Shown here: in pieces, positions 1-64,000 of the stretch | Layout: every line of letters starts with the position of its first letter | Position numbering within the stretch: the stretch's first letter is position 1 | Assembly (NCBI RefSeq): GCF_002848135.1 | Contig: NZ_PKGB01000006.1 | Location: 62,001-126,000 of the forward strand | Source: Hydrogenovibrio sp. SC-1 | GTDB taxonomy: Bacteria > Pseudomonadota > Gammaproteobacteria > Thiomicrospirales > Thiomicrospiraceae | Direction of reading: 5' to 3' | Length of the DNA stretch: 64,000 nt | Made by a program: the position numbers and the translations under genes | Notes under the pieces: model-generated | The model's database searches: none | The model's input: the letters and a program-made list of their open reading frames with translations, nothing else | Told to the model about the DNA's origin: nothing

Positions 1-2
1 TG

Positions 3-614
3 CCTGATCCGTCAGTTGGAATGACTGTTGAAGAAGGTGCGAAAGTGTATGTACAGTTTTGTGCCATGTGTCATGGTGAGTTTGGTGAAGGAGCCAAAGG
101 GTACTTGCCTTTAGCTGTGGATCAGAACCTAGTGGCATCTGACTTCCGTGATCCAGCACCGATGAAAACAGTGGGTAACTATTGGCCTTATGCGGTCACT
201 TTCTTTGATTATATTCGTCGTACTATGCCTTATTGGACGCCTAATGCACCGTTTATTGGTGATAAAGGGTACATGGGGATTACGGCTTACATTATGCAAT
301 CTAACTATATCCCAGTTGGCTTTGATGAAGATGGTGAGCCGATTGAGTTGGATTATGATACCTTCTATAACTCAGAATTGTTGATGAAGCAAAACCGTTA
401 TATGAAGAACCAAGGCAACTTCTTCTGTGATCACCGTCCTGTTGTCCACAACGAACGTTGTATGAACAACTGTCCTGATTCACAAGTCGGGAATGGTAAA
501 GGGGATGTGCATGATTATGTTCAAGCCCGTAAACTTCCTGACGGAACTTTACAGTACAACGTGCCACAGCGTTTACATGAAGATCCTCCAGGTGTAGGTC
601 ACGCTGGAATGTAA
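3..614 (+). CDS. soxD: SoxD-like cytochrome c subunit, 5' end outside window
   Basis: The reading frame is already open at the left edge (codons for PDPSVG precede the first ATG at 21), so this is the C-terminal part of a longer protein. A CAMCH heme-binding motif is followed by GEFGEG, KTVGNYWPYA and FDYIRRTMPYW; this layout is typical of SoxD, the cytochrome partner of the SoxC molybdenum subunit in periplasmic sulfur oxidation, and the Met in RRTMPYW is the likely sixth heme ligand. The C-terminal 80 residues contain three Cys (CDHR...CMNNC) but no second CXXCH, so only one heme is visible. A soxC gene would be expected just upstream. A different sulfur-related monoheme cytochrome remains possible. 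Confidence 0.65.
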   Translation, partial: PDPSVGMTVEEGAKVYVQFCAMCHGEFGEGAKGYLPLAVDQNLVASDFRDPAPMKTVGNYWPYAVTFFDYIRRTMPYWTPNAPFIGDKGYMGITAYIMQSNYIPVGFDEDGEPIELDYDTFYNSELLMKQNRYMKNQGNFFCDHRPVVHNERCMNNCPDSQVGNGKGDVHDYVQARKLPDGTLQYNVPQRLHEDPPGVGHAGM

Positions 615-632
615 AAAGTGATCATCACTCAT

Positions 633-663
633 AAAAAACCCGCTTCTATTAGCGGGTTTTTTT
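633..663 (+). terminator. Rho-independent terminator after the SoxD-like gene
   Basis: A 12-bp perfect stem (aaaaaacccgct / agcgggtttttt) with a 6-nt loop runs into a T-tract 18 bp after the stop codon. The A/T flanks make it usable in both directions, but no minus-strand gene ends close by. Confidence 0.9.
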
Positions 664-850
664 ACCTTGAAGAAAAGCAGAATTAGTAAAAATCAAGCAA
701 GCCAGCTTTTGCCGGCGCTTAAAAATTACCTGATGTGATTGATTAACTTGTTATTAATGAGAAATGGCTTTCTCAGTAAATAAGTAGTCAATTTCATTCA
801 AAAAAGTCGTTTTATCATTCAATTCAGTATTTTTTCATCCAAGTACAATG

Positions 851-2451
851 TTATTCCAAGTCTCTTTGAAGCTGAAGATCTGGTGATTCTTCAAATGAGT
901 AATGTTGCTCATTGAAAATGCGCAGACAGGCATCAACAATTGGTGCATCTAAAGTAATGCCGCTTTGTGCAGTGATCTCTCTTAGAGCGGCTTCAATGCC
1001 AAGTGCTCCTCGATAGGGTCGATGTGATGTCATTGCCTCAACCACATCGGCGACGGCAAGAATTTTAGATTCCAACAAAATAGCATCATTTTTTAAGCCC
1101 TTCGGGTAGCCGGAACCATCAATGCGTTCATGGTGTTGCAGAATGATTTGGGCAATCGGCCACGGGAAGTCAACGTCTTTAAGGATATTGAAGCCAATAA
1201 TTACATGTTCTTTGATTAAACCAAATTCCATTTCACTCAGCGTTCTAGGTTTAGACAGTATCTCTGCTGGAATACCAATTTTCCCCAAGTCATGAATTGA
1301 CGCGGCTAAATAGAGTCCATGTATACGATCAGGCGACAGCCCTAGTTCTGTGGCAATTTTAGAGCACAAATCAGCAACGCGTCTCTGGTGTCCGGCGGTA
1401 TAGGGGTCTCTTTCTTCAGTGGTATAGCCGATTAATTGTATCGTTTGTTCAAGACTATGCTGTAGACGGACTTCATATAGTATTTTATCTGCTGATGTCT
1501 TCAGAGCAGTGAGTCCAAAGGAAAGGTCTTGTGTTTCTCTGCTAATAAGCTGTGCTCTGTAGGAGACCAAATATCAAGTTTGGAACTGTAGAGTGTTAAA
1601 CAGGCGGTCTTATTATTGGGTAGCTGAAAAGGCAACGCAATAGCAGATTTGAAACCACGTTTTGATGCTTCTTTCTGGCAATGAGTCATTTTCAAGTCTG
1701 TAGCAATATTGTCAGAAAATTCAATTTTCTGTGAATGGATGGCACGGCCTGTAAGGCTATTGGAAAAATCATCTTTTGATGTAGTGATTTTACATAGTTC
1801 TAAATAGCCGTCATCCTGTCCGAATTGGGAAATGACTTTGACATTCTTGTCATCGTGATCCTCTGTTAAGCCAACCCATGCCAGTAGATATCCGCCTGAC
1901 TCTACCGCGATGCGGCAATATTCGGTTAGCAAGATCATTTCTGTGTCAGATTTAAGCAGTGCAATATTGCTTTCACTGATCATTTTAAGGGATCGGGTGG
2001 TCGCTCTTAAAGCGATTTCAGCAAGGTGTCGCTTGGTGTTGTCTCTTATATTGCATTGGATCACTTTAGTGCCTTCGCAATCATAAACATTGCTGACAAA
2101 CTCAACAGAAATGCATGCTCCATTTTTTGCCACCAGTGGTAAGTCATCATAACGAATGAAACGATTGGTCTGTAATTCGATGAAGGCTTCTTTGTTCAGT
2201 AAAGTGTCCTTAAAAGCACCGATTTCCCATATTTTTTTTCCTAAAAGCTCTTTATGGGAGTATCCCAGAATGTTTTTCAAAAACGGGTTAGCATCTTCGA
2301 TTTCGGCAGTTTCAGCATTGAGGAGCAGGATCCCGTCTTGAGCGGATTCAAATAATCGACGATAACGCGCTTCGGAAATGCGCAAGGCTTTGTCTGATTC
2401 AGAAGGCGTTGGCATATCGTCTTTAGGTGACGATGATTTCGAGTGTGGCAT
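851..2451 (-). pseudogene. PAS-GAF-HD-GYP c-di-GMP phosphodiesterase gene split by a frameshift
   Basis: Two overlapping frames make one protein. The first (2451 to 1501) has a PAS domain at about residues 27-145 and a GAF-like domain at about 160-305, ending ...SLLAEKHKTFPLDSLL. The second (in frame down to 851) continues as TQDLSFGLTALKTSADK and holds the HD-GYP domain with HDLGKIGIP and HHERIDGSGYP, the metal-binding signature of c-di-GMP phosphodiesterases. Adding one A to the AAA run at 1534-1536 (minus-strand sense) joins the frames as LLAEKTQDLSFG. No transmembrane segment is seen, so the sensor is probably cytoplasmic. Either the gene is newly inactivated or the base was lost in sequencing; the intact motifs on both sides favour a recent or artefactual event. 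Confidence 0.85.
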
Positions 2452-2680
2452 GAGAACCCCTCTTAAGTGCAGTAGAATCCACTTTACGCCTTAATATTGA
2501 GATAAACAACTGGAAATTCCGAAGGAGTTTATAAAAAAGACTTGTGATTTATCTACTTAGATAGCTAAGAATAGTGATGATGCGTTGCAATTGTCGGCCT
2601 GAACGAGCTTCGTTCTAATATAATGAGTAACTAAAATGGGGTTTAATTAACCTTTTGTTTTATTGTGGAAATTTGCAGGG

Positions 2681-2992
2681 ATGAATCAAAAGCTAACTTT
2701 TAATAGACGTTGTTATCGTTTATTGTCTCAGGTGCCAGCAGGTAGGGTTACAACCTATAAGGCGCTTGCCGAGGCTTTGGGAACAAAAGCTTATCGAGCA
2801 GTAGGTCGGGCAATGAATCAAAACCCGAATCCGATTCAGGTCCCTTGTCATCGTGTGGTGAATGCTGACGGGCATTTGGGCGGTTATGCCTTTGGTCTTG
2901 AGCGAAAACAACAACTCCTTGAAGCAGAAGGGTTGGAAATTCGATCCGGCAAGATTCAGGACTTCAAAAGTAAATTGCATCCACTAGTATAA
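2681..2992 (+). CDS. MGMT/Ogt-like DNA alkyltransferase domain protein
   Basis: This 103-residue protein matches the C-terminal half of O6-alkylguanine-DNA alkyltransferases. VPAGRVTTYKALA and the helix-turn-helix-like RAVGRAMNQNPNP lead to the active-site motif PCHRVV with Cys56. The cysteine is present, unlike alkyltransferase-like proteins that carry Trp there, so methyl transfer is plausible. The usual N-terminal ribonuclease-H-like domain is absent. The start is taken at the ATG; an in-frame TTG lies 18 bp upstream and neither has a strong ribosome binding site. It reads away from the HD-GYP gene and stands alone. Confidence 0.85.
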   Translation: MNQKLTFNRRCYRLLSQVPAGRVTTYKALAEALGTKAYRAVGRAMNQNPNPIQVPCHRVVNADGHLGGYAFGLERKQQLLEAEGLEIRSGKIQDFKSKLHPLV

Positions 2993-3102
2993 AGTGGCCA
3001 TTGTAATTAATTCGTCAATCTCGTTGTTTTGTGGCACAATTTAACCTTTAAAATTTTCTTACCCAAGTCACTGCACAAAATGTTTTTATGGAATAGACGC
3101 TC

Positions 3103-3969
3103 ATGAAGTCAAAAAACCAAGCCCCTTTAGTCAAACAGTATTTACCTGGTCAGGTTGTTTTTAAAGAAGGGAGTCAGGGCGATAAGGTTTATATCATTAA
3201 AGAGGGATCTATTAAAATTACGGCCCAAAGTGGTGAGAAATTGGTGACCTTAGCGGTGTTAAATAAGGGAGCCTGTTTTGGTGAAATGTCGGTGATTTCG
3301 GCCACTCCGCGTGTGGCTTCGGCAACCGCAGAAACCCCTTCTGAAGTCTATGAGATAGATCGTAAACAGGTTGAAACGATTATTGATGGCCTGCCCCCTT
3401 TGTTTCGGGTGATAATCAACTCCTTGATTAAAAGAGTGACCAAACTGAATCAGTTTGTATTGGATAAGTCGGCGAGTAGTACCCCTTTGTTGTCTTTAGC
3501 AAACTTGATGAAATTAGTATATTTAAAGCTTCCTAAGTCAGAGTCATCTGAAGATCTGGATGAAATGTTGGAAGTTGAAAATAAAACGGCAACAATCGAT
3601 GTACAGGAAATTATTCAATATAGTCACGATATCATGGGATTATCGACCACAGGTTGTCAAAAACTGTTAGACATATTTGTTAAATTCAAATTGATAAAAA
3701 TCGACAAGAATCAAGTAACCTTTAATCCCTTCGCTTTATTGCAAGATACGCGCGATTTAATTCATGCATTAGAATCAACCACCAATACCGAGCTGAAAGC
3801 TGAGTTGGAGTATATCGATTTAATTGAATTGGCGAAAAAACTAAAGCTTGAACCCCATGCATTATTAGATGCTATTCGGATTGGTCGAATTAGTTTAGAT
3901 GCGGTGGTGTTAAAGCAATCCATTGTGAAGCGCTGCATGGAAGAGCAAGGGCGCCAAAGTTTTTATTAA
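3103..3969 (+). CDS. Cyclic-nucleotide-binding domain protein
   Basis: Residues about 10-120 form a CRP-type cNMP-binding beta-roll (FKEGSQGDKVYIIKEGSIKI, then GACFGEMSVISATPRVASATA). The phosphate-binding arginine position is followed by a hinge helix. The rest (about 130-288) does not match the standard CRP helix-turn-helix; a winged-helix-like stretch around residues 165-205 (TGCQKLLDIFVKFKLIKIDKN) might bind DNA or a partner. The function is therefore unresolved: a regulator or an allosteric adaptor. It lies upstream of rpmH on the same strand, but rpmH has its own promoter. Confidence 0.7.
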   Translation: MKSKNQAPLVKQYLPGQVVFKEGSQGDKVYIIKEGSIKITAQSGEKLVTLAVLNKGACFGEMSVISATPRVASATAETPSEVYEIDRKQVETIIDGLPPLFRVIINSLIKRVTKLNQFVLDKSASSTPLLSLANLMKLVYLKLPKSESSEDLDEMLEVENKTATIDVQEIIQYSHDIMGLSTTGCQKLLDIFVKFKLIKIDKNQVTFNPFALLQDTRDLIHALESTTNTELKAELEYIDLIELAKKLKLEPHALLDAIRIGRISLDAVVLKQSIVKRCMEEQGRQSFY

Positions 3970-3986
3970 ACATTTGGTCTAGGCGG

Positions 3987-4015
3987 TTGTTATTTGGATT
4001 TGTTTCCGTTAAAAT
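3987..4015 (+). promoter_or_regulatory. Sigma70-type promoter for rpmH-rnpA
   Basis: TTGTTA, a 17-bp spacer and TAAAAT lie 85 bp upstream of the rpmH start. Ribosomal-protein genes usually have such near-consensus promoters. Confidence 0.6.
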
Positions 4016-4099
4016 GCGCGATTCTTTTGAAAGAAGTCATTTTTTTTATAGGCCTTAATTTTTCATATTTTTGGGTCTTAGTTTAATAGGATTGAACTC

Positions 4100-4234
4100 A
4101 TGAAACGTACATTTCAACCCAGTGTGATTAAGCGTGCTCGTACTCACGGTTTCCGTGCTCGTATGGCAACTAAAAACGGTCGTAAAATTCTTGCGGCTCG
4201 TCGTGCGAAAGGGCGCAAGCGCTTAGCAGTTTAA
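4100..4234 (+). CDS. rpmH: 50S ribosomal protein L34
   Basis: A 44-residue, extremely basic protein beginning [20 protein letters not shown] and ending [10 protein letters not shown], the invariant L34 pattern. TAGGA 8 bp upstream serves as ribosome binding site. It is followed at once by rnpA and yidC, the classic bacterial order. Confidence 0.98.
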
Positions 4235-4247
4235 GTCGTGTCTATTG

Positions 4248-4703
4248 ATGGACCACGACGCTCAACAACTTGCTGATAGGCCAAATGAGAATCTTACTCA
4301 GTGTAAGGCTCATTTGGTTTCTCATTCTCTTAATAACGCCAAATTTCCCAAATCCGCACGTCTTCTCTCTCCTAAGCAGTTTAAGTTTGTTTTTGCCAAA
4401 GCCCAAAAGTTCTCTAATCGTCATTGGACCTTTATCGTGCGACCAAATCAGCAAGCCGCTCCCCGCTTGGGTTTGGCCATTGCCAAAAAGCAGCTGATGA
4501 AATCGGTTTGGCGTAATCGAGTAAAAAGACTGGCTCGCGAAACATTTCGTCAACATAAACAAGCGTTAAGCGGGTATGATATTGTCGTTTTAGGGCGGCG
4601 CGGTATGCAAGAGGTTGATAATGAAACCTTGTGTAACAGTTTTGAGCATTTAATTCGTCAGCTCAAAAAGCGTGGAAAAAAGCCTGTTGAGGATAAAAAG
4701 TAA
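4248..4703 (+). CDS. rnpA: Ribonuclease P protein component
   Basis: The protein subunit of RNase P assists the RNA in trimming tRNA 5' leaders. FPKSARLLSPKQFKFVF near residue 37, the IAKK strand, and the conserved basic signature RNRVKRLARETFR identify it. At 151 residues it is about 30 longer than usual because of an N-terminal extension (MDHDAQQLADRPNENLTQ...); the start could lie further in. It begins 13 bp after rpmH, so the two are co-transcribed. The small yidD gene normally found next is missing. Confidence 0.95.
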   Translation: MDHDAQQLADRPNENLTQCKAHLVSHSLNNAKFPKSARLLSPKQFKFVFAKAQKFSNRHWTFIVRPNQQAAPRLGLAIAKKQLMKSVWRNRVKRLARETFRQHKQALSGYDIVVLGRRGMQEVDNETLCNSFEHLIRQLKKRGKKPVEDKK

Positions 4704-4767
4704 ATTTGTGCACTCAACTTAGTCGTTTTGTGTCGTTATTTTTGAAAAGTATAGGAAAGCTGTACCA

Positions 4768-6429
4768 ATGAATATGAGATCTTTTTGGTGGTTAGCACTG
4801 GCGTTTACGTTATTGTGGATATGGTTGCAATGGACACAATTTCAACATAAGCAGTCTCAGCCAGTGGTTGTACAATCTCAGGCTGAAGAGCAGGCCGTGA
4901 ATTCGGGTGATGTGCCAACCGTTGTCAATGAAGACGTTCCCGCTGCGCATTTAACGACACAGGACGTCCCTGTTGCCAAAACACAAATGGCAAAAGGACA
5001 GCGTGTTATCGTAAGAACCGATGTATTAGAGTTGGTTATTGACACGCAAGGTGGTGATATTCGCGATGCTAAGTTATTGAGTTATGCTGCCAGTGAAGAT
5101 CGTTCACAGCCATTTCACTTAATGGGCGATTCAGGGCAAATGCTTTATGTGGCTCAAAACGGTTTGGCTTTGCAATCAAAGGCGGTCTTACCCGCACCAA
5201 CCCATAAATCACTTTATCAAGCGCAACAGCGTGAATATGTGATGACGGGTGACAGTCTATCTGTGCCTTTAACCTGGACAGAAAATGGCGTTAAGGTCAC
5301 TAAAACCTATACCTTTAAAAAAGGTGACTATGTTGTTGGCTTACAATACCAGGTAGAAAACCAAACCGATCAGGAATGGGCGGGTAGCTTGTATTCACAA
5401 TTGGTTCGTAATCCTTATGATCCAGAGCACAATGCGATGATGTATACCTATACTGGCCCCGTGCTTTATGATGGCATGGCTGAAAGTAAATACAACAAAC
5501 ATGCATTTGACGACTTACAGCAGCAGCCAGTCGCAGGTTATCAAACCACGGGTGGTTGGGCCGCAATGATTCAGCACTATTTCATGTCGGCGGTGATCCC
5601 AGATCAAGCCAGTCAGAATCGTTTTTATGCCAAGCCGGTTGGAGAAGGAAACTATGCGGCAGGTGTTGTTGAACCAATCACAACCGTGGCACCAGGTGAG
5701 TCCGGTGTCCTCAGCTCTACCCTTTATATTGGGCCGATTATTCAAGATAAACTTGAAACGATTGCACCTGGATTAGAGTTAACGGTTGATTATGGTGTAC
5801 TGACCATTATTGCAAAGCCAATCTTTTGGGTGCTGGAACAAATTCATTCATTTGTTGGAAACTGGGGTTGGTCGATTATCCTATTGACGGTTTTAATTAA
5901 GTTATTGTTTTATAAGTTGTCTGAAACTTCCTATCGTTCCATGGCACGATTGAAGAAGTTCCAGCCGAAATTAAAACAGCTTAAAGAAAATTATGGCGAT
6001 GATAAGGTCATTTTCCAGCAGAAAATGATGAAGCTGTATAAAGAAGAAAAAATCAATCCGTTAGGCGGTTGCTTACCAATTTTAGTTCAGATGCCTGTTT
6101 TCATCGCACTGTACTGGGTATTGCTTTATTCGGCAGAAATGCGCCAAGCGCCCTGGATGCTGTGGATTCAGGACCTATCGGCCAAAGACCCTTATTATAT
6201 TTTGCCGGTATTGATGGGGATTTCGATGTGGGTGCAACAGAAATTGAACCCATCGGCGATGATGGATGAAATGCAACAGAAAGTGATGAAGTTCTTACCG
6301 TTTGTCTTCACGGTCTTCTTTATGTTCTTCCCAGCTGGTTTAGTACTTTACTGGGTGGTCAACAATATCTTGTCCGTTGCACAACAATGGTATATCACTC
6401 AGAAAATTGAAGCAGGTGAAGAAAAATAA
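4768..6429 (+). CDS. yidC: Membrane protein insertase YidC
   Basis: This inner-membrane insertase helps membrane proteins (including ATP synthase subunits) fold into the bilayer. The 553-residue protein has the N-terminal signal anchor (FWWLALAFTLLWIWLQW), a large periplasmic domain to about residue 340, and the conserved five-helix core with YRSMARLKKFQPKLKQLKE, NPLGGCLPILVQMPVFIALYWVL and the C-terminal FPAGLVLYWVVNNILSVAQQ. AGGAAAG precedes the start at good spacing. Length and order match gammaproteobacterial YidC. Confidence 0.98.
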   Translation: MNMRSFWWLALAFTLLWIWLQWTQFQHKQSQPVVVQSQAEEQAVNSGDVPTVVNEDVPAAHLTTQDVPVAKTQMAKGQRVIVRTDVLELVIDTQGGDIRDAKLLSYAASEDRSQPFHLMGDSGQMLYVAQNGLALQSKAVLPAPTHKSLYQAQQREYVMTGDSLSVPLTWTENGVKVTKTYTFKKGDYVVGLQYQVENQTDQEWAGSLYSQLVRNPYDPEHNAMMYTYTGPVLYDGMAESKYNKHAFDDLQQQPVAGYQTTGGWAAMIQHYFMSAVIPDQASQNRFYAKPVGEGNYAAGVVEPITTVAPGESGVLSSTLYIGPIIQDKLETIAPGLELTVDYGVLTIIAKPIFWVLEQIHSFVGNWGWSIILLTVLIKLLFYKLSETSYRSMARLKKFQPKLKQLKENYGDDKVIFQQKMMKLYKEEKINPLGGCLPILVQMPVFIALYWVLLYSAEMRQAPWMLWIQDLSAKDPYYILPVLMGISMWVQQKLNPSAMMDEMQQKVMKFLPFVFTVFFMFFPAGLVLYWVVNNILSVAQQWYITQKIEAGEEK

Positions 6430-6495
6430 TTTGCATCCCTTGCTAGTGGAAAGGCTGGCAAGGGCATAACGTTTATTATAGGAAGGAAATATTTC

Positions 6496-6822
6496 ATGCA
6501 ATTAACCTATCAAAAAGTGGGAAAAGACCATCCTATGTATGGCCAGGTTGAATTTTTAGTTGCTGATGGGATGACACCTGTGTGTTACAAAACTTCAGAA
6601 GGCTATTTGCCCATTGCTTCTGAAGCCACCGTTCAGAATTCAGCTAGCAGCCAACCGGAAGTAGAGACTCGCCCTTTATATGTGTTGTCTTTTAAGGTAA
6701 ATGATGAAACCGAAGAAATGACCTTTACTTCAAAAAAGAAAGTGCAAAAGACGCAGCAAGCACTGATGGAAAAACCCTTTGTGTCTGATGTGAAGCTACA
6801 AACGTATCAAGTTATCGCTTAG
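6496..6822 (+). CDS. Conserved small protein of unknown function
   Basis: A 108-residue soluble protein starting MQLTYQKVGKDHPMYGQ, preceded by a strong ribosome binding site (AGGAAGGAAA). No known domain was recognised, and no membrane segment or signal peptide is seen. It sits between yidC and mnmE and is followed by its own terminator, so it probably shares the yidC transcript. Confidence 0.7.
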   Translation: MQLTYQKVGKDHPMYGQVEFLVADGMTPVCYKTSEGYLPIASEATVQNSASSQPEVETRPLYVLSFKVNDETEEMTFTSKKKVQKTQQALMEKPFVSDVKLQTYQVIA

Positions 6823-6855
6823 TTCTTTCAGATTCAATTGAATTGTGAGATGTCC

Positions 6856-6881
6856 AAAGCGCCCATTACCGGGCGTTTTTT
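6856..6881 (+). terminator. Rho-independent terminator between the small unknown gene and mnmE
   Basis: Stem aaagcgccc / gggcgtttt (with one G-T pair) around loop attacc, followed by six T. It separates the rpmH-yidC unit from mnmE. Confidence 0.8.
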
Positions 6882-6910
6882 GCTTTAAGAGTACCAGACA
6901 GAGATCCGAT

Positions 6911-8266
6911 ATGTCAGAAACCACAACTGAAACCATTGCGGCTATTGCGACCCCTCCTGGACGAGGTGGGGTAGGGATTGTCCGCATATCCGGCGCAAAT
7001 GTGCCTGATATTGCTCGGCAGATACTGGGTGTGCTTCCTGCACCTCGGTATGCTCACTATGGCAATTTTTTAGGAGCCGAAGGTCAGGTTCTCGATCAAG
7101 GGATTGCATTGTATTTTCCCAATCCTCACTCCTTTACCGGTGAAGATGTGCTGGAATTACAAGGACACGGCGGGCCGGTTATCTTGCAGTGGTTATTAGA
7201 ACGGGTGGTGCAGCTAGGCGCACGGTTAGCAGAGCCAGGCGAGTTTTCTAAACAAGCATTTCTGAATGATAAGTTAGACTTGGCGCAGGCTGAGGCAATT
7301 GCAGATTTAATTGATGCTAGCTCCCAACAGGCTGCAAAGTCCGCTTTGAGGTCTTTGCAGGGCGCATTTTCGCATGAGGTGAATACATTACTCGAACAGC
7401 TGATTCAGTTACGTATTTATGTTGAAGCGGCAATTGATTTTCCAGAAGAAGAAATCGACTTTTTGTCGGATGGTAAGGTTGCTGGGGAATTACAGTCAAT
7501 TTTAACCCAGTTAAATCAGGTTTTGGCATCGGCTCAACAAGGGGTCTTGTTGCGTGAAGGAATGTCGGTGGTGATTTTGGGCCGCCCAAATGCGGGTAAG
7601 TCCAGTTTATTAAATGCCTTGTCAGGGCGGGAATCTGCCATTGTTACAGACATTGCTGGTACGACGCGAGATATCGTTAAAGAAGAAATCCAGGTTGATG
7701 GATTACCGTTGCATGTGCTGGATACCGCTGGCTTGAGAGAAACGACCGATGCAGTCGAACAAATTGGCGTGGCAAGAGCTTGGTCAGCAATTGAAGAGGC
7801 GGATCGAGTGTTGGTGGTGGTACAGGCCAATGAGTCCATACACCCAGAAGATCAAGCAATTTTAGCCAAACTCCCCAGTCATTTGCCGGTTACCTTGATT
7901 CATAACAAGATTGATTTAATTGAAAAAGCCCCAGGCCTGGTCGAATCTGAAGACCAAACAGAGATTTGGTTATCTGCCAAACATCACTTGGGTATGGATT
8001 TACTCAAGAATCATTTAAAAACGGCGATGGGGTATCAACAAACGGCGGAAGGCGTTTTTATGGCAAGAAAGCGCCATTTAGAAGCATTGAATCAAGCATT
8101 ACATTTCGTTGAAACTGGGCAAACCCAGCTTCAGCAATTTGCGGCGGGTGAATTGTTGGCAGAAGATTTACGCCAAGCACAACAGGCTTTATCGGAAATT
8201 ACCGGCCAATTTAGTTCAGATGATTTACTCGGCCGAATTTTTACCTCTTTCTGTATTGGAAAATAA
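6911..8266 (+). CDS. mnmE: tRNA modification GTPase MnmE
   Basis: With MnmG (also in this window) it makes the 5-carboxymethylaminomethyl group on wobble uridine-34. At 451 residues it has the N-terminal folate-binding domain ([20 protein letters not shown]), the embedded G domain ([24 protein letters not shown]) and the C-terminal FCIGK motif with its catalytic Cys. The ATG at 6911 is preferred over an upstream in-frame start at 6845, since that one lies inside the preceding terminator. A CCAGGCCTGG palindrome lies inside the gene at 7931. Confidence 0.97.
7931..7940. repeat. CCAGGCCTGG iterated palindrome, copy 1
   Basis: Exact 10-bp copy inside mnmE; flanks CC and TC, so only the right arm extends to the full 14-bp form. 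Confidence 0.6.
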
Positions 8267-8268
8267 CC

Positions 8269-9504
8269 ATGACAAAAACTCCGATTTCAATCACTATTGA
8301 AGGCCTGTCACAGGAAGGCCGTGGTGTGGGTCGCCATCACGGGAAAACCGTTTTTGTGATGGGGGCCGTACCAGGTGATCAGGTATTGGTGAAAGTGGTT
8401 GCGCAACATAACCGTTATGATGAAGCTGAAATTATCATGCTAGAACAAGCTTCTCCAGACCGTCGGGAACCCTTATGTCACTATGATTCGGAGTGTGGCG
8501 GTTGCCAATTGTTACAGTTAAAGCCTGAAGCGCAACGACATTGGAAATGGCAACAGTTTCAAACGGACTTATCGAAAGCCGTTGACATCAAGCATTGTCA
8601 GTTGGAAGCGCCCATTTATGGCGAAGAAGAGGGTTATCGTCGTCGTGCACGACTGGTGTTGGGGCGCAATAAGTCCGATAAACTGCCAAAGCTTGGCTTT
8701 CGGGCAAAAGGATCAAATGAGATTGTTGATATCGAGCAATGCCCAATGTTGACGTCGGCTTTAAATCAAAGTCTGGTCGACAAACGCCAGCAACAGCTCG
8801 CGGCGGCCAGTCGTTCCTTAAAAGAATTGACCGTGGTTGAAGCAGATAATGGTATTTTTTGGTCGGATCAACAGCCAGAAGTACTTCCTTGTTATCAACT
8901 CGGCGATTTGACTTTGAATTTCCCTGTGACGGGGTTTGTGCAAGTCAATGCCGACATTAACCAACAAATGGTCAATCAGGCATTAGCTTGGTTAGCCTTG
9001 TCGCCAAGTCACCAGGTTTTAGACGCTTTTTGTGGCGTGGGGAATTTTTCATTGGCGATTGCGCAGCAACTCCATGATCAGCAAGGAAAAGTCATTGGTA
9101 TTGAAGGCGATGCAGACTTAGTCAAAATGGCACAACAGAATGCCACAACCAATAAGTTGGACAATGCTCACTTTTACAAGGCCGATTTGTTTCAGCCCGT
9201 GATCGATTTAGCGTGGTTTCGTAAACAAAAATACGATAGCGTTTTATTGGATCCTGGCCGTCAAGGGGCGTTTGCCTTGTGTAAGGTGTTAGGCAAATTA
9301 AAACCGGAGCGCATTGTTTATGTGTCTTGCAATACGGCGACTTTAATTCGCGATTTAAAAGCATTAACGGAACAAGGTTATCGATTGAAAAAAGCCACGC
9401 TATTGGATATGTTTCCCAATACGGCCCATACGGAAGCGATGGTGTTGTTGGTCAAATCGGCCAAGCCGGCTAACAAGCGAAAAATCGGTGTCTTTAAGTT
9501 ATAA
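8269..9504 (+). CDS. rlmD: 23S rRNA (uracil-1939-C5)-methyltransferase RlmD
   Basis: An SAM-dependent methyltransferase of the RumA/TrmA type. An N-terminal TRAM domain (residues about 1-60) is followed by the 4Fe-4S cysteines (CHYDSECGGCQLLQL and a later CPML), the SAM-binding DAFCGVGNFSLAIA, DPGRQGA (in place of the commoner DPPRxG) and the catalytic cysteine in VYVSCNTATLIRDL. It starts 2 bp after mnmE, so the two share a transcript. RlmD rather than TrmA is preferred because of the TRAM domain and iron-sulfur motif. Confidence 0.93.
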   Translation: MTKTPISITIEGLSQEGRGVGRHHGKTVFVMGAVPGDQVLVKVVAQHNRYDEAEIIMLEQASPDRREPLCHYDSECGGCQLLQLKPEAQRHWKWQQFQTDLSKAVDIKHCQLEAPIYGEEEGYRRRARLVLGRNKSDKLPKLGFRAKGSNEIVDIEQCPMLTSALNQSLVDKRQQQLAAASRSLKELTVVEADNGIFWSDQQPEVLPCYQLGDLTLNFPVTGFVQVNADINQQMVNQALAWLALSPSHQVLDAFCGVGNFSLAIAQQLHDQQGKVIGIEGDADLVKMAQQNATTNKLDNAHFYKADLFQPVIDLAWFRKQKYDSVLLDPGRQGAFALCKVLGKLKPERIVYVSCNTATLIRDLKALTEQGYRLKKATLLDMFPNTAHTEAMVLLVKSAKPANKRKIGVFKL

Positions 9505-9514
9505 GAGGCGAATT

Positions 9515-10474
9515 GTGTCAGCAACTCAAAAAATCCCACTTACCAAAAAAATTGCCACAGAAAAGCAAGCCATCAAACTGGTTATGCTGGGCGATTTAAT
9601 CATGGCGGTATTTGGGCTAGTCTTTTTCTATTTAACCCATTCTCAAGCCATTTTGATGGATGCTGTCTATCCGTTTGTCGATATGGTTGCAGGACTCTTG
9701 ACGTTACGGGTGGTGAGCCTAATGGCTCAACAAGCCCACCAAAGCCAACCATTTGGTTATGCCATTTTTGAACCGGTTATGAATTTCATTAAAGGCATTT
9801 TAATTTTATTGGTTATTTTGGTGGGATTATATGCCTCTGTAAAAGCGATTATTCTCGGTGGGCATCATATTGAAGCTGATACAGCCGTTTTTTATTCCGT
9901 GTTGGCGACGGTTATTAATTTCGTATTAGCATATCTTTTGTATCGCATGAATCAAACGGCACAGTCGTCAATGATTGAAGTGGACTTGCAAGGCTGGATC
10001 GTCGGTGGCATTTTAAGTGTTGCGGTCGGACTCTCTTTCTTAGCGGTGATTTGGATGGAGTCGGCAGGTTATCATCGATGGGTACCTTATATGGATCCAA
10101 TCGTGCTGTTGGTACTGATTTTAATGATGTTACCGATGCCGTTAAAGATTCTAAAAGAAAATGGCTTGCAGATAATCGGCCGTAGCGATAATGCTGAACA
10201 CCTTGCCCAACTTGATCAAATCACGTCAACGGTATTCGCAGAAGTCTCCGTTGTGGATATTAAACTTCGTGCATTACAAGCTGGCAGAATGATTTATGTG
10301 CAGGCTTATATTCAACTTTTACCTGACACGTCATTTGATCTAAGTCAACAAGACCATTACCGTAAATTGCTGTATCAACGACTTAAACAAACCAATGATT
10401 ATTTATCACTGGATGTTATCTATACAGCACAGCCAATTTCGATTTCACGCAGTGTTGGAGAGGAAGTCACATAA
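9515..10474 (+). CDS. Cation-diffusion-facilitator-like membrane protein with atypical metal site
   Basis: A 319-residue protein with about six predicted helices and a C-terminal cytoplasmic domain, laid out like CDF cation exporters (HSQAILMDAVYPFVDMVAG; FGYAIFEPVMNFIKG). The usual transport site (Asp/His-x3-Asp in helix 2 and His-x3-Asp in helix 5) reads YPFVD and GWIVG, so only one of four ligands is kept. It may carry an unusual substrate or have lost transport. The GTG start is chosen because AGAGG lies 7 bp upstream; the longer in-frame form overlaps rlmD by 17 bp. Confidence 0.75.
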   Translation: MSATQKIPLTKKIATEKQAIKLVMLGDLIMAVFGLVFFYLTHSQAILMDAVYPFVDMVAGLLTLRVVSLMAQQAHQSQPFGYAIFEPVMNFIKGILILLVILVGLYASVKAIILGGHHIEADTAVFYSVLATVINFVLAYLLYRMNQTAQSSMIEVDLQGWIVGGILSVAVGLSFLAVIWMESAGYHRWVPYMDPIVLLVLILMMLPMPLKILKENGLQIIGRSDNAEHLAQLDQITSTVFAEVSVVDIKLRALQAGRMIYVQAYIQLLPDTSFDLSQQDHYRKLLYQRLKQTNDYLSLDVIYTAQPISISRSVGEEVT

Positions 10475-10555
10475 GGTGTTAGAGCAAAAACTGCCAGTTC
10501 AAAGAACTGAATGTGACATGATTAAAACTCCAGTTTGTTTGAAGTGGTGTGTTGT

Positions 10556-11152
10556 ATGGCGTATTTAGAACCGGTTAATGCCGTTGTTGAAGAGACGGAA
10601 ATTAAGAAAAGTCGCTTTATCGCTTATGCTAAAAAAGTGGTTTCCCGTCAGCAAGCAATGGAATATGTCTCAGAATTAAGAGTCGCCTACCCAGATGCTC
10701 GACATGTTTGTTGGGGTTATGTTATTGGGGATCCAAATAATTCGACCAACTCGGGATGTAACGACGATGGTGAACCCAGTGGCACAGCGGGGAAGCCGAT
10801 TCTGAGTCAAATTCACTACAGTAATATTGGCAATGTTGTGGTAGTCATTGTTCGCTATTTTGGCGGCATTCGCTTAGGTGCTGGCGGACTGGTTCGAGCC
10901 TATCGGGAGTCAGCACAGAAGGGATTAAAAGCATTACAAACAGAAGACTATATCCCCAAATTGGAACTATCACTCGATTGTCCTTATGAAGAGGAGGCGC
11001 TCATCAGAAGAGTGATGGCCTCTTTACAGGGTGAGATAACTGATGCAATATACACTACCCAGGTTAACTTATTGGTGAGTATTCCAACGCACTCACTGAC
11101 GTTGTTACAAGATCAACTGGCCAGTTTATCCGCAACCATTATTGAGAACTAA
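10556..11152 (+). CDS. yigZ: YigZ/IMPACT family protein
   Basis: A 198-residue cytosolic protein with the IMPACT-family core: KKSRFIAYA, DARHVCWGYVIG, DDGEPSGTAGKPIL and VRYFGGIRLGAGGLVRAYR. Family members are thought to bind RNA or ribosome-associated factors, but the bacterial role is not settled. The ATG at 10556 matches the family N-terminus; an in-frame TTG lies 21 bp upstream. It follows the CDF-like gene by 81 bp. Confidence 0.9.
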   Translation: MAYLEPVNAVVEETEIKKSRFIAYAKKVVSRQQAMEYVSELRVAYPDARHVCWGYVIGDPNNSTNSGCNDDGEPSGTAGKPILSQIHYSNIGNVVVVIVRYFGGIRLGAGGLVRAYRESAQKGLKALQTEDYIPKLELSLDCPYEEEALIRRVMASLQGEITDAIYTTQVNLLVSIPTHSLTLLQDQLASLSATIIEN

Positions 11153-11242
11153 GGATCTTTATTTTGGATCGGTCATGGGCTGATAGCCAAATCTGATAAA
11201 TGCGTGTTGAAAAACGGAGGGGCGGTCAGCCCGAAAGCGTCA

Positions 11243-12856
11243 ATGAATATTCAGTAGAAATTAGTCAGTTTCCCTTTTGTAATTGGCGCCTCAAGTCTTA
11301 TTGTCTTTATCCTCTCAATGATGTTTGTCATTTCAAATATTTCAAATCTGCTTGAAAATGAACACCCACGCTTAGCTGCGATTTATGAGTTGGAAATTAA
11401 TATTAATGAAGCGGCAACCGAAGTGTTTATTGTGAGTCGTACACATGTCAATCAAAATCAGAATAAGCATCTATTTGAAGATGCAATCTTAGACTTTAAA
11501 ACTAATTTTGACATTTACGATGCTTCACAAACGGAGGTGGATCGGCTAAATGAAAAAACACATTTATTTAAAGAACAAGCAGAAAATTTCATCGCCTTAG
11601 GAAGAAATATTTTTGAGTCGAACAGTGATTTAGTTCAAGAGTTGAATCAATTGCAAGCGCTCCTTTCTAATCACATTGATTACTTAGTCGATAAAGAATT
11701 TCAGAAAAGCTTAATCAATACGTCTGTTACACAGCAAGATGCCGATCAAGAAATTGATATCAATTTGTATGAAATTATCTCGGCTGTTAGAGGGTATGTA
11801 TTGGCGCCTGATCCGATGTTCTCGGATCGTATTATGGATTCAACGAGTGATATCTCCCATTGGATTTCCGTGTATCAGTCTCAACCCATGACTCAGCAGC
11901 AGCAGGGGTATATCAACCAATTAATGATGGATGTGCAGCGTATCGAAAAACTTAGCATTAAGGTTATATCATTAAAGGACAATATCGTTAAAGACTTGAT
12001 TCAATTTCAAGAACTTTATCGGCAAATTGATGACCTTTTGGATACGAACATCCAATTAGAAGAGCAAGCACGATTAGACCAGCAGGCAGTTCAAATTAAT
12101 AATGTATTGAAGTATTTGACAGCCTTTATGATACTGACGATCTGTGTGACCATGTTAATTTTGTATGGTGCGACTCAACCTATTATCAAGGTGATAAAGG
12201 CTTTAAATCAGAGTTCATCACTCTTTTCGACGTCGGGAAAAATTTCTCTGCCAAAGACTCAAGATGATGAGTTAGGAGAGCTTGCCGATCAGATGAAGCG
12301 TATGATGCAGTCGGTCAATGACACCCACCAAGAGCTTAAAGATGCTGCGCTACATGATCCTTTGACAGGATTGCCGAATAGGGCTTTATTGTTTGATCGA
12401 ATCAATCGTCTGATATCGGCGCAGCCTCGATCGAATCAGCTTTCGGCCATTGTCTATTTAGATTTGGATGATTTCAAGCGTGTCAATGACACCTTTGGTC
12501 ACGCTGTTGGTGATGAGCTACTCAATCAGATCTGCCAGAAAGTTGAAGGGCTCTTGAGACAAGCAGACACCTTATCTCGGGTGGGTGGCGATGAATTTAT
12601 AATTCTTTTACCTAACCAAGTTGATAAAGCACAAACACGTCAAATTTTAAACCGGATACTGGAAGCGGCAGTCGAGCCAATGGATATCAATGGGCATACA
12701 ATTCAAGTGTCGTCCAGTATTGGGGTTACCTTTTTATCGAATGATAATTTGGACGATGCGGATCAATTAATTCAACAAGCCGATCAAGCCATGTATCAAG
12801 CTAAGAATTCGGGCAAAAATGCCATTTGTTTTTTTGAAGATATCCAGCGGCAATGA
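11243..12856 (+). pseudogene. Membrane diguanylate cyclase (GGDEF) with an in-frame stop near its start
   Basis: From the ATG at 11243 the frame reads MNIQ, then TAG at 11255, then KLVSFPFVIGASSLIVFILS and on into the open frame at 11318. The sequence after the TAG is an obvious N-terminal transmembrane helix, so the stop cuts the natural protein. Re-initiation at ATG 11318 or 11321 would give 512 residues with half the helix lost. The rest is intact: a periplasmic helical sensor (to about residue 260), a second helix (YLTAFMILTICVTMLILYG), a HAMP-like linker and a GGDEF domain with SRVGGDEFIILL and an RQAD inhibitory site. The product would make c-di-GMP if the N-terminus is functional or the stop is a sequencing error. 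Confidence 0.65.
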
Positions 12857-12905
12857 AAGCCGTTTTAGGGGACGGCGTACTGACGATATTAATCTTGAAA
12901 AGTAA

Positions 12906-12915
12906 CCAGGCCTGG
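12906..12915. repeat. CCAGGCCTGG iterated palindrome, copy 2
   Basis: Exact copy with left flank AA, in the convergent gap between the GGDEF gene and the small membrane protein gene. Confidence 0.6.
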
Positions 12916-12920
12916 GCGAA

Positions 12921-13115
12921 TTAAGCCATCCAATAGAGGGTTAAGCTAATGCCGAAAAAATAGATCAGTAAGGTGAGTTGAAGCATTCTTTTATTGGCTT
13001 CTCGACTGTTTAACGCATCAAAACGCGGTAATTTTCTGAGAATTTTAAAGCTTCCCCATAAAATTCCAAGCGCTAGAACCGTTAGCACCATGCCTGAGAT
13101 TAAAGTTTGTAACAC
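12921..13115 (-). CDS. Small two-helix membrane protein, unknown function
   Basis: A 64-residue protein with two hydrophobic helices (MLQTLISGMVLTVLALGILWGSF and LLIYFFGISLTLYWMA) joined by a basic stretch. The GTG start has AAGGAT 5 bp upstream, which supports real translation. It is divergent from queF. No family was recognised. Confidence 0.6.
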   Translation of the reverse strand: MLQTLISGMVLTVLALGILWGSFKILRKLPRFDALNSREANKRMLQLTLLIYFFGISLTLYWMA

Positions 13116-13171
13116 GGGATATCCTTTCTCTTTATAATGAAGCTATTGTAATTTAAAAGTTTGTAAAATTT

Positions 13172-14020
13172 ATGACATCAGATGCCAACATGCCTCAACA
13201 AAACGCGGCTAATCAAAGCCTGCTCGGCAAGCACACGCCCTATTGTCATACCTATGACCCAGGGTTACTGTTTCCCATTCCTCGCCAAGAAAAACGAACA
13301 GAATTAGGCATTTCCTCCGATAGTTTACCGTTTTCCGGACAAGATGTTTGGACCGCTTATGAAGTGTCATGGTTGAATGCTAAAGGGAAACCTTTAGTTG
13401 CTTGGGCGGAGTTTATTTTTAGTGCTTATTCGCCAAACCTGATTGAATCCAAGTCTTTTAAACTGTATTTAAACTCTTTTAATGGCACGCGTTTTGAAAG
13501 TGTTCAGGCGGTAATCGACAGTTGGCAACGAGACTTATCGGCCGCAAGCGGGGCACCTGTTGAGGTACGATTGCATGATCTTTCGGAAGATCAACAGCTT
13601 GTGGGGTCCATGCCCGGCGAGTGCTTAGATGGGTTGGATATTGAGATCAGCCACTATCAAGTGTTGCCGTCTTTGTTACAGGTGAAGTCCTCTACCGAAG
13701 TTGCGGCCTGTTGGCACAGTCATCTCTTAAAATCAAATTGTCTCGTGACGGGCCAACCGGATTGGGGATCGGTATTGATTCGTTATGAAGGTCCTGAAAT
13801 TGATCCAGAAGGATTGTTACGCTATATCATTTCTTTTCGTGAGCATAATGAGTTCCATGAGCAATGCGTTGAACGCATATTTTGCGATATTATGGCGCAG
13901 TGCGCCCCCACGAAACTCACCGTTTATGCGCGCTATTTACGTCGAGGAGGCTTGGATATCAATCCTTATCGATCTAATTTTGAAAAAACTTTTAATTTGA
14001 GTCGCTTAATTCGACAATAG
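13172..14020 (+). CDS. queF: NADPH-dependent 7-cyano-7-deazaguanine reductase
   Basis: Reduces preQ0 to preQ1 in queuosine biosynthesis. The 282-residue long form has two T-fold halves. The NADPH-binding ESKSFKLYLNSFN motif lies in the N-terminal half, and the catalytic cysteine in SNCLVTGQPDWGS and FHEQCVERI in the C-terminal half. Residue pattern and length match the YqcD-type (bimodular) QueF of Gammaproteobacteria. It is monocistronic here. Confidence 0.97.
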   Translation: MTSDANMPQQNAANQSLLGKHTPYCHTYDPGLLFPIPRQEKRTELGISSDSLPFSGQDVWTAYEVSWLNAKGKPLVAWAEFIFSAYSPNLIESKSFKLYLNSFNGTRFESVQAVIDSWQRDLSAASGAPVEVRLHDLSEDQQLVGSMPGECLDGLDIEISHYQVLPSLLQVKSSTEVAACWHSHLLKSNCLVTGQPDWGSVLIRYEGPEIDPEGLLRYIISFREHNEFHEQCVERIFCDIMAQCAPTKLTVYARYLRRGGLDINPYRSNFEKTFNLSRLIRQ

Positions 14021-14036
14021 TTAAAAAACCATAAGT

Positions 14037-14050
14037 TTGATTTAAATCAT
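14037..14050 (+). promoter_or_regulatory. FNR/CRP-family-like operator upstream of the CBS-PAS-GGDEF-EAL gene
   Basis: TTGAT-TTAA-ATCAT matches the FNR consensus TTGATNNNNATCAA at 9 of 10 positions. A possible -10 (TTAAAT at 14075-14080) would put the start point so that the box centre is near -41.5, the usual position for class II activation. Inferred from sequence only. Confidence 0.35.
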
Positions 14051-14127
14051 GTTTTACGATAGGGTTGGCGTTTGTTAAATAATAAGCTTTATCATTTTTT
14101 GCAACCTTACGGTAGAATGCTTGCATT

Positions 14128-17022
14128 ATGAATCAGTCATTTGCCCCTAGCCTTCAGCGTCCACAAGACAGTTCACACATGCCATTATTAGTGTCACACT
14201 TCATGCACTATGGATTAGTGACGTGTTCGTCTGATACGTTGATTAAAACGGTTATTCAACGGTTTAACCAACAGAAAATCGGTTCCATCTTGGTAGAGGA
14301 AGACCAAGAAATTGTCGGTATTTGGACACGAACCGATTTTGTAAAATTGGATATTACCCAACCGGACATATTGTTCCAGCCCATAAAAGAGGTGATGAAC
14401 TCGCCTGTTTGTCGAATCCATCAAGATGAGCTGATTTCATCCGCCACCTACCTTTTTCACAAAATGAAAATCCGTCATTTGTTGGTGGTTGATAATAGCG
14501 GTGATGGTGTTGGCGTTTTATCCGAGCTGGATTTGGTGAATGCCAAACAAAGTGAATCCTTTTTAGATGGCATTTTGCTTAAAGAATTAATGAGCGGTCA
14601 TTTAAATTGGGTGATGGCCGATGCGGCTTTGTCGGATGTGATGACCGTAATGGCAAATAAGTCGGTTGATGCCTTGGTGGTGAAAGACGAAGATGCTCAT
14701 GGCTTAATTTCGATTAGGGATTTATTAAAACATTTTGCCGAAGATGTTGAATCGCCATCTTTACCCGTTCGAGAATTGGCTTCTTGGCCTTTAAAGAGTG
14801 TTTCTGAATTGCAGAGCCTAGCAAATGTACGCCGTTTGATGATTGAAAACAATATTCATCATTTGGGCGTTGAAACGGCTACGGGCGAGTTAGTTGGGCT
14901 GATTAGCTTTACTGAATTGTTGCAGCATATTGAAGAAAATTTTCATTATCATGCTAGCCGAAGCATTAAAGAAAAAGAGCATCGGATATTAGAGGCCGAA
15001 ACCCTTTATCGTGATTTATTAGGCATGTCCTCAGATGGGATTCTCATTCATCAAAATCATAAGATTGCCTTTGCCAACCAAGAAATTATTCGCATGCTGG
15101 GGTACGACGAAAAGACCTTATTGTCTTTAACACTTGAGGCCATTATTCCACACCAAAATCGTGAAGATATTTTGGCGTGTATGGATGACAATGATCGCCA
15201 TCATCCGACAACGTCTGTGCATGAATTATTGTGTCATGATGGCCGTCTTTGTCAGGTACAAATGACCCATAAACCCATTACTTACCATGCGGAACCTGCG
15301 CACCTTATAGTCATCAATGATCTGACGTTTTTAGCTGAAAATGAGCGCTTTCAAATGCTAACCCGCTCGGTATTTGATAATGCCGGAGAAGGGATAGTCG
15401 TCACGGACGTCGAGAACCGATTTGTATTGGTGAATAGAAGATTTGAAGAAATTACCGGTTATCGTTTTTCGGATGTGGTTGGCAAAAAACCGTCTATTCT
15501 GAGTTCGGGTCAGCATAATCAAGCCTTTTATGAAGATATGTGGCAAACCTTAAAGCAGGAAGGGGTTTGGCAAGGAGAAATTTGGAATCGCAAAAAGGAT
15601 GGAACCATTTATCCAGAATGGTTAACGATTAATGAGGTTAGAAGTAATGCTGGTCGCGTTATTCATTATGTAGGTTTAATGAATGACTTGAGCCAGCAAA
15701 AAGCCACCGAGCAAGAGATAAATCGCCTGTCTTTTTATGATATTTTAACGGGCTTGCCCAATGTATCGTTATTTAAGAATCGTTTACAGCAGGCGATAAA
15801 AAAAACACGTAGTGAAACCAAGCAAGTGGCGCTACTCATTGTTGATATCGCCCGTTTTAAAACCATTAATGATGCGGTGGGTTATGAATATGGCGATCAA
15901 CTGTTGAAAAATGTGGCCATGCGCCTCAATAAGATGCTGGATTCTGAGGATTCTGTTGCTCGATTGGGTGCTGATAATTTTTTGATTCTGTTAGAGTCGA
16001 TCATGCATAAGAATGAAGTCTCTGAATTTGCTGAACAGCTTTTATCTTTATTTAAAACCCCCTTTGAAATTGGCAATCAATTCCATGTGTTGGATGTCAA
16101 GGTGGGGATCGCGATTTCCAGTCAGGATGGAGATCAAGCATTGGATTTAATGAAGTCGGCTGATGAAGCTTTGTTTGAAGCTAAAAAGGCGCCCCATAGT
16201 CAATATGCTTACCACACAACCGCATTGACTGAATCCACGACGGAAGTGTTTTATTATGAAAATGCACTGAGAAAAGCCATCGATCAAAAACAGTTGGTGG
16301 CCTATTATCAACCACAGATCGCATTTGATACCGGAGAGGTGATTGGTGCAGAGGCGTTGGTGCGTTGGACTCACCCTGAATTGGGTTTGGTGATGCCCTA
16401 TAAATTCATTGATATTGCCGAGTCAACCGGATTAATTATTCCTTTAGGTCGAGATATGTTATTGCAGGCTTGTCAGCAGTGGTTCGACTGGAAATCACAG
16501 GGGTTGGTTTTGCAACGCATATCGGTCAATGTTTCTACCGTACAACTCATGCATCCAGGGTTTGTATCAACGGTCGCTGAAGTGTTACATTTAACGGGTC
16601 TTAAGGCAGAGGTGCTTGAGCTGGAGGTGACCGAAAGTTTCTTGCTACAGGATGAACAAGCTGGTATTGAAATGCTTCATCAACTGAAAGAACTGGGTGT
16701 GAAGCTAGCAATGGATGACTTTGGTACCGGCTTTTCTTCGCTGTCCTATCTTAAAAAATTGCCATTAGATCAGCTTAAAATTGATCAATCATTCATTCGA
16801 TCGCTTCCAGATGATAAAGAGGATATTGCCATTGTTGATGCCATTATTGCCGTGGGCAATGCAGTGGGTGTAGAAGTCATTGCTGAGGGCGTGGAAAAAC
16901 AGCGACAAGTCGCTTATCTACAACAAAAAGGCTGTCAGCTAGGGCAAGGATATTGTTACAGCCCGCCATTAGAGGCAAAGGCCTTTATCTCTTGGTGTCA
17001 GAATCATCTGAAATCGTCATAA
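14128..17022 (+). CDS. 4xCBS-PAS-PAS-GGDEF-EAL signalling protein
   Basis: A 964-residue cytoplasmic c-di-GMP protein. Four CBS motifs (about 20-80, 85-145, 148-208, 215-275) likely bind adenine nucleotides. Two PAS domains follow (about 290-400 and 410-525). The GGDEF domain (about 535-690) is degenerate: the signature reads GADNF. The EAL domain (about 710-960) keeps AEALVRW, DDFGTGFSSL, IDQSFIR and AEGVE. The prediction is a c-di-GMP phosphodiesterase tuned by nucleotides and a PAS signal, with the cyclase domain regulatory at most. No transmembrane segment is seen. Confidence 0.9.
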   Translation: MNQSFAPSLQRPQDSSHMPLLVSHFMHYGLVTCSSDTLIKTVIQRFNQQKIGSILVEEDQEIVGIWTRTDFVKLDITQPDILFQPIKEVMNSPVCRIHQDELISSATYLFHKMKIRHLLVVDNSGDGVGVLSELDLVNAKQSESFLDGILLKELMSGHLNWVMADAALSDVMTVMANKSVDALVVKDEDAHGLISIRDLLKHFAEDVESPSLPVRELASWPLKSVSELQSLANVRRLMIENNIHHLGVETATGELVGLISFTELLQHIEENFHYHASRSIKEKEHRILEAETLYRDLLGMSSDGILIHQNHKIAFANQEIIRMLGYDEKTLLSLTLEAIIPHQNREDILACMDDNDRHHPTTSVHELLCHDGRLCQVQMTHKPITYHAEPAHLIVINDLTFLAENERFQMLTRSVFDNAGEGIVVTDVENRFVLVNRRFEEITGYRFSDVVGKKPSILSSGQHNQAFYEDMWQTLKQEGVWQGEIWNRKKDGTIYPEWLTINEVRSNAGRVIHYVGLMNDLSQQKATEQEINRLSFYDILTGLPNVSLFKNRLQQAIKKTRSETKQVALLIVDIARFKTINDAVGYEYGDQLLKNVAMRLNKMLDSEDSVARLGADNFLILLESIMHKNEVSEFAEQLLSLFKTPFEIGNQFHVLDVKVGIAISSQDGDQALDLMKSADEALFEAKKAPHSQYAYHTTALTESTTEVFYYENALRKAIDQKQLVAYYQPQIAFDTGEVIGAEALVRWTHPELGLVMPYKFIDIAESTGLIIPLGRDMLLQACQQWFDWKSQGLVLQRISVNVSTVQLMHPGFVSTVAEVLHLTGLKAEVLELEVTESFLLQDEQAGIEMLHQLKELGVKLAMDDFGTGFSSLSYLKKLPLDQLKIDQSFIRSLPDDKEDIAIVDAIIAVGNAVGVEVIAEGVEKQRQVAYLQQKGCQLGQGYCYSPPLEAKAFISWCQNHLKSS

Positions 17023-17150
17023 ACAAGTGTCATAAAAATATTTGTTCATATTTGTTCTATTATAACGCGTAGTTTTCAGTAGAATGGTGAAATTGTTTCT
17101 AACTTATCTGATTGAGATTGATACAAAATACAGTCAGCTATGGCCTGATA

Positions 17151-17166
17151 TGGCATAGTTGTTGCA
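17151..17166 (+). promoter_or_regulatory. Sigma54 (-24/-12) promoter of the chemoreceptor gene
   Basis: TGGCATAGTTGTTGCA has GG and GC exactly 10 bp apart and matches TGGCAC-N5-TTGCA closely. It lies 92 bp before the chosen ATG at 17258. Confidence 0.65.
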
Positions 17167-17257
17167 TACCAAAACGGCGCTGTTGGTTGGTGTCTTGGAT
17201 TGGGAAAACAATGAAACTCTCTTTTGGGCGCTCGATAATGTTATAGATGGAGGTTGC

Positions 17258-19741
17258 ATGAAAATACAATTAAAAATCACCTTATTAATGATACTGGCAC
17301 TGGTGGTATCGGGTGGTGCAATGGTTTCGAATGCGTTTCTTGGAATATCCGACTTCGCGCATGAACAAATAGAACAAAATTCTCAGCGCGGTCAAGCGCT
17401 TGTCACCGAACTTATTAGTCAACAGCAAGGCTCTGTCAATTCAATTTCCCAGACCATTTCAAGTAATCGCGTGCTTCAAGTCGCTTTGAAATATAACACC
17501 GGCGACAAGCAAGAGATGATGACAAAATTTTATAAGCAATATCATGAAAATGATGCGGCGGTTACTGCCGTTGAATTGACGGATAATCAGGGGGTTGTGT
17601 TAGCGCGCGGCCATAACCCGAAAAAGAATGGCGATAATAAATCAGCTAATCCACTTGTTGCTAGGGCGTTGAAAGGTGAGGCGGCTGCCGGGTTAAATTA
17701 TTCAAAGTCATCTGGAAAGGTGAGTTTGGATTCGGTATACCCGATTGTCTTTCAAGAAGAGGTCGTGGGGACGCTTAAGGTTGGGTCTTACCTTAATAAT
17801 GATTTCGCCCATAAACTGAAATTGCTTTCGGGCTCAGATATTGTTTTTATCGCAGGAAATCAAGTTGTCGGCCATTCTATCAGTGAGTTAACGCAGGAGA
17901 AAATGACACAGTCACTCAATATCCTCGCTGACCAGAGTCTCAGTGACCTAAATTTGAATGGTTTGCACTATGCACGAAATGAATTGATGCTTGAAGGTGG
18001 CAATGATCTGAATGCGAAAGCCGTATTATTAACGGATTTAACCGTGATAGAAGAAGCTCAATCGCAAATGATTCGTAATATGGTGCTGTTTGGTTTTTTC
18101 ATCGCGGTGGCCTTAATGGCGCTGACATTTGCCCTAGTACGTAATATTGTTAAACCTATTACACAAGTCACTGAGTTTTTATCTACCGTCAGTGAACGGT
18201 TTGATTTCAAAGCACGTCTTCAGTTAAGCAGTAAGGATGAAACCAAGCAAATGGGTGAAGCGGTTAACCAGCTTCTCGATCAGCTAGACCAAGGTGTTTA
18301 TGATGTTAATGATGTATTAAAAAGCTTAGCAGATGGTGACTTTACCCATCGAGTTAAGAAAGAGTATGTTGGCGATTTAGATCAATTAAAACAAAATGTG
18401 AACCAAACGGCTGAAAACATTTCAGAAGTCATGAGACAAACCAACCAAGCACTCGATTGGATGTCAACGGGACAGTTTGATCAAACGATTTCGCATCAAG
18501 CGAAGGGGGACTATAAAGCGATATTGGATAAGGTTTCCATGACCCTTTCTAGCCTAAGCGAAATTATCGTGAATATTGATAGTGTGATGAATAAGGTTGC
18601 AGGGGGAGATTTTGCCCAAAGAGTCGATGCGCCAGCTCAAGGGCAACTTGACAGTATGAAGTCCAACATTAATGAAACCATGCAACAGCTTGAGTCTGTT
18701 GTTGGGGATATTGTTCAAGTCATGCAAGCACAAAGCAAAGGGGACTTGACCAAGGCGGTTAGCATCGAGTGTTCTGGGCAATTGTTGGGTTTAAAAGACT
18801 CCATCAACCATAATGCTACGAACTTAAATGACATTATTCTAAAAGTTCAGCACATTGCTCAGGAGGTCAATCAATCGGCTAAAGAGGTCGCACAGGGGGC
18901 GATGGATTTAAGTGATCGTGTTCAGCAAAATGCGGCTTCCGTAGAAGAAGGGTCAGCCACTATGGAAGAGTTTAGCGCGGCAGTGTTAAATAATGCAAAA
19001 AGTGCTAAACAAGCGACCCAGCTTGAACAAGAAGTGCAACAACAGGCTAAGCAGGCTGCTTTAGTCATGGATCAAACGATTGAGGCCATGAGTGCAATTC
19101 AAGAATCCAGCCACAAAATTGCTGATATTGTTACCATCATTGATGGCATCGCGTTTCAAACCAATTTATTGGCACTCAATGCGGCCGTTGAAGCGGCCCG
19201 TGCTGGAGACCATGGTCGTGGTTTTGCAGTGGTAGCAGGTGAAGTACGGAGTTTAGCTGGTAAGTCAGCGGAAGCAGCCAAAGATATTTCCCGTTTGATA
19301 AATGAAAGTGTTGAGCGGATCAATCAAGGAACCCGTTTGGCAGGCGAATCGGGTGAAGCTATCAATGGTATCACTCAGCGAATTGAAACCGTTGCCGAAA
19401 TGAGTGAGCAAATTGCCAATGCATCACAAGAGCAGACCAAGGGTGTTCAACAGTTACAACAAGCGATTAGTAGCATCGATTCAGCAACCCAGCAAAATGC
19501 GGCTTTAGTTGAAGAAACGTCTGCTGCTGCAGAAAGTATGTCGGATCAGTCCCGCGGTTTAGAAACAGAAATGGCGTTCTTTACAATTAGTCAAAATGGT
19601 CAGGTCAAGCTTACGCCTCCACCGAAAATCATCAGCCCAGTGACGAAACCGGCACCGTCGATTCCTAAAAAGGAAGAACCTGCGCCTATGAAATCGTCTG
19701 CACCAATCCCGTCTTCTGATGATGAATGGGGTGAATTTTAA
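17258..19741 (+). CDS. Methyl-accepting chemotaxis protein with Cache sensor
   Basis: An 827-residue transmembrane chemoreceptor. It has an N-terminal helix ([20 protein letters not shown]), a periplasmic single-Cache-like domain (about 35-225: [36 protein letters not shown]), a second helix ([20 protein letters not shown]), and several HAMP repeats (about 290-560). The signalling tip reads [27 protein letters not shown]. The C-terminus ends DEWGEF, resembling the pentapeptide that tethers CheR/CheB. ATG 17258 is chosen for its GGAGG site; the longer in-frame form would start inside the sigma54 promoter. Confidence 0.95.
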
Positions 19742-19758
19742 GCGTTTTTCCCAGGCGG

Positions 19759-20643
19759 CTAAGATGGGTTAGTGACCAGCTCAATAAAGTCATGCACAAA
19801 ACTGGGAAGATAGCGATTGGATAAGAAACCAACCTTGGTTGTGCAAGCGCTCAACCAAGGGGTTAAATCGATAACGGTTAGGTCTTTATCGAGTTTGGAG
19901 TCAATCGCCATTTCGGCAATAATTCCTACCCCAAAGCCTAGTCGGACGTAGTCTTTTATCACATCACTGTCAGTCGCATATAAATCCACTTCTAAAGTCA
20001 GTCCTTCATCTTTGAAGACTTGTAATATCTTGCCTTGCCCTGTCATACCCGCCATATAGGTCAGAATGGGGTAATCTGCAATCGCGGCGAGATTGAGCGG
20101 TCCGTCTATTAAATGATGATGGTTGGGCACAACCAGAACATGGTGCCAGCTATAGCAGTCAATTTTAGTCAGCTGTTCACAATCATCCAGGGCTTCCGTG
20201 CTGATTGCCAAGTCCACCTGTCCTTGCTTGACCCAATCCACAAGTTGTTTCGGAGTGCCTTGTTCAATGTGAACCTTCACTTTTGGATGACTGCGTTTAA
20301 AAGCGACCAGTTTCTTCGGCAAGAAATATTTTGCCTGGGTATGGGTGCAAGCAATTTTAAGGTGAGCTGATTGCGGTTGATGAAAATCCAAGGCAATTGC
20401 ATAGATATTATCCTGAGCCAGTAACATTTTCTCAGCTTGTTGCAAAATCTTGAGGCCGGTTTCGGTAAAGCCGGTTAATCGTTTTCCTTTTCGTTCAAAA
20501 AGCGCTAAATTCAGTTCTTCTTCTAATAGCTTTAATTGCCGAGTTCCAGCAGATTGCACAATATGCAGTGCGTCACTGGCTGCAGACAGATTAAATTGGT
20601 TGCGATTCAATTCAATGAGTAATTTGACTTGACTGAGATTCAT
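19759..20643 (-). CDS. cysB: CysB-like LysR-family regulator
   Basis: A 294-residue LysR-type regulator with N-terminal helix-turn-helix (SAASDALHIVQSAGTRQLKLLEEELN) and FERKGKRLTGFTETG, both close to CysB/Cbl. The effector domain (about 90-290) has the CysB-like DLAISTEAL and FGVGIIAEMA stretches. CysB controls sulfate assimilation in response to O-acetylserine, which fits the cys genes downstream and the divergent sulfur transporter. An inverted-repeat motif lies 20 bp upstream, where autoregulation would act. Confidence 0.85.
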   Translation of the reverse strand: MNLSQVKLLIELNRNQFNLSAASDALHIVQSAGTRQLKLLEEELNLALFERKGKRLTGFTETGLKILQQAEKMLLAQDNIYAIALDFHQPQSAHLKIACTHTQAKYFLPKKLVAFKRSHPKVKVHIEQGTPKQLVDWVKQGQVDLAISTEALDDCEQLTKIDCYSWHHVLVVPNHHHLIDGPLNLAAIADYPILTYMAGMTGQGKILQVFKDEGLTLEVDLYATDSDVIKDYVRLGFGVGIIAEMAIDSKLDKDLTVIDLTPWLSACTTKVGFLSNRYLPSFVHDFIELVTNPS

Positions 20644-20662
20644 AGCCGCACCTGATCAAATA

Positions 20663-20680
20663 TATCTATAAATTAGATAA
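20663..20680. promoter_or_regulatory. Candidate CysB-family operator, copy at cysB
   Basis: TATCTATAAATTAGATAA contains an inverted repeat (ATCTA-TAAAT-TAGAT). It differs by a single base from the motif at 31373-31390 in front of cysJ. Location between cysB and the divergent transporter suits a shared LysR operator. Confidence 0.5.
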
Positions 20681-20825
20681 TAATATTAAAAAACATCATT
20701 ATATAAAATAAAGATGACTGGGTAAAATGCAACTTATTAAAAAAGGCATAACCTGGATGTCTCATATATTTCTACTCAACGACAGTGCAAATTTATGAAA
20801 TATTCCGGTTAAATGGAGATGGCTT

Positions 20826-21986
20826 ATGTTATTTGTTGCACAGCGTCAATTAGGGTATCCGTGGTTTTGGATTGCCAGTGTTTTTATGTTGGCATTGGTG
20901 TTTTCAGTGTCAGAATTTCGATTACAGCTATTGTTAGTTTTGGGGATTGCTTTAGGGGTTTCTTTAAATTATTTCATTTTTGGTTTTACCAGTGGCTGGC
21001 GTCAATTCTTTTCCACGGGAAGAACCGAAGGGATTCGTTCTCAGTTGGTGATGTTGATGCTTGCCAGTCTACTCTTTACGCCACTCATTGTTCTACAGCA
21101 AATTGGAGATCAAAGCTTTCAAGGCTTAGTGCGACCGGTGAGCAGCTCAGTGGTCTTGGGGGCATTTATGTTTGGCATCGGGATGCAGTTGGCCGGGTCT
21201 TGTTCATCAGGAACCTTAAATCGTGTGGGACAATTACGCCCTCTATCGATTCTTACTTTTGGCTTTATGTTTGTAGGCGGTCTTGTCGGCGCTTACTATT
21301 ACGGTGAATGGGTAAATTGGCCGACCTTGGCGCCTTTTTCATTTACCGAGCTAGGTAATGGTTTCGGCATTTTGATAAGCGTTGTAATCTTAGCAGTGTT
21401 TTATAGTGTCTTTTCAAAACTCGAAAAGCGACGCCATAGTAATGTAAATACGTTGTTCGCACAAAAATCCGATGCAACTGGGCTGGCCGCTTGGCATCCA
21501 TTATTGATTGCAGCCATATTTCTGGCTATTTTGAACTTTGCGGTTTTTTGGGTGTCGGGTCAGCCCTGGTCAATAGCTTCAATATTTACCGTTTGGAGTA
21601 TTAAGTTTTCCGATTGGGCAAGTTTGGGACTCGATTGGCCATTTTGGGAGGTCATGACGTTGTATGAAACCCGTATTGATCGACCTGTACTAGAAGACCC
21701 CGTTAGCCTAACGTCAATTGGTGTTATTTTGGGTGCTTTTTGGGTAACGTTATGGCACCGAAAAGCGACTAATAAAATGCCAGTTACCCCTATCAGTTTA
21801 GCGGGCGGGATTATCGGCGGGCTGTTAATGGGCTTTGGTGCTACCTTATCTTACGGCTGTAATATTGGCGCCTTTTTCAGCGGCGTGGCATCCGGTAGTC
21901 TCCATGGTTGGGTTTGGATTTTTGCAGCGGTGCTTGGCAACTGGGTCGGCTATAAATTGATGACAAGGTTCAGTGTAGGACGTTAA
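20826..21986 (+). CDS. YeeE/YedE-family sulfur (thiosulfate) transporter
   Basis: A 386-residue membrane protein with about ten hydrophobic helices in two similar halves. Each half has the family's Cys-centred signature: MQLAGSCSSGTLNRVGQL and LSYGCNIGAFFSGVASGSLHGW. Members such as TsuA take up thiosulfate by passing it between cysteines. GGAG lies 9 bp before the ATG. Divergent from cysB, so it probably feeds reduced sulfur into assimilation; the exact substrate is inferred. Confidence 0.85.
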   Translation: MLFVAQRQLGYPWFWIASVFMLALVFSVSEFRLQLLLVLGIALGVSLNYFIFGFTSGWRQFFSTGRTEGIRSQLVMLMLASLLFTPLIVLQQIGDQSFQGLVRPVSSSVVLGAFMFGIGMQLAGSCSSGTLNRVGQLRPLSILTFGFMFVGGLVGAYYYGEWVNWPTLAPFSFTELGNGFGILISVVILAVFYSVFSKLEKRRHSNVNTLFAQKSDATGLAAWHPLLIAAIFLAILNFAVFWVSGQPWSIASIFTVWSIKFSDWASLGLDWPFWEVMTLYETRIDRPVLEDPVSLTSIGVILGAFWVTLWHRKATNKMPVTPISLAGGIIGGLLMGFGATLSYGCNIGAFFSGVASGSLHGWVWIFAAVLGNWVGYKLMTRFSVGR

Positions 21987-22019
21987 GCGCGCGCATTTTG
22001 CTGAACCCTCGGCAATGGC

Positions 22020-22778
22020 TTAAAAGTCAATGGTCATAGAGAAATTGTAGTTAAGGTTTTCATGCCCTAACGTAGAGGCCGTTGGTTCAACATCATATTG
22101 ATAGCTAATATCAAAAGTTATCTGTAGCGGCCCGATAACCTCGGCATTAATACCCGTTGAGAGGCTTGCTTGATAGTCTGAAAAGCGATTCATTTGGGGT
22201 TGAAAGTATAGAACCCCCATCCACTGCGTTGTTTTTGACAATGGATATTTTAAGGCACTGAATAGGTTTAAGCGGTTTGCTTGGGTGCGATGATTTGAAC
22301 GATCTAATTCGATCGCGCTTTCGTCAACGTGCATGATGCCGAGTCCTGAGTGTCCATGAAATTGCGAAAAATTTGTTTCGATGCGCATACCGCCACCATA
22401 TAAGGTCCGTTTCCGATTAAAAGTAAACGGCTGATATTCCTTTTGGGTGAAAATTTCCCAGTCAAGTCCAGGTGCAAATTGATGGGTGTGCCTTAGGTGG
22501 GCAAAATACTCTTCATCATCTTTAACGCCGTCAGAAGTTCCATAATTCAGCGCACCAATTAACAGTGTGCGGTTTTTGTCTTGAACCCATTGCGTTCCAA
22601 GTGCCACTGCTAGAGCGCTTTTATCCGTGTTACCTTGTTTACCATCCAACGTTAGCGAAAAGTTTGATGACCATCCAGGCTTATCCTCATCCATTCGTTG
22701 CGTTTCAATATTAACAATGGCCGAACTGGTTGTTGGGACTAATAGAGAGGCCATTAAAATGACAAAATAACGTTTCAT
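22020..22778 (-). CDS. Probable outer membrane beta-barrel protein, DUF481/YdiY-like
   Basis: A 252-residue secreted protein. The N-terminal signal peptide (MKRYFVILMASLLVPTTSSA, cleavage likely before IVN) is followed by alternating strands rich in aromatic residues and a C-terminal Phe (NYNFSMTIDF), the usual barrel-assembly signal. The strand pattern resembles DUF481 barrels, but this is a resemblance rather than a firm match. It lies downstream of the SLC13 permease; a 20-bp palindrome separates them. Confidence 0.6.
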   Translation of the reverse strand: MKRYFVILMASLLVPTTSSAIVNIETQRMDEDKPGWSSNFSLTLDGKQGNTDKSALAVALGTQWVQDKNRTLLIGALNYGTSDGVKDDEEYFAHLRHTHQFAPGLDWEIFTQKEYQPFTFNRKRTLYGGGMRIETNFSQFHGHSGLGIMHVDESAIELDRSNHRTQANRLNLFSALKYPLSKTTQWMGVLYFQPQMNRFSDYQASLSTGINAEVIGPLQITFDISYQYDVEPTASTLGHENLNYNFSMTIDF

Positions 22779-22808
22779 TGCTCGATTCTCAAAGTAACAG
22801 ATATGACT

Positions 22809-22828
22809 GCGTTCAGCATGCTGAACGC
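22809..22828. repeat. Perfect 20-bp palindrome upstream of the DUF481-like gene
   Basis: GCGTTCAGCA is mirrored exactly by TGCTGAACGC. It forms an 8-bp stem with a CATG loop in RNA, or could be an operator. It lacks a T-tract on the minus strand. Confidence 0.5.
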
Positions 22829-22871
22829 TATTTAACAGGGACGAATTATAGCGGTTTTTGACTGGGAAGCG

Positions 22872-24644
22872 TTAAACAGAAAGTGGCCAACCTATTAATA
22901 AGATGCTTAAGGTAACCAATCCAATAAACAGGTTCATTGGTAAGCCCACTTTCAAAAAGTCTTTGACAGTGTAGCCGCCAGGACCATAAACCATTAAATT
23001 GGTTTGATAACCAAGCGGGGTAGCGAAGCTGGCGGAGGCAGCCATCATAATGGCAAAAATAAAGGGTTCATTGTTTAAACTGAGTTTGTCCGTCATCTCA
23101 AGAATGATGGGGAGCATCAGTACGGCAGCCGCATTATTCGTAATCATTTCGGTTAAGACTGACACGGTGAAATAGGTCAGCACTAATAATAACCAGGCCT
23201 GGCCAAAACTCAGTTCAATCATCCCCTGTGCGAGCAAATCGGCAGCTCCTGTTTTATTTAGAGCTGCGCCCAGTGCAAAAGCCGCTGCAATGGTAATAAT
23301 AACCGGTAAGTCTAGGCCTTTTTCTGCTTGAGCTACTGTGCAAGCGCCAGAAATTACCATTAAACCTGCGCCGAGTAACGTGGCATGCAACATACTTAAA
23401 ATACCAAAACTGGCGGTAATGACGACTCCGACTAGAATGGCAAGTGCAATATAGGCACGATCATGACGTAAACGCGCTTGATCATGTTCGTTAATGAGCA
23501 GAAAATCACGATTATAGCGCTGACGACTGACAAAGGCAGGTCGCGCCTCCAGTAATAATGTATCTCCGGCTTCGAGTTTGATGTTTCCTAAATTACCTTT
23601 AATCCGCTCGCCATTACGGGCAACGGCTAAAATAACAGCACCATACCGATTCCGGAAATGCACATCGCGAATAGCATAACCGACAGCCTCACAGCTAGGC
23701 GAAACGACGGCTTCGACAATACGCCTCTCGGCACTTTCTTTATCAAGCGTCGTGTTACCTTCGGACAAGGGGGCTTCCAGACCATTGATTCGTAAGAGGT
23801 CGCTAATCGCTTGGGTGTCGCCTGCAAACACCAGTCGGTCATTCCCTTTTAATTTTTCTTCAGAAGACACGGCTGTAATGATACTGCCTTCGCGCTCAAT
23901 TTCGACCAGATAGAGGCTATTGAGATCACGCAAACCCGCTGATTGAATAGTCTTACCAACCAAAGGCCCTTGTGGTGAAACCAATACTTCTAGCGTAAAT
24001 TCTCGAAAGTTTGAGAACATTTTCTGATCACTGCGATTCGGTAACCATTTGGGGAAAAACCACCACATAAAGACCAGCCCTGCAATGGCGACAGGCAGTC
24101 CTATCAGGGTAATGTCAAATAATGAAAAGCCTGCTTCACCTGTTAGACTTTGATATTGACCATTGATGACAAGATTCGTGCTGGTACCTATCATGGTGAG
24201 TGTGCCGCCAAGAATGGCGGTGTAACTTAATGGTATCAGTAGCTTTGAGGGGGCAATATTGATTTTACGCGCCCACAAATGGATGGCCGGGATCATAGTG
24301 GCCACCACCGGAGTGTTATTTAAAAACCCGCTAAGTACCGAAACCGGCAGAAAGATACGAAGTAACGCACCTCTTTCCGATTTGGGGTTACCCAAAAAGG
24401 TATTGACGATTAAATCAATGCCCCCTGAGGCATAGACGCCCGCTGCCAATACAAACATAGCCGCCACTGTAATTAAGCCAGGGTTGCTAAATCCCGCCAG
24501 TGATTCTTCAATAGACAAGATGCCACTAACACTGAGTAGTGTTAAAGCGGACATCATGACAAAATGAGGTTTTGCCTTCGTAAAAACTAATACGAGTAGA
24601 ACTGCCCCAGTCAGTAGTAGTGAAAACCACCCTTGCCATTCCAT
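22872..24644 (-). CDS. SLC13/DASS-family permease with two TrkA-C domains, probable sulfate transporter
   Basis: A 590-residue membrane transporter. N-terminal helices hold SGFLNNTPVVATMIP and IGTSTNLVINGQ, the paired substrate-binding loops of the divalent-anion symporters. Two cytoplasmic TrkA-C (RCK_C) domains occupy about 205-385, and the second transmembrane block carries TEMITNNAAAVLMLPI. This is the layout of bacterial sulfate permeases such as SAC1-like proteins. It begins 13 bp after cysN, which supports sulfate as substrate. Confidence 0.85.
   Translation of the reverse strand: MEWQGWFSLLLTGAVLLVLVFTKAKPHFVMMSALTLLSVSGILSIEESLAGFSNPGLITVAAMFVLAAGVYASGGIDLIVNTFLGNPKSERGALLRIFLPVSVLSGFLNNTPVVATMIPAIHLWARKINIAPSKLLIPLSYTAILGGTLTMIGTSTNLVINGQYQSLTGEAGFSLFDITLIGLPVAIAGLVFMWWFFPKWLPNRSDQKMFSNFREFTLEVLVSPQGPLVGKTIQSAGLRDLNSLYLVEIEREGSIITAVSSEEKLKGNDRLVFAGDTQAISDLLRINGLEAPLSEGNTTLDKESAERRIVEAVVSPSCEAVGYAIRDVHFRNRYGAVILAVARNGERIKGNLGNIKLEAGDTLLLEARPAFVSRQRYNRDFLLINEHDQARLRHDRAYIALAILVGVVITASFGILSMLHATLLGAGLMVISGACTVAQAEKGLDLPVIITIAAAFALGAALNKTGAADLLAQGMIELSFGQAWLLLVLTYFTVSVLTEMITNNAAAVLMLPIILEMTDKLSLNNEPFIFAIMMAASASFATPLGYQTNLMVYGPGGYTVKDFLKVGLPMNLFIGLVTLSILLIGWPLSV
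23193..23202. repeat. CCAGGCCTGG iterated palindrome, copy 3
   Basis: Exact copy, left flank AA, inside the SLC13 permease coding sequence. Confidence 0.6.
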
Positions 24645-24657
24645 TCCGCAGTGTTCC

Positions 24658-26103
24658 TTACTTCACTAGTTCATCAATACTACGCGTTTCCCATTCTGGG
24701 AAGTGTTGACGTATTAATGCATTTAAATCGCGCTCAAAAGGGGTGTAATCACGTTTTTGAACGGTATCGGAAGCCGGCGTGTCTAGCACTTTCCGAACCA
24801 TTGCTGCACCAACGGTCGCCTGCGTAATCGGGTCGATTAAAATAAAGCTACCCGTCGCACGATTGTGCGCATAGGCATCAAATGGCCAGGCCTGGTCAAA
24901 ATGGATTTGTGCCTGGGCAATTTCATTGACCTGTAATTGATTCCCAGTGTTTTTTTGCAAGGTATTGACATTGATAATGGCATCAATTGCTTGTAAACGG
25001 CCGCGTGTTTTTCGCGTGGCATCTTTGAGTAAATAGCGCTGACCCACTTCAGCTGGTTTTTCATGAAGCCATACCAAATCCACTTCAACGCCGTGACTGA
25101 CTTGTGGCGCAGATTGATCACTTTTCACAATCCAATCACCACGGCTAATATCCACTTCATCTGCTGTCACTAAGGTGACCGCCATAGGAGCTTTTGCCGA
25201 ACTGACTGAACCGGTTTGTGGAGAAACGCTAGGCTCAATAATGTCCGCAATCTGGGTGGTTTGTCCAGAAGGGTAGACGGTAATGGCATCACCGACCGCG
25301 ATTTTGCCCGCACTGATAGTGCCGCTATAACCTCGGAAGTTAGAATTGGGACGGTTGACCCATTGCACGGCAAATCGGAAATCTTGGGATTCATCCTGTT
25401 CATCGAGCGGTAGTTGTTCTAAAGATTCCAATAATGCAGGGCCTGAATACCAGCCCATCTGCTCACTAGGGGTGACAATATTGTCACCCGTTAAAGCGCT
25501 GATAGGGATGAATTGCGCTTGCTCGATACCAAGTTGTTGGGCAAATGCCCAATAATCTTGTTGGATTTGATTAAATTTCGCTTCATCATAATCAATTAAA
25601 TCCATTTTATTGACGGCAATGATGAGATGGCGAATACCCAGTAAATGGGTGACAAAACTGTGGCGACGAGTTTGCTCCAAAACACCATGACGTGCATCGA
25701 CCAAAATAATCGCGGCATTGGCGGTGGAAGCCCCCGTTGCCATATTGCGGGTGTATTGTTGGTGGCCAGGAGTGTCGGCAACAATGAATTTGCGTTTGTC
25801 GGTGGCGAAAAAACGATAGGCGACATCAATGGTAATGCCTTGTTCTCTTTCAGCCTGTAAGCCGTCGACCAACAACGCTAAATCAACTTGATCGCCTTGG
25901 GTGCCGTGTACTTTGCTGTCCTGTGTGACACTGTTCAATTGATCTTCAAAAATCATTTTGGTATCAAACAGCAGTCGTCCAATAAGTGTGCTCTTACCAT
26001 CATCAACACTGCCGCAGGTAATAAAACGCAGCAGTTCTTTATTCTCGTGTTGTTTTAGATAGGCTTCGATATCTTGCTCTATCAGTGCGTTATTCGCATC
26101 CAT
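24658..26103 (-). CDS. cysN: Sulfate adenylyltransferase subunit 1 (GTPase)
   Basis: CysN couples GTP hydrolysis to formation of APS from sulfate and ATP by CysD. The 481-residue protein has GSVDDGKSTLIGRLLFD (P-loop), DTPGHQQYTRNMATGAS, NKMDL, and EF-Tu-like beta-barrel domains after about residue 240. There is no fused CysC kinase domain. It starts 1 bp after cysD. Confidence 0.97.
   Translation of the reverse strand: MDANNALIEQDIEAYLKQHENKELLRFITCGSVDDGKSTLIGRLLFDTKMIFEDQLNSVTQDSKVHGTQGDQVDLALLVDGLQAEREQGITIDVAYRFFATDKRKFIVADTPGHQQYTRNMATGASTANAAIILVDARHGVLEQTRRHSFVTHLLGIRHLIIAVNKMDLIDYDEAKFNQIQQDYWAFAQQLGIEQAQFIPISALTGDNIVTPSEQMGWYSGPALLESLEQLPLDEQDESQDFRFAVQWVNRPNSNFRGYSGTISAGKIAVGDAITVYPSGQTTQIADIIEPSVSPQTGSVSSAKAPMAVTLVTADEVDISRGDWIVKSDQSAPQVSHGVEVDLVWLHEKPAEVGQRYLLKDATRKTRGRLQAIDAIINVNTLQKNTGNQLQVNEIAQAQIHFDQAWPFDAYAHNRATGSFILIDPITQATVGAAMVRKVLDTPASDTVQKRDYTPFERDLNALIRQHFPEWETRSIDELVK
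24886..24895. repeat. CCAGGCCTGG iterated palindrome, copy 4
   Basis: Exact copy inside cysN; flanks GG and TC. Confidence 0.6.
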
Positions 26104-26104
26104 G

Positions 26105-27013
26105 TTAGAAGTATCCTTCTTGTTTTTTCTTTTCCATTGACGCTGAAGCGTCTTTATCGATCGCTCTGCCTTGTCGTTCAGAGGTTTTGGTTAGCAGCAT
26201 TTCTTGAATGACCTCTGGCAAGGTGGTGGCATTCGACTCAATGGCACCCGTGAGTGGATAGCAACCCAGTGTGCGGAAGCGAACATTTTCCACTTTTGCA
26301 TTTTGCCGTAAGTCTTCAGGAAAGCGATCATCATCCACTAACACTTTCATGCCATCGACTTCAGCAACCAATCGGGGTTGTGCCAAATACAATGAGGGCA
26401 CCGGAATGTTTTCTAAATAAATGTATTGCCAAATATCCAATTCTGTCCAGTTTGATAATGGGAAAACTCGGAAACTTTCGCCTTTATGGTGCTCGCAGTT
26501 ATAGATGTTCCACAGCTCAGGGCGTTGGTTTTTCGGATCCCAGCGATGGTTTTTGTCGCGAAAGGAAAAAACCCGCTCTTTAGCACGGCTTTTTTCTTCA
26601 TCCCGTCGAGCACCACCAAAAACGGCATCAAACTGATACTGGTCTAGCATCTGTTTTAGACCTTGGGTTTTCATAATGTCCGTGTGTAAGGCGCTACCAT
26701 GTTCAAACGGACTGATATTCATCTCAATCCCTTCCGGATTGGTATGAACAATCAAATCCATGCCTACGTCCTTCGCCCGTTGATCTCGGAATTCAATCAT
26801 TTCCTTGAACTTCCAAGTGGTGTCAACATGAACTAATGGAAAAGGCGGTGTGCCTGGGGCAAAAGCCTTTTGTGCCAGATGCAGCATGACCGAGGAATCC
26901 TTACCGATGCTATAAAGCATGGCTGGGTTTTCAAATTCAGCGACCACTTCGCGCATAATCTCGATGGATTCATATTCCAAGCGTTTTAAATGAGTTGTGT
27001 CTAAATGGGTCAT
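26105..27013 (-). CDS. cysD: Sulfate adenylyltransferase subunit 2
   Basis: The catalytic subunit that adenylates sulfate. The 302-residue PAPS-reductase-fold protein has the pyrophosphate loop [13 protein letters not shown], then [16 protein letters not shown] and [22 protein letters not shown], all CysD hallmarks. Its C-terminus ends EKKKQEGYF as in other CysD. It lies between cysI and cysN in one operon. Confidence 0.97.
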
Positions 27014-27022
27014 GAACCACTC

Positions 27023-28762
27023 CTATGAATGAAAGGCTAAACCGCCTTGAGCGGGTTGAATAATTTCGTTGCGCACGAGAAAGTCGCCAAAATGTTCTTG
27101 GTCGAGTCCTTCTTTGCTGTAGCGTGCAAATAGTGGTGATAGCGCAGCGATAATGCCATCCTCATCTAAGTTTTCTTGATAAAGCTTGGAAAGGCGTTGG
27201 CCTTGGAAATCGCCCCCTAAATAAAGGTTATATTTTCCAAGCGACTTACCAATCAGCCCAATCTCGCCCATCACTGAGCGACCACAGCCATTTGGACAGC
27301 CTGTCATGCGGATTTTAATATCCCGATTTTCTAAATCGTGTTCTGCCAATAGAGGTTGCAATTTTGCAATCAATTTTGGCAAGTAGCGTTCAGATTCTGC
27401 CATTGCTAAGGAACAGGTGTTTAATGCCACACAAGCAATCGCATTGCGTTGCAGTCCATTTAAAGTATCAGCAGCAACTGGCTGATTAAACTGTTTAAAA
27501 AGCGCTTCAATTTTTGGTTTGTCATCAGGCTGAATATCCACCAATTGTAGGTTTTGGTTTGGGGTTAGCCTAAATTCACAAGCCTCCAATTCTGAAATGG
27601 CCAGCAATAAATCTTGTTGTGCCAGTGAGTCTGTATTTTGAATACGGCCGCCTTCAATATGGAGGACACAATGCCATAGGCCTTCATCACACTGTTGCCA
27701 GTCGTAGCGATCGGCAGAGGTGGTAAACTCAAAGGGTTTGGTGTTTTGTAACGTAAAGCTTAACCGGCTTTGTAACTCTTCGGCAAACCAGTCTTCACCA
27801 TATTTTTCGATGGTGTATTTAAATCTCGACAGTTTGCGCTCTTCACGGTTGCCGAAATCACGCTGTATACACATGATTTGCTCAATGGCCTCCATTGCCT
27901 GATCTGGTTCACAGAAGCCCACCAAATTGGCAAGACGAGGGAAAGTATCTTTGCGACCAAAGGTCATGGCTAAACCACCGCCAACACTGATATTGAATCC
28001 TGCTAATTCCCCATCTTTTTCGATCGCAATTAACCCTATGTCATTGGTAAAGACATCGGCATCGTTGTAAGGTGGAATCGCAATCGCAATTTTAAATTTA
28101 CGTGGTAAATAGTGTTTGCCATAAACAGGCTCATCAATTTGACCTCCGCCTGCAATCAGCTTTTTATCCTGGTCGTCGTTTAACCAAATCTCGTGGTAAG
28201 CTCGCGTTTGCGGCAAAAAGCCTTCACTGATGAGTTTGGCATAAGGATAGACCTGTCGTTGAATTGCTTTCAAGCTTGGGTCTTGGGTACACATCACATT
28301 ACGGTTGATGTCACCGCAAGTGGCAATGCTGTCTTGCAAGGCGTTATCCATCGATTGAATGGTCGGCTTCAAATCGTTTTTAATAATGCCGTGAAATTGC
28401 AACGCTTGGCGCGTTGATAACTTCATGGTGTTATTGCCATAGGAGCGGCTGATTTGGTCACAATTTCGCCATTGCTGAGCGCTCATGACGCCCCCCGGCA
28501 AACGCACGCGGATCATGAATGAATAAGCGGGTTCCAGTTTGCGTGCTAGGCGATCATTGCGCACATCGCGGTCGTCTTGTTGGTAGCTGCCATGATATTT
28601 AATGATTTGGGTGTCATTTTCAGAAATTGCACCGGTGAGCTGATCAGCAAGACTGTCTTCCAATGTGCCTCTGAGGTAATGACTTTGGTCTTTTAAAATT
28701 TCAATATCGCTATCAGTGGGCGACAGTTCATTTAAAACTTTAGGGGTTGGTTTCTGTGTCAT
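27023..28762 (-). CDS. cysI: Sulfite reductase hemoprotein beta subunit
   Basis: Reduces sulfite to sulfide at a siroheme-4Fe-4S centre with electrons from CysJ. The 579-residue protein has the four cluster cysteines in CVALNTCSLAMAESERYLP and RMTGCPNGCGRSVMGEIG, plus ferredoxin-like repeats. The ATG at 28762 with AAGGAA upstream is preferred; a longer in-frame start at 28864 overlaps cysH and adds residues unlike the family. Confidence 0.96.
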   Translation of the reverse strand: MTQKPTPKVLNELSPTDSDIEILKDQSHYLRGTLEDSLADQLTGAISENDTQIIKYHGSYQQDDRDVRNDRLARKLEPAYSFMIRVRLPGGVMSAQQWRNCDQISRSYGNNTMKLSTRQALQFHGIIKNDLKPTIQSMDNALQDSIATCGDINRNVMCTQDPSLKAIQRQVYPYAKLISEGFLPQTRAYHEIWLNDDQDKKLIAGGGQIDEPVYGKHYLPRKFKIAIAIPPYNDADVFTNDIGLIAIEKDGELAGFNISVGGGLAMTFGRKDTFPRLANLVGFCEPDQAMEAIEQIMCIQRDFGNREERKLSRFKYTIEKYGEDWFAEELQSRLSFTLQNTKPFEFTTSADRYDWQQCDEGLWHCVLHIEGGRIQNTDSLAQQDLLLAISELEACEFRLTPNQNLQLVDIQPDDKPKIEALFKQFNQPVAADTLNGLQRNAIACVALNTCSLAMAESERYLPKLIAKLQPLLAEHDLENRDIKIRMTGCPNGCGRSVMGEIGLIGKSLGKYNLYLGGDFQGQRLSKLYQENLDEDGIIAALSPLFARYSKEGLDQEHFGDFLVRNEIIQPAQGGLAFHS

Positions 28763-28772
28763 TTTGATTTCC

Positions 28773-29501
28773 TTAATGATGGTTCTGGGCGACATGTAGG
28801 CCGCACTCTTGTTGGCTTTGTTCAGGATTTTCCCACCACCAACGTCCCGCGCGCTCATCTTCACCAGGTTTAATGGCTCGGGTGCAAGGTTCGCAGCCGA
28901 TACTGGGATAGCCTTTATTGTGTAATGGGTTAATCGGTATCTGGCGCTCTTCTAGGGCTTGCCATAGTTGATCATGTGTCCAATCCAATAATGGGTTAAA
29001 TTTAATTAATTGGCGCTCACCGTCTTGTTGCAATAAGTCCAAGTTTTGACGAAACTCAGATTGCTGTTGACGCAAGCCAGTTATCCAAATGTTTGCACCG
29101 GCTAAGGCACGATTTAAAGGCTCAACCTTGCGAATGCCACAGCATTGTTTACGACGTTCAATACTGTCATAAAAGGCATTGAGTCCGTAGTTTTCAACAT
29201 AGGACTTGAGTGCTTCTGGGTCCGGTTGAAAACGTTCTATATAAATGTCATAACGTTTTTCAGTCTCGTCTAGCAGGGTGAGCGTTTCTGCAAATAGACG
29301 CCCCGTTTCAAGCGTAAAAATGTCAATGGGAAGCTTTAAACGGGCAATGGCTTCTGTTATTAACTGGTCTTCTGCGCCTAGGCTGGTTGAAAACACGATG
29401 CGCTGACCTGCGTAGGTCGCTACCACGTTTTGTAAACGCTGTTCTAGGTTTTGACTCAATAACTGGGTCGAAAAATCCTCTAAGTCTTTAGTGTTGGTCA
29501 T
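28773..29501 (-). CDS. cysH: APS reductase (CysH, iron-sulfur type)
   Basis: A 242-residue reductase turning adenylyl sulfate to sulfite. It has FSTSLGAEDQLI, then KQCCGIRKVEPLNRAL and GCEPCTRAIKPGEDERAGRWWW: the paired Cys-Cys...Cys-x2-Cys pattern that binds a 4Fe-4S cluster and marks APS-using enzymes. The catalytic Cys is in ECGLH near the C-terminus. This agrees with the missing APS kinase gene. It sits 24 bp after cysJ. Confidence 0.93.
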   Translation of the reverse strand: MTNTKDLEDFSTQLLSQNLEQRLQNVVATYAGQRIVFSTSLGAEDQLITEAIARLKLPIDIFTLETGRLFAETLTLLDETEKRYDIYIERFQPDPEALKSYVENYGLNAFYDSIERRKQCCGIRKVEPLNRALAGANIWITGLRQQQSEFRQNLDLLQQDGERQLIKFNPLLDWTHDQLWQALEERQIPINPLHNKGYPSIGCEPCTRAIKPGEDERAGRWWWENPEQSQQECGLHVAQNHH

Positions 29502-29525
29502 TTTAAATTCCTTCTCGAGCGACTT

Positions 29526-31286
29526 TTAGTACACATCGCGCTGGTAGCGCTTTTGCTGAATCAAGTTTTGCAAATAGTCTTCGGCGGCTTCTTCATCCAT
29601 CTGCCCTTGTTCAGCAACGATTTTCAATAGTGTTGCATGGACATCTTTGGCCATTTTTGCTTGATCGCCACAAACATAAAAATAAGCACCAGATTCTAGC
29701 CAAGTAAAGATCTCTGTAGCGGCCTGAGAAAGACGGTGTTGCACATAGACTTTTTCAGCTTGATCACGAGAAAAGGCTAAACTGATTTTTTCCAGTGTGC
29801 CAGCTTTGACCCATTTTTGCCATTCCACTTGATACAGGAAGTCACTACTAAAATGTTGTTCGCCGAAAAATAACCAGCTTTTGCCATTAATTTGATTCGC
29901 TTCTCTGTCTTGCATAAAGGCTCTAAAGGGCGCTATTCCGGTGCCTGGCCCCACCATAATAATGGGTGCATCCGTTTTTTCAGGCAATTTGAAATTCGGA
30001 TTGGGCTTGATGCTCAATGAAACTTGATCACCTTCTTGCAGATGGGCTAGCGCATTAGAGCAAGTGCCGTAACGCGTGCGTCCATTCAATTCATAGACCA
30101 CTTGGCCAATGCATAGGTGCAATTCGTCTTCCACCAACGCCTGGCTGGAGGCTATTGAGTATTGACGCGAGCGTAATGGTAGCAACCAATCGACTAAATC
30201 TTGTGCTGTCAATACGCCTGCAGGTGAAGCAAGATTGAAAATATCGAGCACATCGCTTTGGTTTAAAGCAGTTTTATCTAATGGCGTATTGGCGACTAAG
30301 CTCGGCTGACCGACTTTTTCGGCATAAGCATCCAGTTGCTTAGTAGTGATGCAGCGTAATTGACGTTTGTGCGTTAGCGCTTGTTCTAATGAAAACTCTT
30401 CGCCATTTAAGGTGACCGTCTCAGAGGCACTCAATCCAGCTTGTCGAATCACACTGGCGACCAGCTCGGCATCGTTTTGGGTGCCAATGACGGCAATATC
30501 GCCTGCTTGATATTCAATACCTGAGCCATCAAGGTCTAGCTCTAAATGAAATACAGTTTTATTCGACGCTTCGTCCGTTAACGGGGTAATGGCAAGCACT
30601 TCCGCTGAATAGGGGTTGTTTTCCGACCAGACCTGGTTATTTTTAGAGGCAACGGGCGCTTGAGCAGTAGTGCTCGCGCCAGCTTCTTTTAGAAGGCTAT
30701 CCCTGACAGAAATGACCCATTCATCAACGAGTGGCTGAAACTCGACATCGGCTTCAACACGCGGTAATAGACGATTGGCACCGAGTTCTGCAAAGCGGTT
30801 ATCAAACTCTATCGCGGTTTGACAGAATTGGTCATAGCTACTGTCGCCTAAACCAAACACCGCATAGTTTAAGTCTGCTAGTTGGGGAGCCTTTGCTGCA
30901 AATAGCGATTTGTGAAAAGCGGCCGCCGTATCTGGGGGTTCGCCTTCACCATAGGTACTGCTGACCAAAATTAAGTGACTGATTTTAGTGAGCGCTTTGA
31001 CCTTAATGTCTGATACATTGCTGAGGGTGACAGTAATAGATTCGGCTTCTAAGGTGGCTTTCAACTGTTCTGCCACCTGTTGTGCATTACCGGTTTGGGT
31101 GGCCACTAAAATGGTTACGCTCGGTAAATTGACCGATTGATTGGTTGCAGTGATGGCAGATGTTACGGTTGAAGAAGCTTGTGATAGGCCATAGAAATAG
31201 CCACTTAACCACAATTGTTGTTCTGGTGAACTGTCTTGTCGAAGCGCTTCAAGGGTTTCAATTTGGGAGGTGTTAAACAGGTTCAT
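29526..31286 (-). CDS. cysJ: Sulfite reductase flavoprotein alpha subunit
   Basis: Transfers electrons from NADPH through FAD and FMN to CysI. The 586-residue protein has an N-terminal flavodoxin domain (SVTILVATQTGNAQQVA, SSTYGEGEPPDTA, FGLGDSSYDQFC), an FAD domain (RQYSIASS) and a C-terminal NADP-binding domain (MVGPGTGIAPFRAFMQDR, FYVCGDQAKMAKDV) ending in the aromatic-rich YQRDVY. It heads the minus-strand cys run, with a candidate operator about 90 bp upstream. Confidence 0.97.
   Translation of the reverse strand: MNLFNTSQIETLEALRQDSSPEQQLWLSGYFYGLSQASSTVTSAITATNQSVNLPSVTILVATQTGNAQQVAEQLKATLEAESITVTLSNVSDIKVKALTKISHLILVSSTYGEGEPPDTAAAFHKSLFAAKAPQLADLNYAVFGLGDSSYDQFCQTAIEFDNRFAELGANRLLPRVEADVEFQPLVDEWVISVRDSLLKEAGASTTAQAPVASKNNQVWSENNPYSAEVLAITPLTDEASNKTVFHLELDLDGSGIEYQAGDIAVIGTQNDAELVASVIRQAGLSASETVTLNGEEFSLEQALTHKRQLRCITTKQLDAYAEKVGQPSLVANTPLDKTALNQSDVLDIFNLASPAGVLTAQDLVDWLLPLRSRQYSIASSQALVEDELHLCIGQVVYELNGRTRYGTCSNALAHLQEGDQVSLSIKPNPNFKLPEKTDAPIIMVGPGTGIAPFRAFMQDREANQINGKSWLFFGEQHFSSDFLYQVEWQKWVKAGTLEKISLAFSRDQAEKVYVQHRLSQAATEIFTWLESGAYFYVCGDQAKMAKDVHATLLKIVAEQGQMDEEAAEDYLQNLIQQKRYQRDVY
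30627..30636. repeat. One-mismatch copy (CCAGACCTGG) of the iterated palindrome
   Basis: Inside cysJ, in the 14-bp context GACCAGACCTGGTT. One base from the consensus; may be chance. Confidence 0.3.
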
Positions 31287-31372
31287 AGGGGTCTCTTCTG
31301 TAAAGTCTTTGAAATATGGTCGAATTATAAAAAGTAAAATCTATTAATAAAAATGATTAAAAGTGATTTAAC

Positions 31373-31390
31373 TATCTATAAAATAGATAA
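31373..31390. promoter_or_regulatory. Candidate CysB-family operator, copy at cysJ
   Basis: TATCTATAAAATAGATAA holds a perfect 7-3-7 inverted repeat (TATCTAT / ATAGATA) 87 bp upstream of cysJ. It differs at one position from the motif in front of cysB. Confidence 0.5.
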
Positions 31391-31400
31391 TTACCTTGTT

Positions 31401-31432
31401 TTGCCCCCAACTCATAACTGGGTTGGGGCAAG
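31401..31432. other. Hairpin between cysG and cysJ
   Basis: TTGCCCC pairs with GGGGCAA, extended by AAC/GTT after a one-base bulge. It lies 4 bp past the cysG stop and may stabilise or end that transcript; there is no T-tract. Confidence 0.4.
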
Positions 31433-31436
31433 ATAA

Positions 31437-32840
31437 TCAGGCTGCCGATACTGTGCTGACTCTGGCCTTGATAACGTCACCGATCACGATCAGGGCTGGA
31501 GATTGCACGTTTTTTTCAAGAATGGTATCTGGAAAGTTTTGTAAATCCGTAATCCATACTTTTTGATTCGGACAGGTACCATTTTCAATCAAGGCAACGG
31601 GGGTGTCGGCTGCCATGTCTTTATCCAGAAGCCCAGTGCGAATTTTGGGCGCATTGTGTAGACCCATGTAAAACACCATAGTGTCTCCGGCATCGGCTAG
31701 GCGACCATAATCGACCTCCTCGAAGTCGCCTGCTTTTTTATGGCCTGTAATGAAGGAAACAGACTTGGCATAGTCACGGTGGGTGAGTGGGATACCAGAT
31801 GAAGCGGCACAGCCAACGGCAGCAGTAATCCCGGGGATAACAGTTGCGCGAATGCCTTGCTGTTGCAAGGTTGCCATTTCTTCTCCGCCGCGACCAAATA
31901 CATATGGGTCGCCCCCCTTTAAACGGGCAACTTTTAGGCCTTGCTTGGCGAGTTCAACCAGGCGTTGATTAATTTGCTCTTGGGGTAGCGTATGATTCCC
32001 ACGGCTTTTGCCGACAAAAATGCGTTCGGCTTCGCGCCGCGCTAGGTTAACAATTTCTGGGGCGACCAGCTTGTCATACACGACAACATCTGCTTGTTGT
32101 AAAAAACGCTGTGCTTTGAGGGTTAATAGCTCAGGATCGCCTGGTCCTGCGCCAATTAAATAGACTTCTCCGCGAGTTGTTATCGCTTGCTGGTTCTGTG
32201 CTGTTTGAGTGAGCTGTTGCTGAATCTGTTGTGCTGCACCGTCCAAATCACCTTGTAAGCTTTGTTCAATCAGGCTCGGGGTTAAGGTTTCTTCCCAGAA
32301 GTCTTTGCGTTTTTCGACTGTGGGTAAGCTGGCTTTAACCTTATCGCGAAATTGACCGAGTAGCTCTGTGATTCGACCAAATCCAGCAGGAATCAGTGCT
32401 TCCAGTCTAGCCTTAAGGATGCGTGCTAGCACAGGTGAGCGACCGCCAGTTGACAGAGCAATCGTGAGCGGTGCTCGGTCAATAATGGCGGGTAAAATAA
32501 AGCGACATAAATCGGTCTGGTCGGCGACATTAACTAAAATTCCAGCGGATTCTCCCCATTGATAAACAGCTTTATTGGTGTCACGGTCATCGGTGGCGGC
32601 GATAATCAATTTGGGCTTGGTAAGTGCGTTTAAGTCGACATCGGAAAAAGATTGCTCGATCCATTGACACTGGCCTTGTTCAATCAATCGTGCCATTTCG
32701 TCTTTAACGAGTGGCGCAATAACCGTGACGGTTGCACCGGCTTCGAGTAGTAAGCTAGCTTTACGTGCCGCGATGGTGCCGCCACCAATGACCCAGCAAA
32801 CTTGCTGTTGCAGTTTTATAAAAATCGGTAAGTAATCCAT
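31437..32840 (-). CDS. cysG: Siroheme synthase (trifunctional)
   Basis: Makes siroheme for CysI from uroporphyrinogen III. The N-terminal precorrin-2 dehydrogenase/ferrochelatase domain (to about 210) has the NAD-binding VIGGGTIAARKASLLLEAGA. The C-terminal methyltransferase (about 220-460) has VYLIGAGPGDPELLTLKA, RLKGGDPYVFGRGGEE and PVALIENGTCPNQ. AGG lies 9 bp before the ATG. It is separated from cysJ by 150 bp, so it may have its own promoter. Confidence 0.97.
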   Translation of the reverse strand: MDYLPIFIKLQQQVCWVIGGGTIAARKASLLLEAGATVTVIAPLVKDEMARLIEQGQCQWIEQSFSDVDLNALTKPKLIIAATDDRDTNKAVYQWGESAGILVNVADQTDLCRFILPAIIDRAPLTIALSTGGRSPVLARILKARLEALIPAGFGRITELLGQFRDKVKASLPTVEKRKDFWEETLTPSLIEQSLQGDLDGAAQQIQQQLTQTAQNQQAITTRGEVYLIGAGPGDPELLTLKAQRFLQQADVVVYDKLVAPEIVNLARREAERIFVGKSRGNHTLPQEQINQRLVELAKQGLKVARLKGGDPYVFGRGGEEMATLQQQGIRATVIPGITAAVGCAASSGIPLTHRDYAKSVSFITGHKKAGDFEEVDYGRLADAGDTMVFYMGLHNAPKIRTGLLDKDMAADTPVALIENGTCPNQKVWITDLQNFPDTILEKNVQSPALIVIGDVIKARVSTVSAA

Positions 32841-32882
32841 GATAAGTGCCTCGTAATTGTTGGCGCTATCATAGAAAAAAAG

Positions 32883-32905
32883 TTAAATCAAATAAAATGA
32901 TTTAA
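32883..32905. promoter_or_regulatory. A/T-rich inverted repeat upstream of cysG
   Basis: TTAAATCA and TGATTTAA flank a 7-bp centre (8-7-8, perfect), 43 bp before the cysG start. Likely operator, unrelated in sequence to the cysB/cysJ motif. Confidence 0.4.
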
Positions 32906-32951
32906 ATAGATTTATATATTAAATTTTGTGATATGCGAGAGGGGAATGAGG

Positions 32952-32987
32952 TTCTGCATCTGTTTAATGTGTTAAAGAGATGCAGAA
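32952..32987 (-). terminator. Hairpin after the cNMP-domain gene
   Basis: A perfect 10-bp stem (TTCTGCATCT / AGATGCAGAA) with a 16-nt loop, 14 bp past the stop at 33001. There is no T-tract, so termination is only presumed. Confidence 0.4.
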
Positions 32988-33000
32988 GGCATGATGGGGC

Positions 33001-33492
33001 TTAATGACGGCCGTAACCACGCATATAGTGTTCCATGTGAGATAGGTCGGTTGAAATTTTGCGAACCAGTTTATCTGTATTGCTAACCACATTTTCAACT
33101 AAATTCAACGCTAAGAAAGGGTGCTCAATTCTTAAACGGTCATACATATCGCGTTGAATTTCAAACAGCGTTAGTTCCTTGGTTGCCGCTTCCATTTTGA
33201 GCATTCTGTCTTTGCCATCAAAGAAAGAAATTTCACCGATAAAATAGCCAGGACCTTGGGTTCCGACCACCATTTCATCTGCGCCATCATAAGACACAAA
33301 GTTGACCTTGCCATCTAGAATCAAGAACATGGCATCACCCGGATCGCCTTTGTCGGCAATGGTCTCGCCTTTGGTATAGGATTTTTGATTGACAAAGTGA
33401 GTCAGGCTGTTGACTTCTTCACGTGTCAGTGACGTACAAATGTGGTGCTCTTGAAAGAAGTCATAGAGTTTTTCAGAGGTCATGTCTTGCAT
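33001..33492 (-). CDS. Stand-alone cyclic-nucleotide-binding domain protein
   Basis: A 163-residue protein that is almost only a CRP-type beta-roll: KGETIADKGDPGDAMFLILDGKVNFV and GPGYFIGEISFFDGKDRMLKMEAAT. There is no DNA-binding domain after it, only a short helical tail ending HMEHYMRGYGRH. TAAGGAGA precedes the ATG. Such proteins may act as allosteric adaptors; it lies downstream of the PAS-GGDEF-EAL gene on the same strand. Confidence 0.75.
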   Translation of the reverse strand: MQDMTSEKLYDFFQEHHICTSLTREEVNSLTHFVNQKSYTKGETIADKGDPGDAMFLILDGKVNFVSYDGADEMVVGTQGPGYFIGEISFFDGKDRMLKMEAATKELTLFEIQRDMYDRLRIEHPFLALNLVENVVSNTDKLVRKISTDLSHMEHYMRGYGRH

Positions 33493-33630
33493 TAAGTTCT
33501 CCTTAATGGAATTCGTTATTGTGCATTTAAGCGTTTCGAAATTTTTTTTATTGTATTGTATCTTTCTCGGCTTTGCACCCTTCTCATTTAAATCTTTTTT
33601 TGATTGTTGTCAAAATAGGGCAAAAAATAA

Positions 33631-33640
33631 CCAGGCATGG
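33631..33640. repeat. One-mismatch copy (CCAGGCATGG) of the iterated palindrome
   Basis: 3 bp beyond the stop codon of the PAS-GGDEF-EAL gene, within A-rich and T-rich flanks (aaaaaataa left, tcgttatt right). Confidence 0.35.
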
Positions 33641-33643
33641 TCG

Positions 33644-36130
33644 TTATTCGGCGAGTTTACTGAGGATTTCAGTCATGTCAAGAGATGAAATAGGTCGACT
33701 GTAGTAGTAGCCTTGATGTTGGTAGCATTGATGATTAATGAGGAAGGACTTTTGTTCAAGTGTTTCAACACCTTCGGCTATCACTGTCAAGCCAAGGCTC
33801 TCAGCCATCGCAATCATGGTTTTGGTAATGACTGCATCTTCTTCATCCTGAGGCAGATCTAAAATAAAAGATTTATCAATTTTCAATTTCGTGACAGGTA
33901 GTCGTTTTAAGTAAGCGAGAGAGGAATAACCTGTGCCAAAATCATCAATGGCAATATGAAAGCCAAACTGTTTCAGTTGTGTTAGTTTGAAATTCATTTT
34001 CTCTAGGTTTTCCATTAGGTTGCTTTCAGTAATTTCGAATTCAATCCATTCCGGTTTGCAGTTAGATTGCTTCAGGAGTTCGTCAAGTTTTTCGATAAAG
34101 TCATCTTGCTGGAGGTGCTTGACTGTTAAGTTCAGAGATAGCTTTGGTGGGTTAAGACCGAGATCGAACCAGTGTTTGAGCTGGTGTAGTGCCCCGCGCA
34201 TCACTTGTCGATCTAATTCGACAATGAGATTGGATTCTTCGGCAACTGGAATAAAAGCGATGGGTGGTAATAGTCCTTTGGTGGGATGTTGCCAGCGGAC
34301 CAAAGCTTCCATGCCAATTAGTTTTTCGGTTACTGCATGATATTGCGGTTGATAGTAAACTAAAAACTCTTGTTGATGTAGGGCTTGGCGAAGGCTGCTT
34401 TGCATGGCCATTTGCTCAAACGCTTTATTGCTGAGTTCTTCTGTATAAAACTGGAAGTTATTTCGACCTTCATCTTTGGCGCGATACATTGCAGCGTCAG
34501 CATATTTAAGGAGGTCTTCAGGGGTGTCGGCATCTTTTGGGTAGAGGCTCATCCCAATGCTGTTGGACAAAAGAAATGTATGACCTGTCACTTGGATGGG
34601 GTCATGGGTCGCATCCAATATCTTTTGTGCAAGGGTAACGGCATCTTGCGGGCTGTTAAGAGATTCTTGCAAAATAGTGAACTCATCCCCTCCCAGTCTA
34701 GCTAAGGTGTCTTCGGCTCGAATGGTACGGCGAATTCGGTTGGCAATGATTTTCAGTACTTCATCACCGATATCATGCCCGAGAGAATCATTGATCTTTT
34801 TGAACTGATCCAGGTCAATAAAATGCACAGCAAAAGCGGTTTGAGCACGTTTAGCTTTTTCGATGGCGTATTGTAAGCGGTTATTAAACAAAGTTCGGTT
34901 GGGTAACTGGGTTAATTCATCGTGATGCGCTTGATGTTTTAAGATTTCTGTTTGGTGTTTGAGCTGGATTTCTAAATTGCGACGTTCGGTAATGTCTTCA
35001 TAGGTACCGAGCATACCGACAATTTGTTGCTGACCGTTTTTCAAAGGCATTCTCGAAACTAGCCAAGTTTTTTCGGAGCCATCTTCATCAACATAACTTT
35101 CTTGTTGGGTGAGTGTTGATTGACCGGATTCAATAATGGCCATATCGGTTTGGAAGTAGTAATCGCCTTGGTCGTCTTGCCAAGGTAAATCATAATCGGT
35201 TTTGCCGATTAATTGCTGCTGAGATTCAAGTTGTGCATCCGATAGGAATAGTTGGTTCGCGCCTAAGTATTTGCCCGCTAAGTCTTTCCAGAAAATGCGA
35301 ACCGGAACGGTTTCCAATACATTTTCCATTAACTCTTTCTGTTGGGTTAATTGGGCTTCAATGTTTTTTAATTCTGAAATGTCTGTGTCAAATAACACCA
35401 CCGCATCCTGGCCCTGATAGGGTAGGTGCTGCAAAATGGCTTTAACAGGGTATCGACTGCCATTTTTGCGCTGGTGAATAGAGAGGTTGGTCACCGTTTT
35501 CTGGCTGCCTTCAAGCGCTTTCAGTTTTTCAACGTGCTCAAGGGTTAGATAAGGGTTGGTGTCCAGTACGGTGAGTTGCGTCAATTCTTCAAGCGTGTAG
35601 CCTAGGTTATTTAAAGCGCAGTCATTCGCATATAAATATCGTAGGTTATGGTAGTCAAAAATATAGATTTCCTGGTGGGCAATTTGCATTAAATGCGCCA
35701 ATTCTTGATATCGACGTTCCAGTTGTATCAGATGGGTAATGTCGCTGGAAATACCAACGGCTTTTATTGGGGTTTGATTTTCATCATATTCAATGTGGCC
35801 AACCAATTCGATAAATACTTCTGTGCCGTCTTCTCTAACCAATTTATGCGACAAATGTTGTTTTTGGCCTGTTTCAATGGCCGTTTTCAGTTTGCGCTGC
35901 ATTCGTTCGCGATCGGTCACTGAAAGGGAGTTGAGGAGATAGTCCAATGTTGGGGAGAAGGTGGCTGGGTCTTTGCCGTGCATTTTGTAGATTTCACTGG
36001 ACCAACTCAGCTTGCCGGTTGCAATATCCAGTTCCCATAGACCCACCTTGGCAAACTCCTGGAGTTGTATCAACCGTTTTTCTTGCTTTTGCAAGGTCGG
36101 TTCAGCTTGTTCAAGCGGGCGATGTGACAT
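33644..36130 (-). CDS. Multi-PAS GGDEF-EAL bifunctional c-di-GMP protein
   Basis: An 828-residue soluble protein. Three PAS/PAC-type domains (about 20-140, 140-260, 265-390: GKLSWSSEIYKMHG, FIELVGHIEYDENQTP, VPVRIFWKDLAGKYLGAN) precede GGDEF (about 395-560, TLARLGGDEFTILQ with RAED inhibitory site) and EAL (about 575-820, MEALVRWQHPT, DDFGTGYSSLAYL, AEGVET). Both catalytic motifs are intact, so it could make or degrade c-di-GMP depending on the signal. The ATG is used rather than an upstream in-frame TTG at 36145. Confidence 0.92.
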   Translation of the reverse strand: MSHRPLEQAEPTLQKQEKRLIQLQEFAKVGLWELDIATGKLSWSSEIYKMHGKDPATFSPTLDYLLNSLSVTDRERMQRKLKTAIETGQKQHLSHKLVREDGTEVFIELVGHIEYDENQTPIKAVGISSDITHLIQLERRYQELAHLMQIAHQEIYIFDYHNLRYLYANDCALNNLGYTLEELTQLTVLDTNPYLTLEHVEKLKALEGSQKTVTNLSIHQRKNGSRYPVKAILQHLPYQGQDAVVLFDTDISELKNIEAQLTQQKELMENVLETVPVRIFWKDLAGKYLGANQLFLSDAQLESQQQLIGKTDYDLPWQDDQGDYYFQTDMAIIESGQSTLTQQESYVDEDGSEKTWLVSRMPLKNGQQQIVGMLGTYEDITERRNLEIQLKHQTEILKHQAHHDELTQLPNRTLFNNRLQYAIEKAKRAQTAFAVHFIDLDQFKKINDSLGHDIGDEVLKIIANRIRRTIRAEDTLARLGGDEFTILQESLNSPQDAVTLAQKILDATHDPIQVTGHTFLLSNSIGMSLYPKDADTPEDLLKYADAAMYRAKDEGRNNFQFYTEELSNKAFEQMAMQSSLRQALHQQEFLVYYQPQYHAVTEKLIGMEALVRWQHPTKGLLPPIAFIPVAEESNLIVELDRQVMRGALHQLKHWFDLGLNPPKLSLNLTVKHLQQDDFIEKLDELLKQSNCKPEWIEFEITESNLMENLEKMNFKLTQLKQFGFHIAIDDFGTGYSSLAYLKRLPVTKLKIDKSFILDLPQDEEDAVITKTMIAMAESLGLTVIAEGVETLEQKSFLINHQCYQHQGYYYSRPISSLDMTEILSKLAE

Positions 36131-36245
36131 TACAGTTCTCAACAATAAATTGTTGGTCAGTATAGCGCAGGTTTTTTTAGAAAGGTATATTTCACAGGGA
36201 ATTGATGATAGAGATATTTTATTAGGATATTGGTTTGGTTTTGTA

Positions 36246-36400
36246 GGGGGTGGAGGGTTTGAAGGGTTTTAGAAGGGTAAAAAAACTCGCTTGAAATCCA
36301 AAACCGGATCGACAAAGCATTTTTAAAATAACTTTTACAAGCGAGTTAAAACAACATCATTTAAATAGCGAGTTAAAAAACTCATCATTATCTTAATGTG
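36246..36400. other. Structured gap upstream of mnmG: G-rich tract and gcgagtta repeats
   Basis: The 440-bp gap between the PAS-GGDEF-EAL gene and mnmG holds four G-runs (36246-36250, 36255-36257, 36264-36266, 36275-36277) that could form a G-quadruplex. AACTCGCTTG at 36284 is mirrored by CAAGCGAGTT at 36338. AGCGAGTTAAAA then recurs near 36367, making an imperfect tandem repeat of about 28 bp. No gene and no clear DnaA box was found. Confidence 0.5.
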
Positions 36401-36473
36401 GCTTGGGGTGTTGAATTGTGAAAGAAATGTGGAGGATGCGTTGGGTTATTCGAGACGCTTATCAAGGTGACCA

Positions 36474-36482
36474 TGATATAAT
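36474..36482 (+). promoter_or_regulatory. Extended -10 promoter of mnmG
   Basis: TGATATAAT (TGnTATAAT) with no good -35 lies 93 bp before the mnmG start. Confidence 0.45.
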
Positions 36483-36574
36483 GCGCTTTTGTGAAGCGAT
36501 TATGACCAAAATGGTTAGTTATGAGCTTCGCATAATTGAATTTGTTGCGTTTTTGACGCTTTTTAGGAAGGTTT

Positions 36575-38485
36575 ATGGAAACACGATTTACCCATTTTGA
36601 TGTCATTGTTGTCGGTGGTGGACACGCAGGCACCGAAGCGGCTTTGGCTTCAGCTAGAATGGGGGTTCGGACGCTGTTATTGACCGATAATATCGATACC
36701 TTGGGTCAAATGTCCTGTAATCCAGCGATTGGTGGTATTGGTAAAGGGCATCTGGTTAAAGAAGTGGATGCACTGGGCGGTGCTATGGCATTGGCGATTG
36801 ATGAGGCCGGAATACAATTTCGTACTTTGAATGCATCAAAGGGTCCTGCTGTGCGCGCAACACGCGCCCAAGCAGATCGAGTTTTGTACCGTCAGGCGAT
36901 TCGGACTCGATTAGAAAATCAGCCGTTTTTAACCTTGTTTCAGCAACCCGTTGAAGATTTGCTGGTTGAAGGTGAACATGTTATTGGTGTGAAGACACGC
37001 ATGGGGTTAAGTTTTTATGCGGCACAAGTGGTGTTGACAACGGGTACTTTTTTGGCTGGTCGCATTCATATCGGGTTGCAAAACTATGAAGGCGGGCGAG
37101 CAGGGGATGCGCCAGCAAACCGCTTGGCAGAAAAGTTGCGAGAATTGGCATTGCCTGTTGGTCGTTTGAAAACGGGAACGCCGCCGAGAATTGATGCGCG
37201 GTCGGTGAATTTTGATGCCATGCAATGTCAGCCAGGCGATACGCCTTTGCCCGTTTTCTCTTTTATGGGTAAGGTAGCGATGCACCCTCAGCAAATGCCT
37301 TGTTACATTACCTATACCAATGAGCAGACCCATGATTTTATTCGCGGAGCTTTAGATCAGTCGCCTATGTATTCGGATGCGGGTGAAATAAACAGTGTCG
37401 GACCGCGTTATTGCCCGTCAATTGAAGATAAGGTGATGCGTTTTAGTGAGCGCAACCAGCATCAGGTATTTATTGAGCCAGAAGGCTTAACGTCTAATGA
37501 ACTTTACCCTAATGGTATTTCGACCAGCTTGCCGTTTGAAACTCAGGTGCAGATCGTGCAGTCGATGAAGGGGATGGAAAATGCTCGTATTATGCGCCCT
37601 GGCTATGCCATCGAATATGACTATCTTGATCCGAGAGGATTGAATCCAACCTTAGAATCTCAAGCCATTCATGGCTTGTATTTTGCCGGGCAAATTAATG
37701 GTACAACTGGCTATGAAGAAGCGGCAGCACAGGGGCTGTTAGCGGGATTGAATGCCGGTCGTCGTGCGCAGGAGCTGCCGCAATGGTATCCTCGTCGAGA
37801 TGAAGCGTATATTGGGGTGATGGTCGATGACTTGATTACGCTGGGAACCTCTGAACCCTATCGAATGTTTACTTCGCGAGCAGAGTATCGACTCATGTTG
37901 CGGGAAGATAATGCTGACCAACGGTTGACGCCGATTGGGCGAGAATTGGGTGTGGTGGATGATGCACGTTGGCTGGCATTTGAATCAAAAATGGAAACCT
38001 TGCAGGCCGAAACCAGTCGGTTGAAACAAACCTGGATTTACCCGCAGCATGCGGATGCTAAAAAAGCGGAGGCCTTGATGGATCTGCCGCTCAGTAAAGA
38101 GCAGACGCTATTCGATTTATTAAAACGACCGAATGTACGATATGATGCGTTGGCAACGCTATCGATGTTCGGAGCGTCAGTCTCGGATGCCAAGGTGGTT
38201 GAACAAATTGAGATTGAAGCAAAATATATGGGGTATATTCTGCGTCAGCAAGAAGAAATTGATAAGTTAAAACGGGCTGAAAAAGTGTTGATTCCAGAAG
38301 GATTGGATTTGGACCAGATTTCAGGTTTGTCTAATGAAGTAAAGCAAAAGCTAAGAGATCATCGCCCTGCAACCTTAGGCATGGCCTCACGAATTTCAGG
38401 GGTGACGCCAGCAGCGATTTCATTACTGTTGATTTATATTAAGAAATGGCGCCAATCCAATAAAGTGACAGAGAAGACAAACTAA
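36575..38485 (+). CDS. mnmG: tRNA uridine 5-carboxymethylaminomethyl modification enzyme MnmG
   Basis: FAD-dependent partner of MnmE. The 636-residue protein has the FAD-binding [56 protein letters not shown] and the C-terminal [17 protein letters not shown] region with the helical tail. AGGAAGG precedes the ATG. It leads the run mnmG-rsmG-parA-parB. Confidence 0.98.
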
Positions 38486-38486
38486 T

Positions 38487-39155
38487 ATGAATCGTCTTAA
38501 CTCTAATGTGACGCTGACTCAATCAGATTATTTGGATATCCTAGCACAGGTGTTTGAAGCGCTTAATTTACCTAAAAACAACCAGGCCTGGTTAAAATTG
38601 CTTGAGTATTTGGCGTTAATGCAAAAGTGGAACCGAGTTTATAACTTGACCGCTATTCGTGATGAAAAGGAAATGTTTGTAAAGCATTTGCTTGATAGTT
38701 TATGTGTGGCGCCTTATGTCTCGAGCAAACGATTAATCGATGTCGGAACGGGTGCAGGGTTGCCAGGGATTCCACTTGCCATTGTCTTTCCAGAGCGGCA
38801 GATTGATTTGCTCGATAGCAATAGTAAGAAAACCCGTTTTCTCATTCAAGCGAAAGCCGAATTAGGCTTGTCTAACGTTCAAGTGATACAGCAACGAGTA
38901 GAGCATTATGCGCCTGAAACTCTTTATGAAGGGGTGATCTCTCGCGCTTTCGCTTCACTTGATGATATGTTGAACTGGACACGACATTTGTTGACGTCGA
39001 ATGGAAGTTGGTGGGCAATGAAGGCGCAAAAAACGCAAGATGAGGTCGCACATCTGCCAGAGTTTGCTAAAATGTTGCAAGTTTTTAATCTGGATGTGCC
39101 TGGATTGTCAGCACAAAGAACCTTGATACAAATCGAAAATCATCAGGAAAGTTAA
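38487..39155 (+). CDS. rsmG: 16S rRNA (guanine-527-N7)-methyltransferase
   Basis: A 222-residue class I methyltransferase: KHLLDSL, IDVGTGAGLPGIPLAI (SAM site), LLDSNSKKTRFLI and SRAFASLDDML. It starts 1 bp after mnmG. The 14-bp palindrome AACCAGGCCTGGTT lies at codons 32-36 (NNQAWL). Confidence 0.97.
   Translation: MNRLNSNVTLTQSDYLDILAQVFEALNLPKNNQAWLKLLEYLALMQKWNRVYNLTAIRDEKEMFVKHLLDSLCVAPYVSSKRLIDVGTGAGLPGIPLAIVFPERQIDLLDSNSKKTRFLIQAKAELGLSNVQVIQQRVEHYAPETLYEGVISRAFASLDDMLNWTRHLLTSNGSWWAMKAQKTQDEVAHLPEFAKMLQVFNLDVPGLSAQRTLIQIENHQES
38582..38591. repeat. CCAGGCCTGG iterated palindrome, copy 5
   Basis: Exact copy in the full 14-bp form AACCAGGCCTGGTT, inside rsmG with A-rich left flank. 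Confidence 0.6.
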
Positions 39156-39923
39156 ATGGCTCGAATCATTGCGGTGGCGAATCAAAAGGGCGGTGTCGGT
39201 AAAACCACTACTACCGTTAACTTGTCAGCAGCTTTCGCCAGAATGGGCAAGCGTGTGTTGATGATGGACTTGGATCCACAGGGTAACGCAACGGTTGCCA
39301 TTGGTGTGGATAAAGAGGATTTGCCGGTTTCCGCCTATGATGTATTGGTCGGTGAAGTCAAGGCGCGGGATGCAATCCTGGAAACCGCTGTTGAAAATTT
39401 GGACTTGATTGCGGCGAACGGTGATTTGACTGCGGCGGAAGTAGACTTGATCGATGAGTCAAAAGGCCCCAAAAAACTGCGTAAAGCCTTAAAAAAAGTT
39501 CGAGAACAATACGATGTGATTCTATTGGATTGTCCACCGACTTTGAATATGTTGACCTTGAATGCATTAACCGTTGCAGAAGGTATTTTGGTGCCTGTGC
39601 AATGCGAGTATTTTGCTTTGGAGGGCTTGTCGGCCTTGATGGATACGATTGAAGCGGTTCAGTCGGACTTAAATCCTAATTTACATATCGATGGTTTATT
39701 AAGAACGATGTATGACCGTCGGAATAACTTGGCAAATGATGTGTCAAATGAGTTGGTCGCGCACTTTGGTATGAAAGTTTTACAGACCATTATTCCGCGA
39801 AATGTACGCTTGGCAGAAGCACCAAGTTATGGTGAGTCCATCTTGGATTATGATTTGGCTTCAAATGGTGCGATTGCGTATTTGGCATTGGCAAATGAAT
39901 TGATTAGACGAACAAAACTGTAA
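39156..39923 (+). CDS. parA: Chromosome-partitioning ATPase ParA (Soj)
   Basis: A 255-residue deviant-Walker ATPase: ANQKGGVGKTTTTVNLSAAFA, MDLDPQGNATVAIG, ILLDCPPTL. It works with ParB to segregate newly copied origins. It starts directly after the rsmG stop with AGGAAA inside rsmG. Confidence 0.97.
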   Translation: MARIIAVANQKGGVGKTTTTVNLSAAFARMGKRVLMMDLDPQGNATVAIGVDKEDLPVSAYDVLVGEVKARDAILETAVENLDLIAANGDLTAAEVDLIDESKGPKKLRKALKKVREQYDVILLDCPPTLNMLTLNALTVAEGILVPVQCEYFALEGLSALMDTIEAVQSDLNPNLHIDGLLRTMYDRRNNLANDVSNELVAHFGMKVLQTIIPRNVRLAEAPSYGESILDYDLASNGAIAYLALANELIRRTKL

Positions 39924-39935
39924 CTGGAAACGGAC

Positions 39936-40802
39936 ATGGCAAAAAAACGATCAGGCATGGGTATCAGAGGGGTAAACGCCTTAATTGGAGGCAAGCAAAA
40001 GGTTGACAGTAATGTGGCTGATTTGCGAATCGATAAGGTTGCCATTGATTCTTTAATTCCTGGTGTATATCAACCTCGGCAGCAGTTTGAAGAAGTGGCG
40101 TTGCAAGAATTAGCCGACTCAATTCGGATTCAAGGAATTGTTCAGCCCATTGTTGTAAAAGCGGTCGCTAATCAGCAGTTTGAAATTATTGCCGGGGAGC
40201 GTCGCTGGCGTGCTGCAAAACTCGCAGGGTTGGAGTCAGTGCCAGTCGTGATTCGCAAAGCGGATAACCAGGCGACCTTGGCAATGGCGTTAATTGAAAA
40301 TATTCAGCGTGAAGACTTAAACCCCATTGAAACTGCAATGGGGCTAAAGCGCTTAATGAAAGAGTTTGAACTCACTCAGCAAGCCGTAGCGGATGCCGTT
40401 GGACGGTCGAGGACAGGGGTAACCAACCTGTTAAGATTGCTGACCCTGCCTAAGCAGATACAAGATTGGTTGCACCAGAGCGATCTAACCATGGGGCATG
40501 CACGGGCGATTATTACCTTGCCTGAAGATATGCAGCTTTCATTAGCAGAAAAAGCAATATCCAAGTCGTGGTCTGTCAGAGAGATGGAACAGGCCGTGCA
40601 AAACCTATTGGTACCTAAAACACTCAAATCGCAACAAAACCGTCATACTTTACCCGTAAAATTACAAGAACAGCAACAGCAGTTGGCTGAAAAAATGGCG
40701 ACGAACGTTAAAATATCGCAAGGTGCAAAGGGACGTGGTAAGATCGAGATTCCCTTTAAGTCAGAAGCGGAATTAGAGCGGTTAATCGGGTTATTAAAGT
40801 AG
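39936..40802 (+). CDS. parB: Chromosome-partitioning protein ParB (Spo0J)
   Basis: Binds parS sites and spreads as a CTP-dependent clamp. The 288-residue protein has the N-terminal motif QPRQQFEEVALQELADSI, the CTP-binding GERRWRAAKLAG and ENIQREDLNPIETA, and the helix-turn-helix region TQQAVADAVGRSRTGVTNLLRLL. It follows parA by 12 bp. No complete parS site was found in the window. Confidence 0.97.
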   Translation: MAKKRSGMGIRGVNALIGGKQKVDSNVADLRIDKVAIDSLIPGVYQPRQQFEEVALQELADSIRIQGIVQPIVVKAVANQQFEIIAGERRWRAAKLAGLESVPVVIRKADNQATLAMALIENIQREDLNPIETAMGLKRLMKEFELTQQAVADAVGRSRTGVTNLLRLLTLPKQIQDWLHQSDLTMGHARAIITLPEDMQLSLAEKAISKSWSVREMEQAVQNLLVPKTLKSQQNRHTLPVKLQEQQQQLAEKMATNVKISQGAKGRGKIEIPFKSEAELERLIGLLK

Positions 40803-40850
40803 CGAATTAAAAAATCTACATTTAGTGTAAGTGTTTAGTGTTTTAACAAT

Positions 40851-40894
40851 ATCTAGTGGTGGATGAAAAATTATTACTTTTCCACTAGATTTTC
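40851..40894 (+). terminator. Probable terminator between parB and the atp operon
   Basis: ATCTAGTGG and CCACTAGAT form a perfect 9-bp outer stem, with GAAAA/TTTTC pairing inside, followed by TTTTC. It lies 49 bp after parB. Confidence 0.5.
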
Positions 40895-40914
40895 AGGCAA
40901 TAAACCGCTATGAT
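40886..40914 (+). promoter_or_regulatory. Weak candidate promoter for the atp operon
   Basis: TATGAT at 40909 with a poor -35 (TAGATT) 17 bp upstream. It overlaps the hairpin's right arm, so the two could interact. Confidence 0.3.
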
Positions 40915-40975
40915 TCTCGACTGTTTTACTTCGGCCTAACCTTTGGTTTGGTTGCAAATATTTGGAGATGTCAGC

Positions 40976-41264
40976 GTGAAAGAAGAGTCAACCCCTGTAT
41001 CCGCTGAGACAGCTCCGAGAAAACATAAGCCAGCACTGAATTTTTTATTATTAAGTGCAGGATCCATATTTACCAGTATGATTATTGCTGGATTCTTGGT
41101 TGGCTATGTTATTGATTTATTGCTTGAAACAACCCCTTTGTTTTTGTTGAGCTGTGGTGTATTGGGTTTTGTAGGCGGTATGATGAAAGTTCATAAGCTG
41201 CTGGAGAAAATGTCACTTCTCGATACAGGGAAAGCGCAAAAAACAGAACCTAAGCCAGCAAGAG

Positions 41265-41272
<8 letters not shown>
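40976..41272 (+). CDS. AtpZ/ATPase_gene1-type small membrane protein
   Basis: A 98-residue protein with two transmembrane helices (LLLSAGSIFTSMIIAGFLVGYVIDLLL and PLFLLSCGVLGFVGGMMKVH), the layout of the small protein at the head of many F-type ATPase operons. Its role is not settled; related proteins have been linked to ion import for the c-ring. GTG with GGAG 8 bp upstream is the start. Confidence 0.8.
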
Positions 41273-42463
<1,191 letters not shown>

Positions 42464-42483
42464 GAGGCAAATAAAAAGGAATA

Positions 42484-42508
42484 GAAAGGGTTTTTAAAAA
42501 ACTCTTTC
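42484..42508 (+). other. Hairpin in the atpB-atpE gap
   Basis: GAAAGGGTTTTT pairs with AAAAACTCTTTC (one G-T pair). It may set a processing point between atpB and the atpE leader. Confidence 0.5.
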
Positions 42509-42563
42509 AAAAGGTTTAAGCGCACCTATCACCGAGTTTCGTTAATTGGGACGACAGGGGTAA

Positions 42564-42896
<333 letters not shown>

Positions 42897-42953
42897 TCTA
42901 GCTGCAACGCATCAATTATATTTTTTTAAATAACGAATGGCGAGGTAACCACT

Positions 42954-43424
42954 GTGAGTATTAACGCAACGCTTCTCATCCAAATAATAGCTTTCTTGCT
43001 GTTGATTTGGTTTGTGAATAAAGTGCTGTGGGGGCCACTTTCTAAGTTAATGGAAGATCGTCAAAAGAAAATTAATGACGGACTTTCTGCCGCTGAGAAA
43101 GGAAAGCATGAACTTGAGTTAGCTGAAAAACGTGCTAAAGATGTACTAAAAGACGCAAAACTACAAGCTCAAAATGTATTGAGTCAAGCTGAAAAGCGCG
43201 GGTCTGAAATCGTAGAAGATGCGAAAGTAAAAGCCGTAGAAGAAGCTGACCGCATTAAAGCTTCCGCCCAAGCAGAACTAGAACAAGAAGTAAGTCGTGC
43301 CAGAGAAGAACTTCGTAAAGAGATTTCTTCGTTGGTCGTTTCAGGTGCAGAAAAAATTCTTAACAAAGAAGTTGATGCAGCTGTACATAACGACATGCTT
43401 GACACCTTAGTTAAATCAATCTAA
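42954..43424 (+). CDS. atpF: ATP synthase F0 subunit b
   Basis: A 156-residue stator stalk subunit: N-terminal transmembrane helix ([22 protein letters not shown]) then a long charged coiled coil to the C-terminus. The GTG start has GAGG upstream. Confidence 0.95.
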
Positions 43425-43437
43425 GGAACTATAAGCT

Positions 43438-43974
43438 ATGGCAGAATTAATAACCATTGCAAGACCGTATGCTGTAGCAGCTTTTGAAGCTGCTAAAGAA
43501 GGAAATACACTTGCTGAGTGGTCAGAGCAGCTAAATAGTTTGGCTGCAATTGCTTCAGATGAAGCAATGCAAGATTTTATGTCTCAACCATCAGTAGCAG
43601 CGAATGATGTTACGAATCTTTTGGTTGAAATCATGGGGTCTGGTTTGACTGACGAAGCTAAGAATTTCTTAACCGTCTTGGCTGAAAATAAACGACTCAA
43701 TGCACTTGCTGAAATTGCAGGGCTTTTCCAACAGCTAAAAGCGAAGGAAGAGAAACGTGTATTGGCAACCGTTATTTCGGCTCAAAAGCCTACGGATGAG
43801 CAGAAAAAGAAATTAAGTGCTGCTTTAAATGCTAAGTTTGATGCTGAGGTTGAAGTGTCTTATGAAGAAGATCCTTCTTTAATCGCAGGCGTAAGAATTC
43901 GAGTTGGTGACTGGGCAATTGATGGCTCAGCACTTTCACAATTAAACAAACTTGGCGCAGCAATCGCCCAATAA
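43438..43974 (+). CDS. atpH: ATP synthase F1 subunit delta
   Basis: A 178-residue stator protein joining b to the top of the alpha/beta hexamer. It begins ITIARPYAVAAFEAA and ends with DPSLIAGVRIRVGDWAIDGSALSQLNKL, the family C-terminal signature. Confidence 0.96.
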   Translation: MAELITIARPYAVAAFEAAKEGNTLAEWSEQLNSLAAIASDEAMQDFMSQPSVAANDVTNLLVEIMGSGLTDEAKNFLTVLAENKRLNALAEIAGLFQQLKAKEEKRVLATVISAQKPTDEQKKKLSAALNAKFDAEVEVSYEEDPSLIAGVRIRVGDWAIDGSALSQLNKLGAAIAQ

Positions 43975-43989
43975 TGGAGAGGAACACAC

Positions 43990-45531
43990 ATGCAATTGAA
44001 TGCCTCTGAAATCAGTAACCTAATCAAAGACCGTATTAAAGGATTTGAAGGTGCTGCAGAGTCTGGCAGTGAAGGAACGGTTGTCAGTATCGCTGACGGT
44101 ATCGCTCTTATTCACGGCGTATCAGACGTAATGTATGGTGAGATGGTTCAATTTGACGAGCAAACCTTCGGTATGGCGCTTAACCTAGAGCGTGACTCGG
44201 TAGGTGTTGTTGTACTTGGAGAATATGATCACATCTCTGAAGGTGACAAGGTAACTTGTACCGGTAAAATTTTAGAAGTCCCAGTCGGTCCAGAAATGAA
44301 CGGCCGTGTTGTGGATGGTTTAGGTCGTCCTATCGATGGTAAAGGCGCTATTGACGCGAAGGTTACTTCCCCAATTGAGCGTATCGCACCGGGCGTAATC
44401 GATCGTCAATCTGTTGATCAACCTATGATGACTGGTATCAAGTCTATCGACTCAATGATTCCAGTTGGTCGTGGTCAGCGTGAGTTGATTATCGGTGACC
44501 GTCAAACAGGTAAAACCGCAATCGCGATTGACGCTATCATTTCTCAAAAGGGAACTGGTGTTAAGTGTATCTATGTTGCGATGGGTCAGAAAGCTTCTAC
44601 AGTCAATAACGTTGCTCGTAAGCTAGAAGAGTATGGCGCAATGGAAAACACTGTTATTGTTGCGGCTAATGCTTCAGATCCTGCAGCGCTACAATACATG
44701 GCTGCATATGCGGGTTGTGCGATGGGTGAATACTATCGTGACCGTGGTGAAGATGCTTTGATTATCTATGATGATCTAACTAAGCAGGCTCAAGCTTATC
44801 GTCAAATCTCATTGCTACTACGTCGTCCTCCTGGACGTGAAGCTTTCCCTGGTGATGTATTCTATCTACATTCCCGTTTACTTGAGCGTGCTGCTCGTGT
44901 AAATGCGAAGTATGTTGAAGAATTTACTAATGGTGAAGTGAAAGGTAAGACAGGTTCTTTAACTGCACTACCAATTATCGAAACGCAAGCTGGTGACGTT
45001 TCTGCATTCGTACCGACTAACGTAATCTCGATTACAGATGGTCAGATCTTCCTTGAAACTAGTTTGTTTACCCAAGGGATTCGTCCTGCTGTAAACGCGG
45101 GTCTTTCGGTTTCTCGTGTTGGTGGTGCTGCACAAACAAAAGCCATTAAAAAACTAGGTGGTGGTATCCGTCTAGATTTGGCTCAATATCGCGAATTAGC
45201 GGCATTTGCTCAGTTTGCTTCGGATCTTGATCCAGCAACCAAAGCTCAGCTAGAACGTGGTAAGCGTGTTACTGAACTAATGAAGCAAAGCCAATATTCT
45301 CCTTTAACCACAGCTGAAATGGCAGTTTCTTTGTATGCTGCAAATGAAGGCTATCTTGATGATGTTGAAGTAGAAAAAGTTCTTGATTTTGAAAGCGCTT
45401 TACATGCTTATCTTAATTCTGAAAATGCCGATTTGGCAGCAAAAATTAATGCTAAAGGCGACTGGAACGATGAAATCGTTGCAGAAGTTAAAGCAATGAT
45501 TGATGCATTTAAAGCAAACGGCGTTTATTAA
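43990..45531 (+). CDS. atpA: ATP synthase F1 subunit alpha
   Basis: A 513-residue non-catalytic nucleotide-binding subunit: [15 protein letters not shown] (P-loop), [10 protein letters not shown] and the [15 protein letters not shown]-type stretch near residue 370 ([15 protein letters not shown]). Length is the same as in E. coli. Confidence 0.99.
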
Positions 45532-45544
45532 GAAGGGGTAAGCC

Positions 45545-47820
<2,276 letters not shown>

Positions 47821-47826
47821 TTGATT

Positions 47827-48261
47827 ATGGCAGTCTCAATGCAAGTCGATATTGTAAGTGCAGAGGGTTCAATGTTCTCTGGTAAAGCGGATATGGTCTT
47901 TGCACAGGCTGCCGATGGTGAAGTCGGCATCCTGCCAAAACATACCCAGTTGTTGTCCCAGTTAAAACCAGGTCAAGTTCGTGTTGTCAGTGGAGATGAA
48001 GAAGATTTATTCTTTATCAACAGTGGTATCCTTGAAATTCAGCCTGAAATTGTGACCATTCTTGCTGACACGGCTATCCGTGCAGAAGATTTGGATCATG
48101 CAGCTGCAGAAGAAGCCAAACAGCGTGCAGAAGAAGCGATGGAGCAAGCAAAATCGGATACCGATATTGCGCGTGCCCAAGTCGAACTTGCGGAAGCTGT
48201 TGCGCAGATTCAGACAATTACCAAATTACGGGATCGTTTACAAAAGACAGGATTGTCTTAA
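47827..48261 (+). CDS. atpC: ATP synthase F1 subunit epsilon
   Basis: A 144-residue rotor foot with the N-terminal beta-sandwich (VSAEGSMFSGKADMVFAQAADGEVGILPKH) and C-terminal helical hairpin that can inhibit ATP hydrolysis. ATG 47827 is chosen; a TTG six bases earlier is also possible. It closes the operon. Confidence 0.97.
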   Translation: MAVSMQVDIVSAEGSMFSGKADMVFAQAADGEVGILPKHTQLLSQLKPGQVRVVSGDEEDLFFINSGILEIQPEIVTILADTAIRAEDLDHAAAEEAKQRAEEAMEQAKSDTDIARAQVELAEAVAQIQTITKLRDRLQKTGLS

Positions 48262-48279
48262 GTCAATTTTTCGTTTAAG

Positions 48280-48307
48280 AAAAAGCACCTTCGGGTGCTT
48301 TTTTTTT
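48280..48307 (+). terminator. Strong rho-independent terminator of the atp operon
   Basis: AAAAAGCACC / GGTGCTTTTT around a UUCG tetraloop, followed by further T, 18 bp after atpC. Confidence 0.95.
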
Positions 48308-48376
48308 GTCCGTTAATTTGTCTGCTTTGGTAGAATTCATACTCGACGATTGTCTCGGTTTAACCCCTTAGAGATT

Positions 48377-48414
48377 CAAGGTAATCCATCCTTTAATTTA
48401 GATGATTTACCTTG
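48377..48414 (+). promoter_or_regulatory. Hairpin in the glmU leader
   Basis: CAAGGTAA pairs with TTACCTTG, and CATC with GATG inside, around a 10-nt loop. GTTTTTATTAT follows and GGAG of glmU is 16 bp on. It looks like an attenuator or a control element, or a terminator of a short leader RNA. Confidence 0.45.
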
Positions 48415-48441
48415 TGTTTTTATTATATTTGGAGCCACTGA

Positions 48442-49806
48442 ATGTCCTTAAAAATTCTTGTTCTTGCTGCAGGCAAGGGCACTCGTATGCGTTCACATCA
48501 TCCGAAAGTATTGCAGCCTTTAGCACAGAAACCATTACTTGCCCATGTGGTAGAAACCGCTGAAAATTTGACTGATCAAGCCATTATCACTATCGTTGGT
48601 CACGGAGCAGAGCAGGTTAAATCTGTGATGGGTTCTGAGGGTTTAATCTACATAGAGCAGGAAGAGCAACTCGGAACAGGTCATGCAGTCCAAGTTGCTG
48701 AATCTCATTTCGATGATAACGATACGGTCTTGATTTTATACGGTGATGTTCCATTAACCCGGAAATCGACACTTGAGAACTTGATTTCAAAAGTTGATGA
48801 ACAACATCCACTGGCACTTCTTACAATTGAATTAGCTGATTCCAGTGGTTATGGCCGAATTGTCAGGAATGCGGCTGGTGCAGTGACTTCTATTGTCGAA
48901 CAGAAGGACGCAAGTGAAGCTCAGAAACAGATCAAGGAAATTAATACGGGTATGTTGGCAGCAAAAGGTGGATCGCTTAGGCAGTGGTTGTCACAACTAT
49001 CCAATGATAATGCACAAGGTGAATACTATTTAACAGATATTGTTTCACTATGTGTCGATTCAGGTTGTCAGGTTGCAACTTCACAACCGGATTCGGAAAT
49101 TGAAGTACTTGGTGTTAATGATAAGCGTCAACTTCAAGGGTTAGAGCGTGATTATCAAGCCTTACTAGCAGATGATTTAATGTCAAAAGGGGTAACACTT
49201 GTTGACTCTAGTCGACTCGATATCCGTGGGCACGTTGATGTGGGGATGGATGTGTCTATTGACGTGAATGTCATTTTTGAGGGGAAGGTTTCTTTAGGAG
49301 ACAATGTTACAATTGGTGCAAATTGTGTCATTCGAAATGCCCATATTGCTGCCAACACGGTGATTCATCCCTTCAGTCATATTGATGGTGCGCAATTGGA
49401 TGAAAGTTGCGATATCGGTCCTTATGCAAGGCTCAGACCTGGAACTACTTTGGCTCAATCCGTTAAAATTGGAAATTTTGTCGAAACCAAAAACGCGCAA
49501 ATTGCGACGGGATCAAAGGTGAATCACTTATCTTATATTGGGGATACCAAGATGGGATCAAATGTGAATATTGGCGCTGGCACTATTACCTGTAATTACG
49601 ATGGTACAAATAAACATCAAACCCTTATTGGTGATGATGTATTTGTGGGTTCAGATACACAATTAGTGGCGCCCGTTACGATCGAGAAAGGCGCAACGAT
49701 TGGAGCCGGCTCAACCATTACTAAAACGGCTCCAGCTAACACTTTGACTTTATCGCGCAGTAAGCAGCTAAGTATTGCAACTTGGCAAAGACCGCAGAAA
49801 AAATAA
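48442..49806 (+). CDS. glmU: Bifunctional UDP-N-acetylglucosamine pyrophosphorylase / glucosamine-1-phosphate acetyltransferase
   Basis: Makes UDP-GlcNAc for peptidoglycan and LPS. The N-terminal uridyltransferase (about 1-228) has LAAGKGTRMRSHHPKVLQ and LYGDVPL. The C-terminal left-handed beta-helix (about 250-454) carries RLRPGT, NFVETKNA, HLSYIGD and GAGTITCNYDG. A palindrome copy overlaps the TAA stop. glmS is not in the window. Confidence 0.98.
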   Translation: MSLKILVLAAGKGTRMRSHHPKVLQPLAQKPLLAHVVETAENLTDQAIITIVGHGAEQVKSVMGSEGLIYIEQEEQLGTGHAVQVAESHFDDNDTVLILYGDVPLTRKSTLENLISKVDEQHPLALLTIELADSSGYGRIVRNAAGAVTSIVEQKDASEAQKQIKEINTGMLAAKGGSLRQWLSQLSNDNAQGEYYLTDIVSLCVDSGCQVATSQPDSEIEVLGVNDKRQLQGLERDYQALLADDLMSKGVTLVDSSRLDIRGHVDVGMDVSIDVNVIFEGKVSLGDNVTIGANCVIRNAHIAANTVIHPFSHIDGAQLDESCDIGPYARLRPGTTLAQSVKIGNFVETKNAQIATGSKVNHLSYIGDTKMGSNVNIGAGTITCNYDGTNKHQTLIGDDVFVGSDTQLVAPVTIEKGATIGAGSTITKTAPANTLTLSRSKQLSIATWQRPQKK

Positions 49807-49816
49807 CCAGGCCTGG
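49807..49816. repeat. CCAGGCCTGG iterated palindrome, copy 6
   Basis: Exact copy in the full 14-bp form AACCAGGCCTGGTT; its first bases are part of the glmU stop codon. Left flank is A-rich, right flank TTGTTT, so it could act as a terminator. Confidence 0.65.
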
Positions 49817-49841
49817 TTGTTTAGACGCTAGGAGAGAAGAT

Positions 49842-50108
49842 TTGCTCTATATTACGTTAAAGCCATTACAAGCAGACCCTTTACAAGCATTGATGGAAAA
49901 GCAGGGGTGGCAGGTCATCAGTAAAGATGGCGGTCAAAGTCAGTTTGTCGGTTGGGCTTATGTCATTCATTATCAGTTAATGCATGATAAACAATTAGCG
50001 GAAGCATGGTTGCATTATTCAGACAATCAGGGCAAGTTGGAATCCTATTGTGAATTGAATCCTGCTGCCAAGCCCTTGTTGGAACCCTTAATTGAAAACT
50101 GTCAATAG
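49842..50108 (+). CDS. Small protein of unknown function upstream of ubiA
   Basis: An 88-residue protein (MLYITLKPLQADPLQAL...) with no recognised domain, no signal peptide and no membrane segment. TTG 49842 is chosen because AGGAGA lies 6 bp upstream; the longer in-frame form starts inside glmU. It ends 3 bp before ubiA, so the two are co-transcribed. Confidence 0.6.
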   Translation: MLYITLKPLQADPLQALMEKQGWQVISKDGGQSQFVGWAYVIHYQLMHDKQLAEAWLHYSDNQGKLESYCELNPAAKPLLEPLIENCQ

Positions 50109-50111
50109 CCT

Positions 50112-50975
50112 ATGACGAAACAAACGATCAAAGCCTATTTTCAATTGACCCGTTTAAACCGACCTATCGGTATCTATTTGGTGCTTTGGCCGGCATTATG
50201 GGCACTGTGGTTAGCAGCTGATGGAAACCCTCCCATTGATACAGTGATTATTTTTATTTTAGGGGCGATTATTATGCGTTCCGCAGGCTGTGTCATTAAT
50301 GATTATGCAGATCGTCATTTGGATGGACATGTTTCACGTACCTGTGCAAGACCGCTAGCCACAGGTCAATTGTCTGACAAGCAAGCATTGCTCTTTTTCA
50401 CAATCCTAGTTTTGCTCGGTTTTGGTTTGGTTTTGTTATTGAATAGTCTGACAATATGGATGTCATTGGGAGCCGTATTATTGGCGACCTTATATCCCTT
50501 TATGAAACGCTATACATATTGGCCGCAAGCCTTTTTAGGAGCGGCCTTCGCTTGGGCAATACCGATGGGGTTTAGCGCTGTGCAAAACCAAGTCCCATGG
50601 CAAGCATGGGTGGTATTTTCGGTGACGTTGGTGTGGGCACTGATTTATGATACCGCCTATGCCATTGCGGATAAGGAAGATGACTTGAAAATTGGTATCA
50701 AATCAACGGCCATATTATTTGGAAACCAGGTTCAATGGGTGATTGGCTTTTTTCAGCTAATTATGCTGTCCGGACTGGTTTGGATAGGACAGTTATTTGA
50801 ATTGGGGACTGTTTATCATTTAGCCTTAATTGCAGTCTGCGGGTTATTTGGTTATCATCAATACTTACTATCAAAAAACGACCCTGCACAAGCCTTTAAA
50901 GCATTTTTAAATAATCACTGGGTAGGATTGGTGGTTTTGGTAGCCATTATCGGAGACCAGTCTTTAGCGGGTTAG
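50112..50975 (+). CDS. ubiA: 4-hydroxybenzoate polyprenyltransferase
   Basis: An inner-membrane enzyme that attaches the polyprenyl tail in ubiquinone synthesis. The 287-residue protein has about eight helices with the two Asp-rich motifs NDYADRHLDGHVSRT and AIADKEDDLKIGIKST. ubiC, which makes its substrate, is 1.6 kb away on the other strand. Confidence 0.95.
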   Translation: MTKQTIKAYFQLTRLNRPIGIYLVLWPALWALWLAADGNPPIDTVIIFILGAIIMRSAGCVINDYADRHLDGHVSRTCARPLATGQLSDKQALLFFTILVLLGFGLVLLLNSLTIWMSLGAVLLATLYPFMKRYTYWPQAFLGAAFAWAIPMGFSAVQNQVPWQAWVVFSVTLVWALIYDTAYAIADKEDDLKIGIKSTAILFGNQVQWVIGFFQLIMLSGLVWIGQLFELGTVYHLALIAVCGLFGYHQYLLSKNDPAQAFKAFLNNHWVGLVVLVAIIGDQSLAG

Positions 50976-50998
50976 ATGATTTGCGATAAAGGCTTAAG

Positions 50999-51505
50999 CT
51001 ATTGTAAGGTTATGCTTTCAGGGGTTGATAACAGTGGATCTAAGCTCAACTGCCAATTGGCTGTATCATAGGCTTGTATAAAGACTTTGAGTAAGGTGCC
51101 CATAAATTCAGCGTCATAGCTAAATTGAATGCCAGGTCCGGTCTCTGGTTCCAGTATGAGTTGAGGAGACGGGGTTTCAAGTCCTTTCAACGTGAGTTTA
51201 GTTAGTAAAATGGGGGTCTTACCTAAAGGCTCTGAAGCTTGCTCAGGTTCCTGGTAGGGCGCATTGTAATTGGCTTCGAGTTGACCCTTTTCCGCTGCAG
51301 CTTGATACATGGCTAATGATTTCTGAGACAAAATAGCTTGGCCTGTCTGAGGGTGTTTTCCCTGTAAGGTTGGCAATAATAATTGCAGATAACGGCGTGT
51401 TATCCAAGCTTGCAGGCTTTGTTGATTTTTGGTGTGCAGCTTAAACAAGATCCGATCTTCGAGCGGTTCGTAACGGGCTTGTATCTGTTTAATGTGATCG
51501 GACAT
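50999..51505 (-). CDS. Hypothetical protein
   Basis: A 168-residue soluble protein (MSDHIKQIQARYEPLEDRILFKL...) rich in Gln and Leu, with no family recognised. It is convergent with ubiA and divergent from the signal-peptide protein at 51529, whose start lies 23 bp away. ATG 51505 is preferred over an upstream TTG at 51523. Confidence 0.6.
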   Translation of the reverse strand: MSDHIKQIQARYEPLEDRILFKLHTKNQQSLQAWITRRYLQLLLPTLQGKHPQTGQAILSQKSLAMYQAAAEKGQLEANYNAPYQEPEQASEPLGKTPILLTKLTLKGLETPSPQLILEPETGPGIQFSYDAEFMGTLLKVFIQAYDTANWQLSLDPLLSTPESITLQ

Positions 51506-51528
51506 AGTCTTATTTGGGAGCAACTTAT

Positions 51529-52623
51529 TTGAATATTAGAGCATCAAGCATTATACCTTGTCCTGCTTGGTTAAACGTTATGATCTTAAGTTGTCTGCCC
51601 GTTTTATGCGTTGCAGAAACCTCGCAACCCCCTAATCCCCCACCAGCTTCCAATGAACTGCCAGCCGAATCCTCGGATCAGAAAACCTATTTTTTAGAAC
51701 ATACCGATATTCCGATGTTGAATGAAACTTTAAATAGGTTGGATGACTGGCAAAAGTGGGTGGGGAGTGAAGTTGAAGATTTAGGTCAGGCAACCGATAA
51801 TTTTTTTGGCACAGAAGTGGCCTTTGAGCAAAGTAAAGGTAATCGCTTAGACATCAGTTTTCCGTTTCAATTCCACCAGGATGGTCAGATTGACCAGTCA
51901 ATCAATTTACGCGCTAAAATAGATCTGCCAAGAACCAATAAAAAATGGCAAATCATTGTGACTTCTGCTGAACAATCTCTCACGGAAAGTTTAACCGGTA
52001 ATGACAATACCCAACCAGTTCAAAGAAAGGCCACGGCCGTCAATGATAAAAACAACAGTAATGCAGTTGGATTACGTTTTTTAATTGATACCAAGGATGT
52101 CATTTCTTCGTTTGTTGGGTTTGGCGTTAATTTTCGGAATATTATCCAACCAGACCCTTATGCCCGAATTAAAGGGAATAAAAAATGGTTGTTAAGTCCG
52201 GTTTGGACATCACGTATGAGTCATGATTTATTTTGGGAAAGCGTACAAGGTGTGGGATTAAGGTCTACTCAAACATTTGATGCAAACTTAGGAAAACAGC
52301 ATTTATTTCGATCTGAAACCATCGGGACTTGGTTAGATAAGGAACAGGCTTACGATATTGACCATAATTTTATTTTGTTTGATCAAGTCAATGTTCATCG
52401 TGGTTTGGCTTATCACTTAGGTTGGAGTTGGACCACAAAAGAAAAAGGGTTTCATTTGTCTGCATATCATGCCGGCGTTAATTGGCGAGAACGGGTTTAT
52501 AAAAGATGGTTATTTGTTGAATTGGAACCCAGAGTCGATTTTTCGGAATCGAATGATTTTAAACAGGCAGACTTTAGTATTCTGCTTATGCTAGAAGCAC
52601 AGTTTTATAAAGTTAAACCTTGA
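51529..52623 (+). CDS. Secreted protein of unknown function, possibly an outer-membrane barrel
   Basis: A 364-residue protein with an N-terminal signal (WLNVMILSCLPVLCVA, cleavage likely before ETS), a Pro-rich linker and then many amphipathic, aromatic-rich strands (RLDISFPFQFH, GVNFRNIIQPDPYAR, KRWLFVELEPRVDF). No family was recognised. TTG 51529 follows GGGAG at 8 bp; ATG 51580 is the alternative. Its 3' end overlaps ubiC by 11 bp tail to tail. Confidence 0.65.
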   Translation: MNIRASSIIPCPAWLNVMILSCLPVLCVAETSQPPNPPPASNELPAESSDQKTYFLEHTDIPMLNETLNRLDDWQKWVGSEVEDLGQATDNFFGTEVAFEQSKGNRLDISFPFQFHQDGQIDQSINLRAKIDLPRTNKKWQIIVTSAEQSLTESLTGNDNTQPVQRKATAVNDKNNSNAVGLRFLIDTKDVISSFVGFGVNFRNIIQPDPYARIKGNKKWLLSPVWTSRMSHDLFWESVQGVGLRSTQTFDANLGKQHLFRSETIGTWLDKEQAYDIDHNFILFDQVNVHRGLAYHLGWSWTTKEKGFHLSAYHAGVNWRERVYKRWLFVELEPRVDFSESNDFKQADFSILLMLEAQFYKVKP

Positions 52624-53134
52624 ACCTTGGTAGAAAAGCTTCTGTCAGCAAAAGAGGGGCTTGTTGCTGCTTGAAGATGGAACGGCGTGCAAATGTTGGC
52701 CCTTGCGGCCAATCAGTCGTTAAGTGTGGCCAATAATCTGCGGGATGTTGACACAATTCAAAAGGGGTTCTTTCTAAGTTTGGGATCTGAAAGAGCACCT
52801 CACCTAAGGGTCGATTGCCGAGATGTTTGATTTGGTACCAAGGGTTGTTGGGTTGCCAATCTGGAATCACGGTTCGCGCATAGATCATAGGCAGCCCCTT
52901 TACATGGAGGCAGACACAGCGTACCCACACTTTTTCTCCTGACGCTAATTCTAATAAACGTGCTTCTGACGCCATGGGCGTTGCTAATCCCTCGGCGAGC
53001 ACTTCCACTTCAATCGCGCCAAACGTTTGGCGTAGGTTTTCAGTAAGAGATCCATTGTCTAATAACCACGGCTTAAGTTCAGTGGGTAAACCCAACCGTT
53101 CAAGTAAGCGCAAAGGAAGCCAGTGTTTAAGCAT
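52613..53134 (-). CDS. ubiC: Chorismate lyase
   Basis: Converts chorismate to 4-hydroxybenzoate, the first step of ubiquinone synthesis. The 173-residue protein shows LDNGSLTENLRQ, WVRCVCLH, YARTVIP, LGNRPLGEVLF, FARRSIF and TEAFLP, the UbiC pattern with its active-site Arg and Glu. Its ATG overlaps the recG stop by 8 bp, indicating coupled translation. Confidence 0.93.
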   Translation of the reverse strand: MLKHWLPLRLLERLGLPTELKPWLLDNGSLTENLRQTFGAIEVEVLAEGLATPMASEARLLELASGEKVWVRCVCLHVKGLPMIYARTVIPDWQPNNPWYQIKHLGNRPLGEVLFQIPNLERTPFELCQHPADYWPHLTTDWPQGPTFARRSIFKQQQAPLLLTEAFLPRFKV

Positions 53135-55202
53135 GTTTATAATCCATCTTGGTTCCCACCCATCGCTGATGAAGCTGATCGCTGATTTCGGGTGCAGTTT
53201 TAACTAAAGTTTGTGCCCAGTGTTTTGCTTCAGGGATAAGGTGTTGGTCGCGCTTTAAGTCGGCAATGCGAAATTGGAGGCCACCCGTTTGGCGCGTGCC
53301 TAAAATTTCACCTGGCCCGCGAATTTTCAAATCTTCTTCGGCGATTCTAAAACCATCATTGGATTCACGCATAATATGCAATCGAGCTTTACTCGTTTCA
53401 CTTAAAGGGGCTTGATAGAGTAACACGCAATGACTTTTTTTGCTGCCTCGGCCGACACGTCCTCTCAATTGGTGCAGTTGTGCCAGCCCTAGTCGTTCAG
53501 CGTTTTCAATAATCATTAAACTGGCATTTGGGACATTGACGCCCACTTCAATCACTGTTGTGGCCACTAGCAAATCTAGCTGATGGTTTTTGAACGCATC
53601 CATTAGTAAGGATTTTTCATCTCCCTTTAGTCGGCCATGAATCAAGCCCACTCTTAATTTTGGCCAGTAATCTCTAAATTGCTGTGCGGTGACTTCGGCG
53701 GCTTGGGCATGCAGTAATTCAGACTCTTCAATTAAGGGGCATACCCAATAAGCTTGCACTCCCTGCTCACATTGTGCGACCAGATGCGCCATCACATCAT
53801 GACGCTTTTCATTGCTTAACACGGCGGTATCAATCGGCTGACGGCCAGGTGGTAGTTCATCGATAATCGATAAATCCAAATCGCCATAAGCGGTCATGGC
53901 TAAAGTCCGTGGAATAGGCGTTGCCGTCATAATTAATTGGTGTGGATGTGCTTGGTCGTTTTGGGTGCCTTTATCATGGAGGGCTAAGCGTTGGTGCACA
54001 CCAAAGCGGTGTTGCTCATCGATAATCACCAACCCCAGTTTGTGAAAGATGACCGCCTCTTGGAAGAGCGCGTGAGTGCCGATAATGACTTTTGCATGGC
54101 CTTGTGAAATTTGTTCGAGCATATAGCGCTTTTCGGCGGCTTTCATGCGACCATTTAACCAAGCCATTTCAATTGAAAGCGGTTGTAACCATTCCGAAAA
54201 ATGATTGCGGTGTTGTTCGGCAAGAATTTCAGTGGGCGCCATTATGGCCACTTGATAGCCGGTATCTGCCGCTTGAATCGCAGCCAAAGCGGCGATGACG
54301 GTTTTGCCTGAACCGACATCCCCTTGCACTAATCGTTGCATGGGATGCGGTTGTTGCAGGTCGGCCTGCAATTCGCCTAGCACCCGTTGTTGAGCAGAGG
54401 TCAATGCAAAGGGGAGTAACGCTAATAGATGATTGACCATTTGACTGGCTGGAAAAACAGGAGCCTGACGCCGTTTCTCAACTTGTCGAATCCATTGCAA
54501 ACTGAGTTGGCTACTGAGCAATTCTTCAAAGATGAGGCGGCGTTGTGCCGGGTGTTGGAATTGCTTGATGCTCAGAAGGTCATCCTCCGGTTGTGGTTGA
54601 TGAAGCTGACGTAGAGCTTCATTAATCGGTGGTAATTGGAGACTGTCACATAAAGTTTCAGGCAAGATTTCGGCTAAAGGGTATTGTTTTAATAACTGTA
54701 GTGCTTGTTGTATTAGCTTGAGCAGCGTCGCTTGACCTAAGCCTTCGGTCACAGGATAGACGGGGTTTAAGGTGGTTTCTAAGGGTGGCGGAGAGCTGAG
54801 TGAGAATAGTTGATAGTGGGGGTGTACCATTTCCAATCCGGTAGGGCCAGAACGTACTTCACCAAAGGCTCTTAAGCCCTGTCCTCTTTTAAATTGCTGT
54901 GCTTGACGATAATGAAAGTGAAAGAAGCGGCAGGTGAGGGTTTGGCCGGAAGAGTCAATAAGCTTTACCAGTAAACTACTGTTGCGGCTTTGGGTCATCT
55001 GTTGGCTGATGATTTCACCTTCTATGAGTGCTTCTTGGCCAATAAATATCTGGCCCAAAGGGGTGAGCTTGGTTTTGTCCTGATAGCGAATTGGCAAGTG
55101 AAACAACAAATCTTGTACCACCGTTAATCCTAAACGGTGTAGCTTTTCAGCCAATTTATCGCCAACACCTTTTAAAGACGTTAATTTTTGTTGTGCCAAC
55201 AT
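53127..55202 (-). CDS. recG: ATP-dependent DNA helicase RecG
   Basis: Remodels stalled forks and branched DNA. The 691-residue protein has the wedge domain (about 1-200, LTSLKGVGDKLAEKLHRLG), helicase motifs (QGDVGSGKTVIAALA, DEQHRFGV, MTATPIPRTLA, ATTVIEVGVNVPNA, QLRGRVGRG) and a typical RecG C-terminus. ATG 55202 matches the E. coli length; an in-frame TTG lies 42 bp upstream. Confidence 0.97.
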   Translation of the reverse strand: MLAQQKLTSLKGVGDKLAEKLHRLGLTVVQDLLFHLPIRYQDKTKLTPLGQIFIGQEALIEGEIISQQMTQSRNSSLLVKLIDSSGQTLTCRFFHFHYRQAQQFKRGQGLRAFGEVRSGPTGLEMVHPHYQLFSLSSPPPLETTLNPVYPVTEGLGQATLLKLIQQALQLLKQYPLAEILPETLCDSLQLPPINEALRQLHQPQPEDDLLSIKQFQHPAQRRLIFEELLSSQLSLQWIRQVEKRRQAPVFPASQMVNHLLALLPFALTSAQQRVLGELQADLQQPHPMQRLVQGDVGSGKTVIAALAAIQAADTGYQVAIMAPTEILAEQHRNHFSEWLQPLSIEMAWLNGRMKAAEKRYMLEQISQGHAKVIIGTHALFQEAVIFHKLGLVIIDEQHRFGVHQRLALHDKGTQNDQAHPHQLIMTATPIPRTLAMTAYGDLDLSIIDELPPGRQPIDTAVLSNEKRHDVMAHLVAQCEQGVQAYWVCPLIEESELLHAQAAEVTAQQFRDYWPKLRVGLIHGRLKGDEKSLLMDAFKNHQLDLLVATTVIEVGVNVPNASLMIIENAERLGLAQLHQLRGRVGRGSKKSHCVLLYQAPLSETSKARLHIMRESNDGFRIAEEDLKIRGPGEILGTRQTGGLQFRIADLKRDQHLIPEAKHWAQTLVKTAPEISDQLHQRWVGTKMDYKHA

Positions 55203-55250
55203 CGTGATCGGTTCCAAGCTAAAAGCAAGGGCATATTTTAACAATAATGA

Positions 55251-55260
55251 CTAGGTCTGG
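55251..55260. repeat. Two-mismatch copy (CTAGGTCTGG) of the iterated palindrome
   Basis: In the gap between recG and the Amt-GGDEF gene, with the flanking form GACTAGGTCTGGTC. Only weakly supported by itself. Confidence 0.25.
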
Positions 55261-55304
55261 TCACTTTTAGCGTAAAAAAGCGAGTGTCGGCTCGAGTCAC
55301 CGCT

Positions 55305-57146
55305 CTAATAGATAACCCATTGGCTTTTGCCGCGTTTTTTAGCGGTATACATGGCTTGGTCAGCGCGTTTGAGTAGGTCATCCACAGAGCAATGGCACTG
55401 GTCATCAAATAATGTTAACCCGACTGAGGCACTAATAGTCACCACTTCTCCACAAGGGAGTTCAATGTCCAATTGCATGGCTGCAATGATTTTGTCGGCA
55501 ACGGTCGCAGCATAGCTGTCATTTTGAATGCCTTCCAGTAAAATAACGAATTCATCTCCGCCAAATCGGGCTGCCAAATCCACTTTACGGATGGACGCTT
55601 GAATACGTTTGGCAGCTTCCTTGAGTAGATAGTCGCCCGCATCATGACCATGAACGTCATTCACATTTTTAAAACCATCTAAGTCGATAAAGAATAGTGC
55701 ATTGGTTTGTGGCTGGCGTTTGAGTCGTAACAGCGATTTATCCAATTCAGTGACCAGTAGTCGACGTTTTGCTAAGCCAGTGAGCAGGTCATAGTTGGCC
55801 ACATGAATGGTTTCGGCAATCAATTCTTCTTTTTCGGAACTGATCTGATTAAAGGCTTGAGTAACATTGTTGTAGTAGGCGGCAATCACTGAGGCATCGG
55901 AATAGGGTTCGATCATAATGCGTTTGGAAAAGTCTTGATTAGTCGCTTGAATATTCATCGCATGCGCTAAATCAAACATGGAGGTCGAGGCTTGATGTTC
56001 GCTGATATTGAGCCCTAAAATTTCATCGGTTTCCGAAACACGCAACGGCATAATGCGATTAATGAGCCAAAGAGCGGCAAAAGTCACACAGAAACTTAGC
56101 ATGCCAACACTGACAATTCCCAGTAGTTGAATTTGTAATTGCTCAACCAAGGGGTGATCTGTTTGAAGAAAAGGAATCGCTAAGGTGCCGGCAATGCCCG
56201 CAAATAGATGTACGGGAACCGCTTCTATTGCATCATCAATCTTTAATTTAGCCAGTACCACTTGTCCCCATAAATAGGCCAAATATCCGACAAAGCCGAT
56301 AAGAATGGCGGCGAAAGGGGACGCTAGGTGTGCGGAGGCGGTAATGGCAACCAGGCCGGATAAGATACCATACATGATGGAACCGACTTGATAATAGCCA
56401 GTGAGAATGCGACTGATAATCAGGCCAGAAATGCCACCCACGGCACCGGCAATCATGGTGTTTAGAATGACCTGGCCGGTGAGTACATTTAGTGCTAACA
56501 CACTGCCGCCATTAAAACCGATCCATCCAAGCCAAATCAGGAAAACGCCCAAGGCGCTATGGGCCAAATTGGCTTGTTCAAAACGGTGGGAGTCGGCCGT
56601 TTCATCAAAACGCCCGATACGCGGACCAATAATCAAAATGGCTGCTAAAGCTGCCCAACCACCAACTGAGTGAACCACGGTTGAGCCAGCAAAATCAATA
56701 AATCCTAGTTGCGCAAGCCAGCCGGCTTCATGCCAAATCCAGTGGGCTTGTATTGGGTAAATGAATAATGACACGATTAAGGCGATTAAGATATATGCGA
56801 CATACTTGGTTCTTTCCGCAATGGCTCCGGAAATAATGGTGACGGCGGTCGAGGCAAACATGGCGTGAAACAGCACAAGGGTGAGATCGGTTAGTGAGTC
56901 ATGGTAAAAGAACAATGGCTGCCAACTGAACCAACCGTTGAGGCTGTTGCCCAACATCATACTTGCACCAAAAAAAACAAAAACTAAGAACGCAATCAGG
57001 AAGTCACTGAGGTTTTTGATTGCGGTGGAAATGGAATTTTTTGCACGAGTTGCTCCCGCTTCAAGTGCTGTAAAGCCAGGCTGCATCAATGCAACCAGCA
57101 CCGCACTGAAAAGCACCCATAAAATATCGACGCTTTGCTCACTCAT
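55305..57146 (-). CDS. Ammonium transporter (Amt) fused to a GGDEF diguanylate cyclase
   Basis: A 613-residue membrane protein. The Amt part (about 1-370, some eleven helices) keeps the conserved HAMFASTAVTIISGAIAER segment and both pore histidines (His159 in VVHSVGGWAAL, His313 in AVPVHLFAGIAGT). A linker (about 370-445) leads to a GGDEF domain (about 450-613) with RFGGDEFVILLE at 527-538 and an intact RKVD inhibitory site. The prediction is an ammonium receptor that controls c-di-GMP synthesis, though transport may persist. ATG 57146 is used; an upstream TTG is in frame. No glnK is adjacent, unlike amtB operons. Confidence 0.9.
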   Translation of the reverse strand: MSEQSVDILWVLFSAVLVALMQPGFTALEAGATRAKNSISTAIKNLSDFLIAFLVFVFFGASMMLGNSLNGWFSWQPLFFYHDSLTDLTLVLFHAMFASTAVTIISGAIAERTKYVAYILIALIVSLFIYPIQAHWIWHEAGWLAQLGFIDFAGSTVVHSVGGWAALAAILIIGPRIGRFDETADSHRFEQANLAHSALGVFLIWLGWIGFNGGSVLALNVLTGQVILNTMIAGAVGGISGLIISRILTGYYQVGSIMYGILSGLVAITASAHLASPFAAILIGFVGYLAYLWGQVVLAKLKIDDAIEAVPVHLFAGIAGTLAIPFLQTDHPLVEQLQIQLLGIVSVGMLSFCVTFAALWLINRIMPLRVSETDEILGLNISEHQASTSMFDLAHAMNIQATNQDFSKRIMIEPYSDASVIAAYYNNVTQAFNQISSEKEELIAETIHVANYDLLTGLAKRRLLVTELDKSLLRLKRQPQTNALFFIDLDGFKNVNDVHGHDAGDYLLKEAAKRIQASIRKVDLAARFGGDEFVILLEGIQNDSYAATVADKIIAAMQLDIELPCGEVVTISASVGLTLFDDQCHCSVDDLLKRADQAMYTAKKRGKSQWVIY

Positions 57147-57296
57147 GGTCAAATCACTTTAATGATGAAATCATAAGCTTTTAAGCAAGAAACATACCTT
57201 TTATTAGTTTTTATTTATATCTAGGGTATTAGTGGGTATTTATTAGAGCTATCAAAACTCCAAGTCTTGTTTAGGGACATAGTTATGCATGTATTG

Positions 57297-57328
57297 CGCA
57301 AAAATGACCAGGCCTGGTCATTTTTGCG
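57297..57328. repeat. Perfect 32-bp palindrome containing CCAGGCCTGG (copy 7)
   Basis: The exact 10-mer is at 57308-57317. The symmetry runs 16 bp each way (CGCAAAAATGACCAGG and its complement). In RNA it forms a stem with a GGCC loop and a T-run, so it could end ridA transcription. Confidence 0.7.
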
Positions 57329-57342
57329 AGCGCTAAGCATTT

Positions 57343-57729
57343 TTAGTAAGAAGAAATGACCAAGATGCCATCCATTTCCACATCTGTGCCTTTCGGGAGT
57401 TCCTTGACGCCAATTGCGGCTCTAGCAGGATAAGGTTGCTGAAAATATTCAGCCATAATTTCGTTAACCGTGGCAAAGTGGCTGAGATCGGTTAAGAAAA
57501 TATTGAGTTTCACGATTTCTTGTAGTGAACCCCCAGCGGACTCGCAGACGGCAGTGAGATTCTGAAAAACTTGATGGATGCGCTCGGAAATGTCTCCGGC
57601 TCGTAATTCCATGGTTTCAGGGATAAGAGCGATTTGACCAGATAAATAAACCGTATTGCCTACTTTAATGGCTTGTGAATAGGGGCCAATGGCTTGTGGG
57701 GCTTTATCAGTTGCAATAATTTCACGCAT
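57343..57729 (-). CDS. ridA: RidA/YjgF-family enamine/imine deaminase
   Basis: Clears reactive enamines made by PLP enzymes. The 128-residue trimer-type protein shows [29 protein letters not shown], and the conserved Arg in [23 protein letters not shown]. It is divergent from the metal ABC operon and downstream is the 32-bp palindrome. Confidence 0.95.
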
Positions 57730-57828
57730 GAAGGAGTTCCTTGTATAAATAAGTCGAATTTCGGTTTCTTTAAAAAAATTTTAGCATAGCGCGTAAAGGC
57801 ATTTTGCGGCAAATTTAAATTATGCTAA

Positions 57829-57868
57829 ACTTATTAAATTATTAGCCGTGGCTAATAATTTAATAAGT
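57829..57868. promoter_or_regulatory. Perfect 40-bp palindrome, candidate metal-regulator operator
   Basis: Two 19-bp arms mirror each other exactly around GT; the core reads TTATTAGCCGTGGCTAATAA. It lies 26 bp before the binding-protein start, overlapping the promoter zone. The TTAGCC/GGCTAA core is reminiscent of DtxR/MntR-type sites, by inference only. Confidence 0.65.
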
Positions 57869-57894
57869 CTGATCTTAATTATTTGAGAGTGATA

Positions 57895-58803
57895 ATGCAA
57901 AACGCAATTCAGTTTTTGAGTGGTTTATTGCTACTATTTGTTAGTTGGGTGTCCAGCGCGTCGCCAATAAACGTTGTTGCGACGACGGGCATGATTGGCG
58001 ATTTAGTGCATGAAATTGGTCAGGATAAAGTCAAACTCAGTACCCTAATGGAAACGGGTGTGGATCCCCATTTGTATAAAGCAACGCATGGTGACATGCG
58101 TCGCCTACAGCAAGCGGATTTAATTTTTTATAATGGATTGCACTTGGAGGGGAAAATGCAATCCATTTTAACCAAGATGGCGCGATTTAAGCCCGTGTTC
58201 GCGGTAAGTGAAAAGCTTTCTAAAGCGAGTTTGATTCATTATGGTTCTGTAAGTGATCCACATATTTGGTTTGACGTCAGTTTATGGCAGCAGGCCGCGA
58301 CACAGGTATTGTCGAAATTGGTTGAAATGGATGCGGCTAACCAAGGCGCTTACCGGGCAAACGCCCAGCGTTATCAACAGCAGCTGTCATCGTTGCATCA
58401 GTGGGTTCAGATGCAAATTGAAGGGCTTCCGAAGTCGAAACGAGTTTTGATTACCGCGCATGATGCCTTTGGCTATTTTGGCCGCGCTTATGGGATGGAA
58501 GTCCATGGTTTGCAGGGAATTAGTACTGTGAGTGAGTTTGGGTTGCATGATATTCAGCAACTTAAGCAGTTGATTGTTGAACGGAAAATTCCTGCGGTGT
58601 TTGTGGAATCAAGCGTACCGAAAAAATTTCTACGGGCTTTAGTTGCAGGGGTTGCTGATTCGGGTCATGAGCTCACCATTGGAGGGGAACTCTATTCTGA
58701 TGCAATGGGGCTTAAGGGAACGCCTGCAGGTACCTATATTGGCATGGTAAAACATAATGTAACGACTATTGTGTCTGCTTTAAAACGGGGAGAAGCTGAA
58801 TGA
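57895..58803 (+). CDS. Metal ABC transporter periplasmic binding protein (Mn/Fe/Zn, TroA-like)
   Basis: A 302-residue secreted protein with signal peptide (FLSGLLLLFVSWVSSA). Metal-ligand regions are GVDPHLYKAT, SDPHIWFDVS, STVSEFGLHDI and LYSDAMG, the usual His-His-Glu/His-Asp set of the TroA/PsaA family. No His-rich loop typical of zinc-specific ZnuA is present, so manganese or iron is more likely. The last gene base pairs overlap the ATPase start (ATGA). Start at ATG 57895, with an in-frame TTG 12 bp upstream. Confidence 0.88.
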   Translation: MQNAIQFLSGLLLLFVSWVSSASPINVVATTGMIGDLVHEIGQDKVKLSTLMETGVDPHLYKATHGDMRRLQQADLIFYNGLHLEGKMQSILTKMARFKPVFAVSEKLSKASLIHYGSVSDPHIWFDVSLWQQAATQVLSKLVEMDAANQGAYRANAQRYQQQLSSLHQWVQMQIEGLPKSKRVLITAHDAFGYFGRAYGMEVHGLQGISTVSEFGLHDIQQLKQLIVERKIPAVFVESSVPKKFLRALVAGVADSGHELTIGGELYSDAMGLKGTPAGTYIGMVKHNVTTIVSALKRGEAE

Positions 58804-59561
58804 TCGCACCGCCATTAAAAGTTCAGAATCTAACGATGCGTTATCACCAGGCACAACCGGTTTTAAAATCGGTCTCTTTTGAAATCCCTCAAGGTCATAC
58901 GGTTGCGATTATTGGGCCGAATGGTGCTGGCAAATCCACTCTGTTAAAAGGGGTGATGGGGTTAGCTCCTCTCGTGAGTGGTCAAGTTTCGATGTTTGGT
59001 CATCCCTTAGAAAAGAATCGTTTGTCGGTTGCTTATGTTCCTCAGCGAGATGAATCGGATTGGGACTTTCCCATCCAGGTCATGGATGTGGTTTTAATGG
59101 GGCGACAAGGACATTTAAGATTCTGGCAGCGGCCATCTGCTTCAGATAGGACTTTAGCAGAAGAAGCCTTGAACCAACTGGGGATGCTCGATTATAAAGA
59201 TCGTCAAATCAGTCAATTGTCAGGGGGTCAGCAGCAACGGGTATTTCTGGCGAGAGCCTTGGTTCAACAAGCCGAACTATATTTGATGGATGAACCCTTT
59301 GCTGGGGTGGATATGAAAACAGAAAAGGCCATAATTGACCTGTTTGGTCGCTTAAAACAGGCAAATAAAACAATCGTTTGTGTCCATCATGATTTGAATA
59401 CGGTAGCCGATTATTTTGATTGGGTTGTGTTAGTGAATCGAGGGGTCATTGCCTCCGGCCCTGTTAACGCCGTTATGACACCCGAAAAAATTCAACAAGC
59501 GTTTGGGGGTGGTTTTTCAATGATGCCGTCAACCAGTGCTAAAGAGGTTAAGCATGGCTGA
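58800..59561 (+). CDS. Metal ABC transporter ATPase
   Basis: A 253-residue ABC ATPase: GPNGAGKSTLLKG, LSGGQQQRVFLARALVQ, LYLMDEPFAGVD and the switch His in VCVHHDLN. VPQRDESDWDFPI is typical of Mn/Zn family ATPases (Q-loop region). It overlaps the binding-protein gene by 4 bp and the next gene by 8 bp. Confidence 0.93.
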   Translation: MIAPPLKVQNLTMRYHQAQPVLKSVSFEIPQGHTVAIIGPNGAGKSTLLKGVMGLAPLVSGQVSMFGHPLEKNRLSVAYVPQRDESDWDFPIQVMDVVLMGRQGHLRFWQRPSASDRTLAEEALNQLGMLDYKDRQISQLSGGQQQRVFLARALVQQAELYLMDEPFAGVDMKTEKAIIDLFGRLKQANKTIVCVHHDLNTVADYFDWVVLVNRGVIASGPVNAVMTPEKIQQAFGGGFSMMPSTSAKEVKHG

Positions 59562-60486
59562 TTGGCAAGTGATGTCTGCTGATTATTGGGCGCTGACACT
59601 CTCCTTTTGGCAGTTTGAGGATGCCAATGCGCTTTGGGTGCTTGTCGGATCCGTTTTATTGGGTGTCAGTGCCTCGGTCGTTGGTAGCTTTGCGGTTTTG
59701 AAAAGGCAAGCTTTAATTGGCGATGCTTTGGCGCATTCCGCTTTGCCTGGTGTGATGGTGGCGTTTATGCTCTTTCACACGCAGTCGCCTATAATCATGT
59801 TGATTGGTGCCATGGTCAGTAGTTTGATGGGGTTTATGTTGATGAGTTGGTTGCCCAAGAATACAAAAATAAAACCGGATGCGGCCTTGGCGATTACGCT
59901 ATCTTTATTTTTTGCATTAGGCTTGATGGCATTATCTTATATTCAAGGTTTAAATGTTGCTGGCAAGTCGGGCTTGGATAAAATTTTATTTGGTCAAGCC
60001 GCCGCGATGTTACCTGAGGACCTGATTGTGCTTTCCTCTGTGGCGCTAGCAGTACTATTGGTGGTGGGGTTATTGTTCCAAAAATTTCGGCTTATTACCT
60101 TTAATGAAAACTATGCCCGTAGTCTTGGCCTTTCGGTCAGTTTATATCAAGCCGTTTTTGCCTGTTTGTTGGTCTTGGTGGTTGTGATTGGGTTACAGAT
60201 TGTCGGTGTGGTTTTAATGGCGGCCGTATTGTTAGTTCCCGTTTCAGCCGCCAGGTTTTGGCATCCCAATCTAGCGGTTATTTTGTGGGTTGCCGCCATC
60301 ATTGGCGGGCTCAGTGGGATGGTGAGTGCGAATATTTCCTATCTAGCTCCGTCAGCACCGACAGGCCCTTGGATGGTTTTAGTGTTGGCCGGACTCTTTT
60401 TGTTGTCATTTTTGTTTGCGCCTTATCAGGGTTGGTTTTTCAATCGAATTCGCGCCAATGACAAGGATCTAACAGATGATGAGTGA
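59554..60486 (+). CDS. Metal ABC transporter permease 1
   Basis: A 310-residue membrane protein of the ABC-3 family: VVGSFAVLKRQALIGDALAHSALPGVMVAF and GVVLMAAVLLVPVSAARF. ATG 59554 overlaps the ATPase stop (ATGGCTGA). It pairs with the next permease to make a heterodimeric channel, as in TroCD/SitCD systems. Confidence 0.9.
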   Translation: MADWQVMSADYWALTLSFWQFEDANALWVLVGSVLLGVSASVVGSFAVLKRQALIGDALAHSALPGVMVAFMLFHTQSPIIMLIGAMVSSLMGFMLMSWLPKNTKIKPDAALAITLSLFFALGLMALSYIQGLNVAGKSGLDKILFGQAAAMLPEDLIVLSSVALAVLLVVGLLFQKFRLITFNENYARSLGLSVSLYQAVFACLLVLVVVIGLQIVGVVLMAAVLLVPVSAARFWHPNLAVILWVAAIIGGLSGMVSANISYLAPSAPTGPWMVLVLAGLFLLSFLFAPYQGWFFNRIRANDKDLTDDE

Positions 60487-61354
60487 TATTTGGATTCTGG
60501 CGACAGCATGCTTAGTGGCGAGCAGTTGTGCGTTGGTCGGCGTTTTTTTGGTTCTGAGGCGACAAAGTTTACTGGGGGATGCGATTAGTCATTCGGTGTT
60601 GCTGGGCATCGTATTGTCCTATCTTATGATGGACGGTCGGTCTGAAATTGCGATGATGGTGGGCGCTGTCATTATGGGGTTGTTAACGGCTTGGTTAGCC
60701 GAGTGGTTGCAGAAGCACCCTTTGTTAAAAAGTGATGTCAGTATTGGTATGATCTTTACCAGCTTTTTTGCATTGGGAGTGGTGCTGATTTCAGTGTATG
60801 CGGGGCAAATCGATTTGGATCAGGAGTGCGTGCTTTATGGTGAAATTGCGTTTGTTCCTTTTGATACGGTGATTTGGGGTGGGGAATCTATGGGTCCAAG
60901 AGCTTTCTGGTTGGCTTTAGTTGTTTTCCTTGTGAATGTATCCGTTATTGCAGTGGTTTTTGAGCGTTATCGATTGATGGCGTTTCATCCGGTTTTAGCG
61001 GTTGCGCTGGGGGTCAGTGTTCCTATGTGGCATACGTTGCTAATGGCACAGGTTTCTCTGACAACCGTGGCTTCATTTGATGCCGTAGGTGCAATATTGG
61101 TGGTTGCGCTGCTCGTAATTCCAGCCAGTAGCGCTTATCTGGTGGCAACTTCTCTAAAAACTATGTTGGTATGGGCATTGGGTTATGCACAACTGTCAGT
61201 TTTGTTAGGTTATGGGCTTGCGGTATGGCTGGATAGCGCCATTGCTGCTTCGATTGCTGTGATGGCTGGAGTCTTGTTGTTGGCGACGATTCTTTTTCAA
61301 CAGTTGATTCAAAAGCAGAGCCAAAAGGCTTCGCTTGCCAGCGAAGCGCATTAA
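60476..61354 (+). CDS. Metal ABC transporter permease 2
   Basis: A 292-residue ABC-3 permease: LVGVFLVLRRQSLLGDAISHSVLLGIVLSY and DAVGAILVVALLVIPASSAYL. It overlaps permease 1 by 11 bp. Two permeases argue for the Mn/Fe group rather than the single-permease ZnuB type. Confidence 0.9.
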   Translation: MMSDIWILATACLVASSCALVGVFLVLRRQSLLGDAISHSVLLGIVLSYLMMDGRSEIAMMVGAVIMGLLTAWLAEWLQKHPLLKSDVSIGMIFTSFFALGVVLISVYAGQIDLDQECVLYGEIAFVPFDTVIWGGESMGPRAFWLALVVFLVNVSVIAVVFERYRLMAFHPVLAVALGVSVPMWHTLLMAQVSLTTVASFDAVGAILVVALLVIPASSAYLVATSLKTMLVWALGYAQLSVLLGYGLAVWLDSAIAASIAVMAGVLLLATILFQQLIQKQSQKASLASEAH

Positions 61355-61360
61355 AATTGA

Positions 61361-61370
61361 CCAGGCCTGG
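61361..61370. repeat. CCAGGCCTGG iterated palindrome, copy 8
   Basis: Exact copy with GA left and TG right, in the 19-bp convergent gap after permease 2; positioned to end transcripts from both sides. Confidence 0.6.
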
Positions 61371-61373
61371 TGA

Positions 61374-63437
61374 TTATACTTGGGTAAAGACCAGTGCTAG
61401 TACATCGTTTCGATAGCCATCGCCATTCTTGTATTCTCGATAACCTTCACTCATTTTATAACCCACTAAATAATTATCGCCATTCAGCTTGGTATGAAAA
61501 CTGCCTGTGTCGCCATTTTTACTGGATTGGGTCGATTTTGGTAAATCAATTACGCTGCCGATTTGAAAAGAGTCGATGGTGGACGCAATCACTTCTCCTT
61601 CTGGGGTGGTGAAAACGCTGAAGGTTGATTCGTCCAGTGTTTTGTTAATGTATTTGGGCAAGGTGTCTTCTAGCATCGCTTTGAATTCAGGGGTACTGTC
61701 AAATACGAGTGCAATACCGCCAACGGTCTTTTGATCGTTACGCCAGTCTCTAACGGCAGCATGATAAATATAAGTTGAGTGGTTGTCATAGAGCGAGGTT
61801 GCATGAAAGTCAGACACGGTATAGTGTTGAGTATTATCGATCGCAAGACATTGGGCGGTGTCTTGTGGTCGTGGAAGCACTGTATCAATCAAGTGTGTTT
61901 GAGTCGGATCAGAAACGGCAACCACTTTGCCCTGATGATCATACAAAATAATATTGGTGTAAACCGTATAGAGCTGGTTAATGTATTGCAAAATCTCGGT
62001 TAGGGTTTCCGTTTCGGATTCTCCAATCAATTGTCCGTCTTTATGTTGGCTTAAGTGTTTTCGAAAAGTACTGTTGAGTGCCCACCAGCGGCAATCGTTA
62101 GCGCGCTCATACAAGTTTCGATCCATGATTTCAATCGCCAGCATGGCGCTGAATTTCACCTTGCTTTGAACGGTTTCGACCAACACTGAGTGAATGTGAT
62201 GAATGAATCGTTCAAATAAGGCTTGAATGTCATGGCTGATATCTTGAAAGCTGTCGAGAACCGGTAAGAACGATTGCACATTACGCTTTAAAGAGGTGAT
62301 TTTGCCGTTGAGAATGACGATCAACAGTAAGGTGCTGACTTTTAGGTTGGTTTCTTCCAGTTCATTCATGTAGATAGGGGATGATGGGTCAATATCAACG
62401 TCTAGGGTGTCATCGGTCTGGGTTTTATTAAATGCCACTTCATGACTTGCATAAGATCGGCAAAACCATTTCAGACCGTAGAATCCTTGGTAACCATGTG
62501 TTCGAGTGGTATAGGTTAGACCTTGTTGTGTGGTTCTTGGTGTTTCAGTAATGGATGGTGCCGCTTGCTTTTTTCCAATTGGATGGCCTGTGTGGTTGTT
62601 GCTGGCAAGCAAGGTGCCGTGCTCGTCAACAAGGGTGATCTGATGACCGTTTTCATCAGGCTCTAAAATATTAAAAATCCCCGCCATTTCTTGAGTAAAA
62701 GAAAATCTTAGGCAAAGCACGCCCAATACGGTTGCTGAATCTGATTGGGAAGCGACAATGCGTTTGGCATAGATTAAGCTGTTTTCATGATTTGGAAATA
62801 AGTCTGAGTGACGATAGACTTCAACATAAGGCGCATCCGTTTGAATGGCTTCGGTAATCAGGGGGTCATGGCTACGAGTGACAGGGTTGTTTGGGTTCAG
62901 TTTAACTGCCACCTCGCCATCTGGGCGCAATAACAAAATATCCTCATAAACGCTGTATTTTGCCACATATTCTTGAATGCGATTTTCAATAAAGTCATGA
63001 TCATCACTGGATGGCTTTGGCATTTTAAGATAGTCAATAATGTCATCATCTGTCGCTAAAAACCCTACATCAGCGGTTCTTTCAAATAGGTTTCGGATAA
63101 TGATATCGATGGTGGCTTGCGACTTTAAAATGATTTCGCTGTTAGCTTGGTTTAGATAGCGACTCACCAATGCATGGAGCATGTCGCTGCGAAGATTTTG
63201 AAAGGCCTTTTGGGTTTCAACAATCGATTCTAACAATTGTGGATCCATATTCTCATTATTAATCTTACCGACCATTGCAACGGTGGTCCACCATAAGTCC
63301 TGGTGATCCAGTTCATTAAGGTATTTTTTGACCTCGGGTAAGTATTCCATGTAGGTTTTCAAGTTTTGTGTCGTACCAGTATTCATAGACCTATCTTTTA
63401 ATATGTTTGAGGTTGTAATAGGTTCAATCGAGTGCAT
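61374..63437 (-). CDS. Cytoplasmic tandem Cache/PDC-like sensor protein
   Basis: A 687-residue protein with two similar halves. RNLFERTADVGFLATDD (residues 115-131) recurs as RNLYERANDCRWWALNS (440-456), and YSVYEDILLLRPDGEVAV as YTVYTNIILYDHQGKVVA. Each half looks like a Cache/PDC ligand-binding fold, with GVLCLRFSFTQEM and GGIALVFDSTPEF closing. No output domain, signal peptide or clear membrane helix is visible, which is unusual for Cache proteins. ATG 63386 (17 codons in) is an alternative start with an AGG just upstream. Function unknown; perhaps a soluble sensor for chemotaxis or c-di-GMP signalling. Confidence 0.7.
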   Translation of the reverse strand: MHSIEPITTSNILKDRSMNTGTTQNLKTYMEYLPEVKKYLNELDHQDLWWTTVAMVGKINNENMDPQLLESIVETQKAFQNLRSDMLHALVSRYLNQANSEIILKSQATIDIIIRNLFERTADVGFLATDDDIIDYLKMPKPSSDDHDFIENRIQEYVAKYSVYEDILLLRPDGEVAVKLNPNNPVTRSHDPLITEAIQTDAPYVEVYRHSDLFPNHENSLIYAKRIVASQSDSATVLGVLCLRFSFTQEMAGIFNILEPDENGHQITLVDEHGTLLASNNHTGHPIGKKQAAPSITETPRTTQQGLTYTTRTHGYQGFYGLKWFCRSYASHEVAFNKTQTDDTLDVDIDPSSPIYMNELEETNLKVSTLLLIVILNGKITSLKRNVQSFLPVLDSFQDISHDIQALFERFIHHIHSVLVETVQSKVKFSAMLAIEIMDRNLYERANDCRWWALNSTFRKHLSQHKDGQLIGESETETLTEILQYINQLYTVYTNIILYDHQGKVVAVSDPTQTHLIDTVLPRPQDTAQCLAIDNTQHYTVSDFHATSLYDNHSTYIYHAAVRDWRNDQKTVGGIALVFDSTPEFKAMLEDTLPKYINKTLDESTFSVFTTPEGEVIASTIDSFQIGSVIDLPKSTQSSKNGDTGSFHTKLNGDNYLVGYKMSEGYREYKNGDGYRNDVLALVFTQV

Positions 63438-64000
63438 TATTTGTTTTATTAGAGTTTTCTAATAGCAGGTACTTTGCCAGTCTTCTATACTGCTTACAAA
63501 ACAACCGGTTAACGCTAAAATAGTGGCGTTTAACAGGCGGTTTTTTTTCAAAAAAATGTCTGTCCTTGTTTCTTTTTCGCACCAATTTAGTTCGTACAAA
63601 GGTTAGTAAGCGAGTCTTGATGCTGCTGAGTTGTTTGGCTGCGCAAGAGTTACAATTTGAAACAAGGTGAAAGGTGGGGTTCTATGAAAACTTACTATAT
63701 TTTTGATCCATAAAGAGTTTGATCGCAGATAAGAATGTTAGGAATTGGTAGCAAATGATTACAATTTTAGCTGTGCTGGGGATTGTTTAAAAAGAGAATT
63801 TCGTCAGTTGTTTAAAATTGTAGTAAATGTGGTGCTTTATTGACATATTTTGGTGCTATTTTAATAGTTTAAGAAACGATTTCTTATAGATTTCCGATAA
63901 AAACTCCTGATAAAGGGGTTTATTATATATGGCATTAAAAGTGCTATATGAGCTGGCTGAAAATATTTTTATGCAGAAATGCACGTATTTTTAGGATAAA
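63438..64000. other. Long A/T-rich gap with no convincing gene
   Basis: This 560-bp region has only very short ORFs (for example a nine-codon frame at 63684 after GGTGGGG). A hairpin-like stretch at 63506-63538 (TTAACGC / GCGTTTAA) is followed by a run of eight T, as if a short plus-strand RNA ended there; a TATACT lies near 63486. The 11-mer AGAGTTTGATC near 63715 resembles the 16S rRNA 5' end but the next bases do not match. The regulatory region of a gene beyond the right edge is likely. Confidence 0.4.

Follow-up and report, generated by a model that had tools for sequence, protein, structure and literature searches.

A predicted ammonium receptor and diguanylate cyclase of the Sd-Amt1 type in Hydrogenovibrio sp. 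SC-1

Introduction

Amt domains form trimers, and in receptor-type Amt proteins, as in the protein described here, the Amt domain is joined to a C-terminal signalling output. The closest described counterpart of our protein is Sd-Amt1, which appears in the PDB under the titles 'Receptor Sd-Amt1 (OFF-state)' (8qj3), '(ON-state)' (8qj4) and 'Ammonium Transporter Amt1 from Shewanella denitrificans' (8qpf), all released on 2024-06-12. The deposited chains are 644 and 661 residues long, possibly with tags counted in; about 400 residues are resolved, so that the cyclase part is absent from the structures. In the paper on Sd-Amt1 (Science Advances, 2024) the linker is reportedly a HAMP domain, the protein has a two-ammonium site and its transducer domains pair. 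Going by the PDB titles, the activity of Sd-Amt1 itself is probably ammonium-dependent.

The other relevant system is Ks-Amt5 of 'Candidatus Kuenenia stuttgartiensis', a receptor-type Amt with a C-terminal histidine kinase. The PDB entry 6eu6, 'Sensor Amt Protein', is presumably the Ks-Amt5 entry. Its letters agree with the Ks-Amt5 residues named in PMC5764959, and that source describes two ammonium ions inside the membrane, held by Q24, E31, N47, D50, T51, T109 and T112, the binding of ammonium without efficient transport and, by the authors' account, the lack of a HAMP domain. Among the titles and abstract openings listed by literature searches, none concerned an Amt-GGDEF protein; the portions seen of PMC10433425, PMC12918730 and PMC8534201 contain no Amt-cyclase, and nor do those of PMC5209957, PMC2330054 and PMC2907700, which are irrelevant to the subject.

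Here we analyse an Amt-GGDEF gene in a 64,000-nucleotide stretch of the Hydrogenovibrio sp. SC-1 genome (the window).

Results and Discussion

A single frame encodes an Amt domain, a HAMP-like linker and a GGDEF domain

The gene lies on the minus strand, a point left out of the initial annotation, at 55305..57146 and is a single intact frame of 613 residues, running from an ATG at 57146 to a stop codon at 55305-55307 with no internal stops. A TTG is in frame upstream, at 57152; M-S-E/D-Q is found at the position of the ATG in nine of the 18 full-length family members, within the 25 letters compared. The initial annotation had read this frame as a full Amt channel joined to a GGDEF domain, and both domains were recovered: PF00909 matched residues 9-387 (55986..57122, minus strand; 6e-102; profile positions 1-397 of 399) and PF00990 residues 450-608 (55323..55799, minus strand; 2.6e-40; profile positions 1-160 of 161). 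The Amt domain also scored 357 bits with TIGR00836, above the cut-off of 343.3, and 285.5 bits with the marine-subtype model TIGR03644, below its curated cut-off of 514, as was also the case for the six relatives scanned. AlphaFold2 modelled the protein as one chain, from an alignment of 33 sequences, with a mean pLDDT of 92.5. The open frame, this model and the full-length match to 8qj3 (E 8.3e-121) lead us to name the whole gene as encoding a predicted ammonium receptor / diguanylate cyclase.

The best full-length matches in the PDB sequence search were 8qj3/8qj4 and 8qpf, which aligned over residues 1-608, including the GGDEF domain, with E-values of 8.3e-121 and 9.2e-121. The fold of the Amt domain matched 6eu6, 8qj4 and 8qj3 with Z-scores of about 60, the match to 6eu6, which stood beside those to Sd-Amt1, having a Z-score of 60.1 over 382 residues and an rmsd of 1.8. 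The Amt-GGDEF kind of protein is therefore already known, since Sd-Amt1 has the same layout of Amt, linker and GGDEF domain and structures have been solved for its Amt part. The Amt parts are 43-45% identical, and RxxD is present in both proteins. However, Sd-Amt1 has GGEEF where the Hydrogenovibrio protein has GGDEF, and the Hydrogenovibrio protein lacks nine residues in the loop that follows the Trp of the selectivity filter.

Within the cyclase domain the GGDEF motif (residues 529-533, 55548..55562, minus strand) and the RxxD inhibition-site motif RKVD (residues 520-523, 55578..55589, minus strand), five residues before it, are both intact, as first annotated. The metal- and guanine-binding residues of a diguanylate cyclase are present (FFIDLDGFKNVNDVHGHDAGD together with GGDEF), the roles of the single residues being those that we take over from PleD. 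GGDEF is found in all 18 full-length family members and RxxD in 14, with four lacking it, so feedback through RxxD is not essential to this type of protein. The metal- and guanine-binding pattern was matched in 17 of the 18, the exception being L211.

The two domains are connected by a HAMP-like linker, residues 388-447 (55806..55985, minus strand), recognised by hhalign against HAMP domains of the same genome and by the AlphaFold2 model. The model has helices at 390-403 and 417-451, the second of which leads into the GGDEF domain, at a lower confidence than elsewhere (block mean pLDDT of 69-85 over 391-450). Pfam's HAMP model did not match the Amt-GGDEF protein alone at 0.01. With hhalign, 16 orthologue linker rows scored 28.5 against the same-genome HAMP profile, which was built from 16 of the genome's 24 HAMP matches after eight weak or second matches had been left out; the best of 100 column shuffles scored 17.1. 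All 59 fused linker rows, which count the Amt-GGDEF protein twice (P0001 and its copy L148) and leave out Ks-Amt5 and fused frames with an early-ending match, scored 55.9, again compared with 17.1 for the best of 100 shuffles. A HAMP-like pattern is common to the aligned linkers of the 59 fused proteins, that of Sd-Amt1 aligning with this set, and two relatives, L160 and L193, have Pfam HAMP matches at the linker, below Pfam's cut-off. Judged by its sequence profile, the segment between the membrane part and the output is a two-helix, HAMP-like linker.

The Amt domain retains its pore motifs and carries the two-ammonium site

Alignment to Ks-Amt5 confirmed that both pore histidines had been read correctly: H159 (56670..56672, minus strand) aligns with H171 of Ks-Amt5 and H313 (56208..56210, minus strand) with H326. 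F97 and F211 of the Phe gate and W138 and S215 of the selectivity filter are retained as well, and with a full-length Amt domain, the twin histidines, the Phe gate and the outer selectivity filter the protein belongs to the Amt/Mep/Rh family.

The residues of the two-ammonium site fall in two parts. The first, Q22, E29, N45 and D48, followed by F49 (57003..57083, minus strand), corresponds to Q24, E31, N47, D50 and T51 of Ks-Amt5, and the second, T103 and S106 (56829..56840, minus strand), to T109 and T112; the Sd-Amt1 letters of the second part are identical to ours. Over the whole site, QENDFTS, the protein agrees with Sd-Amt1 at seven of seven positions and with Ks-Amt5 at five of seven (T51 being replaced by F and T112 by S). 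Across the genome (2.45 million bases) there are three matches to Amt, two to P-II and 59 to GGDEF, and the site letters of the two other Amts are AENLFSS, in the Amt beside a P-II gene on contig C5, and HEIDLAS. The former is of the AmtB-GlnK type and shares with the Amt-GGDEF protein the pore motifs and the fold, compared here with E. coli AmtB structures, but has no output domain and is 36-39% identical to the Amt part.

In the aligned set, QENDxT[ST] is kept in 55 of 57 fused proteins, a sample that was found by similarity to the Amt-GGDEF protein and so leans towards its relatives; frames with fewer than 330 aligned Amt residues and identical copies were left out of the alignment. The same pattern occurs in 20 of the 42 Amts with a tail shorter than 200 residues, so that the site is typical of a broader set of Amts and does not on its own prove a receptor. 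Short-tailed Amts with the receptor letters at the two-ammonium site include L031, L051, L161-L166, L168-L171, L173 and L188-L192, proteins that may transport ammonium, sense it by way of a partner, or do both; among these, L164 runs off its contig, and L173 and L190 have stops within their matches. A further one of the 20, L052, comes from a MAG in which, at about 7350-7800, an in-frame stop in the tail of the Amt protein is followed by same-frame sequence that appears HAMP-like by eye, and it looks like a fused protein interrupted by this stop.

The three bulky residues said to close the pore of Ks-Amt5 (F27, Y30 and F34) correspond to F25, L28 and A32 in the Amt-GGDEF protein, where Y30 and F34 are thus replaced by L and A, to F, F and N in Sd-Amt1 and to F, L and L in the P-II-linked Amt of the same genome. 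A closed pore is therefore not supported, because only one of the three closing residues is kept, and the P-II-linked Amt shares it.

Ancestry of the Amt part and possible exchange of outputs

We built a tree of 94 rows, after removing from 102 eight that were near-duplicate, cut or stop-bearing, by a quick method that left some long branches, that of Ks-Amt5 among them. The Amt-GGDEF protein falls together with Sd-Amt1 in a branch of 46 rows, all fused, with an SH-aLRT support of 99, although the two lie in different sub-branches of the fused group. Ks-Amt5 joins this branch next, with supports of 90 and 93 on the neighbouring branches, and on this tree the Amt part therefore shares its ancestry with known receptors. 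The label 'fused' requires two changes over the tree, a number as low as which was seen in none of 500 shuffles, and L052 is the sole exception inside the fused cluster. On this quickly built tree, the pattern fits a receptor module that arose once and later exchanged its outputs.

Pfam assigned varied outputs to 38 relatives: GGDEF alone in five (two of these being orthologues from the host's own family), GGDEF with PAS and/or EAL in 14, a chemoreceptor signalling domain in seven, a histidine kinase in five, GAF in one and PAS only in one. It found no output in the remaining five (L031, L052, L054, L161 and L163). In several of the 14 relatives of the PAS/EAL type a missing EAL is uninformative, because the sequence stretch ends there. 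Across this wider sample, related Amts with HAMP-like linkers carry cyclases, GGDEF-EAL proteins, kinases or chemoreceptor domains.

The proteins that join Amt to a methyl-accepting chemotaxis signalling domain are L029/L215 and L216, all from the host's family, and L158, L160, L172, L187 and L196; L029 and L216 have two to three HAMP matches between the two parts. These fusions, which keep QENDxT[ST], are candidate ammonium chemoreceptors; a literature search on Amt-chemoreceptor fusions returned nothing evidently about such proteins. Outputs of the (PAS-)GGDEF-EAL kind were found in L048, L049, L050, L150-L153, L159, L167, L174 and L195, and through such GGDEF-EAL fusions an Amt input may drive both the making and the breaking of c-di-GMP.

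Distribution and constraint

Searching other genomes for the Amt-GGDEF architecture, as had been suggested for this gene, revealed it in 17 further genomes of the host's family, in addition to the PDB protein Sd-Amt1. At a threshold of 1e-75 the Amt part with its linker matched in 21 of 62 family genomes, 18 of which, including the host's own, have the full Amt-GGDEF frame; of the other three, two carry a chemoreceptor domain in place of the cyclase and the third is truncated where its contig stops. Within the genus the count is 10 of 11 genomes, and the named relatives are Hydrogenovibrio sp. JE_KL2 (69%), Thiomicrorhabdus sp. ZW0627 (71%) and a Piscirickettsiaceae MAG (85%). The Sd-Amt1 type is thereby extended to a lineage related to Hydrogenovibrio and Thiomicrorhabdus.

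At the level of the class, 25 of 369 genomes matched at 1e-75 (14 fused and 11 not), and at that of the phylum 25 of 398 (20 fused and five not), the host genome being counted among the fused in both; these splits were made by match reach and frame length rather than by Pfam for each row. In the plasmid collection at least three Vibrio records, all from strains of sp. THAF, had a match with 35% identity that covered 80% of the query or more, and the one Vibrio sp. THAF plasmid protein that was checked is also Amt-GGDEF by Pfam.

Compared with the 85% orthologue, dN/dS was 0.05-0.07 for the Amt part, 0.05-0.12 for the linker and 0.02-0.04 for the GGDEF domain by two methods, with dS saturated. 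Two more distant pairs gave a usable dN/dS for one segment only, the linker, at 0.14.

Predicted function of the protein

We consider it highly probable from this analysis that the Amt-GGDEF protein works in the membrane as an Sd-Amt1-type receptor for ammonium and makes c-di-GMP. Its most likely function is to sense ammonium and not to take it up as a nutrient, and 'transporter', the word used in the initial annotation, is probably wrong, since the two-ammonium site of Ks-Amt5 and Sd-Amt1 is present and Ks-Amt5 binds ammonium without transporting it efficiently (PMC5764959). Ammonium that has passed the outer selectivity filter would settle in the two-ammonium site (Q22, E29, N45, D48, T103 and S106), where it would not mainly be used as a nutrient. 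Bound ammonium would then shift the HAMP-like helices that follow the last transmembrane helix, and the moved helices would pair the cyclase domains of neighbouring subunits, allowing GTP to be converted to c-di-GMP, while the RxxD site would damp the cyclase when its product is high. The domains, motifs, site residues, HAMP-like linker, conserved join and grouping with fused Amts are observed; the binding of ammonium, the direction of the ON state, cyclase activity, low transport and any downstream behaviour of the cell are inferred. The biofilm switch proposed in the initial annotation is supported neither way, as the genome has 59 GGDEF matches and no target of c-di-GMP is linked to this particular one. 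The proposed link from external ammonium to c-di-GMP survives as the best reading, by homology to Sd-Amt1 with its ON- and OFF-state receptor titles; the idea that a cyclase fusion goes a step beyond the Amt-histidine kinases has to be dropped, as Sd-Amt1, for whose Amt part structures have been solved, already joins Amt to GGDEF.

The protein could instead be a transceptor, in which the pore is not closed as it is in Ks-Amt5, ammonium is carried and its flux is reported to the cyclase, with c-di-GMP following in step. All of the pore residues checked (H159, H313, F97, F211, W138 and S215) are kept, and of the three side chains that close the pore in Ks-Amt5 the protein lacks two. However, the protein groups with receptors and has the receptor site, uptake can be served by the two further Amts in the genome, one of them beside a P-II gene, and the example of Ks-Amt5 (PMC5764959) shows that a protein may keep its pore motifs intact and yet not be a transporter. 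We regard a transceptor as unlikely. A constitutive cyclase that keeps its Amt part only for location or trimer formation, with no sensing, appears less probable still: single cyclases may be redundant in a genome with 59 GGDEF matches, but constraint on the Amt part is much the same as on the other segments of the protein, and the site residues are kept in 55 of the 57 aligned fused proteins. There is next to no chance that a sequencing or assembly artefact has joined two genes, and a frameshift or assembly join was ruled out, because 17 other family genomes keep the same stop-free join at 60-85% identity and a PDB protein has the identical layout.

An Sd-Amt1-type receptor acting directly from ammonium to c-di-GMP would tie a nutrient to a signalling molecule within one protein. 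The 18 natural variants, 14 with and four without RxxD, provide material on how an Amt trimer drives a dimeric enzyme.

Neighbourhood and genome context

The gene is followed, 60 bases after its stop codon, by recG (53127..55244, minus strand) and preceded by ridA (RidA/YjgF-like; 57343..57729, minus strand), both frames being named by sequence reading. Between ridA and the Amt-GGDEF gene, direct reading of the sequence showed a 32-base perfect inverted repeat with runs of A and T (57297..57328, minus strand). The repeat is absent from the consensus scan, which requires a loop; it is terminator-like and suggests that the Amt-GGDEF gene is transcribed separately from ridA.

The gene has both neighbours, ridA and recG, in the window, L015/L045, L018, L024 and L047 (where they are several kilobases off), ridA alone is near it in L016 and L017, and neither was present in the stretches compared for L019-L023, L025-L028 and L044. 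In G015, G016 and G022, which have no Amt-GGDEF gene, ridA adjoins recG. These variable flanks among orthologue loci do not support a fixed operon or partner gene.

No sigma-54 promoter was found in the gap 57147-57342 at up to two mismatches, and the sigma-54 pattern occurs in the window at chance level (49 matches compared with 43.2 expected), as did the sigma-70 scan (5 compared with 5.8 expected). Rfam, at gathering scores, and a tRNA scan gave nothing in the window, and PHROGs matched eight families, all unnamed.

The reported absence of glnK nearby was borne out: the genome has its two P-II matches on contig C5, where one P-II gene adjoins the ordinary Amt, while the Amt-GGDEF gene is on contig C6 and has no adjacent P-II gene of the kind that defines the AmtB-GlnK type.

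The window contains four GGDEF matches, at 11318-12856, 14128-17022, 33644-36145 and 55305-57146. At 61374-63437, on the minus strand, it encodes a 687-residue protein with two double-Cache stretches, for which Pfam found no output domain. In some family members (L224, L226 and L227) the match to RecG is split, its first piece stopping near position 427 of the window RecG, and their frames have 766 to 804 residues compared with 705 in the window, the difference being an insertion.
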